From Bradyrhizobium sp. B124 (GTDB lineage: Bacteria > Pseudomonadota > Alphaproteobacteria > Rhizobiales > Xanthobacteraceae), in contig NZ_CP152413.1 of assembly GCF_038967635.1 (NCBI RefSeq), forward strand, positions 8,250,001-8,314,000: DNA of 64,000 nt, written 5' to 3'. The notes under the pieces are model-generated. The model saw only the letters and a list, made by a program, of their open reading frames with translations. It was not told where the DNA came from and searched no databases. Below, one piece after another: positions 1 through 64,000 of the stretch (the stretch's first letter is position 1; each line of letters starts with the position of its first letter). Both the position numbers and the translations under genes were made by a program.

Positions 1-1848
1 CGCCGGCGCCAGATTGGGCGCCGCCGCCACCGCGGTCTGCAACAGCGTGTACGCGCGCTCATGATGGCCGAAGCCGAGCTCGATCGCGCCGAGATTGCAC
101 AGTGTGTTGATGTGTCCGTGGTCGAGGGAAAGGACATGCTCGAATAGTTTCGCTGCGCGATCCGGTTTGCCTGCACGATGCTGGCGGCACGCCTCGACGA
201 ACAGGGCATCGCATACCAGCGCGTCGCCCTCGTCATGGGGCACCGTCATCTTGAGCGCGGAGTTCGTGATCGGGTCCGCGATCGGTTCCGCCGGCAACGC
301 AGACCCGGCCCCGGCGAGGGACCTGAGTTCGCAGTTCAACCGTCCGATCACTTCAGCCCAATCGCCCGGTCTTGCTTGCCGGAATAGCCGGGCTTGTGGA
401 TACCACGGGGTATCGTTGCGATCGCGGAGCCAACGCCAATCGCTGCCATTGGCGAGCAGGATCCAGACCGGCTTGCCCATCGCGCCGGCCAGATGCGCGA
501 TGGCACTGTCGATCGAGATGACGAGGTCGAGATTGCCGATGATCGCGGCGGCATCGGCGAAGGATGCCGCATCGATCTGCGCACCGGTATCGAGGATGCG
601 ATCGTCGAAGTCGGCGAGCTGCTCGCGCCCGCGTCCGATCTGCAGGCTGACAAATCGTGCACCCGGACAGTCGAGCAGGGGGCGCAGCAGATCGAGCCGG
701 ATCGAGCGGCGCTGATCATTGAGATGGCCGGGATTGCCTTGCCACACCAGGCCAACGGACATGCCGGGGCCGGAGTTGCCGCCGAGGCGCTCGCGCCATC
801 GCGTGACCATATCCGGATCGGGGGTGACATAGGGAGCTGCCGCCGGAACCGTGTCGATCTGGGTATCGAAGATCCGCGGCAAGGACAGCAGCGGCAGGTG
901 GACGTCGAATGCCGGCGCTGCGGTCGCGTCGCTGACGACAGCATCGACGCCGGCGACGGTTTGCATCAACGACAGCAAGACTGGCGGCGTTCGCAGGATC
1001 ACGCGGCCGCCCCGCGCTTTCACCATCGGTGCGTAGCGCACGAACTGGAGGGTGTCGCCAAAGCCTTGCTCGGATTGCAGCAGGATGGTCCTGCCGGCAA
1101 GATCCTCACCCTGCCAGCGCGGCCGGTCGGTCGAGATCAGATGCCTGTTGACACGCGGATCCGACAGCCGCCCCTCATATTCCGCCCAGGCCGCCGACCA
1201 GTTGCCGACGCCGAACAGGCAGACGGCGAGCACGGTGCGCAGTTCTGTACGGGTGGGATATCGTTCCAGCGCGTCGTGCAGCAACGCGATGCCCGCGTCG
1301 TGCCGGTTGGTGTCGCTGAGCAGCCATCCGAAATCGACGATCGCATCGATGTAATCGGGGGAACTCCTGATCAGGTCGCGGAATACGTCGTCGGCGAAAT
1401 CGCTCAGCTCGAGCGTCGCCAGTGCGCGGGCGAGGCCGAGCTGCGCCGCCGCATTGTCCGGCCGCAGCGTCAGCGCGGCGGTGTAGGCGGCCAGCGCCTG
1501 CGGGTACTGGCGGCTCTTCAGCAGCAGAACGCCGAGATTGCCATGCGCCTCGCCGTCGGCGGGATTGAGCCTGACCGCTTCCTCGATCAGCTCCAGCGCG
1601 CGCTCGTCCTCGTTCCGCTGCAGCGCGATCACGCCGCGGATATGCAGGACGTGCGACCGCACCTCGGGTTCCTGCTCCATCGTCTCGAGCAGCAGATCCG
1701 CGCTGTCCAGCTGGCCGTCACGAAACAGCGCGATGGCGCGGTCCATGACGGTCTGGATGAATTCCGCGCGCCGCCCGGATGAAGCCTGATCGAGCATCGC
1801 CAGCCCTGCACGCATCGTCTGCGCTTCGCTGAACCCTGCTTTCGACAT
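1..1848 (-). CDS. TPR protein with GT9-like glycosyltransferase domain (partial, runs off left edge)
   Basis: The frame is open from an ATG at 1848 to the window edge, giving 616 residues with no stop, so the C-terminus is missing. Residues of about 1-200 carry TPR-type helices (for example the segment AHGNLGVLLLKSRQYPQALA). A glycosyltransferase-like domain follows, with GRTILLQSEQGFGDTLQFVR, then VGLVWQGNPGH, then LVISIDSAIAHLAGAMGKPV and WILLANGSDWRWLRD. That order matches heptosyltransferase/GT9-like domains fused to TPRs in Bradyrhizobium. After the GT-like part, new TPR-like helices start (EACRQHRAGKPDRAAKLFEH), so the whole protein is TPR-GT-TPR or longer. It precedes nothing upstream in the window and lies 85 bp downstream of the OGT-like gene on the same strand, probably co-transcribed. 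Acceptor and donor are unknown. The domain call is fairly safe; the biological role is not. Confidence 0.75.
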   Translation of the reverse strand, partial: MSKAGFSEAQTMRAGLAMLDQASSGRRAEFIQTVMDRAIALFRDGQLDSADLLLETMEQEPEVRSHVLHIRGVIALQRNEDERALELIEEAVRLNPADGEAHGNLGVLLLKSRQYPQALAAYTAALTLRPDNAAAQLGLARALATLELSDFADDVFRDLIRSSPDYIDAIVDFGWLLSDTNRHDAGIALLHDALERYPTRTELRTVLAVCLFGVGNWSAAWAEYEGRLSDPRVNRHLISTDRPRWQGEDLAGRTILLQSEQGFGDTLQFVRYAPMVKARGGRVILRTPPVLLSLMQTVAGVDAVVSDATAAPAFDVHLPLLSLPRIFDTQIDTVPAAAPYVTPDPDMVTRWRERLGGNSGPGMSVGLVWQGNPGHLNDQRRSIRLDLLRPLLDCPGARFVSLQIGRGREQLADFDDRILDTGAQIDAASFADAAAIIGNLDLVISIDSAIAHLAGAMGKPVWILLANGSDWRWLRDRNDTPWYPQARLFRQARPGDWAEVIGRLNCELRSLAGAGSALPAEPIADPITNSALKMTVPHDEGDALVCDALFVEACRQHRAGKPDRAAKLFEHVLSLDHGHINTLCNLGAIELGFGHHERAYTLLQTAVAAAPNLAPA

Positions 1849-1933
1849 CGACGCACCCTTTGACTGTCGACCTGCGTGTCCTTCGCGATACTGCAGAGGA
1901 CCGCACCCTTGTCCGCTTCACCTGCGATCGCGG

Positions 1934-4120
1934 CTAGGCCACCGCGTTCGCGCGGGCCTCGCACCACTCCGCCCAGAGTTTCATCAGTTCGCGGGAGAGA
2001 TTGTCGGCGAAACGCGGGGCGTCGCAGAGCGGCGAGGCGGCTACGCGGTCGCGCAGGGTGCGGCGCAACTCGGCGAGTTCATCGCGCCGGTGCGTCCAGC
2101 CAACTGCCATCGCGACGTAGTCGTCGATGCTGTGCGCGCAAAAGCTGCCCAGCCCCGCTGCAGTGAGGTGGGCCGCCGAGTGACGGCCGGCGAAGGTGTC
2201 GCCGACGAAAGTCACGGTCGGAACGCCCATCCACATCGCCTCGAGCGTCGTGACGCCGGCAGAATAAGGAAACGGATCGAGCGCGATATCGACCTCGCCA
2301 TAGGCCACCAGCAGCTTGTCCTGCTCGGTTTCGCCGACCAGCTCGACCCGCTCGCGCGGAACGCCGCCCTGGCCGAGCACGTTGTAGACCGCGTCGCGCG
2401 TGCTGGTCTCGCCGAGACCGCCATAAACCATCAGGATGCGCGAGTCCGGCACTTGCGCGAGAATCCGCGCCCAGGCCTTGCCAAGCTCGCTGTTGAGCTT
2501 GGCCGGACGATTGAAGCAGCCGAACGTGAAGCGGCCACCACTCAAGCTTGGCAGCGGCGGCACGTCGGGGGCTTTCGCCGGCGGGTGATAGCAAACATAG
2601 CAGTCGGGCAGGCGGATCGGGCGCTCGACATAGCTCGCGTCGTGCTCCGGCGGAATCTCGACCGGATCGGCGATCAGGCCGTCATAGGTATCGAGCCCGA
2701 CCGTGCCGACATAGCCGGCCCAGCTGAGCTGGATCGGCGCCGCGCGCATTGCGAACAGCGAGAGGCGGTTGCCGGCGGTGTGGCCGGCGAGATCGAACAG
2801 GACGTCGACACGGTCCTCGGCGATCTGCCGTCCCAGCGCCGGGTCGTCCATCCCGGATACGTCGCGCCAGGAGAGCGAGATCTCCTTGTAGCGTTCGCTG
2901 AAGTCGTCGTCTTGCCGCTTGCTGTCGGTCTTGTAGCAGAAGATCTCGTAGCCGAGTGCGGCGAGCGCCTCGAAGGCGCGCAGGACGAGGAACGACACCG
3001 CATGGCGATGTAGGTCCGCCGACACCAGGCCGAGCCGCGGCTTGCGCGCCGGATCCGGCGCGTTGGCGAATGCAAGGCGATTGAACGGCGCGCTCGGCCG
3101 GTAGAGCACCGCCCATCGCCTGTGCTCGCGCAGCAGCTCCTCGCGGGTCACGCCTGGTTTGTGCTGAAGTGCGAACAGCAGGGTTCCGGCGATGCCGGCG
3201 CTACCGGGATCGAGCTCGCCTGCGCGCCGATAGGCTGCGACGGCGTCCTCGATGCGGCCCTGTCCGAGCAATCCGAAGCCGCGGCCGACATGATGCTCCG
3301 CCTGCAGGGGATCGATTGCGAGCGCGCGATCGACATAAGAGAGCCCGCGCTCGAACGCGCGATGATTGATCAGGAAGTGACCATAGAGATATTGCGGCAG
3401 CGCGACGCTCGGCGCGCTCTCGGCGGCGATCTCGAACAACCGCGCCGCCTGCTGGTCGCGCGCGGCGACACCGAAGTTCATGCCGAGTTCGATGATCGCC
3501 TTGTAATTGTCGCTGTCGATCGTTGAGGCGGCGCGGAGATCGTCGACCGCCTTGTCGAACTGTCCGTCCATCACATAGGCGAGGCCGCGGGTACGGTAGG
3601 CTTCGCCATACCCGGCATCGAGCTCGATCGCCTTGTCCAGCGCCGCGAGCGCCTCGCTGCGCCGGTTCTCGGTCAGAAGCGCGAGACCGAGACTGTATTG
3701 TGCGAGCGGCATGTTCGGCAGCAGACGCAGCCCATCCTGGAGATAGGGAATGCCGTCCCGGGTGCGTCCGGTGCGGGCAAGGCAGGTGCCGATTTCGGCA
3801 AGCGCCGGCGCATGCGTCGGTGTCACCCTGAGTTCCGCGGCGAATGCCTCGCGCGCGTCGTCGAAACGATCGAACCGGCACAGCGCAACGCCCTTGCAAT
3901 AATTGAAGCCGGACTGGTCGGGCGCGAGCCGCGCGGCTTCGTTGAATGCGCGCAGTGCCTGGCGCCAGCGATCCTGTCGTGCGTGCGCCACGCCCTCTTG
4001 ATGCAGAGCTTGCGCCCGCTTCAAGTTGGTTGCCGGATAATTTGTCAGCGGGCGCGCCAAAATTGCATGGCCGCCATGCCCCACACGAATCGCAAGACGT
4101 CCGCTCGAGTTGTCTTCCAT
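1934..4120 (-). CDS. TPR O-GlcNAc transferase-like (SPINDLY/OGT, GT41) protein
   Basis: 728 residues. The first 340 or so are TPR repeats (for example GYGEAYRTRGLAYVMDGQFD). The C-terminal half is an OGT/SPINDLY-type GT41 catalytic domain: RLGLVSADLHRHAVSFLV, the stretch DVLFDLAGHTAGNRLSLFA, APIQLSWAGYVGTVGLDTYD, then FTFGCFNRPAKLN and the nucleotide-sugar loop DPFPYSAGVTTLEAMWMGVP followed by GRHSAAHLTAAGL. These match the conserved H-x-GYT/N-x-R-PAK and D-x-FPY-x-G-x-T-T motifs of the family. Bacterial members are mostly uncharacterised; some modify proteins with O-linked sugars. The gene is followed by a second TPR glycosyltransferase, suggesting a pair acting on the same surface or protein substrate. 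Start at the ATG 4118-4120; the reading frame fits the TPRs from near the N-terminus. Confidence 0.85.
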   Translation of the reverse strand: MEDNSSGRLAIRVGHGGHAILARPLTNYPATNLKRAQALHQEGVAHARQDRWRQALRAFNEAARLAPDQSGFNYCKGVALCRFDRFDDAREAFAAELRVTPTHAPALAEIGTCLARTGRTRDGIPYLQDGLRLLPNMPLAQYSLGLALLTENRRSEALAALDKAIELDAGYGEAYRTRGLAYVMDGQFDKAVDDLRAASTIDSDNYKAIIELGMNFGVAARDQQAARLFEIAAESAPSVALPQYLYGHFLINHRAFERGLSYVDRALAIDPLQAEHHVGRGFGLLGQGRIEDAVAAYRRAGELDPGSAGIAGTLLFALQHKPGVTREELLREHRRWAVLYRPSAPFNRLAFANAPDPARKPRLGLVSADLHRHAVSFLVLRAFEALAALGYEIFCYKTDSKRQDDDFSERYKEISLSWRDVSGMDDPALGRQIAEDRVDVLFDLAGHTAGNRLSLFAMRAAPIQLSWAGYVGTVGLDTYDGLIADPVEIPPEHDASYVERPIRLPDCYVCYHPPAKAPDVPPLPSLSGGRFTFGCFNRPAKLNSELGKAWARILAQVPDSRILMVYGGLGETSTRDAVYNVLGQGGVPRERVELVGETEQDKLLVAYGEVDIALDPFPYSAGVTTLEAMWMGVPTVTFVGDTFAGRHSAAHLTAAGLGSFCAHSIDDYVAMAVGWTHRRDELAELRRTLRDRVAASPLCDAPRFADNLSRELMKLWAEWCEARANAVA

Positions 4121-4489
4121 GTGGGAGGCCTCGCTTGAATGAAAGCCCGCAGAGATTGCTCTATCGATAGTTTGCGATCATACGGCGAGCCATCGGACGA
4201 GGAGTCCATAGAGCATCTGATGTGGTATTGCCAAGATGTTTTTCGGATGCTCATCGAAAATAATCCCTGCGCGAAGCCGATCGTCGAATTGTCTATCAGA
4301 CGTGAAGTCAATCATCGGCGACGGAGACATGACGTCGACGGCAGAGATACTTTCTTGATCGTAGATTTGTTCCAACAAATCTTGATTGAGTGGCAAAATA
4401 AACTTCTTCTTGTTTGAAGATTACTTTGCGCTCTGATGACGACGCGATGACGATGTGCCGGTGGTGATCAACCCCACAGGAACAGCGCA
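4121..4489. other. Divergent intergenic region, relatively AT-rich
   Basis: This 369-bp gap separates the OGT-like gene from the first PstS-like gene. It is clearly lower in GC than its neighbours. Open frames exist on both strands (4139-4417 plus, 4178-4396 minus) but neither has a convincing ribosome site or a recognisable domain. A purine-rich CAGGAA lies just ahead of the PstS-like start at 4490. I looked for a Pho box (paired CTGTCAT-like repeats) and did not see a convincing one. Presumably it holds the two divergent promoters. Confidence 0.4.
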
Positions 4490-6421
4490 ATGAAAATGCA
4501 ATCGTCCAGATACATGCTCGGCACCGCCTCGGTGCTCGCCCTGCTCGCGTCCTCGACCATCACGCCCGCGAACGCGCAGGCCTCCACCGCCACGGCCGGT
4601 ATCTACGCGGGCGGCAGCACGCTCGCCTCGGAAGCCTTCCGGCAGATCTTCGACTGTTACATGGGCGGCATCGTCGGCTCCGGCACCACTTATCCCGACG
4701 GCTTCGCGTTCGACTCCAGCTTCCCGGCCCGGGGCAAACTGCCGACCACCTGCACGCTGGTGAGCGTGCCGGTGCAAGGCATGTATGCCGGTGTCGGCAG
4801 CGGCAACGGCGTGCGCGGCTTCATCACCAACAATCCGCGGCAGTGGTACAACGGCACGGTCACGCCGAACGCGTCGGCCAACATTTCGATCGCCACGCCG
4901 CTGCCCGCGAACCAACCCGCGATGATCGACCTCGCCAATCCGGGAAGCCCGGCGACCAAGTTCGGCAGCTATCCCTATCCGCGCGTCGATATCGGCCTGT
5001 CGGACTCGCCGCTCGGCAGCACCCTGGCGGCGCTCACGACATCGTCGGTCAGCTTCAACCCGACGCAGGGCTGGACCACCACCGGCGGCGCGCTGACCCA
5101 GATCACGCTGAACAGTACCTCGACGGCGTCGGTCGCCTATCAGACGACCGTGTACGGCAATCCGATCCAGATCCCGGCTTTCGAAGTCAACGTCGCGATC
5201 GGCGTCAACACCAGCACGATGACGGTGAACTCGTCGGTCGCGGGCGCAGGCACCACGCCCGGCACCCAGGCCAACCAGGGCGCCGCCATCCAGCTCACCA
5301 CGGGGCAACTGTGCGCGATCTTCACCGGTCTGGTCACCGACTGGAACGATGTCACCGCCAACAAGATCCCGTACCTGGACAAGACCGGGACGCAGCAGCT
5401 CGCGGCTTTCAATTACGCCAACGCCAACAGCGGGGGAACGCTGCAGGCCTATTCGAGCTCGTCGCTGCCGATCAAGATCGTGTACCGCGGCGATGGCAGC
5501 GGCACGAGCTTCATCCTGACCAACTATCTCAAGGCGGTCTGCCCGCTGCTCGATTCCACCGGTGCGTTCGGCTACACCTCGATCTTCAACACCACGACCC
5601 TGCCGAGCACGTCCTTCAGCAACCTGATCACCCGTATCAACGCCGTCCGCGGCGCGGGTGGCTGGAACAACACGACGGCGACAAACGCCTGGGTCCCCGC
5701 GACCGGCAGTGGTGGCGTGGCATCGGCGATCAGCACCGGCAGCGGCAATGCAGGCCGCATCGGATATGTCAGCGCCGACTTCACCCAGCCTTACACCACC
5801 CAGGTTGGGACCATCGCCGCGCCGCTCTCGGCAGCGCTGCAGAACGAGCAGCTCCGCAGCGCGGGGACCTACGTTCCGAACAACTCTGTGACCCCGCCGG
5901 CCACCCGTCCGGCGAACTTGACGTTCATCGCGCCGACGCCGGCTGGCGCCAACGCCGCATGGGGTGACACCAGGCTCAAGACGCCGTCCACGACCTGGAC
6001 CTGGAACGACTACAACATCTATGCCAACGTGTTCGGCGCCGTCACCCAGTCCGGCGTGACCGTGACGGGCCTGCCGGTTCTGCCGCTCACGAACAGGCTG
6101 AACGCCTATCCGCTCAGCGGCACCACCTTCCTCGACCTGTATAGCTGCTACAACGTCCAGGCCGACTCCAACCGCGTCACCAACCTCGTCAACTTCCTGA
6201 CGACCTACATTGCCGGCGCCGATTCCGGCGATGGCAACTTTGATCCGGATGTCTCGGCGGTGGTCCAGAACGCAGGCTTCCACCTGGTTCCGGTCAATTA
6301 TGCCCAGAACATCAAGAAGCAGTACTGGGGCTCTTTGACGACCGCCATCTCCGCCGCGGCCGCCACCCAGGCGAACGGCTGCCTGAACGTTGCCAACGGC
6401 GCCAGCGGCGGCGCCAAGTAA
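4490..6421 (+). CDS. Large secreted PstS-like substrate-binding protein, paralogue 1
   Basis: 643 residues with a Sec signal peptide (charged MKMQSSRYM, hydrophobic core, ANAQA cleavage region). The mature protein begins GIYAGGSTLASEAFRQIFDC, the counterpart of the PstS N-terminal motif. It carries the phosphate-loop motif RGDGSGTSFILTNYL with Arg333, Asp335, Ser337 and Thr339, equivalent to the oxyanion ligands of PstS. It is nearly twice the length of ordinary PstS (about 340 residues), with large Ser/Thr/Asn/Gly-rich inserts and several paired cysteines (FDCYM, YSCYN, NGCLN). It ends in GGAK, as does its paralogue at 28093. No PstC, PstA or PstB gene is nearby. Its position directly before gspG suggests a secreted phosphate-binding protein rather than an importer subunit. 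That role is inferred. Confidence 0.75.
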   Translation: MKMQSSRYMLGTASVLALLASSTITPANAQASTATAGIYAGGSTLASEAFRQIFDCYMGGIVGSGTTYPDGFAFDSSFPARGKLPTTCTLVSVPVQGMYAGVGSGNGVRGFITNNPRQWYNGTVTPNASANISIATPLPANQPAMIDLANPGSPATKFGSYPYPRVDIGLSDSPLGSTLAALTTSSVSFNPTQGWTTTGGALTQITLNSTSTASVAYQTTVYGNPIQIPAFEVNVAIGVNTSTMTVNSSVAGAGTTPGTQANQGAAIQLTTGQLCAIFTGLVTDWNDVTANKIPYLDKTGTQQLAAFNYANANSGGTLQAYSSSSLPIKIVYRGDGSGTSFILTNYLKAVCPLLDSTGAFGYTSIFNTTTLPSTSFSNLITRINAVRGAGGWNNTTATNAWVPATGSGGVASAISTGSGNAGRIGYVSADFTQPYTTQVGTIAAPLSAALQNEQLRSAGTYVPNNSVTPPATRPANLTFIAPTPAGANAAWGDTRLKTPSTTWTWNDYNIYANVFGAVTQSGVTVTGLPVLPLTNRLNAYPLSGTTFLDLYSCYNVQADSNRVTNLVNFLTTYIAGADSGDGNFDPDVSAVVQNAGFHLVPVNYAQNIKKQYWGSLTTAISAAAATQANGCLNVANGASGGAK

Positions 6422-6490
6422 AGCGACGCGGTTGCGGGTGGCGCAATCCCGGTTGCGCCACGCCAGGACAGTGTCAAGCACATGACGCGA

Positions 6491-6515
6491 CCGGGCGCCT
6501 CTTCGAGGCGCCCGG
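6491..6515 (+). terminator. Strong hairpin after PstS-like gene 1
   Basis: A perfect 11-bp stem (CCGGGCGCCTC, loop TTC, GAGGCGCCCGG) lies 69 bp after the stop of the PstS-like gene. It is followed by AATTATT, only a weak T tract, so it may terminate transcription or simply protect the 3' end of the transcript. It separates the PstS-like gene from gspG. Confidence 0.55.
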
Positions 6516-6583
6516 AATTATTCGCTGGGCGCCGACAACAACCGTGACGGCTCTCGACCTTGAAGCTCACCGGACAAACAACG

Positions 6584-7078
6584 ATGCCGAAGCAAAATGC
6601 GATCCTGACTTCGCGGCGTATCGGCCGGAACGCGACGCGGCAGAGCGAGCGCGGATTCACGCTTGTCGAGATGCTGGTTGTCATCGCCATTATCGGCTTG
6701 ATCATGGGGCTGGTCGGCCCACGCGTGCTGAGTTACCTGAGTGAATCGAAGGTCAAGGCCGCCAAGATCCAGATGCGGAGCTTTGCGAGCGCACTCGACC
6801 TGTTCCAGCTCGATACCGGCCGTTACCCGTCGACTGCGGAGGGGCTCACGGCGCTGGTGCAGCGGACGTCAGGCGCTGCCAACTGGAACGGTCCCTACCT
6901 CAAGGGCGGAATGGTTCCAAATGACCCATGGAGCCATCCTTATATCTATCGGGCGCCCGGCGAACATGATGCTTACGATATCCTCTCTTATGGCTCCGAT
7001 GGCCAGGAGGGAGGCAGCGGGACTGCCGGAGACATCTCGTTGGAGAAGCTGACCAGCGCCGCCAGCAACGAGCAATGA
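6584..7078 (+). CDS. gspG: Type II secretion major pseudopilin GspG
   Basis: About 164 residues from the ATG at 6584. A TTG eight codons upstream (6560) is possible but less likely. The basic leader ends in SERG, and the prepilin peptidase site G24/F25 is followed by TLVEM with the conserved Glu29 at position +5 and a hydrophobic helix VVIAIIGLIMGLVGPRVL. The globular part has the GspG hallmarks: a LDTGRYPSTAEGLTALV alpha-beta turn, WNGPYLKGG, PNDPW and YDILSYGSDGQEGG with acidic residues for the calcium site. GspG polymerises into the periplasmic pseudopilus that pushes substrates through GspD. No minor pseudopilins or ATPase genes adjoin it, so it must work with components encoded elsewhere. 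Confidence 0.92.
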   Translation: MPKQNAILTSRRIGRNATRQSERGFTLVEMLVVIAIIGLIMGLVGPRVLSYLSESKVKAAKIQMRSFASALDLFQLDTGRYPSTAEGLTALVQRTSGAANWNGPYLKGGMVPNDPWSHPYIYRAPGEHDAYDILSYGSDGQEGGSGTAGDISLEKLTSAASNEQ

Positions 7079-7085
7079 CACCGCC

Positions 7086-7838
7086 TTACCTCTTCTGCCA
7101 TGGCAACGCGTGCGCCCCGGGTTTGCCCGCGGCCTCGTGCGCGCGCTGATCGGCCCCTTGCGATCTCGTCGTTCCGTCTTCCGGTTGATGATCGAGCCCG
7201 GCAAGCCAGCGATCGTCAGGCGATGTTGGCGGCGGGGCGTGGCGTCCTGGCCGATCGGTCATGATGGCGCCCATGGCGCGCAGATCGTCGGGCGTCAGCC
7301 ACGCGATCTCGTGGGCGTGCGTCGCCAGCATCTGTCCGATGATGCGCGGCGGCACGCCGAACCCGCTTGCGATGCGCGCCATGGCGATGGTCGCCTCTTC
7401 GGTTTGCGCGGTCTCATGGCCGAATTTATCGGACACGCCGTGGACGCCGATCGCGGCCTCATAGCTGGCGAATTTCTCGTTTCCCGCCGCGAATACGATG
7501 AAGCAGGCCGACGCGCAGCGCGATCCGGCCGCAACGATAGTCGGCAGCTTCGCCCTGCGGATCAGGCCGGCGAGCTTGACCGCCTCGGCGAGGCTGCCGC
7601 CCGGTGAATCGAGCCGTACGGCCGAGATCAGGCGGTTGCCGTCATTGGCCGCCTTGATCAGTGTTTCCGCAGCCTCCGTGTCGCCTTGGGCGACATCGCC
7701 GCTGAGCGCGATGATGGTGACGTCGCCTTTGAGAGCCACGCTGCTCAGCTCGGCGGCGGTCGCGGCCGTGCCGAAGATGGCCGCTCCCAGGACCCGCAGC
7801 ATGGATGACACCATCGCCATCGGCGGCCTCGGTCTCAT
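7086..7838 (-). CDS. Periplasmic ClpP-like serine protease-fold protein (COG3904 type)
   Basis: 250 residues with an N-terminal signal-like segment ending near ATAAE. A crotonase/ClpP-type fold is indicated by LDSPGGSLAEAVKLAGLIRR (residues 77-96), the putative nucleophile Ser110 in GSRCASACFIVFAAG and His133 in GVHGVS, in the order seen in ClpP and SppA. Proteins of this type are common and uncharacterised in Bradyrhizobium. The start codon at 7838 overlaps the gspD stop in an ATGA arrangement, so translation is probably coupled to the secretin. This suggests processing or quality control of secreted proteins, which is inference. The last 60 residues are polar and low in complexity. Internal Met7 or Met9 would also give a good signal peptide. 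Confidence 0.75.
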   Translation of the reverse strand: MRPRPPMAMVSSMLRVLGAAIFGTAATAAELSSVALKGDVTIIALSGDVAQGDTEAAETLIKAANDGNRLISAVRLDSPGGSLAEAVKLAGLIRRAKLPTIVAAGSRCASACFIVFAAGNEKFASYEAAIGVHGVSDKFGHETAQTEEATIAMARIASGFGVPPRIIGQMLATHAHEIAWLTPDDLRAMGAIMTDRPGRHAPPPTSPDDRWLAGLDHQPEDGTTRSQGADQRAHEAAGKPGAHALPWQKR

Positions 7839-10264
7839 TTGCGCGCGACAGATGGCGGTGCCGCGCCCGGCGCATCGAAGGTCGAGGGTGCGCGCCGCAT
7901 GCTGTCGAGACGCTCGCGGAATTCCTCGGCCACCACCTGGGCGTCGTGGCCGTTGCGCACCAGCTTCGTCGTGACGAACACGATGATCTCGGAGCGGAGC
8001 TTGGTGTCGCTCTTCTGGCTGAGCAGGTCGCCGAGATATTTGATCTGGTTGAGGCCGGGCAATCCGGCCACCGAACGCTCGTCGTCCTCCTTGATGAGAC
8101 CGCCGAGCAGCACGGTCTGGCCGCTGCTGGTGCCGACCGTCGAATGGATCCGCCGCTGCGAGATGGTGGGCGTCAGGTTCTGGGCGCTCGCGCCGCCCGG
8201 ATTGACGACATTGGAGACCTCCTGCTCGATCTCGAGCTCGATCGATCCGTTCGGATGCACGTGCGGCAGAACCTTCAGGATGATGCCGGTGTTCTGCCGG
8301 CTGATGCTACTCACCACATTGAGGCCGGTGACGGTGCTGCCGGTCGAAATCGGCACCTGGTCGCCGACCTCGAGGATCGCCGGCTCGTTGTCGGAGACCA
8401 CGAGCGACGGAGCCGACAGCACCTTGACGGTGGTCAGGGTGGACAGCGCGTTGAGCACCAGCTTGGGGTTGGCCTCGGCACCGAGCAGCAGGTTGAATCC
8501 CGGCAGCACCCGTGCGAGCAGCGCGGTCTGGGCGGCGGATTGCGCGGCGCCGAACAGGCCGACCGAACCCTTGTCGGGGCCGGCGCCGGCGTTGGCGCTG
8601 GTCAGATAGGCCTGCACGCCATACTGCAGCTGGTCGGTGAGCGTAACCTCGGCGACCATGGCATCGACGGCGACTTGCAGCCGCGGCCGATCCAGCGACT
8701 CGATCGCCCGCTCGATCACGAGATAGTCCTCCTGGTTGGAATAGACCATGATCGCATTGGTCGATTTGTCGGCGGTGACCCGAACATTCTGAAATATGCC
8801 GCGCGGAAGCGAGCCCAGCCCGGTCCCGCCGCCGCCCGGTCCCGCAGTATCCTGGTCGTCGTCCTTGCGATCGGAGAATCCGACCTGGGCCGCGCCGTTG
8901 CGATTGGCGGTGCCGGAATTGTCGGTGCCGCCCTGGGTGGCCGTCGTCGGATTGTTGCTGCTGCTGAGCGTGCCGGCACCGAGCGAGTCGATCCGCGATG
9001 TCGTTCCGCTCTGACCGGGCGCGGTCGGACTGGTCTGGCCGTCACCGGCCGATTGCGAGCTGCGGCCGACGAACATCTCGTTGAGGATGCGGGCAATGCT
9101 GCGCGCGTTGCCGAAGCGCAGGCTGTAGACCCGCACCGTCGTGCCGGTGGGATCGGAGCGGTCCAGCCGCCGCACCCATTGGGTGGCGCGTTCCAGCACC
9201 TTGCTGTTCTTGCTCACTGCCAGCACCGCGTTCATGCGCGACACCGGCTGAAACTTGATCACGCCCTGTCCCTGTCCGCCGTCGGCGGTGTCGAAGACTT
9301 TCTCGAGCTCGCGGATCATGGTCTCGGGCGCGGTCGACTTCAGCGGATAGAGCCCGACCGATTGATTGCGCAGCCACTCCACATCGAGCGTGCCGATGAC
9401 GCCGAGCGCCGCCTGGCGCTCGGAGGCGGTGCCCTGGATCAACAGCACGTTGCGGGCCTGATCGACGCGCACAGCGCCGGGTCGCGACAGGAAGCTTTCC
9501 GCGGTCTTGCCGATCGCGGCGGCAGAGACAAAGCGCAAGGGTACGATCGAGACGCCATAGCCGGGCTGTCCGGCCCCGACGACCGAGACGCCGGCGCCAG
9601 CTGCCTCCGGCAGCGGCACGATGCGGATCAGATTGTCCTCGCGCAGCAGCGCCGCGTTCGACATTCGCAGCACGCTCTCGAAGATCGGCAACACGTCCTT
9701 GCGCGGAATCCGCTGTGCGGAGGCCAGCGTGATCACGCCCTGCACGCGCGGGTCGACGACGTAGTTCATTCCGAGGCTGTCACCGACCACGGATTTCACC
9801 ACCGTCGGAATATCGGCATTGTCAAAGTTCAGCTCGATGCCGCCGCCCTCGCTGACGACGTCGCTGTCGACGGCGTTCGCCAGGCGGGTCGTCGCCGTTG
9901 TGGCGGCGTCTCGTTGCGCGGGCGCCGGCGCGAGATCCTGATCGGCGCCGGGAAACACCATCGGCTGCGTGCGCGCGGATGCCGTTACGGCGGAGGAGGT
10001 CCCGCCGACCGGGCCGTTCCAGCGCGCGCGCAAGTCGGCATCGCGGATCGGGTCGGTCACCTGGTCGCGGCCAGGCAAGTCGATGCCCTTGTCCATCATG
10101 CAGCCGCCAAGCAGGCCGGCGAGCGCAAGCCAGGTGCCGGTCACGGCGCCAACCGACGCCATGCGCGGGAGGCAGGACGGTTGGAGACGTCGCGCGACCG
10201 GCCCCTCTTGTCCGCCTCGCGGGGGTGCCGCGGTGTCACCGGCAGATCGGTTGTCAATGCGCAT
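7835..10264 (-). CDS. gspD: Type II secretion outer-membrane secretin GspD (lipoprotein)
   Basis: 809 residues. A lipoprotein signal ends in LAGLLGGC with Cys55, so the secretin is probably self-piloting. The lipobox would lie closer to the N-terminus if translation began at Met35 (position 10162). N0 and N1-N3 domains follow (ELNFDNADIPTVVKSVVGDS, then VVDPRVQGVITL, then repeated ring-building motifs), with a long Gly/Ser/Asn-rich insert around residues 380-470. The secretin core contains VPISTGSTVTGLNVVSSISR, TGIILKVLPHV, SGQTVLLGGLIKED and LPGLNQIKYLGDLLSQKS. GspD forms the outer-membrane channel of T2SS. Its start overlaps the end of the upstream phosphatase-like gene by 11 bp and its stop overlaps the ClpP-like gene, so the three form one operon on the minus strand. 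Confidence 0.93.
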   Translation of the reverse strand: MRIDNRSAGDTAAPPRGGQEGPVARRLQPSCLPRMASVGAVTGTWLALAGLLGGCMMDKGIDLPGRDQVTDPIRDADLRARWNGPVGGTSSAVTASARTQPMVFPGADQDLAPAPAQRDAATTATTRLANAVDSDVVSEGGGIELNFDNADIPTVVKSVVGDSLGMNYVVDPRVQGVITLASAQRIPRKDVLPIFESVLRMSNAALLREDNLIRIVPLPEAAGAGVSVVGAGQPGYGVSIVPLRFVSAAAIGKTAESFLSRPGAVRVDQARNVLLIQGTASERQAALGVIGTLDVEWLRNQSVGLYPLKSTAPETMIRELEKVFDTADGGQGQGVIKFQPVSRMNAVLAVSKNSKVLERATQWVRRLDRSDPTGTTVRVYSLRFGNARSIARILNEMFVGRSSQSAGDGQTSPTAPGQSGTTSRIDSLGAGTLSSSNNPTTATQGGTDNSGTANRNGAAQVGFSDRKDDDQDTAGPGGGGTGLGSLPRGIFQNVRVTADKSTNAIMVYSNQEDYLVIERAIESLDRPRLQVAVDAMVAEVTLTDQLQYGVQAYLTSANAGAGPDKGSVGLFGAAQSAAQTALLARVLPGFNLLLGAEANPKLVLNALSTLTTVKVLSAPSLVVSDNEPAILEVGDQVPISTGSTVTGLNVVSSISRQNTGIILKVLPHVHPNGSIELEIEQEVSNVVNPGGASAQNLTPTISQRRIHSTVGTSSGQTVLLGGLIKEDDERSVAGLPGLNQIKYLGDLLSQKSDTKLRSEIIVFVTTKLVRNGHDAQVVAEEFRERLDSMRRAPSTFDAPGAAPPSVARK

Positions 10265-12401
10265 CGCTTGCTGCCTTCCAGGGACGATCGGCAGGAGCCA
10301 GGCTGCTGCCGGCGAGATCCTCGACCTCGTTGACCAGCGCCTCGGCGCGACCGATCAGTGCGCGGGCGTAAGGCGGATTGAGCGGTCGATGCCCGAAAGC
10401 CGCGCCATCGAGTTGCGTGTTGATCTCGCGTGTCAGGGCGCCTCGTCTCGCAGTGATCGCGCCGATCGTGTCGAGATAGCGCTGATAGCCGACGTCGCCG
10501 CCCTTGATGGCTTGGGTCGCAAGGGCAAGGCCGTTGCGTCCGAGTTGGCCGAGCGGATCGTTGATCGTCTTGGCGGCGCGCGCCAGATCCCTGTAGGTCT
10601 CGCGATCGATTGCGAGCTCCGCTGGCAGCGCGTTCGCTTCGAGCGCATCCACAAGCACGACGCCGTCGTGGATGTAGCGGTCGATCAGGCCCAGCAATGC
10701 CAGCATGGTGGGCCGCAGGTCCGCGTGGTGCGAGAGGATGTCCGGTGTCTCGCCACGGTGAGCTATGCCCGGTCCGGCCATGCCGAACCAGCTGCCACCG
10801 AGAATCTGCGCGATGTCGCCGCGCACCCACGCCGTGTCGGAATTGACCGCAATGCAGGCCGGCGGCTGTGCGCAATCGGCGCGGCTGGCGGCCGTCCGGA
10901 TGATGTAGTCGGGATCGGCGAACATCAGGACATGCGGCGTGCGCGCGGGGCTTGCCGTGACCATGTGCATGAGCTGCATCTGGGCGCGGTCCGCGACCAT
11001 CGATGTCAGGCGATCGCTCTTGCCGGTGACCGGGTTGACGATGCCAAGCTTGCCGACGTCCTGCGCGAGCGTGCGCGTCAGCGGATCGGTGGATAGCGGA
11101 TTGCCGCGAATGTAGAACGGCGGCGTGTTGCCGGCTTGAACATTGAATGCGGTGACGTTGCGCCGCTCGGTCGCGAGCAGCCGATCGATGGCGATGCTAA
11201 TCGCGCCGGTCGGCCCGTAGCTGCACGGCACCGCGACGCCATCGCACGCCGGCGGGCTGGGTGGCCCGCCGACAAAGCGGTCGTTGCCTGTGGGCACCAC
11301 GACGAACAGCGTGTTGCGCGTGGAGATCCCGCTTGCCGCGAGCCGGTCGATAAAGGCCTTGAAGGCCGCATCGTCGGCCGCGAGCCTTGCGACATGGTCA
11401 CGTTCGCCGGGGCCGAGGGCGCGCCGGCGCGCGGCGGCCGGCCGGTGCGCATTGCCGATTCCGACATAGATCACCGGGACGCCGGCCTCCAGCATCGCCG
11501 CGGCATAGCCGAGCGATTGGGCGGCCGTTGTCTCCGACGCGCCGGGAAAGCCGGGGTGGCCTGCGTCGTCGTCGATGATGTCGCCGCCAAGATCCTTGAC
11601 CGGGCCGTCCGGCGAGATCACCGGCTGCACATTGCGGTTTCCGAACAACGCGCTGAAGCCGGCGTAGCCGCCCGGCTCATCGGGCAGCAGATCGGGACGC
11701 GCATTGGCGTTGCTGCACAATGCACTGCCGCGGGCGCAATGGATGGCGATGCCGAGCAGATCGGCGTGCGCTTTGATCGGATCGCCGGCCGCAGCGCGCA
11801 GTTCGGACGCGCCGAGCGTGGCCGCGATTTCGGGGCCGATCTCCTGCAGCGTCAGACCTGTCGTTGCGAACGCGCCGACGTCGCAGCCGGCGGCGGTGAA
11901 CGGCACCCAGGGCGCGGGCACGGTCTTGCCGGTGTCGGCCAGCATCAGCGGCTTGCCGTCGCTGCTGTTCGCGGTCCAGTAGGCGAAGGCGCTGGCGAAG
12001 CCAACGCTGCCGTCGCTGCGGAACGCAGCGCTGCTGTCGCCGATCGGCACGCCCATGCGGTCGCCATGCAAACCGGTCAGGATCGTGAGCGCGTCCGTGG
12101 CTGTCTGGGCCAGCGGCGAGGTCTGGTGATTGCTCCCGATGATTCCGCCGCGCGTGATGAAATCGCGCAAATGTGGCATCTGCTCGAGGTCCGACGGAAC
12201 GTTCGGATTGTCGCGGCGCAGGTGAACGTTGTCGAGCTCGATCTGCACGACGCGCTTGATCACACCGCCGCGCGAGCGCAGCTCGCACGCGGCGAGCGCC
12301 TGTCCGGCCCCGGTGCTGCACGTCACAATGCAATCCAGCGCCAGGAACAGGGCGCCGAGCAGCAGCGGCATGAGGCCGGCACGGATGCGACTCGAACGCA
12401 T
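10254..12401 (-). CDS. Secreted alkaline phosphatase-superfamily hydrolase
   Basis: 715 residues with an N-terminal signal peptide. The fold is suggested by VQIELDNVHLRRDNP (metal Asp57), then a candidate nucleophile region ATDALTILTGLHGDRMG with Thr102, and late in the protein GMAGPGIAHRGE plus SHHADLRPTMLALLGL, which resembles the HADxxPTxLxLLGL signature of sulfatase, phosphodiesterase and phosphoglycerate-mutase-type enzymes. Substrate cannot be read; phosphate ester, phosphodiester or sulfate are all possible. The gene is first in an operon with gspD and the ClpP-like gene, with an 11-bp overlap to gspD. That makes it a good candidate T2SS substrate, as with LapA and PhoX-type enzymes secreted by Pseudomonas T2SS. 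The secreted-substrate role is inference. Confidence 0.75.
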   Translation of the reverse strand: MRSSRIRAGLMPLLLGALFLALDCIVTCSTGAGQALAACELRSRGGVIKRVVQIELDNVHLRRDNPNVPSDLEQMPHLRDFITRGGIIGSNHQTSPLAQTATDALTILTGLHGDRMGVPIGDSSAAFRSDGSVGFASAFAYWTANSSDGKPLMLADTGKTVPAPWVPFTAAGCDVGAFATTGLTLQEIGPEIAATLGASELRAAAGDPIKAHADLLGIAIHCARGSALCSNANARPDLLPDEPGGYAGFSALFGNRNVQPVISPDGPVKDLGGDIIDDDAGHPGFPGASETTAAQSLGYAAAMLEAGVPVIYVGIGNAHRPAAARRRALGPGERDHVARLAADDAAFKAFIDRLAASGISTRNTLFVVVPTGNDRFVGGPPSPPACDGVAVPCSYGPTGAISIAIDRLLATERRNVTAFNVQAGNTPPFYIRGNPLSTDPLTRTLAQDVGKLGIVNPVTGKSDRLTSMVADRAQMQLMHMVTASPARTPHVLMFADPDYIIRTAASRADCAQPPACIAVNSDTAWVRGDIAQILGGSWFGMAGPGIAHRGETPDILSHHADLRPTMLALLGLIDRYIHDGVVLVDALEANALPAELAIDRETYRDLARAAKTINDPLGQLGRNGLALATQAIKGGDVGYQRYLDTIGAITARRGALTREINTQLDGAAFGHRPLNPPYARALIGRAEALVNEVEDLAGSSLAPADRPWKAASDAH

Positions 12402-12743
12402 GACGCCACGTCTTTGATACCGGTGTTTCGTCTCGACGATCTTGGTGTCGACGGAAGCCGCAGCGTCGGCTGGATACCGTCTACTGCACGCTTGGAGTGT
12501 GTGCGGCTTGGATGACGCCGTCGTTACAACAGCTCTCGCGCGACGTGCATGGCGACAATGCCCGGCTGTGATTCATCTTCACAGATTTGACGCATACACG
12601 CTGCGATGCGCGACACCTTGCGCGCCGCGTGCAACGAGAAGGCTTGCAACACGCACGCTGCTGGCGCAGGTTGATAGTTGCACGCGCGGATGACGATCCG
12701 TCGACGCTGGTGCACATAGACGCACGCAACTACACGCAGACAA
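12402..12743. promoter_or_regulatory. Divergent promoter region between phosphatase-like and GspC-like genes
   Basis: 342 bp between two divergently transcribed secretion genes. It holds one clear inverted repeat at 12566-12584 (CTGTGA, 7-bp spacer, TCACAG), listed separately. No open frame with a supported start was seen, and no convincing Pho box. Confidence 0.4.
12566..12584. promoter_or_regulatory. Palindrome CTGTGA-N7-TCACAG, candidate regulator site
   Basis: Perfect 6-bp arms CTGTGA and TCACAG are separated by TTCATCT. The half-sites resemble CRP/FNR-family sites, but the spacer is 7 rather than 6 bp between TGTGA and TCACA. Its place between the two divergent secretion operons makes it a candidate shared operator. 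Chance occurrence cannot be excluded. Confidence 0.3.
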
Positions 12744-13265
12744 ATGGACAGCCGGCAGATGTCGATCGCATTGCAGTCGTTGATGGTCGCTGTGCTTTGT
12801 CTTTGCGCGTCGTTTGCGCGCGCTGCGGAAGTTCCAGCAGGTGGCGAGGTCGTCGCCGACAATCCGGTGGAGCTCCAGCCGCTGCAACAGCTGAGTGCGA
12901 CCAGGGACAAGCCGCTGTTCTCGGCCGCGCGGCGGCCGCCTGCGAAGCCGGTCGCGCCGGTGGCGCGGCAGGAACCGCCGCCACCGCCACCGCCGCCGCC
13001 GAGCGTGGTGGTGCTCGGCATCGTCAGCGAGAACGGCGACGGTCACGCCGCGATTCGGGCGGCGAGCAAGGGTGACAAGGTGCTGCGCGTCCGCACGGGT
13101 GACGACGTGAGCGGCTGGAAGGTCGAGCGGATCGAGCCGCGCCGGCTTGTGCTCAAACAGGGCGAGCGCTCGGTGGACTTCGCCTTGTTCACCGGTGCGG
13201 CGAAGCCCCCGAAGCCTGCCGAGCGGCCGATCCGGCAGACCAAGACGGCAGCGCCAACCAATTGA
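12744..13265 (+). CDS. GspC/GspN-like type II secretion protein with HR domain
   Basis: 173 residues. An N-terminal hydrophobic segment ends in CASFARAAE and acts as signal or anchor. A short periplasmic motif LSATRDKPLFSAARRPP follows, then a run of nine prolines, then a small beta domain: VVLGIVSENGDGHAAIRAAS, VLRVRTGDDVSGWKVERIEP and RRLVLKQGERSVDFALF. This pattern (PLF motif, LVGIV strand, Gly-Asp turn, drVvL-x-x-G) is that of the GspC homology region, which links the inner-membrane platform to GspD. Alphaproteobacterial versions are often annotated GspN. It lies opposite gspD and upstream of the giant exoprotein. An alternative start is Met6 at 12759. C-terminal PDZ or coiled-coil regions of classical GspC are absent. 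Confidence 0.65.
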   Translation: MDSRQMSIALQSLMVAVLCLCASFARAAEVPAGGEVVADNPVELQPLQQLSATRDKPLFSAARRPPAKPVAPVARQEPPPPPPPPPSVVVLGIVSENGDGHAAIRAASKGDKVLRVRTGDDVSGWKVERIEPRRLVLKQGERSVDFALFTGAAKPPKPAERPIRQTKTAAPTN

Positions 13266-13557
13266 CGCGCCGTTGTTTTTGGCCGGCTCGGTGAATGCGC
13301 TGGTTCGCGCCGAGGTTGAGTTCCACCGCAGGGTTAAAACTTTTTTGCGAAATCGCTTCGCGTTAGCCCGTCTCAAACTGTCTTAGGAACAGGAGAGGCG
13401 TCCCGAACTGTCGGGCGTGTCCGCTTGGGGGCGGCTGCGCCGGCTGAGTTGCGTGCCCTTCATCGAGTTGTCGGCATCGGGCCAACTGATTGCAGGCTGG
13501 CCGGTGCCTTCTTGCGTCACGATCGTTCGCATCGCCTGCTGCATTTGGAAGGCCCGC
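13266..13557. other. Intergenic leader upstream of the giant exoprotein gene
   Basis: 292 bp between the GspC-like gene and the chosen exoprotein start. The exoprotein frame is open from 13417, but the residues encoded before 13558 look unlike any signal peptide. A GGAAGG ribosome site lies just before the ATG at 13558. A short GCGAA-ATCGC-TTCGC hairpin lies near 13345. No terminator or operator was recognised with confidence. Confidence 0.35.
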
Positions 13558-16500
13558 ATGCATTCGCTCCCTCGCTCGACCTCGCGCCGTGGCCTGTTGC
13601 TCGCAGGTGTAAGTTCGATCGCGATTGCAATGGGCTCGCCTGCGGCAGCGCGCCCGTTCGGCACGTGGGGTGGCGTCAGCACCGCGGCCACGCAGGCGGC
13701 GGTCAGCGCCGCGCAGGCCGCCGCACAGCAGGCGCAGCAGGCCGCACAGAACTCGCAAGCGTCGATGACGCGCGCCGCGCAGGCGATCCAGGCGTTGCAG
13801 GCGGCCCAGAGCGCCGCGCGCGGCCTTGCGGTGAGCGCGCCGAGTACGGTGCCCAACGGTCTCAATGCCGGCGGCCTGGTGCCGAACAGTGGCCTGGCCG
13901 CTTCCGGCGTCGCCAATCCCGTCACCAACTGGGTCGGCGCCAACACGCCGACGCAGACCAGCAGCGGCAGCCAGACCACGGTCAATATCAACCAGACCCA
14001 GGCCCAGGCGGTGTTGAACTGGCAATCGTTCAACGTCGGCAGGGACACGACAGTCAATTTCAACCAGCAGGGCAACGCGAACTGGGCCGCGCTGAACAAG
14101 ATCGCATCGACCGGTGTGCCAAGCCAGATTCTTGGATCGATCAGGGCCGACGGCGCGGTCTATTTGATCAACCAGAACGGCATCATCTTCGGCGGCACCA
14201 GCCAGATCAACGTTCATACCCTGATCGCCTCGACGCTGGACCTTCCGTCGAAGCTGAGTGGCAGCAACTATCAGGGTTATCTGCAGAGCGGGCTGTTCTC
14301 GCTGTTGGGCGATGTCCCGACGAGCGCGAATATCACCATCAAGAACGCTGCGGGAGCCGCGATCTTCAACCAGGGTAGCGGTGGAAAGGTCGTGGTCCAG
14401 CCTGGCGCGATCATTGATACCACGGGCAAGCTGAGCGCGAATGGTGACGGCGGTTATGTGGCGCTGCTGGCCGATGGCGGCGTTAGCAACGCCGGTGCCA
14501 TCATCACCAGGAATGGTCAGATCATCCTGGCCTCCGACAACTCCGTCACCCTCGTTACGCCGCTGTTGACTGCCGTTGGCGTTCAGACCGCGATGCGGGT
14601 CCTGGCTGGCGGCGGCGTGGTCACCAACGACGCTTCCGGCTTGCTTTCGTCCAGTTCCGGCGCGGTCACGCTGGCGGGCGGATCGATCAATCAGCTCGGC
14701 GGCATTGTCGCCACCACCAGCACGACGCGCACAGGCTCAATCAGCCTGAGCACGACCTGCCTGCAGGGCGGCTGCGCGGCCGGCGCCGACGGCAATATCG
14801 TGCTGGGATCGGCGAGTCTCACGACAATCCTGCCGGACGAAACCAGCGGAACCCTGCCGACCGCGACGCTCAATACACCGACGTCGGCGAACGGCGCCAG
14901 CAACGCGCCGTATTTCCAGACAGTGCTGCAGCCGCAGATCAACATCACGGCGGTGGGCAGTGTCGACGTGCAAGGCACCGGCGCGGGCGGCGCCGGTGCC
15001 CTGATCAAGGCGCCGGGCGCCGCGCTGACGATCGGCGCCGACAGTGTTATCGGCACGGTGCTGCTCGAGAAGGGCAGCACCATCGATCTCTCCGGCATCG
15101 CCGGCGTCACGCTGCCGATGTCGATCAACCAGATCAGCATCCTCGTCACCGCGGCCGAGGTGGCCGACAGCCCGCTCGCCCAGGCCCTGATCGGCAAGAC
15201 CGTCACCATCGATGCGCGGCTCAGCGGGACACGCGCCGACGGCGTGCAGTGGGTCGGCTCGCCGCTGCTCAACGCGGCCGGCTATGTCGGCCTGATCCCG
15301 CAGAGCATCGACCAGGTCCTCACCGTCGGCGGCAATTTCACGACGTCGGGAAAGAATGTCGTGCAGCAGCCGGGTGCGGCCATCAACGTGTCGGCCGGCT
15401 ATGTGCAGTACACCGGCGGCATGATCAGCACCACCCGCCTGCTCGGTGCCGACGGGCGCATCTACGACATCGGCCGCGCCGATCCCACCATCGCCTATGT
15501 CGGCATCGGCAACGGCTTCACGGTCCTGCACAAGGTCAACGGCGTCGTCGATACGAAGCTGACCGAAATCTATCTCAGTCCATGGGGCGGCGGCAGCAAT
15601 ACGCACTATGAGGCGAGCTACATCACCGGCGCCAATGCCGGCTCGGTCACCGTCGCGGCTATCAATCCGATCGTCAATGACATCATCGGCAATGTGGTGG
15701 CCGGCAGCCGCCAGCGCGCATTGGCGGGATCGTCGAATCTCTCGCCCGCCGACCAGATGCCGAAGGGCGCGTCGCTGAGCATCACTTTCGCGGCTCCATC
15801 GGGGGCCGGCAGTGCCAACCAGAACAATGTCGTGCTCACGTCGCAGGCCGATGCTGGGCCGGATCCGTATGGCCTCGGCAGCTTGAACTTCGCCAACGCG
15901 TCGAGTTGGTCGCCGGCGCTCGCCAACGGCGTGTTTCCGATCTTCACCGATGTGCTTTCCAATGCATCGCTGGGCGCTATTTCGACAAAGGGAGCGCGCC
16001 GACTCGACGTCGCGACCAATGCGACCTTGTCGGTACGCCCGGGCGGCAGCATCGCGCTCGACGGCGTTGCCACGGTCGACGGTACTCTCAGCGCGCCCGC
16101 CGGCCAGATCAGCCTTACCGGCTTCACCTACGCCAGCGGAGGACCGCAGCAGCCGTCAGCACCCGCGGTGGTGATCGGGCCGCATGCCGTGCTCGACGTG
16201 CGCGGCCGCTGGGTCAACGACACGGGCCTATCGACAGACCAACTCGAAGGGCGCGCCTACGTCAATGGCGGTACTGTGAGCATCACCACGATCGCCGCCA
16301 GCAACGGACCATCCGTGAACGATGGCCTCTTCACCGACGTCACCCAGAGCATCGTGTTGTCGCCCGGGAGTATCGTCGACTTGTCCGGAGGCGGCTATGT
16401 CGACACCACCGGCAAGATCAAGACCGGCGCCGCCGGCCTGCCGGTGGGCAAGGGCGGCAACCTGACCTTGATGACCTATGCCGGAGATTTTCCTGGCCAG

Positions 16501-19500
16501 GTCGTCACTGGGAGCGAATCGGGAACCACCCCCTATAACGTTCTCCCTCACGGCACCAAACCCGATGGCACACTCAGCCATCCCGATCAGGCCAACGTGC
16601 TGCTTGGCGGCACGATCTACGCGGGCGGCTTCGATGGCGGAGGGACGCTGACGCTGAAGGCCTCAACCGTCGTGGTCGATGGCGGGACTGCAGAGGTGAC
16701 GTCGTACGCTTCGAGTGCGACAGCAAGAGCCATCGCGAATTACACGGGATCTCCGGTCACGGGTTTCATCGTAACGGATGCGAAGGCCGGCCAGCTCGTT
16801 CTGCCGCCGTCGTTCTTCACCAGCGGCGGGTTCTCCCAATACACCCTGAGCGACATCTATGGCGGCACCACGGTTACCGCCGGCACGCAGCTGCTGCTGC
16901 AACGGCAGCCGACCGCACTGCTCTCGGGCCGCGAGGCGCAGATTCCGACCGGCGCGCGGGTGCGCGACTTCGCATCGCTCGGACTGTTGCCCGACGGCCT
17001 GCGCAAGGCGGTCAGCCTGTCGCTGGCCGGGACGAATGTGCTGGTTGATCGCGGCGCTGCCATCGTCACCGATCCGCTGGCCACTGTCACACTGAATCCG
17101 ATTGCGACGGCCGATATTCTCGGCAGCATCGTTGCGCCCGCAGGAACCATTACCGCAACAGGCCAGGAGGTGCGCATCGGCGCCACCGCCGTGCTCGATG
17201 TGAGCGGCGTGTTCGTGCCCAATCCGCAGGTGAAAACCTATTCCACCGGCACGGTGCGCGATGGCGGCACCATCTCGCTGTTGGCCACCACCGTGGTGGC
17301 GGAGCCGGGCGCGCAGTTCAATCTGCAGGGCGCAGCCGTGACCGCAGCCAGCAACTTGATCCAGGTGCCGCAGGCTGGTTTCGGACCGCACTTCGTCGGG
17401 CAGGCGGCCTGGAGCAATGGCGGCAGCCTGCAGCTCTCCGGCACGACGGTCTATTTTGCCGGCACCGTCGATGCGGCCGGCGGCGCGCCGCTTGCAGCTG
17501 GCGGCGGCCTGACCATTGGCGTCATCAACAACAATGCGATCGGAGCCCCGCCGACGCCGGATAGCATCGTGGTCGAGCAACCCGGCGTGGTCGCAACGAA
17601 CCTGCCAGCTTCGGGCGCGACGGCCACACCGGGCGCATTCATTGGGGCCGATACGCTGAGCAACAGCGGCTTCGATTCCGTGACGCTCAATGCGGGCAAG
17701 ATTGCGTTCGACGGTTCGGTCAATGTCAAAATCCCCGGCGCCCTGACCCTTTATGCGCGCAATGGGCACGTTGCGAATGCGGATGGGTCCGTCGTCAATC
17801 TGAACGCCGGCTACGTTCGCATGGTCGGGGTCGGGGTCGGCGGCGTGTCAATCGTCCCGACCGCCGGCGCCGGCACACTGAACGTGACGGCGCAATGGAT
17901 CGACCTCGAGCGCGGCATCGGGCTCGACAACGCCGGCAGCGTCAACCTTACCAGCGCCGGCCCCATCCGGTTGCTGCCGCAATACTATGGTTTCATCGAC
18001 GGCGGCTTGAGCTCGGGAGAGACCGTGTTCGGCGGCGCGCTGCTGGTTCCCGGCAATCTCACGCTGCGCGCGGCCGAGATCTATCCGGTCAGCAACACCG
18101 ATTTCCTGCTGATGTCGACCGGCCCGTCGAGCGCGATCACGATCGCACAGAACGGCGTGCCGACGGCGCCGCTCTCGATCGGCGGAGGCATCGTGCTCAG
18201 CGCGCAGACCATCGTGCAGGGCGGCACGCTGTGGGCGCCGCTCGGCAACATCGTCCTGGGCGTGCGGACCGGCAGCGACGTGTCGGCCCAGTTCATCAAG
18301 GCGATTGCCAACGAGGGGGGCATCAACTTTGCCTCGGGCACCTTCGTGCCGACGGCGAGCGTGACGCTGGCCGCGGGCAGCCTGACCTCGGTTTCGGCAG
18401 CCGGTCTGGCCGTGCCCGACGGCTACACCGTCGACGGCACCACCTGGTATCAGGGCGCCCCTAACTCCAACCGTATCGTGCCTCAGGTGCTGACTGCGCC
18501 GCCGAGCAAGTCGATCAGCCTGTTCGGCACTGATGTGGCGACCCAGTCCGGCGCCGTGCTCGACTTGAACGGTGGCGGCGACATCTACGCGACAGAGTTC
18601 GTGGCGGGAACCGGTGGCAGCCGCAATGTGCTGACGACCTACCAGCAGAACCCCGCCAACGGCAGCATCACGCCGACCTACGCTGACGGCCGCCAGGTCT
18701 ACGCGTTGGTCCCGACCTACTCGTCGGCCGTGGCGGCCTTCGATCCCAACTTCGCCTTCTCTCCATATTACTCAGGCTTGGTGGTGCCGGCCGGTACCAC
18801 CTTCGGCGCATCGGCGACCGGGAATTCGCAGCCGTTCGCGAACGGAATCGCACCGGGCCAGTCGGTGACCATCGGTGGCGGCAGCGGCATCCCCGCCGGC
18901 ACCTACACGCTGCTGTCGGGAATGTACGCAACGCTGCCCGGCGCCTACCGCGTTGTCCAGGTTGCCAACAACGTCAATCCGAATGCGGTCGCGAGTACCT
19001 CCAGCGCTGACGGCTCGCAATATGTCACCGGCACGCTCGGCAATACGTTGACCGGCGCGCGTTCGTCGCAATCGGCCGTGTTCCAGTTGCAGTCGCAAGC
19101 GGTGTGGTCGCGATACTCCCGCATCGACATCACCTCGGGCACGACGTTCTTCCGCAACCAGGCACTCGCCGCGGGCAAAGCACCGCCGCCGCTGCCGATC
19201 GACGGCGGTGTGCTGGTGCTCGGCGCCATCAACTCGCTCGACCTTGCCGGCACCAACCGCTTCGCGCCGGGCACCAGCGATCTCGCGCCGGGCCTCGTCG
19301 GCGGCGGCGGTCAGGTGCAGATCGGCGGCAGCAACATCTTGATCCGCGCCGCCGACCAGGCGGTGCCGGCGGGCGATTGCCTCGCCGGAAGCGCGCCGGG
19401 CTGCACCGGTTCGGTCAACTACCTCGTGCTCGATGCCGATCAGATCAGCCGCCTTGGGGCGTCATCGGTGTTGATCGGCGGCACCGCGCAGGTCGTCGAT

Positions 19501-22500
19501 GGCGTACAGAACATCACCGCCAGTGCGCTCAATCTCGAGGTCCTGACCGACGCGGCGCATCCGTTGACCGGGCCCGAGCTGCTTCTTGTCTCTCTTGCCG
19601 GTGACGGAAATCTCGTTACCGGCAGGGGTCTTGTCATCGGTGACGGCAGCGTCGTCAGGGCAATCGGCGCAGTGCCGGGCGGTACCGACCGTGACATCAC
19701 GATCGGCGCGCTGCCGGTGCAACAGTCCGACGGCAGCTATGTGTTCGCCAGCGGCGACGGCGCGCTGCTGCGCGTCTCGAATGGCAACACGGTGAAGGTC
19801 AGCCGGATTTATGTCCCCGGGCAATATGCGGGCAACGGTCCGCCGCCGAGCAGCCAGACACCGCTAGGCGCCTTCTCGATCGGCGCCGGCGCGGTCATCG
19901 ACGGCGGCAATGCGCTGACGCTCGACACCAGCGGCAGCGGCACGCTCGCCTCCAACGCCATCCTGAACGCCAGGAACTATGACATCGCCGGATCGGTCAT
20001 CAACATCGGCGGCGGCAGCACCGGCATCGTGCTGAATCCTGCGGTACTCGCGAATTTCAACGATGCGGTCTCGGTCCGGCTGCGCAGCGCGACCGTGATC
20101 AATCTGTACGACGCCAACGGACTGCAGATCGGCGATGCCGCGCATCCGATCGGCACGCTGACCTTCGACAGCGCCGGGCTCTATAGCCAGGGTGGCAACA
20201 CCACCGTCAATGCCACCAACATCGATCTCGCCAACACCAGTGGCGCGACCGGCACGGGCATCACCGGCGCCGGCGGTACGCTTACGCTCAATGCTTCACA
20301 GGTCATCACCGAGGACGTCGGCACCAAGCACCTCGGCGGCTTCAGCCAGATCTATTTCAACGCCGGCAGGGCGGTTACATTCAGCGGCAACGGCACGCTC
20401 GATACAGGATCGGTTGCGGCTGCGGCGCTGCTGTTCGATATCGGCGGAGTAACGATCGCGAACCCCGGCACCGGCTATACCAGCATCCCGGATGTGATCG
20501 TCTCGGGCGGCGGCGGATCCGGCGCCCAAGCCACCGCGTTGCTTGGCGTGGTCAGCTTTGCCGTTGTCAGCGGCGGTTCGGGCTACAGCAATGGCGATCC
20601 GGTCACGGTGTCCGGAACCGACAATAATGGCAACCCGGTCACGGCGACCGGTACGGCCATCGTCAATGCCAACGGTGCGGTCACCGGCGTCAAGCTCACC
20701 TCGTCCGGCTCCGGCTTCCCCGGCTTTGTCGACTCCATCTCGGTCGATAGCGCCACCGGGGACGGCGGCGCTCAGTTGACCGCGTCGCTGGGCGTTGTCG
20801 GCGTGACCGTCACCAATCCGGGCTCCGGCTATACCAGTATGCCGACCTTCTCCTTCGCGAACGGCGGGGGTGGTGTGGCGACGACGGCGCAGGCCGTCGT
20901 CAACGTGACGGGAATCAATCTCACCAATCCGGGTGACGGTTACCTGAGCACCCCGACCATCAAGATCAGCGGATCCGGCACGACGGCGACAGCCACTGTG
21001 TCCGGCGGCGCCGTCACCGGAGTGACGCTGACCAATGCCGGTACCGGATATTCGAACCTGCCGACGGTGACGTTCGCGGGCGGCGGCGCTGGCGCCGCGA
21101 ACATGGTGCTGTCCGCGCCAGCAATCGTGGTCAATAGCGGCGCGACGCAATCGCTGAGCACGCTGGGCAACATCAGCCTCGTCACCGGTGCGGGCACCAA
21201 GCCCGCCAGTGTCGCCAGCAATATCGGCGGCGTTCTCGCTGTCGCGGGGGGGGCGATCACGGACAGTGCGACGATCCAGGCGCTGTCCGGCAAGGTCAGC
21301 CTGACCGCGACCGCCGGCGACGTTGTGCTCGGCAGCGGCGGCCTCATCGATGCGTCCGGCTCGCGCATCACGATCCTCGACGTGGTCCAGGACGCGCCGG
21401 GCGGCAATGTGCAACTCGCCTCGACCACCGGCAATGTGATCGTCGGGCAGGGCGCCACCGTCAGCGTGGCGGGGGCAGGCCGCGGCTTTGCAGGATCGTT
21501 GTCGATCCTGGCTGCGAACACCGCGACGCTCGACGGCGCGCTCGACGGCAGCGCCGCGTTCAAGGATCTCGGCGGCAGTTTCACCTTGCAGGCAGGAAGC
21601 ATCGGCGGGGCGGCCGGCCTGCCGCTCACGGCATTCAGCGGCGGCTTCTCGGTGCGGCTCGGCACCGGCGACATCCGCATCGAGGCCGGCCAGACGCTCA
21701 ACTCCGGCAAGGTGCTGCTGGTTGCCAACAATGGCAGCGTGGTCGTCAACGGCACCATCGATGCGAGCGGGCCGAGCGGCGGCCAGATCTCGCTTTATGG
21801 CGCCGGCGTCACCGCGGGCGGCGTGACCGCCGGCGGCGTCAGCATCGGCGGCAGCGCAGTGCTCAAGGCGTCCTACGTCGCAGGCGATCCGTCCGATCCG
21901 GCTTACGCCGCCGCCAGCCTGGTGCAGACCGGCGGCACCATCACGCTGGGCACCACCGGCACGCCCGACGCAAACGGCGCCGTCAACGCCACCTATGGCT
22001 ACCAGAACATGTCGACCTCGGGCGCAATCAGCGTCGCCTCGGGCGCCCTGTTCGACGTCAGCGGCGGCCCCGGCGGGCCGAACATCAACAATGCCGGCGG
22101 AGCGGTCATCATCCGCGCGCCGATCCTCACCAACAACACCGTCAACGTCGATTTCCGCGGCACCATCCGCGGCGTGGTCGATGGTGGCGGCAATCCGATC
22201 GGCAAGGGTGTCGTGCTCAACCCCTACGCGGTGTGGAGCACCACCGACAGCTCGACCGGCGCGCAGCATTTCGACGGCATCATCGATCCGGCCGGATGGT
22301 TCGATGCCGCCGGCAATCCATTGCCGGGCACCGATCAGAACGGCAACACGACCGATCAGAACGGCAATGCGATCGTGGCGCCGACGCCGCAGGCGCCGCT
22401 GGCGACCGGTACGATATTCATCGTCACGGCGCCGAATGCCGATCACGTCGGCTTCTATCAGACCACGCTGGCGAGCTTCGTGCAGAACCTTGCCGTGACG

Positions 22501-25500
22501 CCGGCAAGAGGCGGAGCGAGCTTCGCCGGCATGCATGTGCGTCCCGAGATCGATCTGATCAATCCGAGCCTCGACATCAACAAGGGCAACATCACGGTCG
22601 CCAGCAACTGGAATCTGGGCGCAGGCAGTGTCGATGCATCCGGGCACGTCTCGCTGGTGTATCGCACCGCGACCGGCGGCGAGCCCGGAACGCTGCTCCT
22701 GCAGGCGAGGAACAACGTCAACATCAACGCGACGGTGACCGACGGCTTCTTTGTCAACTACAATCTCGGTGGTTCCGACGCGGCCTCGCTGTATGCGAAC
22801 GAACTCAATTCGAGCCTCTACCAAGCCTATCTCGGCATGTTCCCGGACGGCAACAATCTGGCATACAGCTCAAGCGGCATAGCCGATTACCTCGTCAAGA
22901 CCAACGGGTCGTGGTCAGGCCTGCCGACGTCTCCGGCTTCGCCCAGCGCGGCATTCTTCGGGCTGTCGGATGCCGCCTATAACGCGCTCGCGCTGCAGTT
23001 CAAGCTGGCGCAGCCGGTCGTCATTTCCTCGAGCGATCCGACATTGATCGGGGCTGTGACGGATCAGTACAATCTGTACTATTCTCAATACCTGAGGATG
23101 TTCCGCGCCTACGAGACCGAGCTGATCGGGGTCAACGTCAACGGGATCAATCCGTCGACGGGCGTTTCGGCGCACGGCGGGATCGTACTGTCCTATGCCG
23201 ACTTCGTGGGGTACGCCCAGAGTAGGGGCATTTCGCCGAATTTGTCGACCGTCGTGATCCCGTCGGCGCCCACCACATCGACGGCATATTACAATCTGAC
23301 GGCCGGCCTCGGCACGATCAGGTTCGTCGGCGGCAACGCCGTCGCATTGACGGGAGATTACGCCACACGGTGGACGGCCTATTTCTACAATGTCATCACC
23401 GCCAATCTGCGTGGCAGCGGCAAGCAGACCATCAACAACTTGGTGTTCCCGGTAAGCCTGGAGACGGCGGTCGGAGCTGACTTCGCACACGGCGTCCTTG
23501 CCGCCATCGCGGTGACGCCGCCGGCGCCGCCGCCAGCCTACGACACCTTGCAGGGCACCTACCTGGCGTCCACAGATCCAGTTCCTCCCGCCGACCGGAT
23601 CGCCAACAACCCAGCGGTCTACAATCCAGTCGGGGGGACTATCAGCACGGTCTACAACACCACATCGGCGTCGCAGCTGATGTCGGCGGCCGTGAGCGGG
23701 AAGGGCAGCTTCTCCTACGACATTGTCGGCGGCGCGGCCTTCACTGCGGCCAACGCACAACCGGTCGATCCCAACGCCGTGATCTCGTTGTCGTCTCAGT
23801 CGCCGTCAGTCACGGGTAGCGTGACCATCGACGGCCACACCTCCTATCTGAACAGGTTGTCAATACCCGCTGTCGGCGCGACGACGATCAACATCCCGAC
23901 CTTGGTGCGCACCGGCACCGGCTCGATCACGATCGCTGCGGCCGGCAATGTCGAACTGCGCGACCAAGTGGCTCCGGGCGCGGTCTACACCGCCGGCGCC
24001 GCCACCGCCACGCCGGCCGATTTCAATGCGCCGACCGTGCCTGCGCCTTATTTCATTAATCCGAATGGGCTGGTCAGCGCACCGGCATGGGCCACCGGCG
24101 GCGGCGCGGTCACCGTCACCGCGGGCGGGTCGATCATCGGCATCGAGATGCCGATCGATGCAGATGGCAGCCAGACCGGCGTGACCGGCGCTTCGACCGG
24201 CCAGATGTGGAGCGACTGGTACATCCACTATGGCCTCTCCAACGGCACGTCGACGCCGTTCGCGGCTTGCGCCGCCGCCGGTTCGGTCGCCTGCCAGACC
24301 GCGGCCTGGGTTAACTACGCCACCTTCTTCCAGGGTTTTGGCGCGCTGGGCGGCGGCAACGTCACGCTGTCGGCGGGCGCCGATATCATCGATATCGGCG
24401 CGTCGTTGCCGGAGACGCTCGTGGTTGGTGGCGGTTTCACGTCGGCCAATCCGCCCAAGGTCACCTATTACGGCGGCGGCAATCTCAGCGTGACCGCCGG
24501 CGGCAACCTCCTGAGCAGCGATTTCCTGGTCGGCCGCGGCGCCGGCGTGATCCGGGTGGGCGGCGCGGTCCAGGCCACCACCAGCAATCCGTTGAACGGA
24601 GGCCTGCCGACGCTCGGGATCACAAACAACGGGAGTTCCGTCTCCGGCACCTATGCGCTGCCCTTGCTGCTCGCAGTACAAGATGGCTTCATCACGCTCG
24701 GCGCGCGTGGTTCGGTGACGCTCGGCAATGTCTACGATCCCGCGACCTTGCCGCTCAATGCCGGGGTGCAGGTGAGGGCTGAGGTATATCTGCCTGGCGC
24801 ATCGCCTGATGCCAGCAACTCGAGCAACGGCTCCTGGAGCAGTTATTTCACCAGCTACGGCCCGGGCAGCGGCGTTTCGCTGACGAGCACGACCGGTGAT
24901 CTCACAGGCCCGACAGTTTCGTCGACTGGCGGATCGCCGCCGATCACCGGACTTTTTGTGCACAATGGTAGTACTGGTGTCATCACCCTCGGAGGAAACG
25001 CGAACGCCTCGATTGTCGGGCTGCTGCTTCCCGCGACGTTCGACCTGACGGCGCTCAACGGAAATCTGACGCTCAGCAAAACGGACGTAAGCAACGTACT
25101 GCCCAGCAACAATGGCAACGTCAGCCTCGTCGCGGCCGGAACTATTAGCCTTGAGGCAGGCCTTGTGATGCCGGACCTTAGCAGCAGCATCACCGAGTAC
25201 GTCGGGTTTAACAATGGAGTGGACCTTGCCAACGTCATCAGCCCGCTCGGGCTGCCACCGGCCGCCCTTACTCAGGCACTGCATGCGAACGATCTCGCGC
25301 CGGTCGTCATCGCAGCCGGCAAGGACATCTATGCCGTCGACCCCGTAAGCACTTTTGGCGCCAGCCTGACGCTGATCAAGCCGGCGTGGATCGAAGCAGG
25401 CAACAACATCTACGCGGGGATCGCCCAGGGCGGCGGCGTTTCGACAACCAGCAACGGCACGCCGCAGGCCAACATCAGCTTCAATTTCGTCGGCCAGAAC

Positions 25501-26901
25501 AACAACGCGACCGACATCACCAGCATCGTTGCCGGTAACGATCTGGTCGGCGGCTCCTATCTTCTCTATGGCCCCGGCACCTTCGTGCTGCAGGCCGGGC
25601 ATGATTTGGGCCCGTTCTCGGCGTCCGACACGCCGACACGCGGCATCGCGACGCTCGGCAACGGCAGCGCGGTCGGCGGCGCATTCGCTGGTCTGCCGAC
25701 AAATTCCCTCAAGCCCTATCTGCCGTCCAAGGGCGCCGAGCTCGATCTGCTGTTCGGCGTGAAGCCCGGCATCAACTATGCGGCGGCGATCGCCGATTAC
25801 GTCGATCCGGCGCATGCCGGCACCGGCGGCATCGACTTCCTCACCGATATCGCCGCCGTCCTCGGCCAGCCGCGCGATCAGGCCTGGGTCACCTTCCAGG
25901 GACTGCCGCCGGCGCGGCAGCAGCTTCTCGTCAACCGCGCCTTCCTCGATTTCCTGATCCAGGTGGGCAAGGACTTCAAGAATCCGTCGAGCCTCTATTT
26001 CGGCCAGTACGCGCGCGCCTATACCGCGATCTCCACGCTATTCCCGGCTGGCTACGGTTACACCGACAACAGCCTGAGCGTCGACGGCAAGGCGGCGCCG
26101 AAGATCGCGACCGGCAGGTTCAACGTCGCGGCTTCCGTGCTCGAGACCCAGATGGGCGGCGACATCAACATCGTCGGGCCGGGCGGCGGCATCACCGTCG
26201 GCCACTCCTCGCTGGATACCTTGAGCCCGAACCAGGAGGGCATCCTGACGCTCGGCGGCGGCACCATCCGGGCCTTCGCCGATGCTTCGATCCTGGTCAA
26301 CCAGAGTCGCATCATGACCCAGCAGGGCGGCGACGTCGGCCTGTTCACCGCCAATGGCGACATCAGTGCCGGTGCAGGACCGAAGACCTATGTCTCGAGC
26401 CCTGCGCTCAGCGAGATCTGCACCGTTGACGGCTATTGCTACATCAACCCGCAGGGGCTGGTGACAGGCGCCGGCATCGCTGCGCTGGTCACGCTGCCGG
26501 GGCAGGATCCGACCAAGAGCAACGTCGCCTTGGTTGCGCCGCGCGGCACCATCGATCTCGGCTCTGCGGGCATTCGCGCCGGCAACGAAGTCTTGCTGGT
26601 GGCGCCGGTCGTACTCAATGCCTACAACGTTCAGGCCACTACGGTAGCAGGGCTGCCCACTGTGCCAACGCCGAGCACCACGCTGTCCGCGGTCAACAAC
26701 AACGCAACCGCTGCGACCCAGCAGGCGGGGCAGCCGGCGCCGAACAAGCCCAATGACCAGCCTTCGATCGTAATTGTCGAGGTGCTGGGCTATGGCGGCA
26801 GCGGCGGTGATGACGCGACGCCGAGCAATAGCGGCAGTGGCAATAACCAGAAGCCGAACGGCAGCGACGACGAGCGCCGTCGCCGCGGCGGTGGGCAGTA
26901 G
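13558..26901 (+). CDS. Giant filamentous-haemagglutinin-like exoprotein with Tat-type signal
   Basis: About 4,447 residues from the ATG at 13558, chosen because GGAAGG precedes it and a clean signal peptide follows; the frame is open back to 13417. The N-terminus has a twin-arginine motif (TSRRGLLLAG) and ends near GSPAAARP. After an Ala/Gln-rich coiled-coil-like stretch comes a haemagglutination-activity (TPS) domain: QAVLNWQSFNVGRDTTVNFN, ILGSIRADGAVYLINQNGII and FGGTSQINVHTLIASTLDL. The rest is repetitive Gly/Asn/Ser/Thr-rich beta-helix, with an island of G-x-GY repeats at about 20440-21110. The C-terminal part resembles the DUF3739 haemagglutinin-associated region and ends in an Arg/Gly-rich tail. 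No TpsB transporter gene is in the window. Its place beside gspC-like and gspD suggests Tat export followed by T2SS, which is inference. Probably a surface adhesin or matrix protein. Confidence 0.85.
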   Translation: MHSLPRSTSRRGLLLAGVSSIAIAMGSPAAARPFGTWGGVSTAATQAAVSAAQAAAQQAQQAAQNSQASMTRAAQAIQALQAAQSAARGLAVSAPSTVPNGLNAGGLVPNSGLAASGVANPVTNWVGANTPTQTSSGSQTTVNINQTQAQAVLNWQSFNVGRDTTVNFNQQGNANWAALNKIASTGVPSQILGSIRADGAVYLINQNGIIFGGTSQINVHTLIASTLDLPSKLSGSNYQGYLQSGLFSLLGDVPTSANITIKNAAGAAIFNQGSGGKVVVQPGAIIDTTGKLSANGDGGYVALLADGGVSNAGAIITRNGQIILASDNSVTLVTPLLTAVGVQTAMRVLAGGGVVTNDASGLLSSSSGAVTLAGGSINQLGGIVATTSTTRTGSISLSTTCLQGGCAAGADGNIVLGSASLTTILPDETSGTLPTATLNTPTSANGASNAPYFQTVLQPQINITAVGSVDVQGTGAGGAGALIKAPGAALTIGADSVIGTVLLEKGSTIDLSGIAGVTLPMSINQISILVTAAEVADSPLAQALIGKTVTIDARLSGTRADGVQWVGSPLLNAAGYVGLIPQSIDQVLTVGGNFTTSGKNVVQQPGAAINVSAGYVQYTGGMISTTRLLGADGRIYDIGRADPTIAYVGIGNGFTVLHKVNGVVDTKLTEIYLSPWGGGSNTHYEASYITGANAGSVTVAAINPIVNDIIGNVVAGSRQRALAGSSNLSPADQMPKGASLSITFAAPSGAGSANQNNVVLTSQADAGPDPYGLGSLNFANASSWSPALANGVFPIFTDVLSNASLGAISTKGARRLDVATNATLSVRPGGSIALDGVATVDGTLSAPAGQISLTGFTYASGGPQQPSAPAVVIGPHAVLDVRGRWVNDTGLSTDQLEGRAYVNGGTVSITTIAASNGPSVNDGLFTDVTQSIVLSPGSIVDLSGGGYVDTTGKIKTGAAGLPVGKGGNLTLMTYAGDFPGQVVTGSESGTTPYNVLPHGTKPDGTLSHPDQANVLLGGTIYAGGFDGGGTLTLKASTVVVDGGTAEVTSYASSATARAIANYTGSPVTGFIVTDAKAGQLVLPPSFFTSGGFSQYTLSDIYGGTTVTAGTQLLLQRQPTALLSGREAQIPTGARVRDFASLGLLPDGLRKAVSLSLAGTNVLVDRGAAIVTDPLATVTLNPIATADILGSIVAPAGTITATGQEVRIGATAVLDVSGVFVPNPQVKTYSTGTVRDGGTISLLATTVVAEPGAQFNLQGAAVTAASNLIQVPQAGFGPHFVGQAAWSNGGSLQLSGTTVYFAGTVDAAGGAPLAAGGGLTIGVINNNAIGAPPTPDSIVVEQPGVVATNLPASGATATPGAFIGADTLSNSGFDSVTLNAGKIAFDGSVNVKIPGALTLYARNGHVANADGSVVNLNAGYVRMVGVGVGGVSIVPTAGAGTLNVTAQWIDLERGIGLDNAGSVNLTSAGPIRLLPQYYGFIDGGLSSGETVFGGALLVPGNLTLRAAEIYPVSNTDFLLMSTGPSSAITIAQNGVPTAPLSIGGGIVLSAQTIVQGGTLWAPLGNIVLGVRTGSDVSAQFIKAIANEGGINFASGTFVPTASVTLAAGSLTSVSAAGLAVPDGYTVDGTTWYQGAPNSNRIVPQVLTAPPSKSISLFGTDVATQSGAVLDLNGGGDIYATEFVAGTGGSRNVLTTYQQNPANGSITPTYADGRQVYALVPTYSSAVAAFDPNFAFSPYYSGLVVPAGTTFGASATGNSQPFANGIAPGQSVTIGGGSGIPAGTYTLLSGMYATLPGAYRVVQVANNVNPNAVASTSSADGSQYVTGTLGNTLTGARSSQSAVFQLQSQAVWSRYSRIDITSGTTFFRNQALAAGKAPPPLPIDGGVLVLGAINSLDLAGTNRFAPGTSDLAPGLVGGGGQVQIGGSNILIRAADQAVPAGDCLAGSAPGCTGSVNYLVLDADQISRLGASSVLIGGTAQVVDGVQNITASALNLEVLTDAAHPLTGPELLLVSLAGDGNLVTGRGLVIGDGSVVRAIGAVPGGTDRDITIGALPVQQSDGSYVFASGDGALLRVSNGNTVKVSRIYVPGQYAGNGPPPSSQTPLGAFSIGAGAVIDGGNALTLDTSGSGTLASNAILNARNYDIAGSVINIGGGSTGIVLNPAVLANFNDAVSVRLRSATVINLYDANGLQIGDAAHPIGTLTFDSAGLYSQGGNTTVNATNIDLANTSGATGTGITGAGGTLTLNASQVITEDVGTKHLGGFSQIYFNAGRAVTFSGNGTLDTGSVAAAALLFDIGGVTIANPGTGYTSIPDVIVSGGGGSGAQATALLGVVSFAVVSGGSGYSNGDPVTVSGTDNNGNPVTATGTAIVNANGAVTGVKLTSSGSGFPGFVDSISVDSATGDGGAQLTASLGVVGVTVTNPGSGYTSMPTFSFANGGGGVATTAQAVVNVTGINLTNPGDGYLSTPTIKISGSGTTATATVSGGAVTGVTLTNAGTGYSNLPTVTFAGGGAGAANMVLSAPAIVVNSGATQSLSTLGNISLVTGAGTKPASVASNIGGVLAVAGGAITDSATIQALSGKVSLTATAGDVVLGSGGLIDASGSRITILDVVQDAPGGNVQLASTTGNVIVGQGATVSVAGAGRGFAGSLSILAANTATLDGALDGSAAFKDLGGSFTLQAGSIGGAAGLPLTAFSGGFSVRLGTGDIRIEAGQTLNSGKVLLVANNGSVVVNGTIDASGPSGGQISLYGAGVTAGGVTAGGVSIGGSAVLKASYVAGDPSDPAYAAASLVQTGGTITLGTTGTPDANGAVNATYGYQNMSTSGAISVASGALFDVSGGPGGPNINNAGGAVIIRAPILTNNTVNVDFRGTIRGVVDGGGNPIGKGVVLNPYAVWSTTDSSTGAQHFDGIIDPAGWFDAAGNPLPGTDQNGNTTDQNGNAIVAPTPQAPLATGTIFIVTAPNADHVGFYQTTLASFVQNLAVTPARGGASFAGMHVRPEIDLINPSLDINKGNITVASNWNLGAGSVDASGHVSLVYRTATGGEPGTLLLQARNNVNINATVTDGFFVNYNLGGSDAASLYANELNSSLYQAYLGMFPDGNNLAYSSSGIADYLVKTNGSWSGLPTSPASPSAAFFGLSDAAYNALALQFKLAQPVVISSSDPTLIGAVTDQYNLYYSQYLRMFRAYETELIGVNVNGINPSTGVSAHGGIVLSYADFVGYAQSRGISPNLSTVVIPSAPTTSTAYYNLTAGLGTIRFVGGNAVALTGDYATRWTAYFYNVITANLRGSGKQTINNLVFPVSLETAVGADFAHGVLAAIAVTPPAPPPAYDTLQGTYLASTDPVPPADRIANNPAVYNPVGGTISTVYNTTSASQLMSAAVSGKGSFSYDIVGGAAFTAANAQPVDPNAVISLSSQSPSVTGSVTIDGHTSYLNRLSIPAVGATTINIPTLVRTGTGSITIAAAGNVELRDQVAPGAVYTAGAATATPADFNAPTVPAPYFINPNGLVSAPAWATGGGAVTVTAGGSIIGIEMPIDADGSQTGVTGASTGQMWSDWYIHYGLSNGTSTPFAACAAAGSVACQTAAWVNYATFFQGFGALGGGNVTLSAGADIIDIGASLPETLVVGGGFTSANPPKVTYYGGGNLSVTAGGNLLSSDFLVGRGAGVIRVGGAVQATTSNPLNGGLPTLGITNNGSSVSGTYALPLLLAVQDGFITLGARGSVTLGNVYDPATLPLNAGVQVRAEVYLPGASPDASNSSNGSWSSYFTSYGPGSGVSLTSTTGDLTGPTVSSTGGSPPITGLFVHNGSTGVITLGGNANASIVGLLLPATFDLTALNGNLTLSKTDVSNVLPSNNGNVSLVAAGTISLEAGLVMPDLSSSITEYVGFNNGVDLANVISPLGLPPAALTQALHANDLAPVVIAAGKDIYAVDPVSTFGASLTLIKPAWIEAGNNIYAGIAQGGGVSTTSNGTPQANISFNFVGQNNNATDITSIVAGNDLVGGSYLLYGPGTFVLQAGHDLGPFSASDTPTRGIATLGNGSAVGGAFAGLPTNSLKPYLPSKGAELDLLFGVKPGINYAAAIADYVDPAHAGTGGIDFLTDIAAVLGQPRDQAWVTFQGLPPARQQLLVNRAFLDFLIQVGKDFKNPSSLYFGQYARAYTAISTLFPAGYGYTDNSLSVDGKAAPKIATGRFNVAASVLETQMGGDINIVGPGGGITVGHSSLDTLSPNQEGILTLGGGTIRAFADASILVNQSRIMTQQGGDVGLFTANGDISAGAGPKTYVSSPALSEICTVDGYCYINPQGLVTGAGIAALVTLPGQDPTKSNVALVAPRGTIDLGSAGIRAGNEVLLVAPVVLNAYNVQATTVAGLPTVPTPSTTLSAVNNNATAATQQAGQPAPNKPNDQPSIVIVEVLGYGGSGGDDATPSNSGSGNNQKPNGSDDERRRRGGGQ
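20440..21110 (+). repeat. G-x-GY repeat island inside the giant exoprotein
   Basis: Six degenerate protein repeats lie here in the exoprotein frame, each built around a turn such as NPGTGYTSIPDV, SGGSGYSNGDPV, SSGSGFPGF, NPGSGYTSMPTF, NPGDGYLSTPTI and NAGTGYSNLPTV. Spacing is about 30-40 residues, with Gly-rich strands between. The pattern differs from the surrounding haemagglutinin-like beta-helix and resembles repeats seen in some phage and cell-surface proteins, so it may be an inserted module. Confidence 0.7.
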
Positions 26902-26934
26902 CAGTCCTTGCCGCGGTCATGTCGGCAATCTCCA

Positions 26935-27003
26935 TAGCCCGGGTGACCGAAGCGACACCCGGGTTCGCATGCGGATCGGATCCCGCTGCGCTCATCCGGG
27001 CTA
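26935..27003. repeat. Palindromic intergenic repeat (Bradyrhizobium type)
   Basis: Left arm TAGCCCGGGTGA (26935-26946) is the near-perfect inverted copy of the right arm TCATCCGGGCTA (26992-27003), with one mismatch. The interior also contains GACACCCGGG and GGATCGGATCC. Sequences of this style (TAGCCCGGATGAGCGCAGCG) are dispersed in rhizobial genomes. It lies in the gap between the exoprotein and the FkbM gene and may act as a bidirectional terminator or simply be repetitive DNA. Confidence 0.6.
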
Positions 27004-27068
27004 CGCAATGCCCTTCAGCTCACCGTTCAGAGGAACAGAGACGCACTTCGTGCTCTCTGTAAGGTCCC

Positions 27069-27977
27069 ATGACGTCATCCGCATCAATCGCGTCCACGCC
27101 ATCAGCGTCATCTGCCGACACTGATGCTCTGGGCGCCCTGCTTGTACCCGAACGCCTCACTGCGGTGGTCGATATCGGCGCCAACCCGATCGACGTCCCG
27201 CCCTATGTGCCGCTGCTGCAGAAGCGGCTGTGCCGGCTGTTCGGCTTCGAGCCGCAGCCGAGCGCGTTGGCCGAGCTGAATGCCCGCAAGAGCGAGCTCG
27301 AAACCTATTTGCCCTACGTCATTGGCAACGGCGAGCAAGCCCGCCTTCGCATCTGTGCCGCGCCCGGCATGACCAGCCTGCTGGAGCCCGATCCCGTGAT
27401 GCTGAAGCACTTTCAGGGATTCAACGAATGGGGCCGCATCCTCGCCGACAGCAAGATCGCGACCCACCGGCTCGATGACATCGGCGAGATCGATGCGTTG
27501 GACTACCTCAAGATCGACGTGCAGGGCTCGGAGCTTGCGATCTTCCAGAATGGGCGGCGGCGGCTCGCAGACGCGGTCCTCGTCCAGACCGAGGTCTCGT
27601 TTCTCCCGCTGTACAAGCAGCAGCCGGTGTTCGGCGAGATCGACCTCGAGCTGCGCAGCCAGGGCTTCATTCCCCATGCCCTGATGGCGATCGACAAGCG
27701 CATGATCTGGCCGATGCGCGGCGTCAATCCCTATGAGGCGTTCAATCAGCTGGTCGAGGCCGACGCCGTCTATGTCCGCGATTTCACCAAGGCCGACGCA
27801 ATGAGCGCCGAGCAGCTCAAGCATCTCGCGCTGGTCGCCCATCACTGCTACGGCTCCTACGATCTCGCGGCGATCTGCGTCCAGCATTTGCTCAACCGCG
27901 CTGCGATCGTCCCCCATGCGGGAAGCCACTATTTCGAGCTCGCCGCGGCGCACCGCGCCGCCGCCAAGATCGGCTGA
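27069..27977 (+). CDS. FkbM-family methyltransferase
   Basis: 302 residues. The SAM-binding Rossmann motif is VVDIGANPIDVPPYVPLL, followed by LFGFEPQPSALAELN and the FkbM signature LDYLKIDVQGSELAIFQNG. The C-terminal half is unusual helix-rich sequence with several His and Cys. FkbM enzymes O-methylate sugars, glycolipids or other small molecules. It follows the giant exoprotein on the same strand after 167 bp containing a palindromic repeat, and may modify surface glycans linked to this locus. An AAGG ribosome site precedes the ATG. Substrate unknown. Confidence 0.85.
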   Translation: MTSSASIASTPSASSADTDALGALLVPERLTAVVDIGANPIDVPPYVPLLQKRLCRLFGFEPQPSALAELNARKSELETYLPYVIGNGEQARLRICAAPGMTSLLEPDPVMLKHFQGFNEWGRILADSKIATHRLDDIGEIDALDYLKIDVQGSELAIFQNGRRRLADAVLVQTEVSFLPLYKQQPVFGEIDLELRSQGFIPHALMAIDKRMIWPMRGVNPYEAFNQLVEADAVYVRDFTKADAMSAEQLKHLALVAHHCYGSYDLAAICVQHLLNRAAIVPHAGSHYFELAAAHRAAAKIG

Positions 27978-28004
27978 GAGGCCGGCTGAGAGACCGGCAG
28001 AAAA

Positions 28005-28033
28005 CAGCCGGGCCCCGATCAAGAGCCCGGCTG
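28005..28033 (-). terminator. Rho-independent terminator of PstS-like gene 2
   Basis: Perfect 9-bp arms CAGCCGGGC and GCCCGGCTG. Read on the minus strand the hairpin is followed by TTTTCTG, so it fits an intrinsic terminator for the minus-strand PstS-like gene. The FkbM gene converges from the other side and may also use it. Confidence 0.75.
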
Positions 28034-28049
28034 CTGAGTCTTCCGTGAA

Positions 28050-28079
28050 ATCGTGATCCGGGTCGTCCCGGATCACGAT
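28050..28079. repeat. Perfect 13-bp inverted repeat between convergent genes
   Basis: Arms ATCGTGATCCGGG and CCCGGATCACGAT with a TCGT loop lie 14 bp from the end of the PstS-like gene. There is no T tract on either side, so it is probably a stability hairpin or a dispersed repeat, acting together with the terminator at 28005-28033. Confidence 0.65.
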
Positions 28080-28092
28080 CTCATATTGGGTG

Positions 28093-30066
28093 TTACTTCG
28101 CGCCGCCGGTGACGCCCGTGCAGCCGTCGGTCTGCGTACCCGACGTGCTGTAGGCGGCGATCGCGGTCGACGAGCCGCCGGCCGCGCTCGAGGTCAGGTA
28201 GGCATTCAGGACGTTGGTCGCCCACACGCCGTCGAGTTCGTGGAAGCCGTTGTTGCGGATGACCTTGGCGACGTTCGGATCGTAGCCTGGGTTGTCGGCG
28301 TTCGAGGTTGCCGGATTGTAGTTCGGCAGCCCGGTGACCGATCCGCCGTAGAACCAGGCAAGCCAGTTCTTCACGGCGGGCACCCTCGTCCCGGCGGTGT
28401 CGCCGTAGCAGCTATACGCGTTGAGGAAGCTCGCACCGGTGATCGGATAGTCGGTCTGCGACTGCAGCGGGATGCCGATCACGGACAGGCCGTCATAGGT
28501 CACGCCGCCAACCACGGTGCCGGCGGGATAGACCTGCGCATACAGGTTCCAGGCATCATAGCTGCTCGAGATGTCCGGGGCGGTCAGGTTGGCGAACGCC
28601 AGCTCGGCATTGTTCGGCGTCGGCGGAACGAAGTTCTGTGCCCTTCCGTTGCTGCCGACTTGGCCCGGATGATAGACGCCGAGCAGGCGCTGCCGTTCGT
28701 TCTGGACGCTGGCCGACAGCGGAGCCGCCGCGGAGATCGTGGTACCGGCGATTTCCTCGGTCACGGTCTGCGCATAGGGCTGCGTGAAGTCGGCGCTGAG
28801 ATAACCGATGCGGCCGGCGAAGCGCGGGTCCGTGCCGATCTTCAGCGCTTCGTGGTTGCTGCCCGAGGCGCTGATCCAGTGCGGATCCGGACGTTCCTCG
28901 TCTTCATCCACGTCATAGGGGTCGCTGTGGTCGGAGCTCTTCACCGCCCTGATGTTGTCGAGCAGGCGGGAGAATTTGCCCGACGGCAGGTTGGCGGTGG
29001 TGCTGCCGCCGACGCCGACACCGGAGAATATCTTCTTGTAGTTGTAGGTGCCGGTCGGGTCGAGCAGCGGGCAGAGGTTGGCGAGGTAGTTGGTGAGGAT
29101 GAAGCTCGCGCCGGCATCGTCCGCACGGTAGACCACCTTGATCGGCAGCCGGCCGCTGGTATAGGCGACCGGGGTCAGCGAGCCGTTGGTGTTGGCGTCG
29201 TAGAAGTGCTGGAATTGCTGCACGCCGTTGGCGTCGAGCGCGGGGATCAGCGTCGAGGTGTCGTGCCAGTCCGTCACGGTCGCCGAGAAGATCGCGCAGA
29301 GCTGGGCGGCCGAGAGCTGGATCGCGCCGCCGGCCTGGCTGTTCGGCGACAGCGCCGACTGGTTGGTCCAGGTCACGCCCAAGGCGGAATTGGAGGTGTT
29401 GACCGCAATCGCAACCGGGACCTCCATGGCCGGGACCTGGATCGGCGCGCCGCCGGCCGCGGTGTTGAAGCTGGCGTTCGATTTGCTCAGGGCGCCGATC
29501 AGCAGCGTGTTCTGCCAATTGGTCGACGGGACGAAATTGCTGAACGAGATGGTGGTCAGGCTTGCAATCGAGCTGGCGAGCGGCGCGTCGCTGGCGGCGA
29601 AGTCGAGCCGCGGATAGGGATAGCTCTTGAAGGCCGAATTGGCGGTGTCGCGGAACGGCGGCTTGGCCGAGGGCTTGCGCACCACGGCCGGCGCGGAGTC
29701 CGGGCTGCCGCGGAACAGTTGCCGCGCATCGTCGGCGATGTAGGCGCGCTGGCCGTTGCCGGAGCCGACGGCCGCGAACAGGCCCTCGACCGATGTCGAG
29801 AACATGGTGCAGCTGGTCGGCAGCAGGTTCGGGCTCGGCACAGCCGTCGAGAAGCTCGGCGAGAACGCCTGGCCGTCATTGGCCAGCGTCGCGCCCGCAT
29901 AGCAGTCGAAGATCTGCCGCAGCGCCAGCGACGACAGCGTGCTGCCGCCGCCGTAGATGCCGGTTTGGGCCGCAGCCGGTTGCTGGGCTCCGATCATGGC
30001 GGCGGCCGACAACACGACCAGCGAGGTCGTGCCCAGCACGCGTTCGGCGAACGATTTCGTCTTCAT
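28093..30066 (-). CDS. Large secreted PstS-like protein, paralogue 2 with altered phosphate loop
   Basis: 657 residues with a Sec signal ending QPAAAQ. The mature start GIYGGGSTLSSLALRQIFDC matches paralogue 1 at 4490, as do SYPYPRLDFAASDAPL, AAQLCAIFSATVTDW and GRIGYLSADFTQPYAQTV. The phosphate-loop counterpart is YRADDAGASFILTNYL: Arg314 is kept, but the Ser and Thr that hydrogen-bond phosphate in PstS are Ala318 and Ala320. It also ends NGC/DGC-type followed by GGAK. An AGGGAAGG ribosome site precedes the ATG. It closes the secretion locus in the opposite orientation to paralogue 1. Ligand may be something other than phosphate, or binding may be lost and the role structural. Confidence 0.75.
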   Translation of the reverse strand: MKTKSFAERVLGTTSLVVLSAAAMIGAQQPAAAQTGIYGGGSTLSSLALRQIFDCYAGATLANDGQAFSPSFSTAVPSPNLLPTSCTMFSTSVEGLFAAVGSGNGQRAYIADDARQLFRGSPDSAPAVVRKPSAKPPFRDTANSAFKSYPYPRLDFAASDAPLASSIASLTTISFSNFVPSTNWQNTLLIGALSKSNASFNTAAGGAPIQVPAMEVPVAIAVNTSNSALGVTWTNQSALSPNSQAGGAIQLSAAQLCAIFSATVTDWHDTSTLIPALDANGVQQFQHFYDANTNGSLTPVAYTSGRLPIKVVYRADDAGASFILTNYLANLCPLLDPTGTYNYKKIFSGVGVGGSTTANLPSGKFSRLLDNIRAVKSSDHSDPYDVDEDEERPDPHWISASGSNHEALKIGTDPRFAGRIGYLSADFTQPYAQTVTEEIAGTTISAAAPLSASVQNERQRLLGVYHPGQVGSNGRAQNFVPPTPNNAELAFANLTAPDISSSYDAWNLYAQVYPAGTVVGGVTYDGLSVIGIPLQSQTDYPITGASFLNAYSCYGDTAGTRVPAVKNWLAWFYGGSVTGLPNYNPATSNADNPGYDPNVAKVIRNNGFHELDGVWATNVLNAYLTSSAAGGSSTAIAAYSTSGTQTDGCTGVTGGAK

Positions 30067-30582
30067 GATAACCTTCCCTGTTTTTGTTGCGTGACGCAGC
30101 AGCGCCGCGCGACCGCCTGACGGCCGAGTGATGTCCAGAACGTCTTGTTCGATGGCTTGTGAATGGGACGGCGATGAAGAAGACCTTGCAGGAACGTCTC
30201 AAGACAATCGAAGCTGTTCGCCGCGCAGAGCGAACAGCCCTGCGCGTCGTCGTCGGCATCGGCGCCGATGTGGCTCACACCCCTTAGACAATTTGAGCTG
30301 GCGCGACGCGCAGCTGGCTTGTGGTGATTTTTCGGGCCGGTGAATTCTCGGAGGCCCGGGTGGCGCGATCCAATGTGAAGGCTGGATTACAATCAGAATG
30401 GTGGCGCGGAGCGAGGCATCCCCCGATGCCGCAATTGATCCCGAACCCGCCGCTATCCAACGCGATTGCGAGACTGTAATGAGAGCGCTGGCCGCGGGCG
30501 TCGGGGGGCGCTGGCGGGCCGCGATCGACCTGACGTGCCTGTCACCAGGCGATCGTACTCTCGACATAACGATGGATTTGAC
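30067..30582. other. Intergenic region upstream of the Mfd-like gene
   Basis: 516 bp between the divergent PstS-like gene 2 and the chosen Mfd-like start. It contains one plausible 37-codon frame (30174-30287, listed) and the upstream extension of the Mfd-like frame from 30466. No operator or terminator was recognised. Confidence 0.35.
30174..30287 (+). CDS. Possible 37-residue small protein
   Basis: An ATG opens a 37-codon frame beginning MKKTLQERLKTIEAVRRAER, which would form an amphipathic charged helix, and ends HTP before TAG. GGGACG sits a few bases upstream as a weak ribosome site. There is no family to compare it with, and at this length chance is a real alternative. Confidence 0.2.
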   Translation: MKKTLQERLKTIEAVRRAERTALRVVVGIGADVAHTP

Positions 30583-33500
30583 GTGGCGAATACCAAGAAG
30601 GCCCGCGCGGCTGCTGGCGCGAAGAAGAACAGCAAGGGATTGACGCGTTCCGGGATCTCCTCCTCCTCGCCACTCGGCATGCTGGCGCTGCATCTTCTCG
30701 AGCAATGGAAGAAGTCCGGGCGCGACGGCATCGTCTTCCTTGCGGAAAGCGAGAACAGGGCCGAGCGCCTCGGCAGCGTGCTGCATTCGCTCGATCCTTC
30801 GCTCGAGGTGCTGGTGTTCCCGAGGCTGAATACCTTGCCGTTTGACGGGCTGGAGCCGGCGCACGAGATCGCCGGCCGGCGGAGCTCGGTGTTGCGGCGT
30901 CTTGCAAAGAGCAGGAAGCCGGTCTTCCTGGTGTCGACGGCAGAGGCGATCATGGAACGGTTGCCGCTGCCCGCGAGCTGGGGCCGCCTCAGCATCAGCC
31001 TGAAGGTCGGTGCGCGCTATTCCGAGCAGGATCTCAAGGATCGTCTGGAATCTCTGGGATACGATCTCGACGAAGAGGCGGACTATCCCGGAAGCGTCCT
31101 GTTCCACGGAATGACGTTCGAAGTGTTTCCTGCCGGCGCCCTCGGGCCGTACAGGATCGAGCATTCCGGTGGCGTGATCCGCAGGATCGTCGGGGTCGAT
31201 CCCTACGAACACGACGTCGTGTTCGACACCCAGGAGCTGCTGATCGATCCGATGTCGGAACGGATTGCGTTGGGAGGCAAGCGGGCACAGCGGGCGGCGC
31301 TGCCGGATTATTGTGAGCGCGCCCACTGGATCGCGGACGCCGGAGTTGCGGGTCATGCCGATAGCTGGCTGAGCACGATCAAGGAGGCGGCCGGCCGCAG
31401 AGAGACGGATCGCGACTACTTCGGCCCCGTCGACTGGAAGCGGCTGACCAAGCGCATGAGTGCGCTGCCTCGCAAGGCGGCCTTCACCCCGACGCCCGAT
31501 TTCTCGAAGGTCGCCTCGTCGCGAAAGGCGCTCCGCGCATTTGTCGCCGACGCGCAGCGCGCCGGATCGCGGCTGGTGTTTGTCGCGGCGGTGGAGGACG
31601 ACCTGCGCGCGATCGAGCGCATGAGCGGGATCAAGGCGGAGCGCGTCGGAGATTGGAGCGAGGCGGCGAAGGGGCGGGGTGGCGAAGCGGCGCTGCTGGC
31701 TGACTTCGATACCGGCTTCATCGGTTCGGGCCGCAAGCCGCTTGTCGTCGTCACGGCGACCGACGTGCTCGGCAGCCGGGCCCATCATCCGCAGCCCATG
31801 GCCAGAGCCTGGAGTGCGGCTTTCGATCATCCCGACGTGCCGGTGCGCGGCGCGGTCGTCGTTCATCTGCCGCGCGGGCTGGCCGTGCTCGATGGCTTGC
31901 AAACCCTCGACATGGGAAAGGGATCATCGCGCGAGATGATCAGGCTGGGATTTGCCGGGGATGATGCCATGCTCGTTCCGCCCGCCGACCTTGCGCTGAT
32001 CTGGCCGTATGCGGCGGAGCGCGGCAAGCTGACATTGGACAAGGCGGACGGAAGCACGTGGTGGGCGCGACGGACCAAGGCGGAGCAGGAAATTCAACTT
32101 GCCGCCAAGGCGCTTGCCAAACACATCGCGCAGCGACGCCGCCGGCGCGCTCCCAAGCTAGTCGCTCCCGGTCCCGCATATGAGCGGTTCGTCGCGCGCT
32201 TTCCATATTTCACGACAGTCGACCAGGCGAAGGCGATTCGGGACGTGCTGGATGATCTTGCGTCGGGTCATCCGATGGACCGGGTCGTCTGCGGCGACGT
32301 CGGGTTTGGCAAGACCGAGGTTGCCTTGCGCGCGGCGGCGGCCGTTGCCCTGTCTGGCAAGCAGGTTGCTGTCGTCGTGCCGACGACCGTTCTGGCAAGA
32401 CAGCACGTCGCAACGTTCCGCAAACGGTTTGCCCCGCTCGGCATCGAGGTCGGAAGCTTGTCGCGCGCGACGTCGGCTGCGGAGCTGAAGCAGACGAAGG
32501 AAGGCCTGCGAAGCGGAAAGATGAAGATCGTGGTCGGCACGCAGGCGATCGCATCGAAGGACGTGAGATTCGCCAAGCTGAGCCTGGTCATTGTCGACGA
32601 AGAACAGCACTTCGGAGCGGCGGAGAAGGCGAAGCTTTCGGGCCTGGCGAAGAGCGTCCATACGCTTTGGATGAGTGCCACGCCGATCCCGCGCACGCTT
32701 GCGGCAGGTCTCGCCGGCTTCAGGGACCTCAGCGTGATCGCATCCCCGCCGGTCCATCGGCTTCCGGTCGTGACCAAGATCGCGCCACTTTCGGACGCCG
32801 CCATTGCCGCTGCACTGCTGCGCGAGCAGCGACGTCACGGGCAAAGCTTCCTGATCTGTCCGCGCATCCAGGATCTGGATCCGCTGTTGGCGCGCGTGCA
32901 GGCGGTGGCCCCGGAGCTGCGCATCGTTTGCCTGCATGGCAAGCTACCGGCCGACGAGATTGACGATCGAATGATGAGCTTCGTCGAAGGCGAGGCCGAC
33001 GTGTTGCTGGCGACCAACATTGTGGAAAGCGGTCTCGACATTCCCCGGGCGAACACCATCGTGGTCTGCTGGCCGGAAAAGTTTGGTCTGGCACAGCTCC
33101 ACCAGCTCAGAGGGCGGGTAGGACGCGGTGGCACGCGCGCCTTCGCGTACATGCTGACGGAATCGAACTCGGAGCAATCCGGCAAGCGGTTGGCCGTTCT
33201 CGAGGAGTTCAGCAGACCGGGCGCCGGTTTCGCGATCAGCGAGCGCGATCTGGACCTCAGAGGTGCTGGAGATCTGCTTTCCGAGCGGCAATCCGGCCAC
33301 GTGCAGGTTTTCGGGCCGGTGCTCTACAGCCATCTTCTGAAGCAGGCTTCGGAGAAGGCGAACGACCGCTCCGCCGATCTGTGGGTGCCCGATCTCAACC
33401 TTCCACTCGCCGACCTGCTGCCCCGGAGTTATGTGCAATCGGAATCCATGCGCCTTGAAATCTATGGCCGCGTCGCGAGGTGCCGAAGCGAAGACGATCT

Positions 33501-33783
33501 GGAAGATCTGGAGGAAGAGACCTCTCGCCGCTTCGGCAAGCTGCCGCCGGCCGGCCGGGATTTCTTCACAGCGGCAAGGCTCAGGATCGACTGCAAGCGG
33601 CGAGGTATCGTGAGGCTCGACGTCGGGCCGGAGGCCGTCGCAGCGACGTTCCTCCCGGGGAGGCTGCCCAAATCCAGAGCACGGTCGCTACAACGCGACG
33701 GCGATCGCGTCTTTTATTCAGGCAAGACAAACGAACCGCCGTTCGAGCGGATCGATGATCTGCTCGATATCTTGGACGAGTGA
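30583..33783 (+). CDS. Mfd-like superfamily 2 helicase (transcription-repair coupling factor paralogue)
   Basis: About 1,066 residues from a GTG at 30583; a TTG at 30466 would add 39 unconvincing residues, so the start is uncertain. The order follows Mfd: a UvrB-like N-terminal part (VFPRLNTLPFDGLEP, then PGSVLFHGMTFEVFPAGA), an RNA-polymerase-interacting CarD-like part (RGAVVVHLPRGLAVLDGLQT), then the RecG-type translocase with Walker A GDVGFGKTEVALRAA, DEEQ box VDEEQHFG, motif III SATPIPRTLAAG, TNIVESGLDIPRANTI and the QLRGRVGRG box. A TRCF C-terminal domain follows (YGRVARCRSEDDLEDLEEE). It is shorter than canonical Mfd (about 1,150) and the CarD-like part is divergent, so I read it as a second, specialised Mfd. 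The neighbours say nothing about its role. Confidence 0.8.
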   Translation: MANTKKARAAAGAKKNSKGLTRSGISSSSPLGMLALHLLEQWKKSGRDGIVFLAESENRAERLGSVLHSLDPSLEVLVFPRLNTLPFDGLEPAHEIAGRRSSVLRRLAKSRKPVFLVSTAEAIMERLPLPASWGRLSISLKVGARYSEQDLKDRLESLGYDLDEEADYPGSVLFHGMTFEVFPAGALGPYRIEHSGGVIRRIVGVDPYEHDVVFDTQELLIDPMSERIALGGKRAQRAALPDYCERAHWIADAGVAGHADSWLSTIKEAAGRRETDRDYFGPVDWKRLTKRMSALPRKAAFTPTPDFSKVASSRKALRAFVADAQRAGSRLVFVAAVEDDLRAIERMSGIKAERVGDWSEAAKGRGGEAALLADFDTGFIGSGRKPLVVVTATDVLGSRAHHPQPMARAWSAAFDHPDVPVRGAVVVHLPRGLAVLDGLQTLDMGKGSSREMIRLGFAGDDAMLVPPADLALIWPYAAERGKLTLDKADGSTWWARRTKAEQEIQLAAKALAKHIAQRRRRRAPKLVAPGPAYERFVARFPYFTTVDQAKAIRDVLDDLASGHPMDRVVCGDVGFGKTEVALRAAAAVALSGKQVAVVVPTTVLARQHVATFRKRFAPLGIEVGSLSRATSAAELKQTKEGLRSGKMKIVVGTQAIASKDVRFAKLSLVIVDEEQHFGAAEKAKLSGLAKSVHTLWMSATPIPRTLAAGLAGFRDLSVIASPPVHRLPVVTKIAPLSDAAIAAALLREQRRHGQSFLICPRIQDLDPLLARVQAVAPELRIVCLHGKLPADEIDDRMMSFVEGEADVLLATNIVESGLDIPRANTIVVCWPEKFGLAQLHQLRGRVGRGGTRAFAYMLTESNSEQSGKRLAVLEEFSRPGAGFAISERDLDLRGAGDLLSERQSGHVQVFGPVLYSHLLKQASEKANDRSADLWVPDLNLPLADLLPRSYVQSESMRLEIYGRVARCRSEDDLEDLEEETSRRFGKLPPAGRDFFTAARLRIDCKRRGIVRLDVGPEAVAATFLPGRLPKSRARSLQRDGDRVFYSGKTNEPPFERIDDLLDILDE

Positions 33784-34624
33784 GTACGGCGTTACTCCTG
33801 GCCAAGCCTTCGTCGTTGGCGATCTCCGATGCGACCGACCGCGCCGCGCTTCACGGCGCCGCCTGACTCTCGTCAGATGCGAGTCTGGTGACTGCATAGG
33901 AGCGCATCGCCCCTTGTGAGTGCATCACGCGCGCAGTGGAGATATTTCACTGCGTAGCGTCTGCGGAGAACAAATCGACTATTCCGTGCGCTGACATCGC
34001 CGTGACATGTAGCGCCGGTAGTGGACATATGAGGCGCTCCGTCCGTCGTCTTCCGGCCTGCTCCGAGCAATCGGAATGCCCCTTTCAGGCGCGAGTCGAC
34101 GGTATTTGGGGCGGGCTATGTCGTTCAGATACCGGCATTTTCGAGCCGAAATATTGTGCACGGAGCCGGAATCAGCGGTGCCGGAACGGGCACCGATTTT
34201 CGCTTTCTCGGCAGGACGACGCGTTTTGCACACCGTTCCACCCGGTGTTGCCCAAACTTGTGTCCGCTAGCGGTATCTCAAATATTGGCGTTATATTTCA
34301 ATTGCTTGTCGATATGCCGCAGTTCAAATGCCCGTGATATTTGTGCAACATTTGCCCGAAAACAGCCGCAACTCGGCTCAACGCGAGCGGTCTTTTGTTG
34401 CGTGATCGGGGGCCTTCTGTCTCATATGGAACTGCGACGGAGGGGGGCATCCCAAGGTCGTCCCGTTTTAGGTGGTTCGCTTAAGTCCCTCGCGTTCATG
34501 CGGGTGTGTCCGAAGGCGCGAAGCGACTGAGCGGGGATTTAAGGGACAAAGGGAACCAACCTGAGGGTGTTTTACCCGGCGGATCCGGAACCTTCCCTGA
34601 GATAGAGCAACTTGGAGGTTTAAC
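33784..34624. other. Long intergenic region and porin leader
   Basis: 841 bp between the Mfd-like gene and the porin. No frame in it has a recognisable domain. The stretch 34260-34400 is noticeably AT-richer and is the likely promoter area, leaving an untranslated leader of perhaps 150-250 bases before the porin ATG. A possible long-range pairing is GTCCCT near 34485 with AGGGAC near 34545. A long structured leader would fit post-transcriptional control by small RNAs, as known for porins, but that is inference. Confidence 0.4.
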
Positions 34625-36175
34625 ATGAAGATGGTTAAGAGCCTTATCCTCGGCTCGGCGGCGGCTCTCGTCGCGGTCGGCGGAGCTCAGGCGGCCGATC
34701 TTCCCGTCAAGGCCAAAGCGGTCGAGTACGTGAAGATTTGCTCCCTGTATGGTCCCGGTTTCTACTACATCCCGGGCACCGATACCTGTATCAAGCTGGG
34801 CGGCTACCTGCGTGCCGACGTCGTCGTGAACTCGAACTCGGATCACACCGGCAACACCTCGGGTGCCGGCGGTGCGAACAACCGGTTCACCAACGGCTAT
34901 ACTTGGCGCTCTCGTGAAGATCTGAACATCGATACGCGCACGGCGACCGAATACGGTGTCGTCCGTACCTTCTTCGATGCGACCTTCTCGTGGACGTCGG
35001 ACACCTACGCCGGACAGGGTAACGGCGCGACCGTTTACTCGCCGATCGGCGCGGTTCAGGCTCCGAACAACGCCAACTCCGGCGCGGTTGCAGGCGGTAC
35101 GGTCGGCGTCTACTACGCCTTCATCCAGTTCGCCGGCTTCACCATGGGTAAGGCGGTCTCGCAGTTCTCGGCTCCGTGGGCCAACTATCCGGGCAACAAC
35201 TTCGACGGTCTCGTCGGCGGCGGCGGTACGATCACTGGTGTGAACCAGTTCACCTACACCGCTCAGTTCGGCAACGGCGTGTCGCTGTCTCTGTCGGCTC
35301 AGGATCAGACGGCCTACTACCAGGCTGGCGTGAACAACATCCTCGCGGGTGGCGCTTACGGCACCAGCGACTACGCCGGCACGATTTCTCCGGACCTCGT
35401 CGCGATGCTGCGCGTCGACCAGGCTTGGGGTCTGTTCCAGGCGTCGTTCGCGGCGCATGACAACCACGCGGCCTACTACGGCGGCACTGAGTTGACCGGT
35501 CATCCGGACGACAAGTGGGGCTGGGCTGGTCAGTTGGCCTTGTCGATCAAGAACATCCCGACCGGACCTGGCGATACCATCAACGTCCAGGGCGTCTATA
35601 CCAACGGTGCGACGCGCTACAACATCCAGGACCTCGCTGGTTCGGCTGGTGCGAACACCATTTATGGTGGAACCGGTCTGCCCGGCGCGTACCAGAGCGT
35701 TGGTATCGGCGTTGCTCCTGACAGCGTGTTCGGTGCCATCGGTGGCGTCAACACCGGGCAGCAGCTGGTCACGACCTGGGGTTTCCGCGGTGCATACGTG
35801 CACAACTGGAGCCCCTACTGGAACACCTCGATCTACGGTGCTTATGCCGGCATCACCTACAACGATACGGCTAAGACCCTCCTCTGCGGCGTCGGTGGCG
35901 TGGGCGGCTCGGTTCGTACCACCCTCAATGCTCTGGGCGGCGTGATGACGACCTGCAACCCCGACTACAACATCGCGCAGATTGGTACCCAGACCCAGTG
36001 GACCCCGGTCAAGAACCTGACCTTCACGGCAGACCTGACCTACACCCACCTGGATCAGAAGTACGCTGGTACGGTCTCGGCGCCCAGCGCCGCGATCGGC
36101 AAGCCTGCCGCTCTTTACGAGCTGAAGGACCAGAATACGGTTACCCTGCTGCTCCGCGCTCAGCGCAACTGGTAA
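34625..36175 (+). CDS. Major outer-membrane porin (Omp2/porin_2 family)
   Basis: 516 residues. A typical signal peptide (MKMVKSLILGSAAALVAVGG, cleavage after AQA) leads into the rhizobial porin start ADLPVKAKAVEYVKICSLYG with GFYYIPGTDTCIKLGGYLRA. Repeated amphipathic beta strands follow, and the protein ends in aromatic LLRAQRNW, the C-terminal signature for BAM-dependent assembly. It forms a trimeric 16-strand channel for small solutes. GGAGG lies six bases before the ATG, and a strong terminator follows, as expected for an abundant monocistronic message. Codon choice looks more biased than in the neighbours (many GTC, GGC and AAC codons), consistent with high expression. Confidence 0.93.
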   Translation: MKMVKSLILGSAAALVAVGGAQAADLPVKAKAVEYVKICSLYGPGFYYIPGTDTCIKLGGYLRADVVVNSNSDHTGNTSGAGGANNRFTNGYTWRSREDLNIDTRTATEYGVVRTFFDATFSWTSDTYAGQGNGATVYSPIGAVQAPNNANSGAVAGGTVGVYYAFIQFAGFTMGKAVSQFSAPWANYPGNNFDGLVGGGGTITGVNQFTYTAQFGNGVSLSLSAQDQTAYYQAGVNNILAGGAYGTSDYAGTISPDLVAMLRVDQAWGLFQASFAAHDNHAAYYGGTELTGHPDDKWGWAGQLALSIKNIPTGPGDTINVQGVYTNGATRYNIQDLAGSAGANTIYGGTGLPGAYQSVGIGVAPDSVFGAIGGVNTGQQLVTTWGFRGAYVHNWSPYWNTSIYGAYAGITYNDTAKTLLCGVGGVGGSVRTTLNALGGVMTTCNPDYNIAQIGTQTQWTPVKNLTFTADLTYTHLDQKYAGTVSAPSAAIGKPAALYELKDQNTVTLLLRAQRNW

Positions 36176-36206
36176 TACCGGTTGATCTGACTGCAAGTTA
36201 ACAGAG

Positions 36207-36232
36207 CCCCCGGTGGAAGCGCCGGGGGTTTT
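36207..36232 (+). terminator. Rho-independent terminator of the porin gene
   Basis: Stem CCCCCGG / CCGGGGG with loop TGGAAGCG, followed by TTTT, 31 bp after the porin stop. A clean intrinsic terminator. Confidence 0.88.
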
Positions 36233-36341
36233 GCTTTGTTCAGCCACGCAGCAGCTCTCACAAGAGCGCCATCTTCTTGTACGATGTCATATTCTGTTCA
36301 TTAATGCTTACCCGCCCCACCGATGGATCGTTTGGCAACCG

Positions 36342-36554
36342 ATGACGGTAGCTCAACAAATAATTCGCCTCATTCGCGAGCAACCAGGTCTTACCGAACG
36401 CCAGATTGCCGAGCGCATCTTCGGCGAGGAAGGCTCCATACAGCGCGTCAATCCAACGTGTCGAAAGTTGGTGGCAGCCGGCTGGCTGGAGCGGCACGGC
36501 CGAGGATGGGCGGCGGACCCGTTCACGTATCACGCCGCAAGGCCCGATCTCTGA
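36342..36554 (+). CDS. Small winged-helix-like protein
   Basis: 70 residues from the ATG at 36342; an upstream start at 36213 would sit inside the porin terminator and is rejected. The sequence TVAQQIIRLIREQPGLTERQ followed by IAERIFGEEGSIQRVNPTCR and LVAAGWLERHGRGW has the spacing of a compact winged helix: helix, turn, recognition helix, wing. No ribosome site is obvious, but a hairpin terminator lies 66 bp downstream, supporting a real transcript. It may be a small DNA-binding protein; target unknown. Confidence 0.5.
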   Translation: MTVAQQIIRLIREQPGLTERQIAERIFGEEGSIQRVNPTCRKLVAAGWLERHGRGWAADPFTYHAARPDL

Positions 36555-36620
36555 GCCAAGATTGGGGCTGATCCGATTGTCCCGGGCAGCCGGGCTTCGC
36601 ATGGTCTATCTTCAACTTGT

Positions 36621-36642
36621 CCCCGGCGTCCAAACGCCGGGG
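36621..36642 (+). terminator. Hairpin terminator after the winged-helix gene
   Basis: Perfect 9-bp stem CCCCGGCGT / ACGCCGGGG with loop CCAA, then GATTGCTTTG. It lies between the small winged-helix gene and the convergent LLM oxidoreductase gene. Confidence 0.6.
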
Positions 36643-36671
36643 GATTGCTTTGCGTGGCTGGCTCTTGCCGA

Positions 36672-37706
36672 TCAGGCGACGAGCATATCGCGCACCATCG
36701 GCACCACCTTGCTGCCGTAGAGCTCGATGCTTGTCATCAGCTTCTCGTGCGGCATCGGGCCTGCCGAATATTTCAGCTGGAAGCGCGCAGCGCCGAGCGC
36801 CTTCACGGTCGCCGCGATCTTGCGGGCGACGGTTTCCGGCCCGCCGACATAGAGCGAACCGTGCTCGGCCTCAGCCACGAACTCGTCGCGGCTCATCGGC
36901 GGCCAGCCGCGCTCCTTGCCGATCCGGTCACGCATGACCTTGTAGTCGGGCCACAGCTCCTCCCGAGCTTGCGCGTCGGTCTCGGCAACGTAGCCCGGCG
37001 AATGCACGCCGATCGGCTTCGGCGTCCGGCCGAACTGCTGGTAGGCCCGCTGGTGCAGGTCGACATAGGGCGCAAAGCGCTTGGGATCGCCGCCGATGAT
37101 GGCGAGCATCAGCGGCAGGTCATAATGCGCCGCGCGCACCACCGATTCCGGGCTGCCGCCGACGCCGATCCAGGTCTTCAGCCGGCCGTGCTCGACCGGC
37201 GGATAGACCGACTGGCCGCTGAGCGGCGGTCGCAGCTTGCCCTGCCAGCTCACCGGCTCCTGCTTCAGGAGTTCGGTGAACAGGTCGAGCTTCTCCTCGA
37301 ACAGCTCGCTGTATTGCCGCAGGTCGAAGCCGAACAGCGGGAACGACTCGGTGAAGGAGCCGCGGCCGAGGATCACCTCGGCACGGCCGTTCGAGACCGC
37401 GTCGACGGTTGCGAAGCGCTGGAAGACGCGGATCGGATCGTCCGAGCTCAGCACGGTCACCGCCGAGCCGAGGCGGATGTTTTGGGTGCGCGCGGCGATG
37501 GCCGCCAGCACGGTCTCGGGGGAGGAGATCGCGAAGTCGGCCCGGTGGTGCTCGCCGAGCCCGATGAAATCGATCCCGAGCTGATCGGCCAGCACCGCCT
37601 CGTCGACGACGTTGCGGATCACCTGGGCGTGGGACAGCGGCGTACCGGCGGCGTCCTTGGTGACGTCGCCGAATGTGTCGAGCCCGAATTCGAGAGAGGT
37701 CGTCAT
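36672..37706 (-). CDS. LLM-class (luciferase-like) flavin-dependent oxidoreductase
   Basis: 344 residues from the ATG at 37706; a TTG one codon upstream is also in frame. The TIM-barrel luciferase-like pattern is clear: LEFGLDTFGDVT at the N-terminus, LGIDFIGLGEHHRADF, RLGSAVTVLSSDDPIRVFQR, ILGRGSFTESFPLFG, WIGVGGSPESVVRAA and the late LYVGGPETVARKIA motif. Such enzymes use reduced FMN or F420 to oxidise diverse substrates. It follows the GST-like gene by 224 bp on the same strand as the TetR-SDR-GST genes and may belong to the same detoxification or catabolic set. Substrate unknown. Confidence 0.85.
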   Translation of the reverse strand: MTTSLEFGLDTFGDVTKDAAGTPLSHAQVIRNVVDEAVLADQLGIDFIGLGEHHRADFAISSPETVLAAIAARTQNIRLGSAVTVLSSDDPIRVFQRFATVDAVSNGRAEVILGRGSFTESFPLFGFDLRQYSELFEEKLDLFTELLKQEPVSWQGKLRPPLSGQSVYPPVEHGRLKTWIGVGGSPESVVRAAHYDLPLMLAIIGGDPKRFAPYVDLHQRAYQQFGRTPKPIGVHSPGYVAETDAQAREELWPDYKVMRDRIGKERGWPPMSRDEFVAEAEHGSLYVGGPETVARKIAATVKALGAARFQLKYSAGPMPHEKLMTSIELYGSKVVPMVRDMLVA

Positions 37707-37930
37707 CAATCAGTCCAGTTGTCGGCGTGGCGGAGCATCCGCCACGGGCCACCCATCGCACGCAGGCCGAAAGGTCGTGTTGCTGCGGAGATGTCCGCAA
37801 GCCTGCGCTGTGGAGCCTTCGGTTGGAGATGCAGTGGAGCTATTGCCTGTTCGCGGCCTGACAAGGTCACGCCGCGAAACGCAGCGTTTCCAGGTCGCTT
37901 GTACTCGGCCTGCGGCCGAGGCTGCGGCGA

Positions 37931-38854
37931 TCAGCCCGGGATGACCAGGAAGCCGGCCCGCGGCAAATGCACCACGACCTCGCCTGTGCGTTCGTCGGAC
38001 CGGCGGATCGCGATGTGTTGCGCCGACAGCGAGACGATCTCGCCGCGGACTGGGATCTTGCCGTAGTCGTCCGGCATCACGCTGACGATGTCGCCGGGCT
38101 TGCGACCGTTCGGATCCAGAGGGTCGCCGAAAACAGGCGACTCCGGCCGCGACTTCGCCGCGATCTCGAGCGCGTCGGCTGACGACATCTCCGTGCGCGC
38201 GCCGTGGCCAATCGCGCGGACGCGCTCCTCCCAGGCCGCAAGGCGCGGCAAGGGCTTCACGATCTCGTCGATCGTGGCGACGCTCTGCCGTGCGTACCAC
38301 ACATTCATGTAAGCGCTGACGTCGGCGAGGCTGAACTCGCCGAACAGCCACTGTCGGCCGTCACCGAGTTGCGCCTCGATCCAGTCGACATTGGCGCGGA
38401 ACTGGTCGCGCATCTGCGGCAGCGCCGCGGCCATGGCGGCGACATCGAACTTGGCGTCGCGCAGCTTCTCGCGATCCTCGATGAAATCCTGCGGGACCTT
38501 GTCGCCGATGAAGCCGAACGCGAGGGTGACCGTGTTCTGGAAGAACGGCCGGTCGGTCCACATGCCGAGCGCCCAGGGCATCCCGGCATGGCCCGCGGGA
38601 AACAGCGTCGGCGTCGGATAGCGCCGCTCCAGCTCGCGGATAATGATCTGGGTGTCACAATAGATGTCCGCGCCGATCTGCATCGTCGGTGTACGGCGAT
38701 AGCCGCCGGTCATCGGCATCAGATCCGGCCTCGGCATGATCCGGGAAATCCGTACCGAGTTCCAGGCGAGCTTCTTGAATCCGAAGATGATGCGGATTTT
38801 CTCTGAGAACGGCGATTGATCGAAATGATGCAGGATCGGCGTGGGCTGCGACAT
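37931..38854 (-). CDS. Glutathione S-transferase-like protein
   Basis: 307 residues from the ATG at 38854, preceded by GGGAGAAGG. The N-terminal thioredoxin-like part reads ILHHFDQSPFSEKIRIIFGF with a candidate Ser in SPFS and YCDTQIIIRELERRYPTPTL. A C-terminal all-helical GST domain follows (QWLFGEFSLADVSAYMNVWY). About 75 extra C-terminal residues form a small beta-like region (GDIVSVMPDDYGKIPVRGEI) not found in plain GSTs. The gene sits downstream of an SDR and a TetR regulator, so a role in detoxification or ring/double-bond chemistry is plausible. Confidence 0.8.
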   Translation of the reverse strand: MSQPTPILHHFDQSPFSEKIRIIFGFKKLAWNSVRISRIMPRPDLMPMTGGYRRTPTMQIGADIYCDTQIIIRELERRYPTPTLFPAGHAGMPWALGMWTDRPFFQNTVTLAFGFIGDKVPQDFIEDREKLRDAKFDVAAMAAALPQMRDQFRANVDWIEAQLGDGRQWLFGEFSLADVSAYMNVWYARQSVATIDEIVKPLPRLAAWEERVRAIGHGARTEMSSADALEIAAKSRPESPVFGDPLDPNGRKPGDIVSVMPDDYGKIPVRGEIVSLSAQHIAIRRSDERTGEVVVHLPRAGFLVIPG

Positions 38855-38966
38855 GGCCTTCTCCCGGCATAGGGCTGCGATCTCCTCGGACCTTGTCGCA
38901 CAGCCTGACAAGATTTCGGCGGATCGCAACCCATTTCCTTTGGAGAACGACGACGGCGCCGTGCCG

Positions 38967-39725
38967 TCAGAACGATTCCGCCCATGGCCGCAGGTCGAGC
39001 TCCAGCGTCCATGCGCTGCGATGCTGATGATGCAGCACCCAATAGGCGTCCGCGATGGCTGCGATGTTGAGCAGCCCGTCCGGACCGCGGTCGTCCTTCA
39101 ATTGCGGGCGCATGCTCAGCAGGCGATCGCCCTCGATGCCGCCGTCGACCACGACATGGCCGACATGAATGCCCTGCGGCCCGAACTCCCGCGCCACGCT
39201 CTGCGCCAGCGCGCGCAGCGCGGCCTTGGCGGAGGCGAATGGCGAGTAGTTGGCCTTGCCGCGCAACGAGCCACTGGCGCCGGTGAACACCAGCGTGCCG
39301 CCGCCGCGCGCAAGCAGGGCCGGGATCGCGGCCTGTGCGAGCTGGAATCCGCCGAGCGCGTGTTCGCGCCAGTGCTCCTCGAAGCGCTGCTCGGTGACCT
39401 TGAGGAACGGCGCCGGCCGGTTGGAGCCTGCATTGTGCACGGCCATCGCCAGCGGCGCGAGCTTCCCGGCAGCCTCGACGAAGCGGGCGACATCCGCGGC
39501 AGTTGAGGCATCGCCCACGACATGGGTGACCCTGGCGCCGGTTGCTGCGAGTTCAGCCGCGGTCGCGGCGAGCTTCTCGGCGTTGCGCCCGGCGATCGCG
39601 ACGGGATAGCCACCGGCCGCAAAGCGGCGCGCGATCGCGGCGCCGAGGCCGTGGGATGCGCCGACGCCGGCAATCAGCACGCTTCCCTGCACAGCGGTCG
39701 GCTCGAGGGCGGATCGGTCGTTCAT
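38967..39725 (-). CDS. Atypical short-chain dehydrogenase lacking the catalytic Tyr
   Basis: 252 residues. NAD(P)-binding GVGASHGLGAAIARRFA (residues 20-36), AGRNAEKL, HNAG at 97-100 and the active Ser region FTGAS (147-151) are present. At the Y-x-x-x-K position the sequence is F163-A-S-A-K167, so the general-acid Tyr is Phe. Tyr160 lies three residues earlier and is not in register. The protein may be inactive, use another residue, or bind rather than reduce its ligand. It lies 37 bp after the TetR gene and ahead of the GST-like gene, probably in one operon. Confidence 0.82.
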   Translation of the reverse strand: MNDRSALEPTAVQGSVLIAGVGASHGLGAAIARRFAAGGYPVAIAGRNAEKLAATAAELAATGARVTHVVGDASTAADVARFVEAAGKLAPLAMAVHNAGSNRPAPFLKVTEQRFEEHWREHALGGFQLAQAAIPALLARGGGTLVFTGASGSLRGKANYSPFASAKAALRALAQSVAREFGPQGIHVGHVVVDGGIEGDRLLSMRPQLKDDRGPDGLLNIAAIADAYWVLHHQHRSAWTLELDLRPWAESF

Positions 39726-39762
39726 GGCTCACTCCATCAAGGTGCCCGCGGCGCGGGCGAAA

Positions 39763-40332
39763 TCATTGGTCGGACGCCATCGCGACGATGGCATCGCGCA
39801 CCGTCCGCAGAATGGCATCGGACCGCTTCGGATCGGTGATGACGCGCGAGATCGCGAGTGCGCCGACCATCGCACTCACCGCGACGATTGCGCCGCTGTC
39901 GTCAGCGTCGCCGAACGTCTCGGCGACCTTGGCGATGAAGGATTCGATGTGCGGTTCCATCACCGCGCGGCACTGCTCATCGGCGCGGCCGACATCGGAG
40001 ATCAGCGCGCCGATCGCGCAGCCCGACTTCGGCGAGTCGCGATGGCTGCGGCTGAGATAGCTTCGCACCAGGGCGTTGACGCTGACCGGCTTGCCGGGAT
40101 CGCGCGACGCGCGCGCCGACGCCTCACCCAAGGTCAGCGCCTGTTCCAGCGCCGCGGCGATCAGGTCGGAACGCGAGGCGAAGTGGCCATAGAAGCCGCC
40201 ATGGGTCAGCTTCACCTGCTGCATCAGGCTTCCGATGCTGAGCGCGTCGAGCCCCTTGTCGCGGATCTGCGTCGCAGCCTCGTTCAGGATGCGCTCACGG
40301 CTCCTAGCCTTGTCGGCCTGGGAATGGCCCAT
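39763..40332 (-). CDS. TetR-family transcriptional regulator
   Basis: 189 residues. The N-terminal HTH reads SRERILNEAATQIRDKGLDA, then LSIGSLMQQVKLTHGGFYGH, then FASRSDLIAAALEQA, the typical TetR helix-turn-helix and signature. The ligand domain contains CAIGALISDVGR and resembles the AcrR/YcdC-like C-terminal domains that sense hydrophobic compounds. It is transcribed away from the enoyl-CoA hydratase gene; the gap of 103 bp contains a two-site palindromic operator (40361-40404). It probably represses itself, the SDR-GST operon and the hydratase. Confidence 0.9.
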   Translation of the reverse strand: MGHSQADKARSRERILNEAATQIRDKGLDALSIGSLMQQVKLTHGGFYGHFASRSDLIAAALEQALTLGEASARASRDPGKPVSVNALVRSYLSRSHRDSPKSGCAIGALISDVGRADEQCRAVMEPHIESFIAKVAETFGDADDSGAIVAVSAMVGALAISRVITDPKRSDAILRTVRDAIVAMASDQ

Positions 40333-40360
40333 TTCGCAGTGCCCCTGTTTGACTCTCTTC

Positions 40361-40404
40361 CTGGATTATGACCATCATGCATCTGAATGACAACCATCAT
40401 CCAG
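40361..40404. promoter_or_regulatory. Two-site palindromic TetR operator candidate
   Basis: The outer arms CTGGAT (40361-40366) and ATCCAG (40399-40404) are inverted copies. Inside lie ATGACCATCAT, itself palindromic (ATGA-N3-TCAT), and ATGACAACCATCAT. Aligning the left half with the inverted right half gives about 13 of 18 matching positions. The site is centred between the divergent TetR and enoyl-CoA hydratase genes. Confidence 0.6.
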
Positions 40405-40435
40405 AAAATTTCAGTCACAAAGCAGGGAGGAACAG

Positions 40436-41224
40436 ATGTCCGGCAGCGCGAGCGAAGGGCGGGTCCGCCACGAGCGGCATGATCACATCCTGAAGGTCAT
40501 CATCGACAATCCGGCGAAGAAGAACGCCTTCAGCCCGGAGATGATGGCTGAGCTGTCCGACGCGCTGACGCTGCTCGACAATGATGACGGGCTCTGGGTC
40601 GGCGTGCTGTGTGCCGCCGGCGGCAGTTTCACCGCGGGTCTCGACATGCCGAAGTTCTTTGGTCCGACGGCGAGCCGCAAGCCGCTGCCGGAGGGCAATG
40701 TCGATCCCTTTGGACTGTCGAAGCGGTGCCGGAAGCCGATCATCACGGCGGTGCAGGGCATCGTGTTCACCGTCGGCATCGAGATGATGCTGGCCGGCGA
40801 TATCGTCATTGCCGCCGACGACAGCCGGTTCTGCCAGATGGAAGCCAGGCGCGGCATCGCGCCGCTGGCCGGCGCGCATTTCCGCTACATCAGCCGCGCC
40901 GGGTGGGGTGATGCGATGTATCACCTCTTGCTGTGCGACGAGTTCAGTGCCGCAGAAGCGCATCGGATCGGCCTCGTGCAGGAAGTCGTGCCGGCCGGTC
41001 AGCAGATCGAGCGCGCGATGGCGCTTGCAGAGATCATCGCGCGCAACGCGCCGCTTGGAATCCAGGTGACGAAAGAGGCGGGCCGCAAGTTCATCGAAGC
41101 CGGCGAGCAGGCGGCAATTGCGATCATCCCGCAGATCCGCGAACGCGTGCTCAACACATCAGATGCGGCCGAGGGCATCAAGTCGTTCGTCGAGCGCCGC
41201 GCCGCGGTGTTCCAGGGACGCTAG
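40436..41224 (+). CDS. Enoyl-CoA hydratase/isomerase (crotonase family)
   Basis: 262 residues, with AGGGAGGA just before the ATG. The crotonase fold is shown by VIIDNPAKKNAFSPEMMAEL, oxyanion-hole segment AAGGSFTAGLDM, the second oxyanion strand VQGIVFTVGIEMMLAGDIVI and the active-site Glu region CQMEARRGIAPLAGAHFRYI. The usual Glu of hydratases appears as Glu in MEARRG, but the substrate pocket is not diagnostic, so acyl chain specificity is unknown. It is divergent from the TetR gene across a palindromic operator. Its stop codon lies in a 30-bp tandem duplication. Confidence 0.85.
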   Translation: MSGSASEGRVRHERHDHILKVIIDNPAKKNAFSPEMMAELSDALTLLDNDDGLWVGVLCAAGGSFTAGLDMPKFFGPTASRKPLPEGNVDPFGLSKRCRKPIITAVQGIVFTVGIEMMLAGDIVIAADDSRFCQMEARRGIAPLAGAHFRYISRAGWGDAMYHLLLCDEFSAAEAHRIGLVQEVVPAGQQIERAMALAEIIARNAPLGIQVTKEAGRKFIEAGEQAAIAIIPQIRERVLNTSDAAEGIKSFVERRAAVFQGR

Positions 41225-41267
41225 TCGCAGCGGCGCTGGTCCCTGGGGCGCTAGTCTCAGCGGCGCT
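41219..41267. repeat. Short tandem duplication across the hydratase stop codon
   Basis: CGCTAGTCGCAGCGGCGCT (41219-41237) recurs 30 bp later as CGCTAGTCTCAGCGGCGCT (41249-41267) with one mismatch. The first copy contains the TAG stop of the enoyl-CoA hydratase. It looks like a recent local duplication. Confidence 0.6.
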
Positions 41268-41448
41268 CGCTGCGTTCACGATACGTGCTCGGATTGCGGT
41301 TGTGACAATGTTGTCGCAGCCGCATCAATTTCGATCACGATGATCGTGCGACGACTCTTGTCGAGATTCGTCGAATCAGGGAGATTCGAATCCATTCATT
41401 AAATGCTATTTCGTCCTGCTTTCACTCAAGCGTCCGGTATGGATTCCC

Positions 41449-42300
41449 ATGACAAACGCACGAGTAATTGTTGTCGGAAATAACAAGGGCGGCTCGGGCA
41501 AGTCGACAATTGCCATGCATGTCGCCATCGCGCTGATCAAGGCGGGTCAGCGTGTCGCCACCATCGATCTCGACAACAAGCAGAAGTCGCTGACGCACTA
41601 CGTCGATAACCGGCGGGATTGGGCGCGGCAAACCTCGCTGAATCTCGATATCCCGGCGCATATGTGCTTCGAGACGGTGAGCGGCAGAAGCAGTGAAGTC
41701 GAGACGCTCGGCCGCAGCGCGCTTGCCGAGATCGTCGAGCGGCTCAGCCGGTCGCACGATTTCGTCGTCATCGACTGCCCCGGCCACGACACCTATCTGA
41801 CGACGTTCACGCATTCGCTGGCGAACACGCTGATTACGCCGCTGAACGACAGCTTCCTCGACTTCGACGTGCTCGGCACCGTCGATCCTAACGACTTCAA
41901 GGTGGCCGGCATCAGCCACTATTCGAAGATGGTGGAGGAAGCGCGGCGCGAGCGCCGCGCGCAGGATCAGCCGGCATTCGAGTGGGTGGTGCTGCGCAAC
42001 CGCCTCTCGACGATTGGTTCACGCAACAAGCGGCTGGTCGGCGAAGCCCTCAACGAACTATCGAAGACCCTGAGTTTCCGCCTGGTCGACGGCCTGGCCG
42101 AGCGGGTGATCTTCCGCGAGTTCTATCCGCGCGGATTGACCGCGGTCGACGACGTCAATCAGCTCGCGCTCGGTGGCCGGCCGACCATGTCGCATGTCAC
42201 CGCATGGCTCGAGATGGAGCGGCTGATGACCGCCATCATGCTGGGTCACCTGGTGGCGCGCCCGTCGGAATCCGCCGACGTCAGTCGCGACGCGGCGTAG
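41449..42300 (+). CDS. mipZ: Division plane positioning ATPase MipZ
   Basis: 283 residues. A deviant Walker A of the ParA/MinD superfamily occurs at VVGNNKGGSGKSTIAMHVA (Lys13, Gly15, Lys18), followed by VATIDLDNKQKSLTHYVDNR, Walker A' region DFVVIDCPGHDTYLTTFTHS and TPLNDSFLDFDVLGTVDPN, the last two being characteristic of MipZ rather than ParA. MipZ forms a bipolar gradient from ParB complexes and blocks FtsZ assembly away from midcell in alphaproteobacteria. Length matches Caulobacter MipZ. It is monocistronic by context and convergent with the GH79-like gene. Confidence 0.93.
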   Translation: MTNARVIVVGNNKGGSGKSTIAMHVAIALIKAGQRVATIDLDNKQKSLTHYVDNRRDWARQTSLNLDIPAHMCFETVSGRSSEVETLGRSALAEIVERLSRSHDFVVIDCPGHDTYLTTFTHSLANTLITPLNDSFLDFDVLGTVDPNDFKVAGISHYSKMVEEARRERRAQDQPAFEWVVLRNRLSTIGSRNKRLVGEALNELSKTLSFRLVDGLAERVIFREFYPRGLTAVDDVNQLALGGRPTMSHVTAWLEMERLMTAIMLGHLVARPSESADVSRDAA

Positions 42301-42314
42301 ACGCGGTCGGATCG

Positions 42315-43820
42315 TTACCGGCAGTTGGTGTTGCCCGCATTGGCAACGGTCAGGAACGTGATCGTTGCGGGAGCGAAGACGATTGCTCCCGCCGGGGCCG
42401 GCTCGCCATTCAGGGCGGGCATCTGGTCGGAAGGCCCAAGCGCAAGCGTGCGGCCATTGAGCTGAACATTGCCGTCGACAGGCCTTTCGCTCGCCAATGT
42501 GTAGCGTTGCGATGCCGCTGACATCGTCAGCTTGCGCCGCATCCGCCGGTCATTGTTGATGACGAGCAGGGCTATTCCATCAGGCAGATCGCGCGCGCAA
42601 TGCGCATAGACGTGGAGACCGGGTTGCTCGCCGACGCCGGCATCGAGCACGGTGGTTCCCATCAGCCGTCGCCATAGCAGCGCGGTCCAGTAGTTCGGCC
42701 GCGGCAGATGGGTTTGCTCGTCGAGCAGCCCGTAGTCGCTCGCGGCAAGCGTGTTGTGCATCACCACTTGAACGCCCGCCTTGGCAAGCTGCCCGAGCTG
42801 ATCGAGATAGCGGAACGTATCGGTGAAGGTCGCGGCCCAGCGATTGCCGCCGCACGCGGTCTCCGCGGTCTCGGTCAGCCAGATCGGCTTGCCCGGTGCG
42901 AGCCGGTCGCGCAGCGCCTGGTAGAAGGCGAATGTCTTGCCGGTTCGTGCCAGCCATTGGTCTGACAACGCCTGCCTTGCGGTGCGATCGCCGGAGCATC
43001 GCGCCGAGAGCGCGCCATAATGATGGTAGGAGACCGCGTCGATGCCCGCCGCTGAAACCGCAAAGAGGGCCTTTGTATCCACGCCGATTCCGATCGTGCC
43101 TGGGCCGAGGATCGCCGCGTCGGGCGCGGTGTCCTTCATGAATGCGCGGAACGTTGCGAAATCGCGGCCGTAGGCCGCGGCATCGTAATGCTCGGGCGCG
43201 CCGCCGATGGCCGGCAGATCGGGCTCGTTCATGAACTCCGCTGCGGTGATCTGCCCGCCGGCCGATCGCGTGAAAGCGAGAAGCTGCCGGGCCTGTTCGG
43301 AGCTCCATCGGCCGTCAGCGTCGCGCGTGCCGGCGCTGATCGCTAAAGATGTGACGAGGGGGGCGTCGACGGCGTGCGAGAAGTCGATCACGCCCTGCCA
43401 CTGCTGTCGCGTCAGCACACCCTTGAAGCCGGCCGGTGGCGCCGATGGTGGCGCGTCGGAATCCGTAAAGAACGTGCTGTTGGCCCAGGTCCCGCTCACG
43501 CGAAGGTAGGCGGGAGCGAGCGCTGCTGCGAGCTTGCGTAGCCTGCTATCGTGCAGATCGATCGGCGTGCGCGCCGCGAACCGGTCCGGCTTCGCACCCC
43601 GCCGTGCGGCGGCATAGGGTTTCCAAAATCGACCGCCGGTCACCTCGACCATCTCGATGTTGTAGGACTGGAAGCGCGGGTCGATGGTCGCAACTCGCGG
43701 CATGGCGGCGACGTCGAGCGTCAGCTCTGCCGCGGCGGCCTTCGGCTCGGCAAAGGCCGCAATGGCGAGCACAATGACGCAGGCGAGGCGTCGAGGAGGA
43801 TGAACCCGGTGGTCGCGCAT
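42315..43820 (-). CDS. Secreted GH79-like glycoside hydrolase
   Basis: 501 residues with an N-terminal signal (hydrophobic LACVIVLAIAAFAEPKAAAA). The TIM-barrel clan-A pattern includes LAPAYLRVSGTWANSTFF, the acid/base region ITAAEFMNEPDLP with Glu199, SYHHYGALSARC, and the nucleophile region PIWLTETAETACGGNRWA with Glu317. This order and the NEP/LTE motifs suit family 79 (heparanase and beta-glucuronidase). A C-terminal beta-sandwich follows (VLVINNDRR-type strands). It probably cleaves a uronic-acid-containing glycan in the periplasm or outside. It lies 61 bp after the isomerase-like gene on the same strand and may be the last gene of the LacI-controlled operon. Confidence 0.75.
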   Translation of the reverse strand: MRDHRVHPPRRLACVIVLAIAAFAEPKAAAAELTLDVAAMPRVATIDPRFQSYNIEMVEVTGGRFWKPYAAARRGAKPDRFAARTPIDLHDSRLRKLAAALAPAYLRVSGTWANSTFFTDSDAPPSAPPAGFKGVLTRQQWQGVIDFSHAVDAPLVTSLAISAGTRDADGRWSSEQARQLLAFTRSAGGQITAAEFMNEPDLPAIGGAPEHYDAAAYGRDFATFRAFMKDTAPDAAILGPGTIGIGVDTKALFAVSAAGIDAVSYHHYGALSARCSGDRTARQALSDQWLARTGKTFAFYQALRDRLAPGKPIWLTETAETACGGNRWAATFTDTFRYLDQLGQLAKAGVQVVMHNTLAASDYGLLDEQTHLPRPNYWTALLWRRLMGTTVLDAGVGEQPGLHVYAHCARDLPDGIALLVINNDRRMRRKLTMSAASQRYTLASERPVDGNVQLNGRTLALGPSDQMPALNGEPAPAGAIVFAPATITFLTVANAGNTNCR

Positions 43821-43881
43821 AAGGGCGTCACGGCATTCTGATTGGCGCTTCGCCGCAGCATGCAGCCGCAGCTTCTCTGGA

Positions 43882-44742
43882 TCAACTCGATGCCGCGCCG
43901 TTTGGCTCGTTCGCGATGCGATCCCACAGCGCCCAGATCATGTCCTTCATGACCAGCGCGTCCTGCCAGCGGTCGGACAATTCCCTGCCATCGGGTCCGG
44001 TGATGGCATAGGGCGGGGGACCGAGCTCGCACAGGAAGGTCAGGGTCGCATCGGGCCCGGCGCGCTTCCGCCAGGAGCGGATGCCGTAGTCCCACCAGTC
44101 CATGAACAGCGACACCCAGCCCTGATGCTGTGGAAAGCCGAGCGAGATCTGCACCTGCTCGCGGCTCGCGATGCGGCCGTGAATGCCCCAGGCATGGTCG
44201 AGGATGCGGTGGATCATCGCATGATTGACGTCGTCGATCGGCCAGGCGAATTCGCGGCCGACCAGATAGTGCGAGAGGTCGGCGGTCAGCCGCAGATCGG
44301 GGAAGCAGTCGAGCAGATCGAGCGTGAAGAGCAGGTCGGTCGTCATGCGGTCGCGATGGGTCTCGACATGCACGGCGACGCCGGCCTCCGTGCCAAGCCG
44401 CCGCCAGTCTTCGAGCAGGGGAATGCAATCTGCGATCCGGCGCGGCCGAATGTCCGGCTGCAGGTTGACATGATCGGCGCCGAGCTCCGCCACCAGCTCG
44501 AGCACCGGCTTCAGATCGTCAACATTCTTCGGATAGCATTGCGCCTGCCAGATCATGCCATGCGCGCGAAGGAAGCCTGTCACCTCGCGCGCGAAAGCGG
44601 GATCGATGAAGCGCACGCCGGCGCCGTCAAACGCGGCATCGCGGATCATCGCGAGCTGGGTTTGCAGCGGCCATTCGTCCTCATCCGCCAGCCGTCGCTC
44701 CATCGCCCAGAGCGACTGCAGGACGCGCAGTTGCTGCGCCAC
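43882..44742 (-). CDS. Sugar phosphate isomerase/epimerase-like TIM barrel protein
   Basis: 286 residues. The xylose-isomerase-like TIM barrel is suggested by GADHVNLQPDIRPRR, GVAVHVETHRDRMTTDLLFT (Glu metal ligand), FPDLRLTADLSHYLVGREF (Asp and His) and FLCELGPPPYAITGPDGREL (final Glu). These give the usual divalent-metal site of the AP-endonuclease-2-like superfamily. Only 3 bp separate it from the stop of the MFS transporter gene, so the two are co-transcribed. A role in catabolism of an imported sugar or polyol is inferred. Confidence 0.78.
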   Translation of the reverse strand: MAQQLRVLQSLWAMERRLADEDEWPLQTQLAMIRDAAFDGAGVRFIDPAFAREVTGFLRAHGMIWQAQCYPKNVDDLKPVLELVAELGADHVNLQPDIRPRRIADCIPLLEDWRRLGTEAGVAVHVETHRDRMTTDLLFTLDLLDCFPDLRLTADLSHYLVGREFAWPIDDVNHAMIHRILDHAWGIHGRIASREQVQISLGFPQHQGWVSLFMDWWDYGIRSWRKRAGPDATLTFLCELGPPPYAITGPDGRELSDRWQDALVMKDMIWALWDRIANEPNGAASS

Positions 44743-44745
44743 CGA

Positions 44746-46092
44746 TCAAGCCCGTGCCGGGATCGCTGCGGGCAGCTCGGCCTGCTCGCTCGCGTCTTCG
44801 GCGATGTTCTCCTGATAGGTCTCCGGTCCGATCCAGATCGCAACCACCGTACAAGCCGACAGGAACATCGCGTAGCAGGCAACCGGCCACCAGGTGCCGT
44901 AGGCCGCCACCAACGCGGTGGCGACGAACGGCGCCGGGCCGCCTGATAGCAGCGAGCCGAGCTCACGCGCGAAGGCAAAGCCGGCGAAGCGGCGTTGCGG
45001 CGGGAACAGTTCGGCGAAATACGCCGCCTGCGGCCCGAACATTGCCGCCGTCACCACGGCGCGCGCCAGGATGAAGGCGAGCGCGATCATGATCCACTCC
45101 TTGGTGCCGACCATCCAGAAGAACGGGAAGGAAAGCGCGACGCCGGCCAGCGCGCCGAACATGTAGACCGGCCGCCGTCCGATCCGGTCCGACAACGCCG
45201 CGAAGCCAAGTATCGCAAACAGCTCGACCGTGAAGGCCAGCATCAGCGCGCTGAGCGCCTCCGCTTTCGGCACGCCCAGCGTGTTGATGACGTAGCTCAG
45301 GCCAAACACCGGGAAGAAATAGCCGAGCCCGTTCTCGGCCATCCGGGCGCCGAGCACGACGAAGAAGTTGCGCGGGTGCCGGCGCAACGCCTCCATCGCC
45401 GGGTTGCTCTCGACCTTGCCGCGCGCGACCACCGCCTGGGTGTACACCGGCGTCTCGGTGATGCGCATGCGGACGAAGATGCCGACGACGATCAGCAGGA
45501 AGCTTGCCAGGAAGGGCAGGCGCCAACCCCAGCTCATCAGGGCCTCGCGCGGCAGCATCGTCACCAGCGCGAAGGCGGCGGCGGCGAGCAGATTGCCGAC
45601 GGAGACACCGAGCGGCGCGAAGCCGCCCCAGAAGCCGCGATGCTTCGGCGGCGCGTTCTCCACGAGGTAGATCACCGCGCCGCCATACTCGGCACCGGCG
45701 CCGAGGCCCTGGATGACGCGCATCGCGACCAGAAGGATCGGCGCCCAGACGCCGATCTGCGCATAAGTCGGCAGGAAGCCGATCGCGGTGGTGCCGATGC
45801 CGATCATCAACAGCGTTGCGACTAGCACCGGCTTGCGGCCATAGCGATCGCCGAGGATGCCGAATATGAGGCCGCCGAACGGCCGCACCACGAAGCCGAC
45901 GCCGAATGTCAGGAACGACAGCAGCGTGCCGACCACAGGATCGCTCTTCGGAAAGAACAGCTCGCCGAACACCAATGCGGCCGCGGTGCCGTACAGAAAG
46001 AAGTCGTACCATTCGAGCGCGGAGCCGATGCTTGCGGCCAGGATCACACGCAGGCGCGATGTGCGAGCGCCATCTGTTGCCATCTCGGTCAT
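44746..46092 (-). CDS. MFS transporter of the metabolite:proton symporter (MHS) family
   Basis: 448 residues from the ATG at 46092; the frame is open upstream but those residues are not membrane-protein-like. About 12 membrane segments. Family signatures: ASIGSALEWYDFFLYGTAAA, then GDRYGRKPVLVATLLMIGIG, RVIQGLGAGAEYGGAVIYLV and the mirror motif SDRIGRRPVYMFGALAG. MHS transporters import carboxylates, betaines, aromatic acids or similar with protons. It follows the phytanoyl-CoA dioxygenase gene by 77 bp and precedes the isomerase by 3 bp. Substrate unknown; the neighbours suggest a sugar acid or polyol-like compound. Confidence 0.88.
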   Translation of the reverse strand: MTEMATDGARTSRLRVILAASIGSALEWYDFFLYGTAAALVFGELFFPKSDPVVGTLLSFLTFGVGFVVRPFGGLIFGILGDRYGRKPVLVATLLMIGIGTTAIGFLPTYAQIGVWAPILLVAMRVIQGLGAGAEYGGAVIYLVENAPPKHRGFWGGFAPLGVSVGNLLAAAAFALVTMLPREALMSWGWRLPFLASFLLIVVGIFVRMRITETPVYTQAVVARGKVESNPAMEALRRHPRNFFVVLGARMAENGLGYFFPVFGLSYVINTLGVPKAEALSALMLAFTVELFAILGFAALSDRIGRRPVYMFGALAGVALSFPFFWMVGTKEWIMIALAFILARAVVTAAMFGPQAAYFAELFPPQRRFAGFAFARELGSLLSGGPAPFVATALVAAYGTWWPVACYAMFLSACTVVAIWIGPETYQENIAEDASEQAELPAAIPARA

Positions 46093-46169
46093 TCGTTTCC
46101 CCGTTATTTTGATTTTTATGTCTTGAAAGCAGCAATGCCCGCGGCTTGCCGCGGGCATTGTCGTCAGTC

Positions 46170-47042
46170 TCAGGCGGCACGCGTGAAGTAGGATTTCTTC
46201 GACGCCGACTGGGTCTCGTAGATCGATCCCTGCCGTTTGGCCGGCGGCAGCGGCATCCGTACCGGCACGTCGGTCAGCCGCGGTGTGACCACCGGCGGAC
46301 CCGCCAGCAGGCGGCTGTTGAATTCGTCAAAGTCCTTCACGCCCATCAGCGGCCAGGCGTCGCTGGCGGCCACTTCATAGAGAAGCAGGTTGCGCGGCCG
46401 GTCCGACGTGTTGGTCGCCGAGCCGTGCAGCGCGCGCACGTGGTGGAACGACATGCTGCCGGCCTTGCCCATGCAGGGCACCGCGCGCTTGATATCGTCC
46501 TGGATCTGGTCCGGATCGATCAAGCCGGCGAAGCAGCCGTCCTCGCCGTGATGATCCCACATCGTGCTGCCGGTGTGCGATCCCGGCGTCACCAGCATCG
46601 GGCCGTTCTCGATATCGCAATCGTCGAGCAGCACGCCGATCGCGAGGATGTCGTCATTGGTGTGCGGATAGAACGCCCAGTCCTGATGCCACTCGACCGG
46701 CGAGCCGTATTGCGCCGACTTCATGTTGAGCTTCGAGCCGTGCAGCCGGAGCCCGGGACCGATCAGCTTGGTCAGGATCGAGATCACCGCGGGGCTGCGG
46801 ATGATCTCGTCGAAGATCGGGTGCACCTTGTGCGGCGCCTTGATGCGGCGGACGCGCGGAGTCTCCGGCGTATGGCCCGGCTCGAGGTCGTAGACGTCGG
46901 TGTGCTCGCTGACAGCAGCGGCGCCGGCCACCAGCTCGGCGAGCACCGCGCGGACCTTGCCGAGGGTCTCCTGGTTCAGCACCTCGGGGACCACGATCAC
47001 CCCGTCGCGCTTGTAGGCCTGGGCCTGCTCGTCCGAAATCAT
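46170..47042 (-). CDS. Phytanoyl-CoA dioxygenase family protein (Fe/2-oxoglutarate)
   Basis: 290 residues from the ATG at 47042, preceded by AGGGAGAAG. Upstream in-frame Met codons lie inside the operators and are rejected. The Fe(II) facial triad is visible as His119 and Asp121 (EWHQDWAFY) and His206 (ALHGSATNTSDRPR), with Arg216 for 2-oxoglutarate. PhyH enzymes hydroxylate small molecules such as fatty acyl-CoAs, ectoine or sugar and phosphonate derivatives. It is the first gene of a minus-strand set followed by MFS, isomerase and GH79-like genes, and lies divergent to the LacI-family regulator across two palindromes. Confidence 0.87.
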   Translation of the reverse strand: MISDEQAQAYKRDGVIVVPEVLNQETLGKVRAVLAELVAGAAAVSEHTDVYDLEPGHTPETPRVRRIKAPHKVHPIFDEIIRSPAVISILTKLIGPGLRLHGSKLNMKSAQYGSPVEWHQDWAFYPHTNDDILAIGVLLDDCDIENGPMLVTPGSHTGSTMWDHHGEDGCFAGLIDPDQIQDDIKRAVPCMGKAGSMSFHHVRALHGSATNTSDRPRNLLLYEVAASDAWPLMGVKDFDEFNSRLLAGPPVVTPRLTDVPVRMPLPPAKRQGSIYETQSASKKSYFTRAA

Positions 47043-47064
47043 GCCGCTTCTCCCTTTTTGTTTC

Positions 47065-47102
47065 ATGTTAGCGCTAACATTAGGCAATGCTAGCGCTAAC
47101 AT
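47065..47102. promoter_or_regulatory. Twin LacI-type operators
   Basis: Two 16-bp palindromes with a TTAGCGCTAA-type centre: ATGTTAGCGCTAACAT (47065-47080, perfect) and ATGCTAGCGCTAACAT (47087-47102, one mismatch). Their centres are 22 bp apart, two helical turns. The central CG and flanking half-sites are typical for LacI/GalR regulators. They lie between the divergent PhyH and lacI-family genes and probably control both. Confidence 0.88.
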
Positions 47103-47140
47103 CATGGCTTGGCAATCCGGAATCGTGCAGGGTCCGGCCC

Positions 47141-48151
47141 ATGAGCTCCGACCTGACCGACCCCGGGACCGGCCCGACCGGTGCCGCGCCCACCCTTTCA
47201 GAGGTGGCCAAGCGCGCCGGCGTCTCCTCGATCACGGTGAGCCGGGTGGTGCGAATGCCCGATCTGGTTGCCCCGGAGACCCGGGCGCGGGTCGAGCGGG
47301 CGATGCGCGACCTCGGCTATGTCCCGAACCTGGTGGCAGGCGCGCTGGCGAGTGCACGGACCAATTCGGTCGGCGTGCTGGTGCCGACCATCGCCAACTC
47401 GATCTTCGCCGACACGGTGCAGGGTCTGTCCGACAAGCTCGAGCCGCTCGGCTTCTCCGTGATCCTGGCGCAGTCGCGCTACGATGCGGTGCGCGAGGAT
47501 CGCGTGCTGGCGGCGCTGCTGTCGCGGCGGCCGGAGGCGATCATCATGGTCGGCTCGCCGGCGACCGAGGAGGGCAGCCGCCTGCTGCGCAATGCGCGGA
47601 TTCCGATCGTCGAGACCTGGGATCTGCCGGCCAACCCGATCGATGCGGTCGCGGGCTTCGACAATTACCAGGCCGGTGTCGCTGTCGCGAAGCATCTGGT
47701 TGCACAAGGGCGCAGGCAGCTCGCCTTCATCGGCGGCGATGATCCGCGCGGCACGCGGCGCTGGTTCGGCTTCCGGGACGAGGCGCTGGCAAGCGGTCTC
47801 GCCGAGCCGCGCCGGCTGATCCTCGACCGCAAGGATTCCGGCAGCGTGGCGGCGCATGCGCGCCTGCCCGATGTCGACGCGGTGTTCGCCGCCAACGATG
47901 CGCATGCGATCGGCTTCATGTCGGGGCTGCGCAAGGCCGGCCTGCTGCGCGACGGGCCCGCGTCGGCACAGCCGGTCGCCGTGATCGGGCTCGGCGATCT
48001 CGAAATGGGCCAGCTGATCTCGCCGACATTGAGCACGATCAGCGTGCATGGTGACGCGATCGGCCGCACCGCGGCGACGCTGATGCTGGAGCGCGGCGGT
48101 GAGCGCCGCATCGATCTCGGCTTCGAGCTGGTGCTGCGCGACAGCGGTTAG
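47141..48151 (+). CDS. LacI-family transcriptional regulator
   Basis: 336 residues from the ATG at 47141, which places the HTH near residue 18; an upstream Met at 47087 would lie in the operator. The HTH reads TLSEVAKRAGVSSITVSRVV, followed by the hinge helix region ARVERAMRDLGYVPNLVAGA and LASARTNSVGVLVPTIANSI. A periplasmic-binding-protein-like ligand domain follows, with VDAVFAANDAHAIGFMSGLR and AVIGLGDLEMGQLISPTLST. The sequence resembles GntR-type gluconate/sugar-acid repressors. It probably binds the two palindromes at 47065-47102 and represses the PhyH-MFS-isomerase genes until an imported sugar derivative binds. Confidence 0.92.
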   Translation: MSSDLTDPGTGPTGAAPTLSEVAKRAGVSSITVSRVVRMPDLVAPETRARVERAMRDLGYVPNLVAGALASARTNSVGVLVPTIANSIFADTVQGLSDKLEPLGFSVILAQSRYDAVREDRVLAALLSRRPEAIIMVGSPATEEGSRLLRNARIPIVETWDLPANPIDAVAGFDNYQAGVAVAKHLVAQGRRQLAFIGGDDPRGTRRWFGFRDEALASGLAEPRRLILDRKDSGSVAAHARLPDVDAVFAANDAHAIGFMSGLRKAGLLRDGPASAQPVAVIGLGDLEMGQLISPTLSTISVHGDAIGRTAATLMLERGGERRIDLGFELVLRDSG

Positions 48152-48201
48152 CGATCGCCGGCCGCTACAGGCGGGCGCAGGTCGCTAACGCGTCTCTGCT
48201 C

Positions 48202-48735
48202 TCATTTTGCCGCGGTGCCGGACTCCGCCACCTCGATCAAGCTGATGAGGCCACGCAGAATGGCCATCGGCGAAGGAGGGCAACCCGGAATATGGAGATC
48301 GACAGGTACAACTGCCGAGACCCCGCCAACCACCGCATAGCTGCCGGCAAAGCATCCGCCATCCCTGGCGCAATCGCCCACAGCGACGACCCATTTGGGA
48401 TCGGGGGTCGCGCGGTATGTGCGCTCCAGCGCCTCGCGCATGTTCTGCGTGACCGGACCTGTGACGAGCAGGACATCGGCGTGACGCGGCGAGGCGACGA
48501 ACCGGATTCCAAACCGTTCGACATCGTAATACGCATTGCTCAGCGCGTGAATTTCCAGCTCGCATCCATTGCACGAGCCTGCATCGACCTCGCGGATCGA
48601 AAGGCTGCGGCCGAGGCGTCGTCGTGCGGTGCGACCGACCGTGGCCGCGAGCTCCGCGAGCGCAGTGTCGTCCGGACGCGGCGCCTGTTCGGTCAAGGGC
48701 TGGCGAAACAGGCTCTGGAACAAAAGTTTGCGCAT
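48202..48735 (-). CDS. hyfI: HyfI-like small iron-sulfur subunit (NuoB/HycG type)
   Basis: 177 residues. The NuoB-like iron-sulfur pattern is intact: Cys55-x-x-Cys58 in DAGSCNGCELEIHALSN, Cys122 in AVGDCARDGGC and Cys152 in HIPGCPPSP, the ligands for one [4Fe-4S] cluster. It ends the hyf-like operon, 12 bp after hyfG. In group-4 hydrogenases this subunit passes electrons between the catalytic site and ferredoxin-like subunits; here the partner large subunit lacks a NiFe site. An HyfA/HyfH-type ferredoxin subunit is not encoded in the cluster. Confidence 0.88.
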   Translation of the reverse strand: MRKLLFQSLFRQPLTEQAPRPDDTALAELAATVGRTARRRLGRSLSIREVDAGSCNGCELEIHALSNAYYDVERFGIRFVASPRHADVLLVTGPVTQNMREALERTYRATPDPKWVVAVGDCARDGGCFAGSYAVVGGVSAVVPVDLHIPGCPPSPMAILRGLISLIEVAESGTAAK

Positions 48736-48747
48736 CGCCTGCGGTCC

Positions 48748-50259
48748 TCAGAGGTCCTGCCCCGAATAGGAGCAGTTGAACGACTTGTTGCAGAGTGGGA
48801 AGTCCGCCACGATGTTGCCTTCGATCGCTGCCTCGAGCAGGGGCCACTGAAACCATGACGGATCGCGCAGATGACATCGCTCGATCCGATCGCCGTTCAG
48901 GCGCAGCCAGGCCAGAATGTCGCCCCGGAAACCTTCGACCAGCGCGATGCCTTCGCAAGGCTCGGTCGCACCTTGCAGCGACACTCTGACGGGGCCGCCC
49001 TCGAGGCCGATCAGGATCTGGTCCGTCAGCGCAAGACTCTGCTCGACTTCCCGGATCCGGATCCAGACGCGGGCGTTGACGTCGCCATCGCTGAGAACGG
49101 GGACGTCGAAACGCAGACCATCATAGGGGAGATAGCCGGGGCTGCGTCGGGCGTCATGGTTGCGGCCGCTTGCGCGCCCGACATAGCCACCGGCTGCGAA
49201 TTGCCGGGCGAGCGCCGGGGTCACGATGCCGGTGGTGACGGTGCGATCCTGCAACGAGGCGGTGTTGTCGTAGAGTTCGACCAGCGCAGGGAAATGCCGG
49301 CGGATCTGGTCGAGCGCGGCCCGGATTGCGTTGGGTCCGTCGCTGGCGATGTCGCGTGCGACGCCGCCGGGAACGATAAGGTCGCGCATCAGGCGGTGGC
49401 CGAATGCAACGTCGGCCGCGCGCAGCACGCACTCGCGCAGCACGGCGCAATGTGCCTGCATCAGCGCAAATGACGCATCGTTGCAGATTGCTCCGATGTC
49501 ACCGAGATGATTGGCCAGTCGCTCGAGCTCGGCCATCAGCGCACGCAGCAACAGCGCGCGGGGGGGCACGGCAATCTGCTGCGCGGCCTCGACGGCTTGC
49601 GCGAATGCCAGTCCATAGGCGACCGTGCTGTCGCCGGAGACCCGGCCGGCGAGCCGCGCGGCCTGCTCGATGGTGCTCCCAGCCATCAGCCCTTCGATGC
49701 CCTTATGGGTGTAGCCGAGCCGCTGCTCCAGGCGGACCACGGTCTCGCCGCTCGCCGTAAAGCGGAAATGTCCGGGCTCGATGATGCCGGCATGCACGGG
49801 GCCGACCGGAATCTGATGCAGGCTGTCCCCTTCGGCCGGAAGGAATTGATAAGGCGCCGCATCCGGTGATGCATCGAGACGTTCGCCCAGCGGGAAACGC
49901 ATTTGCCATCGGCCATGATCGAGCCAGGGACGGGGATCCGGCGTGCCCGCGGCCTGAAGCCCGAACAGGTCGTGGACGGTGCGCTCCAATCGGAGCGCCG
50001 GAGGATGATAGGCCGCGACCGACGGGAATTGGCGATCGGGACAATCCAGGCTGATCACGCCGATATCGGAGGTGCGGTCGTCGAGGATGGCCATATGCAC
50101 GCACGATGCTTCGCCCCATAGCCCGAGCAGGCTCAAGCCGCCATCGGCGAGGGCGCTGGCGGCGGAGCGCCAGACGTCGTCGTCCACCACTGCGCGTGGC
50201 CACGGATAGTGCCGTTCGACCTTGCGGCCCGCCTGGATCAGATCGATCAATTTCGGCAT
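48748..50259 (-). CDS. hyfG: HyfG/NuoCD-like large subunit without NiFe ligands
   Basis: 503 residues: an N-terminal NuoC-like part (residues 1-125, including HDLFGLQAAGTPDPRPWLDH) fused to a NuoD/HycE-like part (GPVHAGIIEPGHFRF at 153-167, RLGYTHKGIEGLMAGSTIEQ at 180-199). Catalytic hydrogenases need R-x-CG-x-C here and DPC-x-x-C at the C-terminus. In this protein the first site reads RVSGDS (206-211) and the second DPSW (466-469), so all four Ni-binding cysteines are missing. Two other cysteines near the end (Cys490 and Cys496) sit in NKSFN context and are not in register. It therefore cannot be a NiFe hydrogenase; it fits energy-converting hydrogenase-related (Ehr) complexes, whose activity is unknown. 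Confidence 0.88.
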   Translation of the reverse strand: MPKLIDLIQAGRKVERHYPWPRAVVDDDVWRSAASALADGGLSLLGLWGEASCVHMAILDDRTSDIGVISLDCPDRQFPSVAAYHPPALRLERTVHDLFGLQAAGTPDPRPWLDHGRWQMRFPLGERLDASPDAAPYQFLPAEGDSLHQIPVGPVHAGIIEPGHFRFTASGETVVRLEQRLGYTHKGIEGLMAGSTIEQAARLAGRVSGDSTVAYGLAFAQAVEAAQQIAVPPRALLLRALMAELERLANHLGDIGAICNDASFALMQAHCAVLRECVLRAADVAFGHRLMRDLIVPGGVARDIASDGPNAIRAALDQIRRHFPALVELYDNTASLQDRTVTTGIVTPALARQFAAGGYVGRASGRNHDARRSPGYLPYDGLRFDVPVLSDGDVNARVWIRIREVEQSLALTDQILIGLEGGPVRVSLQGATEPCEGIALVEGFRGDILAWLRLNGDRIERCHLRDPSWFQWPLLEAAIEGNIVADFPLCNKSFNCSYSGQDL

Positions 50260-50277
50260 ATCCCGTTCTCCCTCGCG

Positions 50278-51726
50278 CTAGCCCAGGAGGTTGGCGACGT
50301 GCTGGAACCAGACAACCAGCGGTCCCGGAAGGTAGATGCCCGCAGTCAGCACCAGCGCGAAATGCGCGAACATCGGCAAATAGGATGCATCCGCCGGCGC
50401 GACACTGCCGCGCGGCTCGCCGAAAGCAAGGCTGGTCAGGCGCAGGATCAGCGCGCCGAGGGCAAGCAGCAGGCCGAAGACCAGCGGGATGGCGAGCAGC
50501 GGCTGGCGCGCGAAGGTGGAACTGACGATGAGAAATTCGCTCATGAAGATGCCGAGCGGCGGCAGGCCGGCGATCGCGACCACGCCGATCACGAGACTCC
50601 AGCCGAGGGCCGGATGGGTTTCGGTCAGGCCGCGAATGTTGGCGATCCGCTGCGTGCCCTTCACCTGTGCGATGTGGCCGACGGCGTAGAAGATCCCCGA
50701 CTTGGTGAGGCTGTGCATCACCATGTGCAGCAGGCCGGCAAAGTTGGCGAGCGGGCCACCCATCCCGAACGCAAACACGATGATGCCCATGTGCTCGATC
50801 GAGGAATAGGCGAACAGCCGTTTGATGTCGCGGCGGCGGTAAAGCATGAAGGCTGCGAACAGCAGCGAGGTCAGCCCCATCGTCACCATCAGCGGGCCCG
50901 GCGATATCGCATCCGGATTGGCGGCGAGCAGGATCTTGAAGCGGAGCACAGCGTAGAGCGCAACGTTGAGCAAGAGGCCGGAGAGCACGGCGGAGATCGG
51001 GGTCGGGCCCTCGGCATGGGCATCCGGAAGCCAGGCGTGCAGCGGCGCCAGGCCAACCTTGGTCCCGTATCCGAGCAGCAGGAAGATGAAGGCGACGTTG
51101 AGCAATGCCGGATCGAAGGTTGCGGCGCGGCTGATCAACACCGTCCACACCATGGCGTCCTGGCCCTCGCCGATGACCGGCCGTGCCGCCATGTACACTA
51201 GGATCGTGCCGAACAGCGCGAGCGCGATACCGACGCTGCCGAGGATGAAATACTTCCAGGCGGCCTCCAGCGCCGCATGGGTCCGGTAGATGCCGACCAT
51301 CAGGACGGTGGTCAGCGTGGCGATCTCGACTGCAACCCACATCAGGCCGATATTGTTCGACACGAATGCGAGGTTCATGCCGAACATCATGACCTGATAC
51401 ATGGCATGGTAGAATCGCAGATAGCCCGGCGTGAGCCGCCCGGTCTCGAGTTCGTGGGCGATATAGCTCGCGCTGAACACGCTCGTGGTGAAGCCCACGA
51501 AGGTGTTGAGTACGATGAAGACGATGTTGAGATCGTCAATCAGCAGGTACGGGCTGGGTTGCGGGCGCTCGATGACGAGCAGCGAAAGCGCGGCCAGCAA
51601 GGTGCCGAGACTGGCGAGGATATTGAGCGCTGCGGTCAGGCGGTAGCCGGGCAGCGCCGCAAGCACCGCCGCGGCACAAATCGGTATCAGTAGAACCCAG
51701 GCGACCGCATCCGACGCCGCAGTCAT
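50278..51726 (-). CDS. hyfF: HyfF-like membrane subunit (NuoN/NuoM antiporter type)
   Basis: 482 residues, very hydrophobic with about 13-14 membrane segments. Antiporter-like features of the NuoL/M/N family are present: an early Glu segment in LAFVSNNIGLMWVAVEIATL, the lysine-containing helix FLLLGYGTKVGLAPLHAWLP, DAHAEGPTPISAVLSGLLLN and a second lysine region in MHSLTKSGIFYAVGHIAQVK. Such subunits carry protons or sodium ions. Its ATG overlaps the hyfE stop as ATGA, so translation is coupled. Confidence 0.9.
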   Translation of the reverse strand: MTAASDAVAWVLLIPICAAAVLAALPGYRLTAALNILASLGTLLAALSLLVIERPQPSPYLLIDDLNIVFIVLNTFVGFTTSVFSASYIAHELETGRLTPGYLRFYHAMYQVMMFGMNLAFVSNNIGLMWVAVEIATLTTVLMVGIYRTHAALEAAWKYFILGSVGIALALFGTILVYMAARPVIGEGQDAMVWTVLISRAATFDPALLNVAFIFLLLGYGTKVGLAPLHAWLPDAHAEGPTPISAVLSGLLLNVALYAVLRFKILLAANPDAISPGPLMVTMGLTSLLFAAFMLYRRRDIKRLFAYSSIEHMGIIVFAFGMGGPLANFAGLLHMVMHSLTKSGIFYAVGHIAQVKGTQRIANIRGLTETHPALGWSLVIGVVAIAGLPPLGIFMSEFLIVSSTFARQPLLAIPLVFGLLLALGALILRLTSLAFGEPRGSVAPADASYLPMFAHFALVLTAGIYLPGPLVVWFQHVANLLG

Positions 51727-52385
51727 CGCCGCTCTCCCCTGAATTCATCGAGTGCGCCGACGTCGACGGTGTCGAACCGCTCCCGAATTCGGAACAGGAA
51801 CACGCCGATGACGATGAATGCGATCAGGATCGAAAACGCGACGCTGATTTCCACGACGAGCGGCATGCCCTTGGCGCCGGTCGCGGCCAGCACCAATCCG
51901 TTCTCCAGCGACATGAAGCCGACGACCTGGCTCACGGCGTTGCGCCGGGTCACCATGACGAGCAATCCCAGCAGCACCACCGACAGCGCGAAGGCGAGGT
52001 CTTCCCGCGCCAGCGGATCGGCGGCGCCGGTCACGCGGAGCATCACCATCATGGAGAGGGCGACGAGCCCCATGCCCGCCAGCATGGTCAGGCCGATACC
52101 TACCGAGGTCTCGATATCGCGATGAATGCCGAGCTGCTTGACGATCCGGTGCAGCGCCACCGGGATGATGGTCGCCTTGAAGACCAGCGCGATCACGGCC
52201 GTCACGTAGAGATGCGGTGCGTTCTGCACGTAGGCCTGCCAGGCGACGGAAAGCGCGAGCACCACTGCATGAAGTGCGAAGATGTTCAGCAGCGCATACA
52301 GGCGGTCCTGGTACAGCATCATGAAGCTGATCAGCACGAGCCCGCCGGCGAGCAGATGGGCGATGTCGAAGGCGAGGTTGTGCAT
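51723..52385 (-). CDS. hyfE: HyfE-like membrane subunit
   Basis: 220 residues from the ATG at 52385, which shares its A with the hyfC stop (TGATG). The frame is open further upstream but that part is a shadow of hyfC. Six or so membrane segments; LFALHAVVLALSVAWQAYVQ, then NAPHLYVTAVIALVFKATII and FMSLENGLVLAATGAKGMPL resemble HyfE and the NuoK-like half of Mrp-type subunits (the buried Glu in MSLENGL). It ends in a charged tail ALDEFRGERR. Confidence 0.88.
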   Translation of the reverse strand: MHNLAFDIAHLLAGGLVLISFMMLYQDRLYALLNIFALHAVVLALSVAWQAYVQNAPHLYVTAVIALVFKATIIPVALHRIVKQLGIHRDIETSVGIGLTMLAGMGLVALSMMVMLRVTGAADPLAREDLAFALSVVLLGLLVMVTRRNAVSQVVGFMSLENGLVLAATGAKGMPLVVEISVAFSILIAFIVIGVFLFRIRERFDTVDVGALDEFRGERR

Positions 52386-53341
52386 CAGAAGCTCCGTGAC
52401 ACGAACCGAAGCAGCGTGCCGAGCAGGCCGAGCATCAGCGCGGCGCCGAGGAACTCGGGGACACGGAAAACCCGCACCTTCGCCGTCGCGGTCTCGAACA
52501 CGGCAAGCAGGAAGCTTGCGACCGCAAGCTTGAGGATGTAGGCGGCGACGCTCACCAGATAGGACAGCGGACCCGCGCCTTCGGTGGTGATCTGCCACGG
52601 GAAGAACACGCAGATGATCAGGGAAATGTACAGCAGCAGCTTGAGAAAGGCGCCAAACTCGATCATGGCAAGGTGACGCCCGGAATACTCGAGGATCATC
52701 GCCTCGTGCACCATGGTCAGCTCCAGATGCGTCGCCGGGTTGTCGACCGGGATGCGCGCGTTTTCGGCAAGCGCCACCATGATGAGCGCAATCATCGCCA
52801 TGCCGAGCGAGACGCGCAGTCCCACTTCGGACGACGCCATGAAGGTCGCGACCGTTGACAGCTGGGTGGAGCCGGCAATGAGCGCGACGCAGAACACCAT
52901 CAACAACATGGCTGGCTCGGCCAACGCTGCGATCATCACCTCGCGGCTGGAGCCGATGCCGCCGAAGCTGGTGCCGACATCCATGCCGGCAAGTGCGAGG
53001 AAGAAGCGCGCGCTGCCGAGCAGGGCGACGATCGCGATCAGGTCGGCGCTCCAGTTGAATTGCAAGCCGGTCGCAAATGTCGGGACCAGCGCCGCGGCGA
53101 CCCAGATGGCCGCGAACGTTATGTAGGGCGTGACACGGAACAGCCAGGACGCGTTTTCGGCGAGCACGACCTCCTTGCGTAGCAGCCGCAGCAGGTCGCG
53201 GTAGGGTTGGAAGATCGACGCTCCCCTCCGACGCAACAGGCGGGCCTTGACCTTGCGCACGACGCCGGTCAGCAGCGGCGCGAGCAGCAGCACGAGCGTC
53301 ATCTGGCCCAACTGAACGAGGATGTCCGAGATCACGACCAT
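52385..53341 (-). CDS. hyfC: HyfC-like membrane subunit (NuoH type)
   Basis: 318 residues with about eight membrane helices. NuoH/HycD-type motifs: LLTGVVRKVKARLLRRRGAS, IFQPYRDLLRLLRKEVVLAE, ENARIPVDNPATHLELTMVH and EAMILEYSGRHLAMIEFGAF, which form the quinone/proton-coupling channel in complex I and the equivalent coupling site in group-4 hydrogenases. The ATG at 53341 overlaps hyfB by 10 bp. A GTG two codons in (53335) would give a GTGA overlap and is an alternative start. Confidence 0.9.
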   Translation of the reverse strand: MVVISDILVQLGQMTLVLLLAPLLTGVVRKVKARLLRRRGASIFQPYRDLLRLLRKEVVLAENASWLFRVTPYITFAAIWVAAALVPTFATGLQFNWSADLIAIVALLGSARFFLALAGMDVGTSFGGIGSSREVMIAALAEPAMLLMVFCVALIAGSTQLSTVATFMASSEVGLRVSLGMAMIALIMVALAENARIPVDNPATHLELTMVHEAMILEYSGRHLAMIEFGAFLKLLLYISLIICVFFPWQITTEGAGPLSYLVSVAAYILKLAVASFLLAVFETATAKVRVFRVPEFLGAALMLGLLGTLLRFVSRSF

Positions 53342-55347
53342 ATCGCGACGACCAGCAGCAATGTGACGAGGGTTACGAAGACCAAACTGAGGTAGCGGCG
53401 GATGGTCAGGAACTGGAGCTGGTTCAGCCGATCGGCGAAAAACCAGACGACTTCAGTCACCGGCGTATACAGCCGCTCCCAGACCAGATCGTGCATATCG
53501 ACCCTGAAGCGGGCCGGCCGCAGTTCGCCCGGCGAAGGCATGTCGACATGCTCGCGGGCCTGGAAAACCAACGTGCCGAACACCCGGCGGATCGGCTGGA
53601 CGAAGCTCGCCCCGGAATACTGCGCCGCCGGTGTCGGATCGGTGAAGCCACACCCCCAGGCCGGTCCGCGCCGGATCGCGCGCGAGGCAAAGCGATGGAT
53701 GAAATACACCGCAAGCGACGCCGCGGCCGTGATGAAAACAAAGACGAGCAATCCGTTGTAGGAACTGCGGCTCTCTTCGATCGGCACGATCGAGAACCAG
53801 GGGTCGTTCGCCTGGAGCGGCATCTGGTGGCCGATCATGGCCGTCGTGACCGGCGAGAGCGCGTCGATCACCAGACCCGGTAGAATGCCGGCGAGGAAGC
53901 AGAGCGCGGCGAGGCTGAACATCGCGGCAAGCGAATAGCGATCGACTTCGCCTGCGGCTTGTGCGGCCGGGCTCCGCGCGCGGCCGAGGAACGTGATTCC
54001 GAAGGCCTTGACGAAGCAAGCGGCGGCGAGTGCCGCCGCCAGCGCCAACAAGGCGCCGACTGCGGGCACCATGATCTTCAGTAGCCATTGCGGCAGATCG
54101 GGGCTCTGCAGGACGGCCTGAAACATCAGCCATTCGGAGACGAACCCGTTGAACGGCGGAAGCGCCGAGATCGCAACGCAGCCGACGAGAAAGACGAAGC
54201 TGGTGAGCGGCATGCGGTGGATCAGGCCGCCCAGCTTCTCCATGTCGCGTTCGCCGGTCGACGTCAGCACGGCGCCCGCGCCGAAGAACAGCAGGCTCTT
54301 GAAGAACGAATGGTTGAGCACGTGGAACAGCGCGGCCGTGAAGGCGAGGGCTGCTGCCAGGCCGAGGCCGTTCGCCTGAAATGCCAGTGCAAGGCCGAGG
54401 CTTGCGAAGATGACGCCGATGTTCTCGATCGTGCTGTAGGCGAGCAGGCGCTTGAGATCCTTTTCCATCAGCGCATAGAGGATCCCCATCACAGCGGTCG
54501 CGCCGCCGAGGACCAGCACCACGACACCCGCCGACCAGCTTGGCGGCCCGAGCAGATCGAACACGACGCGGATGAACCCATAGATCGCGACCTTGGTCAT
54601 CACGCCGCTCATCAGCGCCGAGACATGGCTTGGTGCTGCGGGATGGGCCAGCGGCAGCCACACGTGCAACGGAACCAGGCCGGCTTTTGATCCGGCGCCG
54701 AGCAGCATCAGCGCGAGCACCAGGGCGGCTTCGGACGGTGTGTGCTGGGCGCTGCGGATGGCCGCAAAACCGTAGCTGCCGCCAGCTCCCGACAGCAGGC
54801 CGAAAGCGAGCAACAAAGCGAGCGTTCCGAAGCTTGCCATGACGAGATAGACGTAGCCCGCGCGCGCATTGTCCGCATCGCGGTGGTGCGCCATCACGAG
54901 CGCCCAGGACGCAAGCGACATGAATTCCCAGCACAGCAGGTAGGTGAACGCATCGTCGGCCAGCACAACGAGGTTCATCCCGGCCAGGAATGCCGGAAAG
55001 AAGGGAAGGATGCGCTGCGGCGCGGACTCGTGATTGCCATAGCCGAGGCCATAAAGACTTGCGGCCGCACCGCCGAGATTGACCACGGCGAGAAAGAATG
55101 CCGCGAGCGCGTCGAGGCGGAAATGCGATCCCAGCCACGGCAAGCCGATCGGCAGTATCAGTTCCGTCGCGCTGGCGTGGGAGATGAGCGAGAACAGGGC
55201 TCCGGCCAATGCGACCAGCGAAATCGCAAAGGTCGCGCCGTAGACGATGGTTGTCGATCGGCGCGATCGGGTCGTTGCGATTGCGAGAGCGGTCGTTCCC
55301 AGCAGTGCGGCAACACACCAGACCTGCTGAGTGACCGCCTGGATCAT
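53332..55347 (-). CDS. hyfB: HyfB-like membrane subunit (NuoL antiporter type)
   Basis: 671 residues with about 15-16 membrane segments. Conserved antiporter motifs: AFTYLLCWEFMSLASWALVM with the key Glu, LLGAGSKAGLVPLHVWLPLA, HPAAPSHVSALMSGVMTKVA and HVLNHSFFKSLLFFGAGAVL with the second-half lysine. A cytoplasmic C-terminal segment ends in membrane helix YLSLVFVTLVTLLLVVAIWS. First membrane gene of the operon. Its ATG overlaps the stop of the XRE regulator as ATGA, so regulator and complex are translated from one message. Confidence 0.9.
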   Translation of the reverse strand: MIQAVTQQVWCVAALLGTTALAIATTRSRRSTTIVYGATFAISLVALAGALFSLISHASATELILPIGLPWLGSHFRLDALAAFFLAVVNLGGAAASLYGLGYGNHESAPQRILPFFPAFLAGMNLVVLADDAFTYLLCWEFMSLASWALVMAHHRDADNARAGYVYLVMASFGTLALLLAFGLLSGAGGSYGFAAIRSAQHTPSEAALVLALMLLGAGSKAGLVPLHVWLPLAHPAAPSHVSALMSGVMTKVAIYGFIRVVFDLLGPPSWSAGVVVLVLGGATAVMGILYALMEKDLKRLLAYSTIENIGVIFASLGLALAFQANGLGLAAALAFTAALFHVLNHSFFKSLLFFGAGAVLTSTGERDMEKLGGLIHRMPLTSFVFLVGCVAISALPPFNGFVSEWLMFQAVLQSPDLPQWLLKIMVPAVGALLALAAALAAACFVKAFGITFLGRARSPAAQAAGEVDRYSLAAMFSLAALCFLAGILPGLVIDALSPVTTAMIGHQMPLQANDPWFSIVPIEESRSSYNGLLVFVFITAAASLAVYFIHRFASRAIRRGPAWGCGFTDPTPAAQYSGASFVQPIRRVFGTLVFQAREHVDMPSPGELRPARFRVDMHDLVWERLYTPVTEVVWFFADRLNQLQFLTIRRYLSLVFVTLVTLLLVVAIWS

Positions 55348-55616
55348 GTCTGCACCTTCGGCGAGCCGGATCCGGCCTTCAGTCGCACGCCGCGGCCGCC
55401 GCCGCTGCTGACGGCGCCCTCGTTGACGACCTCGACGCCGGCCGTGCCGAGCGCGTCGATCAGTTTCACAAGCGAGTCGACATTGCCGCGAATGGTGCCC
55501 TCGCTCGCCTCCATGCGCTGGATGGTCGGCACCGAAAGTCCGGACAGCTCGGCGAGCTGCCTTTGGTCAATGCCAAGCAAGGCTCTGGCAGCCCGGAGCT
55601 GCGCCGCGGTGATCAT
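55344..55616 (-). CDS. XRE-family HTH regulator coupled to the hyf-like operon
   Basis: 90 residues. A single Cro/C1-type helix-turn-helix reads ITAAQLRAARALLGIDQRQL, then AELSGLSVPTIQRMEASEGT, with a short extension and a basic tail ending GSGSPKVQT. Its TGA overlaps the hyfB ATG (ATGA), which makes it the first gene of the hyf-like operon. Inverted TGATGT/ACATCA repeats lie 80-100 bp upstream and are its probable binding site, implying autoregulation of the whole complex. Antitoxin-type XRE proteins look similar, but no toxin gene is adjacent. Confidence 0.85.
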   Translation of the reverse strand: MITAAQLRAARALLGIDQRQLAELSGLSVPTIQRMEASEGTIRGNVDSLVKLIDALGTAGVEVVNEGAVSSGGGRGVRLKAGSGSPKVQT

Positions 55617-55664
55617 CGATCAAAGCCGTCGATTGAGAGTCGGGTCTGTTTGGATGTCATTTAT

Positions 55665-55715
55665 GCACATCAAGTAGTGATGCGGCAAGTCCAATAAGTG
55701 ATGTTTTATACATCA
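55665..55715. promoter_or_regulatory. Inverted repeats upstream of the XRE-hyf operon
   Basis: A clean palindrome TGATGT-TTTAT-ACATCA occupies 55699-55715. A second, shorter one with ATCA-AGTAG-TGAT geometry lies near 55670-55682. The region is markedly AT-rich, and on the minus strand TTGCCG and ATAAAT lie 18 bp apart as a possible promoter. It fits an XRE operator overlapping the operon promoter. Confidence 0.5.
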
Positions 55716-55768
55716 ATTCTAGCGCAACCATCAATTCCGGCCCGCATCCGCGCCGCCGCCGATGCGCT

Positions 55769-56668
55769 TCAGTTGGCGATCTTCCGGTAGACGTCTGCAG
55801 CGCGGCGCAGCAGGCGGCTCTTGCGTTTGCGCTCATGCACGCGCTGTTGCTTGGCCTTGCGCTCGTCGGCGCGCCGCGCGAGGGCATCGGCACTTTCGAG
55901 CAGCGCGCGGCGGACCTCGTCATCGTTCAATTCGCCGAGTAGCTGCTGCCCCTTGCGCAGATGCTTGAGGACGGTCCGCCATGACGCGTATTCGTCGGGG
56001 GGCAATCCGCCTTCCGAGAACTCGATGGCGTAGCGCAGCCGCTTGCTGGCGAGACGGAGGCGGTGGCGCTTGTTCTTGCCCATCCCTTGCAGCCCGCGGC
56101 TCTTCTGGCACAGCTTGCCGTGCCACCGCGCCAGCCGGCGCGCGTGAAAGACCGAGACCGGCACGGCGCGCCGTTGCGCGGCACGGCGGTTCTGCCGCGT
56201 GCTCCAGGGGCCGCTGCCGACCCAGTCCCACATGCCGTCGAACCATCGCCAGTAACGGTCGCTTTGCAAGGCTTCTTTGAGCGCTTCGAACGCATCGGTT
56301 CGCGCTGTCTGGAGCATGCGCTCTTCCGGCAGCCCTTTGCTGTTGTCGATCGCAACGTCGAGGTCGCGCGTTGCGCTGAGATAGGCGCTCAGCCATTTCA
56401 ACTCGGATTTCAGCCGCGTCCATTCGGTGTCCGCCACCATCGGGCCGTAGAAGGCGATCGCCGCCTTCAGCCGCGTCAGTGCAATGCGGGTCTGGTGGAG
56501 CGCTGTGGGATCGCCGGAGCTCAGGGCCTCGTGGTTGGTTGCGACTTCCTCGAGGCATTCGGACAGGATCAGGCGAAACGCGGTCTCACAACGCATGGCT
56601 TCGCTGAGATGGCGTAGCCGCTTCGGGCGGACAACGCGGTCCCTGTCCGAACTTGCCGCTGACGTCAT
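55769..56668 (-). CDS. CHAD domain protein
   Basis: 299 residues from the ATG at 56668; the frame is open to 56830 but the added N-terminus is unconvincing. The conserved histidine-helix start LHQTRIALTRLKAAIAFYGP, the following LKSELKWLSAYLSATRDLDV and the late MGKNKRHRLRLASKRLRYAI with RTVLKHLRKGQQLLGELNDD are diagnostic of CHAD (conserved histidine alpha-helical) domains, which bind polyphosphate. There is no attached CYTH domain. The C-terminal 40 residues are strongly basic. A role on polyphosphate granules is known for the family; nothing nearby adds to that. Confidence 0.88.
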   Translation of the reverse strand: MTSAASSDRDRVVRPKRLRHLSEAMRCETAFRLILSECLEEVATNHEALSSGDPTALHQTRIALTRLKAAIAFYGPMVADTEWTRLKSELKWLSAYLSATRDLDVAIDNSKGLPEERMLQTARTDAFEALKEALQSDRYWRWFDGMWDWVGSGPWSTRQNRRAAQRRAVPVSVFHARRLARWHGKLCQKSRGLQGMGKNKRHRLRLASKRLRYAIEFSEGGLPPDEYASWRTVLKHLRKGQQLLGELNDDEVRRALLESADALARRADERKAKQQRVHERKRKSRLLRRAADVYRKIAN

Positions 56669-56898
56669 GACACTCTCGTGACCCCGCCCGAGCCGCAATG
56701 CAAACCGCGGCTCCCGGATGGAAGATTTCCCGTTTGGTCGTTGTCGATCAAGGGTTTTCTGCTGGAGCGCAGTGCAGCGGTCCGGCGTCGCGATCAAAAT
56801 GTCGCAATCAAAGCGGTTGAGAGGGCTCATTTGCGTATTTTACGGGCCTTGGATGCCGGTGCATTGAGGCGCCGCAAAACGGCAAACGGAAATCGCCA

Positions 56899-56944
56899 GA
56901 TATTTCGCGCACGAAATATCTTGATATTTCGCACGCGAAATATA
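56899..56944. promoter_or_regulatory. Twin MarR operators
   Basis: Two 22-bp palindromes on the same phase: GATATTTCG-N4-CGAAATATC (56899-56920, perfect arms) and GATATTTCG-N4-CGAAATATA (56923-56944, one mismatch at the end). They are spaced 24 bp centre to centre and end 10 bp before the MarR start codon, so binding would block expression of the regulator gene. Confidence 0.85.
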
Positions 56945-56954
56945 TAACAGCGAC

Positions 56955-57389
56955 ATGAAAGCGGAACACCGGTTGATCTTCCTTCTGACCGTGGCCTATC
57001 GGCGGCTGCAGCGCGCCATCGAGCAGGAGACGGCCGCGCACGATCTGACGTCGGCGCAGGCGGGCGTGCTGTTCTTCCTCGGGCGCAATGACGGCGCGCT
57101 GATCGGCGACGTCTCGCAGGCGCTCGACATCGTGCCGTCGGCGATGACCGGGCTCGCCGACCGGATGGAGCGTGCGGGTCTCGTCAAGCGCCGGCGCGAC
57201 GGTGAGGACGGGCGCAGCCAGCGGCTCCATCTGACCGCCGCGGGGCAGGAGCTCGGCAAGCGCGCCGCAACGCGGACCAGGGTGATCAACAACCGTCTGA
57301 TGGACGGGTTTTCGGAAGCGGAGATCGACGTGGTGTCGCGCTGGCTGACCAGCCTGCAAGAGAAATTTCCGAAGGACAAGGACGGCTAG
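56955..57389 (+). CDS. MarR-family transcriptional regulator
   Basis: 144 residues. The winged helix reads LTSAQAGVLFFLGRNDGALI, then GDVSQALDIVPSAMTGLADR, then MERAGLVKRRRDGEDGRSQR, with the Asp-x-Arg-Ser wing typical of MarR. Helices at both ends form the dimer interface. Twin operators overlap its promoter, so it is autoregulated. The enoyl-CoA hydratase gene starts 77 bp downstream on the same strand and is probably co-regulated, as in aromatic or acyl-CoA catabolic systems. Confidence 0.9.
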   Translation: MKAEHRLIFLLTVAYRRLQRAIEQETAAHDLTSAQAGVLFFLGRNDGALIGDVSQALDIVPSAMTGLADRMERAGLVKRRRDGEDGRSQRLHLTAAGQELGKRAATRTRVINNRLMDGFSEAEIDVVSRWLTSLQEKFPKDKDG

Positions 57390-57466
57390 CGTGCCTTCAG
57401 GCGAAACGGGTACCGGTTCGCGTCAAGACAACGCGTCAATCAGGAAGCAAGCAACAGGAGTGAGAC

Positions 57467-58234
57467 ATGAGTGAAGTGGTCGTAACGCTGGACGGTGGCG
57501 TTCTCACCGTGACGATGGCGCGTCCGGACAAGAAGAACGCGATCACCAACGCGATGTATGGCACGATGGCCGACGCGCTCGAACGCGCGGAAGGCGATTC
57601 TGCAATCCGCACCGTCCTGTTGCAGGGCGACGGCGACAGCTTTACCGCAGGCAACGATCTCGCCGATTTCGCGGCGGTGTCGCGCGGCGTGCAGGGCGAG
57701 CGTCACGTGACGCGTTTCCTTGCCGGGCTTGCCAAGGCGACGCGGCCGCTGGTTGCCGCGGTGCAGGGCAATGCGGTCGGCATCGGCACCACCATGCTGC
57801 TGCATTGCGACCTCGTCTACCTCGCGCCGACCGCGCGGCTGATCACGCCGTTCGTCAATCTGGCGCTGGTGCCGGAGGCGGCGTCGACCTATCTGCTGCC
57901 GCAGCGTATCGGCTATGCGCGCGCCTATGCGATGTTCGCGCTCGGCGATCCGGTCGAGGCGGAGACCGCGGTCTCCATCGGTCTTGCCAATGCCGTGGTG
58001 CCGCTTGCGGATCTCCGCGCCAAGGCCCGCGCGGCGGCGGATGCGCTGGCGAAGCGGCCGTTCGGCTCGCTCCAGCACACCAAGGCGCTGATGCGCGATC
58101 CCGCCAGGATCAGCGCGCAAATGGCGCGCGAGGGCGAAATCTTCCAGCAGCGGCTGATGAGCGCGGAAGCGCGGGAGGCCTTTGCCGCGTTTGCCGAGCG
58201 GCGGCAGCCTGATTTCTCCAAGATCGCCGGTTAG
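57467..58234 (+). CDS. Enoyl-CoA hydratase/isomerase (crotonase family)
   Basis: 255 residues, with CAGGAG before the ATG. Crotonase motifs: VTMARPDKKNAITNAMYGTM, oxyanion GDGDSFTAGNDLADFAAVSR, AAVQGNAVGIGTTMLLHCDL and the active-site region FVNLALVPEAASTYLLPQRI. The Glu in VPEAAS corresponds to one catalytic acid of the family. It resembles PaaG/EchA-type isomerases of fatty acyl or phenylacetyl-CoA catabolism. It follows the MarR gene and is probably co-transcribed. Confidence 0.87.
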   Translation: MSEVVVTLDGGVLTVTMARPDKKNAITNAMYGTMADALERAEGDSAIRTVLLQGDGDSFTAGNDLADFAAVSRGVQGERHVTRFLAGLAKATRPLVAAVQGNAVGIGTTMLLHCDLVYLAPTARLITPFVNLALVPEAASTYLLPQRIGYARAYAMFALGDPVEAETAVSIGLANAVVPLADLRAKARAAADALAKRPFGSLQHTKALMRDPARISAQMAREGEIFQQRLMSAEAREAFAAFAERRQPDFSKIAG

Positions 58235-58348
58235 GCTTGTGGTTTGAGGGCCGCCACGCAGCGGGCGGCCCCCTTCGCTTTGGGGTTGACGGCTTCGCCG
58301 GCATCGAACATCTCGTGTCAGGGCATGGCGCAACCGGCGAGGCGAGGC

Positions 58349-59239
58349 ATGAGCGACAGTCATACGCTGCGCGGCGATGGAATCGCCGTGACCATCCTGG
58401 CGCAAGGCGCCGAATTGTCGTCGCTCAGGAATGCCGACGGAACCGAGTTGCTGTGGCAGGCCGGCCCGCAATGGCCGCGCCATGCGCCGATCCTGTTCCC
58501 GATCGTCGGCCGGTTGAAGAACGACACGCTGCGCCACCGTGGCAAAACCTATCCGATGACGCAGCACGGCTTTGCGCGGGATCGCCGCTTTGCCTGGCTG
58601 GAGCAGGGACCGCGATCGTGCAAGCTCGCGCTCACCGACGATGCGGAAACCCGTGCGCGCTACCCCTTCGCGTTCAGGCTCGAGGTCACCTACACCGTAG
58701 ACGGCGCCGATCTCGATGTCGCCTTCGATGTCATCAACACCGGCGACGAGATGCTACCGGCCTCGCTCGGTGGTCATCCCGCCTTCAACTGGCCGCTGGT
58801 GCCGGGGCTGCCGAAGGAGGCTTACACGCTGACCTTCGGCAAGACTGAACCTGCGCCGATCCGGCGGCTGAAGAATGGATTGATGCGGCCACAGCCTGAA
58901 CCCAATCCGGTCAAGGGCAGAACGCTTGCGCTGTCGGAGGAGCTGTTCGATGACGACGCGATGGTCTTCGATCAGGTCGCAAGTACATCGATCCTCTTCA
59001 CAGCGACACTAGGCCCGGCAGCAGCCACACAAGGCCCGGCGATCGAAATGTCCTGGCGCGGCTTCCGCGAGCTCGGCATCTGGTCGAAGGTCGGCGGCGC
59101 GCCGTTCCTTTGCATCGAGCCGTGGCATGGTTTTGCCAGCCCCGCGGAGTTCGATGGCGAGTTCGCCGACAAGCCTGGCCTGATGCACATCGCGCCGGGC
59201 GCACGTCGGTCGCTGGGCTATCGCATTCGCGTGAGCTGA
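58349..59239 (+). CDS. Aldose 1-epimerase family protein
   Basis: 296 residues from the ATG at 58349 (GGCGAGG upstream); longer in-frame starts exist but add non-conserved residues. Galactose-mutarotase-like beta-sandwich motifs: GIAVTILAQGAELSSLRNAD, RHAPILFPIVGRLKNDTLRH, TQHGFARDRRF with the active-site His, SLGGHPAFNWPLVPG with the second His and FLCIEPWHGFASPAEF with the catalytic Glu. It interconverts anomers of a sugar or sugar phosphate in the cytoplasm. It follows the hydratase by 114 bp without clear functional connection. Confidence 0.87.
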   Translation: MSDSHTLRGDGIAVTILAQGAELSSLRNADGTELLWQAGPQWPRHAPILFPIVGRLKNDTLRHRGKTYPMTQHGFARDRRFAWLEQGPRSCKLALTDDAETRARYPFAFRLEVTYTVDGADLDVAFDVINTGDEMLPASLGGHPAFNWPLVPGLPKEAYTLTFGKTEPAPIRRLKNGLMRPQPEPNPVKGRTLALSEELFDDDAMVFDQVASTSILFTATLGPAAATQGPAIEMSWRGFRELGIWSKVGGAPFLCIEPWHGFASPAEFDGEFADKPGLMHIAPGARRSLGYRIRVS

Positions 59240-59251
59240 TCGCAGATCAGG

Positions 59252-59452
59252 TCAATGCGCGCGGCTGCCGAGCGCACCCGTGAGCGCGCCGACCGATGGC
59301 GGGTTTTCATGCGCCCAGGCCTCGTGTGCGGCGAGATCGCGATAATGCTCGGCCATGCGCAGCAGCCGCTCGCGGATGCCGGCATCTTCCTCGCCCTTGG
59401 CCTGATCGGCCAGCTGCGCGGCGCGTTCGAGAAGCGTTTTCGGATCGATCAC
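59252..59452 (-). CDS. Small conserved-looking hypothetical protein
   Basis: 66 residues from a GTG at 59452 preceded by TTGGAG; an upstream ATG at 59554 would add unlikely sequence. The product VIDPKTLLERAAQLADQAKG then IRERLLRMAEHYRDLAAHEA is predicted to be almost entirely alpha-helical, with heptad-like Leu/Ala spacing. Similar short proteins occur in rhizobia; no function is known. It is convergent with the epimerase gene and lies 82 bp downstream of trpS on the same strand. Confidence 0.6.
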   Translation of the reverse strand: MIDPKTLLERAAQLADQAKGEEDAGIRERLLRMAEHYRDLAAHEAWAHENPPSVGALTGALGSRAH

Positions 59453-59534
59453 GACAAGCTCCAAATCCGGTTTTCGCCAAGCGGACAACGGCCATAGCCA
59501 AGCACAGTTCCTGCCATGCTTTGATGACGGGCGT

Positions 59535-60536
59535 TCAGAGCTGGAACAAGCCAAACCCCTCCATGACGTCGCGCCTGGTGCGCTCGGTAATCTCCCGCGC
59601 TTTCACGGTTCCGCGCCGGATCACGTCGACGACGTGGTCGCGATCGTTGGCCAGCTCGGCGCGCCGTGTCCGGATCGGTGCGATCAGGGCTTGCAGGATA
59701 TCCTCCAGCCGCCGCTTGACGGTCATATCGCCGAGACCGCCGCGCCGATAGCGCGCCTTCAATTCCTCGACGGCGTCGTGATCGTCGTCGAACGCGTCGA
59801 GATAGGTGAAGACGACATTGCCCTCGACCTTGCCGGGGTCGGCGACACGCAGATGATCGGGGTCGGTGAACATCGCGCGCACCGCGGCCGAGATGTCATC
59901 GGGCGAGGCCGAAAGCGGAATCGCGTTGCCCGCGGACTTGCTCATCTTCGCGCGTCCGTCGACGCCGGGCAGCCGCCCCGCGCGCGGGATGATAGCTTCG
60001 GCTTCCTGCAGCAGCGTACGGCCCGCGAGCGCGTTGACCCGCCTGATAATCTCGTTGGTCTGCTCGATCAGGGGCGCCTGATCCTCGCCGACCGGCACGA
60101 TTGTGGCGCGAAACGCGGTGATATCGGCGGCCTGCGCCACCGGGTAGCACAGGAAACCCGCCGGGATGTCGCGTCCAAAACCGCGCGCGCGGATCTCGTC
60201 CTTGATGGTGGGATTGCGCTCTAGCCGCGCGACGGTGACGAGGTTGAGGTAGAGCATCGACAGTTCCGCCAACGCCGGGAGCTGCGATTGCAGGCAGATC
60301 GAGGTTCCCTCGGGATCGATCCCGACGGCAAGATAATCCAGCGCGACCTCGATGACGTTGCTGCGCACCTTGCCGATGTCGTGCGCATTGTCGGTCAGCG
60401 CCTGCATGTCGGCGAGCAGCAGAAACTGCTCATGGCTGTCCTGAAACCCCAGGCGGCTTCGGAGCGAGCCGGCATAATGGCCGAGATGCAGCGGCCCGGT
60501 GGTGCGGTCGCCGGTGAGGATGATCGGTTTGGTCAT
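59535..60536 (-). CDS. trpS: Tryptophanyl-tRNA synthetase
   Basis: 333 residues from the ATG at 60536, with GGAG seven bases upstream. Class I signatures: the HIGH counterpart PLHLGH (15-20) and KMSKS (207-211) in DGRAKMSKSAGNAIP. Tryptophan-pocket features include LLADMQALTDN, RNPTIKDEIR and YPVAQAADITAFRATIVPVG with EDQ. It charges tRNA-Trp. A leader peptide with two adjacent Trp codons, an antiterminator and an intrinsic terminator lie directly upstream, so expression should rise when charged tRNA-Trp is short. A rhizobial genome usually carries another trpS; this may be a second copy. Confidence 0.93.
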   Translation of the reverse strand: MTKPIILTGDRTTGPLHLGHYAGSLRSRLGFQDSHEQFLLLADMQALTDNAHDIGKVRSNVIEVALDYLAVGIDPEGTSICLQSQLPALAELSMLYLNLVTVARLERNPTIKDEIRARGFGRDIPAGFLCYPVAQAADITAFRATIVPVGEDQAPLIEQTNEIIRRVNALAGRTLLQEAEAIIPRAGRLPGVDGRAKMSKSAGNAIPLSASPDDISAAVRAMFTDPDHLRVADPGKVEGNVVFTYLDAFDDDHDAVEELKARYRRGGLGDMTVKRRLEDILQALIAPIRTRRAELANDRDHVVDVIRRGTVKAREITERTRRDVMEGFGLFQL

Positions 60537-60592
60537 TTGTATCTCCATTCGGTTGAATGGGGACACCGCATGCGGGCTGGATGAAGCCAAAC

Positions 60593-60617
60593 AAAAAGGC
60601 CGCCCAATGCGGCGGCC
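60593..60617 (-). terminator. Intrinsic terminator of the trpS attenuator
   Basis: On the minus strand GGCCGCC (60617-60611), loop GCATT plus one G, GGCGGCC (60604-60598), then TTTTTG. A seven-base GC-only stem with a U tract lies 57 bp upstream of the trpS ATG, between leader peptide and gene. Confidence 0.87.
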
Positions 60618-60648
60618 CCGAAAATGCATGAACGCGTTCGGCCGCCTG

Positions 60649-60696
60649 TCAGTCGGCGAGCCACCAGAAATTGGCGATGAGGTTCGATCGGTTCAT
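60649..60696 (-). CDS. trpS leader peptide with tandem Trp codons
   Basis: A 15-codon frame ATG to TGA encodes MNRSNLIANFWWLAD. Trp is otherwise rare, and two adjacent TGG codons at positions 11 and 12 are the mark of a tryptophan leader peptide. The stop falls just before region 2 of the attenuator. It has no other function expected. Too short to be found by normal gene calling. Confidence 0.87.
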   Translation of the reverse strand: MNRSNLIANFWWLAD

Positions 60697-60750
60697 GCCG
60701 CAAGCGGTAGGGCAAACCCGCAACGCGGTCAAGGCATCGACGACGCTAAA

Positions 60751-60780
60751 GCCCCGTTCCGATTGAAATCGGAACGGGGC
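60751..60780 (-). terminator. Hairpin terminator of the FabG-like gene
   Basis: Perfect 13-bp stem (GCCCCGTTCCGAT / ATCGGAACGGGGC) with a TGAA-type loop. On the minus strand it is followed by TTTAG and lies 65 bp past the FabG-like stop, so it ends that transcript. On the plus strand a T5 run follows after a short gap. Confidence 0.7.
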
Positions 60781-60844
60781 TCTAGATTTTTGTCTTGACG
60801 CGTTTTCTTCACGCGAACCGGTACCCACTTCGCTCGAAAACGCT

Positions 60845-61579
60845 CTAGTTGAACGCCATGCCGCCGCTCATCGCAATCGTCTGCCCGGTCATGTAGGGAT
60901 TGTTGACCAGCAGCATCACCGCCTGCGCCACCTCCTCGGCGGTGCCGAAACGGCCGATCGGGATCCGGCTGACGAGGCCGCTCTGGCCCTTCATCATGTC
61001 GGTCTCGATCAGCGACGGTGCGACGGCGTTGACGGTGATGCCCTCCTTGACGAGGCGCGCGGCGTAGCCTCGGGTCAGGCCCTCCATCGCCGCCTTCGAC
61101 GCGTTGTAGTGCGGCCCGATCGCGCCGGCGCCGCGCGCAGCGCCGGAGGAGATGTTGACGATGCGGCCCCATTTCCGGGTGCGCATCATCGGCAGCACCG
61201 CTTGCGTGCAGAGAAACGCCGATTTGAGGTTGACCGTGATGGTGCGGTCGAAATCCTCTTCGGTGAGGTCGTCGACACCCCTGACGATCGCGATCCCCGC
61301 ATTGTTGACGAGGATGTCGACCGGGCCGAGCTCGGCTTTGGCGCGCTCGACCAGGCGGGCGACGGCGGCTGCCTCGGAGACGTCGGCTCCGACAGCGACG
61401 GCGCGGCCGCCGGCGGCGGTGATGCCCTTCGCCAGCGTCTCCGCCTCGGCCGACCGCTCGCGATAGTTGATGGCGACGGCGGCGCCGGCGTCCGCCAGCA
61501 TTTTGACGATGGCCGCACCAATGCCGCGCGAGCCGCCGGTCACCAGTGCCACATGTCCTTGCAGACTGTTTGTCGTCAT
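60845..61579 (-). CDS. FabG-like short-chain dehydrogenase/reductase
   Basis: 244 residues from the ATG at 61579, preceded by AAAGGAGAA. Classical SDR features are intact: ALVTGGSRGIGAAIVKMLAD, INYRERSAEAETL, DILVNNAGIAIVRGVDDLTE, active Ser in IVNISSGAARG and HYNASKAAMEGLTRGYAARL with Y-x-x-x-K. The C-terminal MTGQTIAMSGGMAFN matches the FabG/acetoacetyl-CoA reductase subgroup. It reduces a 3-oxoacyl or related substrate with NAD(P)H. It is a single gene divergent from the DUF3830 gene and followed by its own terminator. Confidence 0.9.
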   Translation of the reverse strand: MTTNSLQGHVALVTGGSRGIGAAIVKMLADAGAAVAINYRERSAEAETLAKGITAAGGRAVAVGADVSEAAAVARLVERAKAELGPVDILVNNAGIAIVRGVDDLTEEDFDRTITVNLKSAFLCTQAVLPMMRTRKWGRIVNISSGAARGAGAIGPHYNASKAAMEGLTRGYAARLVKEGITVNAVAPSLIETDMMKGQSGLVSRIPIGRFGTAEEVAQAVMLLVNNPYMTGQTIAMSGGMAFN

Positions 61580-61778
61580 CGGCCGTTCTCCTTTGCGAAT
61601 GCAGAGAGGTTCGCAAAGCGGGAGGCGAGGTGCAACGCAACCCTGCTCAAATCTGCGTTGCCGCGGACGCCATTGCGGCAAAAAACCGGCATCTGGGGCC
61701 GGAATCGGCCTTGCGTCCGGCGCGGGCCGGCGTCAAAGGTTGGGGCATCGTCCCGTCCAGCCCACCCACGAGAGTTCG

Positions 61779-62192
61779 ATGAGCAAACTGATTGTCCGCG
61801 CCGGCGAGTTCACCTTTGACGCGCGTTTCGAGGAGCAGCTCGCGCCGAAGACGGTCGCCGCCTTCCGCAAGGCGATGCCGTTCGAGAGTCAGGCGATCCA
61901 TGTGCGCTGGAGCGGCGAGGGCGTGTGGATGCCGCTCGGCGATCTCGATTTCGGCGTGTCCTACGAGAACCACACCAGCTATCCGGCGCCGGGCCAGATC
62001 ATCCTCTACCCGGGCGGCATCAGCGAAACCGAAATCCTGCTCGCCTATGGCGGCGTGCACTTCGCCAGCAAGATGGGCCAGCTCGCCGGCAATCATTTCA
62101 TCACGCTGACCTCGGGGCTGGAGAACCTCACCGCGTTCGGCAAGACCGTGTTGTGGAAGGGTGCGCAGCAGATCCGTTTCGAGGAAATCTGA
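61779..62192 (+). CDS. DUF3830 family protein
   Basis: 137 residues from the ATG at 61779; the frame is open upstream but only from here is the sequence conserved. SKLIVRAGEFTFDARFEEQL, TVAAFRKAMPFESQAIHVRW and NHTSYPAPGQIILYPGGISE are typical of this cyclophilin-like family. It is translationally linked to puuE: its TGA is two bases before the puuE GTG. The constant partnership with purine and allantoin genes in rhizobia points to a role in ureide metabolism; the reaction is not known. Confidence 0.8.
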   Translation: MSKLIVRAGEFTFDARFEEQLAPKTVAAFRKAMPFESQAIHVRWSGEGVWMPLGDLDFGVSYENHTSYPAPGQIILYPGGISETEILLAYGGVHFASKMGQLAGNHFITLTSGLENLTAFGKTVLWKGAQQIRFEEI

Positions 62193-62193
62193 T

Positions 62194-63132
62194 GTGACCG
62201 AGGCCCGCTATCCGCGCGATCTCCGCGGCTACGGCCGCACGCCGCCCGATCCGAAATGGCCCGACGCTGCGCGTGTCGCCGTGCAGTTCGTGGTCAATTT
62301 CGAGGAGGGCGGCGAGAACAACATCCTGCACGGCGATCGAGCCTCGGAGGCGTTCCTGTCCGACGTGCTGGGCGCGCAGCCCTGGGTCGGCCAGCGCCAT
62401 GCCAATATCGAAACCATGTTCGAATATGGCTCGCGCGCCGGCTTCTGGCGGCTGTGGCGGATGTTCACCGAGCGGAAGTTGCCGGCCACGGTGTTCGGCG
62501 TCGCGATGGCGCTGAAGCGCAATCCGGATGTCGTCGCGGCGATGCAGGAGGCGGGCTGGGATATTGCGAGCCACAGCCTGCGCTGGGTCGAACACAAGGA
62601 CATGTCGGAGGACGAGGAGCGCGAGGAGATTGCCCGCGCCATTGCCGTGCATACCGAGGCGACCGGCGCGCGGCCGCTCGGCTGGTACACCGGCCGCTCC
62701 TCGATCAACACGCTGCGGCTGCTGATGGAGGCGGGCGGGCTACGCTATCTCTGCGATTCCTACGCCGACGATCTGCCATACTGGATCAAGGCAGCCGGCA
62801 CCGAGCCGCATCTCGTGATCCCCTATACGCTCGATGCCAACGACATGCGCTTCATCAACGCCCAGGGTTTTGGCGGCGGCGACGAGTTCTACACCTATCT
62901 GAAGGACAGCTTTGACGTGCTCTACGCCGAGGGTGCGACGCGACCCAAGATGATGTCGGTCGGCCTGCATTGCCGCGTCGTCGGCCGTCCCGGCCGCGCC
63001 GCCGCGCTGATGCGCTTCCTCGATTATATCCAGAAGCACGAACGGGTCTGGGTGCCGACCCGGCTTCAGATCGCCGAGCATTGGCACGCCAATCTGAAGC
63101 ATCTCGCCGCGGACGCGTTCGAGATCGGGTAA
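62194..63132 (+). CDS. puuE: Allantoinase PuuE (polysaccharide deacetylase-like)
   Basis: 312 residues from a GTG at 62194, directly after the DUF3830 stop. Family signature YPRDLRGYGRTPPDPKWPDA at the start, then QFVVNFEEGGENNILHGDRA, GWDIASHSLRWVEHKDMSED with the deacetylase His and YTGRSSINTLRLLMEAGGLR. PuuE hydrolyses allantoin to allantoate without the metal centre of the classical enzyme. With DUF3830 upstream and an ABC ATPase downstream, the gene sits in a purine or ureide utilisation region. Confidence 0.92.
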   Translation: MTEARYPRDLRGYGRTPPDPKWPDAARVAVQFVVNFEEGGENNILHGDRASEAFLSDVLGAQPWVGQRHANIETMFEYGSRAGFWRLWRMFTERKLPATVFGVAMALKRNPDVVAAMQEAGWDIASHSLRWVEHKDMSEDEEREEIARAIAVHTEATGARPLGWYTGRSSINTLRLLMEAGGLRYLCDSYADDLPYWIKAAGTEPHLVIPYTLDANDMRFINAQGFGGGDEFYTYLKDSFDVLYAEGATRPKMMSVGLHCRVVGRPGRAAALMRFLDYIQKHERVWVPTRLQIAEHWHANLKHLAADAFEIG

Positions 63133-63161
63133 GTTCGGGTTCGAGTGTGGGTCTCTTTCTT

Positions 63162-63301
63162 ACCTCTCCCCGCGTGCGGGGAGAGGTCGGATCGCATGAA
63201 ATGCGATCCGGGTGAGGGGAGTCTCCGCGAGCGCAGCTATCACCGTATACGCGGAGGCGGCCCCTCACCCCAACCCTCTCCCCGCAAGAGCGGGGCGAGG
63301 G
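63162..63301. repeat. Cluster of palindromic intergenic repeats
   Basis: Three strong hairpins follow one another: ACCTCTCCCCGC / GCGGGGAGAGGT (63162-63187, perfect 12-bp arms), CGGATCGCAT / ATGCGATCCG (63188-63210, perfect 10-bp arms), and CCCTCTCCCCGC / GCGGGGCGAGGG (63274-63301, one mismatch). GTGAGGGG (63212-63219) and CCCCTCAC (63261-63268) enclose a further CTCCGCG/CGCGGAG pair. These mosaic palindromes are typical of Bradyrhizobium and Rhodopseudomonas intergenic DNA. They also lie between convergent genes and may terminate both. Confidence 0.75.
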
Positions 63302-63333
63302 AGCGCGCGGTGCCGTTGCCGCCGCTTCAGCTC

Positions 63334-64000
63334 CTAATGCCCGGCCATGTGCCGGCCGATCTCGGTGAGGTCGGCCTCGCTGGCGCGGGCCTCATGCACG
63401 AATGCGCCGTGGAACATCACGACCAGCCGGTCCGACAATTCCAGCAGCTCGTCGAGGTCTTCGCTGACCAGCAGCACCGCGGCGCCACGGTTGCGGGCGG
63501 CCATGATCTCGGCGTGGATCTGCGCCACCGCCGCGAAGTCGAGCCCGAAGCACGGGTTGGCGGCGATCAGCACCTCGACGTCGCCCGAGAGCTCGCGCGC
63601 CAGCACCGCGCGCTGCACATTGCCGCCCGACAGCGCCGCGATGGGGGTCTCCGGCGTGCGGGTCTTGATCTTGTAGCGGTTGATCTTGCGCTCCGCGTCC
63701 TCGCGGAAGGCCGAGCGGTTCAGCCACCAGCCGCCGCGCGCGAACGGGGCGCGGTCGAACTCGCGGAACGCGATGTTGTCGGCGACGCTCATGCCGCCGA
63801 CGCAGGCGTTCTTCAGCGGCTCCTCCGGCAGCAGTGACATCTTGTGGCGGCGCATCTCCTCGCGGCTTGCCGCATAGGTTTCGCCCTGGACGCGGATCAC
63901 GCCGCCCTCGGATTCGCGCTGGCCGGCCAGCACCTCGACCAGCTGGCGCTGGCCGTTGCCGGAGACGCCGGCGATGCCGACGATCTCGCCGCTCTTCACC
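63334..64000 (-). CDS. ABC transporter ATP-binding subunit, sugar/nucleoside type (partial, runs off right edge)
   Basis: About 222 residues of the C-terminal half remain; the frame continues past the window. A second nucleotide-binding domain is visible: Walker A GIAGVSGNGQRQLVEVLAG, signature ALSGGNVQRAVLARELS, Walker B region VEVLIAANPCFGLDFAAVAQ (Ala-Asn-Pro instead of Asp-Glu-Pro, so probably the inactive site) and LLVSEDLDELLELSDRLVVM. The two-domain RbsA/NupO style suits importers of nucleosides, purines or ribose. Because puuE and DUF3830 converge on it, a purine or ureide importer is likely; that is inference. Confidence 0.85.
   Translation of the reverse strand, partial: VKSGEIVGIAGVSGNGQRQLVEVLAGQRESEGGVIRVQGETYAASREEMRRHKMSLLPEEPLKNACVGGMSVADNIAFREFDRAPFARGGWWLNRSAFREDAERKINRYKIKTRTPETPIAALSGGNVQRAVLARELSGDVEVLIAANPCFGLDFAAVAQIHAEIMAARNRGAAVLLVSEDLDELLELSDRLVVMFHGAFVHEARASEADLTEIGRHMAGH

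Follow-up and report, generated by a model that had tools for sequence, protein, structure and literature searches.

The window, by which we mean the whole 64,000-nt stretch of Bradyrhizobium sp. B124 DNA that was analysed, carries a trpS gene for a second, spare tryptophanyl-tRNA synthetase (TrpRS) that is accessory within the genus. This gene is very probably preceded by a ribosome-mediated Trp attenuator that would induce the spare enzyme. Going one step further, we tentatively propose an attenuator with two checkpoints, although we would not yet call this wider reading probable: one stall at the Trp codons would govern both termination and exposure of the ribosome-binding site, the translational half would be the part that stays constant throughout Alpha-, Beta- and Gammaproteobacteria, and the terminator would have been gained and lost repeatedly as the cassette moved from species to species.

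The product of trpS (333 residues, start codon ATG at 60536) passes the NCBIfam model TIGR00233 with 223 bits (cut-off 177). Its nearest solved relative is TrpRS II (1yi8/2a4m, 385.9 bits; next 221.5), listed in the PDB as tryptophanyl-tRNA synthetase II, which we take to be the Deinococcus radiodurans protein; this likeness covers the protein alone. The genome, a single contig of 9.17 Mb, encodes another TrpRS at C1:5784906-5785913 with 30% identity to the window product. The controlled gene had been predicted to be trpS, and the synthetase is confirmed, but it is the auxiliary copy beside the main TrpRS. Of 117 genomes sampled from the genus, 27 contain a relative of the window copy (E <= 1e-90), and the main TrpRS was found in 58 of 60. 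Wider draws, which overlap, had their own E-value limits and in large genomes scored only part of the first-look candidates, gave relatives in 14/149 (family), 10/249 (order), 25/289 (class) and 23/299 (phylum) genomes. In addition, 90 plasmid records hold a trpS relative (E <= 1e-60), and the best match among the listed named loci (best 80) is from Bradyrhizobium tropiciagri with 89% identity. The genus copies are scattered over several separate positions in a quickly built tree of 159 proteins, so that the spare trpS reads as an apparently horizontally moving enzyme gene.

The leader lies on the minus strand (Table 1), and its codons are ATG AAC CGA TCG AAC CTC ATC GCC AAT TTC TGG TGG CTC GCC GAC TGA. 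Read on this strand, the predicted 15-codon leader, Trp-Trp pair, four regions and terminator with T run are correct to the base. Pairing 1:2 comprises seven pairs and one bulge (60662-60655 : 60646-60640). The core of region 3, GGCCGCC (60617-60611), is the exact reverse complement of region 2, and the core of region 4 (60604-60598) is identical in letters to region 2. An intrinsic terminator with a U run is present before trpS, GGGGCCGCC-GCATTG-GGCGGCCTT (60619-60596) followed by the T-rich tail TTTTTGTTT; the GC stem and T5 of the original prediction are there, and the stem can be extended to nine pairs (60619-60611 : 60604-60596). To call the attenuator complete was too strong, however. 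The Trp leader and pairings 1:2, 2:3 and 3:4 stand, but the Shine-Dalgarno (SD) hairpin 5:6 and the pairing 3:5 (CGCCGCAT/ATGCGGTG in the window) had been missed.

Table 1. Features of the trpS locus and its leader in the window.
Feature	Position	Strand	Basis or remark
Auxiliary tryptophanyl-tRNA synthetase gene trpS, TrpRS II type, 333 codons + stop	59535..60536	-	profile, structure match, genome search, tree
Putative -35 TTGACC	60727..60732	-	sequence read; 17 nt from putative -10
Putative -10 TACCGC, weak	60704..60709	-	7 nt before leader ATG; family-wide -10 position
Leader peptide ORF MNRSNLIANFWWLAD and stop, 15 codons	60649..60696	-	sequence read and relatives
Adjacent Trp codons TGGTGG	60661..60666	-	sequence read and relatives
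Region 1 GGCTCGCC	60655..60662	-	would be masked by ribosome stalled on Trp codons; covariation, masked folding
Region 2 GGCGGCC	60640..60646	-	partner of 1 or of 3; covariation, masked folding
Region 3 GGGGCCGCC, terminator 5' arm	60611..60619	-	terminator prediction, folding, covariation
Region 4 GGCGGCCTT, terminator 3' arm	60596..60604	-	terminator prediction, folding
T-rich tract TTTTTGTTT of intrinsic terminator	60589..60597	-	sequence read, terminator prediction
Region 3b CGCCGCAU, arm and loop	60607..60614	-	complementary to region 5; covariation, folding, shuffles
GGGG	60619-60616	-	lengthens region 3b : region 5 pairing
Region 5 AUGCGGUGUCCCC	60559..60571	-	partner of region 3b or of SD region
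SD-sequestering hairpin 5:6, GUGUC.CCAUUC / GAAUGG.GAUAC	60539..60566	-	covariation, folding
Shine-Dalgarno GGAG of trpS	60543..60546	-	start/SD calling

The fold of the 115-nt leader lies 2.9 sd below dinucleotide shuffles (0/200 as low). Within the window alone the single pairings are weakly unusual, with 620 (1:2), 107 (2:3), 26 (3:5) and 15 (5:6) of 2000 shuffles as low, and therefore conservation carries the case against chance. A rule for leaders with adjacent Trp codons (WW leaders) was applied to the 161 related trpS loci whose upstream DNA is complete and was positive at 98 of them, compared with 64 of 3,980 control stretches taken from 139 of these loci; the leader upstream of trpS is evidently not a chance occurrence. 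By trpS identity the positives were 68/85 at 65% or above, 28/54 at 55-65%, 2/18 at 45-55% and 0/4 below. The constancy of the WW pair is partly definitional, because the rule itself demands TGGTGG. Three loci with short upstream DNA (L027, L068 and L084) stand outside the 161-locus count, and L027 carries a leader. Conservation of the TGG pair in close relatives had been proposed as a check, and in the genus draw 29 of 30 copies, window included, have a leader with this pair in front of them, the exception (L030) being a partial gene. Among the listed matches leaders occur in Rhizobium, Methylobacterium, Ruegeria, Paraburkholderia, Massilia and Chromobacterium, and further in Vibrio, Photobacterium, Alteromonas, Aeromonas, Hafnia, Kluyvera and Serratia. 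The distance from WW to the trpS start is 112-152 nt in 94 leaders, a set from which three leaders without callable start and two misassigned ones (L117, L069) were dropped. The body of the peptide varies between groups.

The rule fails at 63 of the 161 loci. When 35 of these were read by eye, a single-Trp leader was seen in at least five (L043, L118, L123, L132, L156), and no leader was visible at any of the Acinetobacter loci (6 of the 10) and Cupriavidus loci (2) among those read. In the tree all 94 leaders fall on one side of a branch holding 126 rows (SH-aLRT 96); the other 32 rows of that branch are without usable leader and include ten Acinetobacter loci and L117, whose leader was excluded for a bad start call. 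The Acinetobacter TrpRS (L099, L102-L110), without a Trp leader by the WW rule, sit among alphaproteobacterial copies, and transfer followed by loss of control is possible. In small-genome alphaproteobacteria (L053-L068, 0.6-2.1 Mb) the TrpRS is likewise of TrpRS II type (50-58% identity), without WW leader by the rule, and may be the sole TrpRS. Other members of the window's own genus have a further lineage of this spare trpS (L010-L019, L021, L022, L029), with leaders of the MTVVVITFANLWWRST type that are mostly without U run and end in an SD hairpin.

For the pairings, leaders were split at their best hairpin (3:4) into regions 1-6, and duplex energies within leaders were compared with those between leaders of different species. 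This self-versus-swap test was run on 37 representatives of the 94 leaders (<75% identity) with 20,000 permutations. Of the three stems for which the original prediction proposed a covariation check, 1:2 (z -6.8) and 3:4 (z -14.9) covary, each with 0/20,000 permutations as low, whereas the signal for 2:3 is weak (z -1.9, 584/20,000) because this pairing is present but nearly invariant. With the conserved leader and covarying 1:2 and 3:4 behind it, the predicted Trp attenuator in control of trpS holds up, and Trp-dependent attenuation of this gene can be assumed with high confidence on sequence grounds.

The two additional pairings covary as well: 3:5 with z -9.2 and 5:6 with z -6.8 (each 0/20,000 as low), the ten control region pairs giving z -1.7 to +3.0. 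At stricter thinning to 20 and to 9 leaders both again gave 0/20,000, and thinning to 4 leaders, too few rows to say more, gave 850/20,000 for 3:5 and 1,648/20,000 for 5:6. Examples of 3:5 are GCCGGAG/CTCCGGC (Hafnia), GCCGAAA/TTTCGGC (Serratia), GCTGCTGG/CCAGTAGC (L076; the same core in Vibrio) and GCCGCCAGCC/GGCTGGTGGT (Paraburkholderia). Little pairing was found in 2 of the 37 leaders, L039 and L074 (3:5 -8.6 and -3.1, 5:6 -1.9 and -1.3 kcal/mol). A MAFFT alignment (A2) of 15 alphaproteobacterial leaders with terminator has 83.9% of cells paired for the OFF structure and 93.0% for 3:5, both exceeding their slid versions; alone it is unconvincing, because pairs with double changes are few (OFF 3, below the shuffled mean of 3.7; 3:5 2). 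The Shine-Dalgarno of trpS is buried in hairpin 5:6 and held there by conserved, covarying pairing, one of the features expected of an attenuator acting at the level of translation.

The most serious alternative is a classical transcription attenuator only, with the terminator as sole switch in the window and 5:6 and 3:5 either left over from a translational ancestor or acting as a steady brake on translation. The good intrinsic terminator of the window speaks for it. However, neither pairing covaries in 12 trpE(G) attenuators of the order (3:5 z -0.2, 5:6 z +0.4), a set of 24 loci with 21 leaders found, from which five doubtful starts and four near-duplicates were dropped. By comparison, in 40 random sets of 12 trpS leaders the z of 3:5 averaged -4.7 and ranged from -6.0 to -2.6. 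On this evidence we take 3:5 and 5:6 to be genuine and, as far as the comparison with trpE(G) goes, specific to these trpS leaders. They also covary in T-run leaders alone (n=21; 3:5 z -7.5, 5:6 z -5.2, 0/20,000 each), so they are maintained where the terminator exists. In leaders without T run (n=16) the counts were 0 and 1/20,000, respectively; 2:3 does not covary among the 21 T-run leaders (z 0.1). A U run, roughly defined as 5 or more T within 8 nt, is absent from 47 of the 94 leaders; by this definition L013 scores positive although it has no real U run. Repeated gain and loss of the terminator on the tree, where starred branches force no fewer than 16 and 14 label changes, is to be taken with care because the split into leaders with and without terminator is rough.

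Folding of the window leader with the ribosome masked in reproduces the first switch. When the chain ends before region 4, a ribosome stalled at the first Trp codon brings the probability of 2:3 to 1.00, against 0.02 without ribosome and 0.00 with the ribosome at the stop codon. Once region 4 has emerged, 3:4 prevails at equilibrium even while the ribosome is stalled; like other attenuators, this one must therefore switch kinetically. The second step fares differently. In the window 5:6 stays closed across the full-length states tried (P 0.93-1.00), and opening the SD costs slightly more with the ribosome stalled (7.2 kcal/mol) than at the stop (6.5 kcal/mol); over the 37 leaders, equilibrium folding gives 6.99 versus 6.94 kcal/mol. 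Since the cost is the same for stalled and finished ribosomes, equilibrium modelling lends the SD step no support. That 5:6 remains closed in the ribosome states tried favours the terminator as sole switch; weighed against the covariation, we hold this explanation to be serious and yet rather doubtful. Barring single regions, with the ribosome stalled, gave an SD-opening cost in the window of 6.3 kcal/mol with region 4 barred versus 9.9 kcal/mol with region 3 barred, and among the 94 leaders barring region 3 raises the cost by over 1 kcal/mol in 49 and lowers it in 3. Region 3, when not tied up in 3:4, thus competes for region 5 and eases opening of the SD. With region 4 barred in the window, region 3 favours region 2 over region 5.

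In the two-checkpoint attenuator that we prefer, transcription would begin at the leader AUG. With charged tRNA-Trp plentiful, the ribosome would reach the leader stop and cover region 2, 3:4 would form, and transcription would end before trpS; in RNA that is read through nevertheless, the SD would be kept in hairpin 5:6. Under a shortage of charged tRNA-Trp, whether from lack of Trp or from inhibition of the main TrpRS, the ribosome would stall on the Trp codons and hide region 1, region 2 would pair with region 3, and RNA polymerase would read through. Region 3 could then engage region 5 and release the SD. A single stall could control both checkpoints because the 5' arm and loop of the terminator pass from region 2 to the anti-SD segment. 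In relatives without T run the translational step would act alone. Sequence and conservation together show the Trp-Trp leader, 1:2, 3:4, the terminator with its T run, 3:5, 5:6 and the status of the gene as second synthetase. The SD step is not a computed result; we infer it from conservation, position and order of transcription, and that it works as described is conceivable, if on balance somewhat doubtful.

The start of transcription was approached through the family, as a promoter scan of 59800-61500 with the E. coli consensus found nothing; the family-wide -10 position was used instead. Averaged over the 37 leaders, the -10 score is highest at 6 and 7 nt upstream of the leader ATG (-0.74 and -2.31), is -2.81 at 9 nt and lies between -3.6 and -6.3 elsewhere. 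In the window the hexamers TTGACC and TACCGC are 17 nt apart, and its own -10 is a poor match. An anti-SD match of -6 kcal/mol or below precedes 1/37 leader ATGs, 28/37 trpS starts and 11% of random positions; the 28/37 is biased upward, because the SD was one of the criteria for choosing trpS starts, and the 1/37 is unbiased. Transcription thus probably starts at or next to the leader ATG, i.e., the leader would be leaderless. A start downstream of 60640 had been named as evidence against the attenuator, and the predicted start lies at the leader ATG instead.

A leaderless start also bears on the idea that the leader yields a trans-acting small RNA or peptide, like Sinorhizobium rnTrpL/peTrpL, with control of trpS secondary. 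The S. meliloti trpL is a leaderless Trp leader, and the RNA of this trpE(G) leader, which begins at the ATG, is a source of products acting in trans (PMC7298713, accessible part); the window leader looks leaderless too. However, the peptide body is not conserved beyond close relatives, and the conserved pairings run past the terminator into the trpS ribosome-binding site, which makes this reading improbable. Rhizobiales trpL of trpE(G) (Sinorhizobium, Bradyrhizobium) shares the Trp-Trp leader and regions 1-4, as far as the accessible part of PMC7298713 describes it, but controls biosynthesis, whereas the window leader precedes trpS and not trpE(G). The trpE(G) of the window genome (L166, C1:3868530-3870629, minus strand) is preceded by a Trp leader of its own, MSTLASPSRRWWPTFS, which lacks an obvious SD and has a TTGACA element in front of it. 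A T-box, other tRNA-binding leader or riboswitch in place of leader-peptide translation is highly improbable: T-boxes control most synthetase genes of Firmicutes (PMC1262725, accessible part) and the region upstream of L161 (Furfurilactobacillus) looks T-box-like by eye, but the conserved feature here is a Trp-Trp ORF, and the 12 Rfam matches (E <= 5), all below gathering score, include no attenuator, T-box, Trp or Trp-leader family.

The attenuator in the window is itself ordinary in kind; the specialist interest lies in the family and in the second module. An auxiliary TrpRS gene of Streptomyces is reportedly the subject of an experimental paper by Vecchione and Sello from 2010, judging by its title, and Vitreschak 2004 is said to be a survey of proteobacterial attenuators. 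The pheST attenuator serves another amino acid and a housekeeping synthetase. In the accessible parts of the sources, the prediction of trpS attenuators for Streptomyces dates from 2005 (PMC1262725), and one was reported for S. lividans from transcriptome data (PMC8079986). Like the window gene, the Streptomyces auxiliary trpS lies behind a short Trp leader (PMC1262725, PMC8079986, as accessible). Unlike the window, Streptomyces belongs to the Actinobacteria, and the S. lividans leader MMTRTCTQLWRAA has one Trp codon; as given in the accessible text of PMC8079986, it is leaderless and followed by two hairpins without U-rich run. What is accessible of PMC1262725 and PMC8079986 makes no mention of 3:5 or SD-hairpin pairing, a distinction by description, not by sequence. 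Titles cited in the accessible part of PMC4787780 link Streptomyces auxiliary TrpRS genes to resistance against a TrpRS inhibitor; the trigger may accordingly be an inhibited main enzyme just as well as a shortage of Trp. The gammaproteobacterial pheST attenuator also places a synthetase gene under control of leader translation (PMC1262725, accessible part). In Caulobacter crescentus a small translated leader CDS precedes a proteobacterial trpS (PMC4117421, accessible part), a likeness by description alone.

Among the matches listed from the openly available literature, this brief Caulobacter leader CDS was the only mention bearing on trpS attenuation in Proteobacteria (PMC4117421, as accessible), and in a term search trpS is not named in the main text of PMC2965389 and PMC2659441, which treat predicted attenuators and cis-regulatory RNAs. 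To describe such control as rarely reported was fair, given the accessible accounts of Streptomyces trpS (PMC1262725, PMC8079986) and the short mention for Caulobacter (PMC4117421). As far as found, the attenuator is of a known kind, its broad proteobacterial host range is new among the openly available literature, and the SD module and 3:5 link are additions. One predicted attenuator thereby becomes a family, patchy and also plasmid-borne, in which a spare TrpRS comes with its own sensor of uncharged tRNA-Trp in many Proteobacteria. It offers a testable case of a single leader-peptide stall feeding two expression platforms, and leaders with and without terminator form a natural series on the interconversion of termination and translation control.

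The ORF upstream of the leader ends at 60845 and presumably resembles a short-chain dehydrogenase. Between this ORF and the leader lies a 14-pair hairpin (60750-60781). Just upstream of the leader promoter, at 60799-60835 (-) within 60726-60855, is a dispersed palindromic repeat, GAGCGAAGTGG..ACCGGTTCGCGTGAAGAAAACGCG, of which the genome holds 108 copies (up to 3 mismatches; reversed control 0). This repeat probably explains a sub-threshold Rfam match to the Brucella sRNA BASRCI27 (35.6 bits, gathering 59.8).
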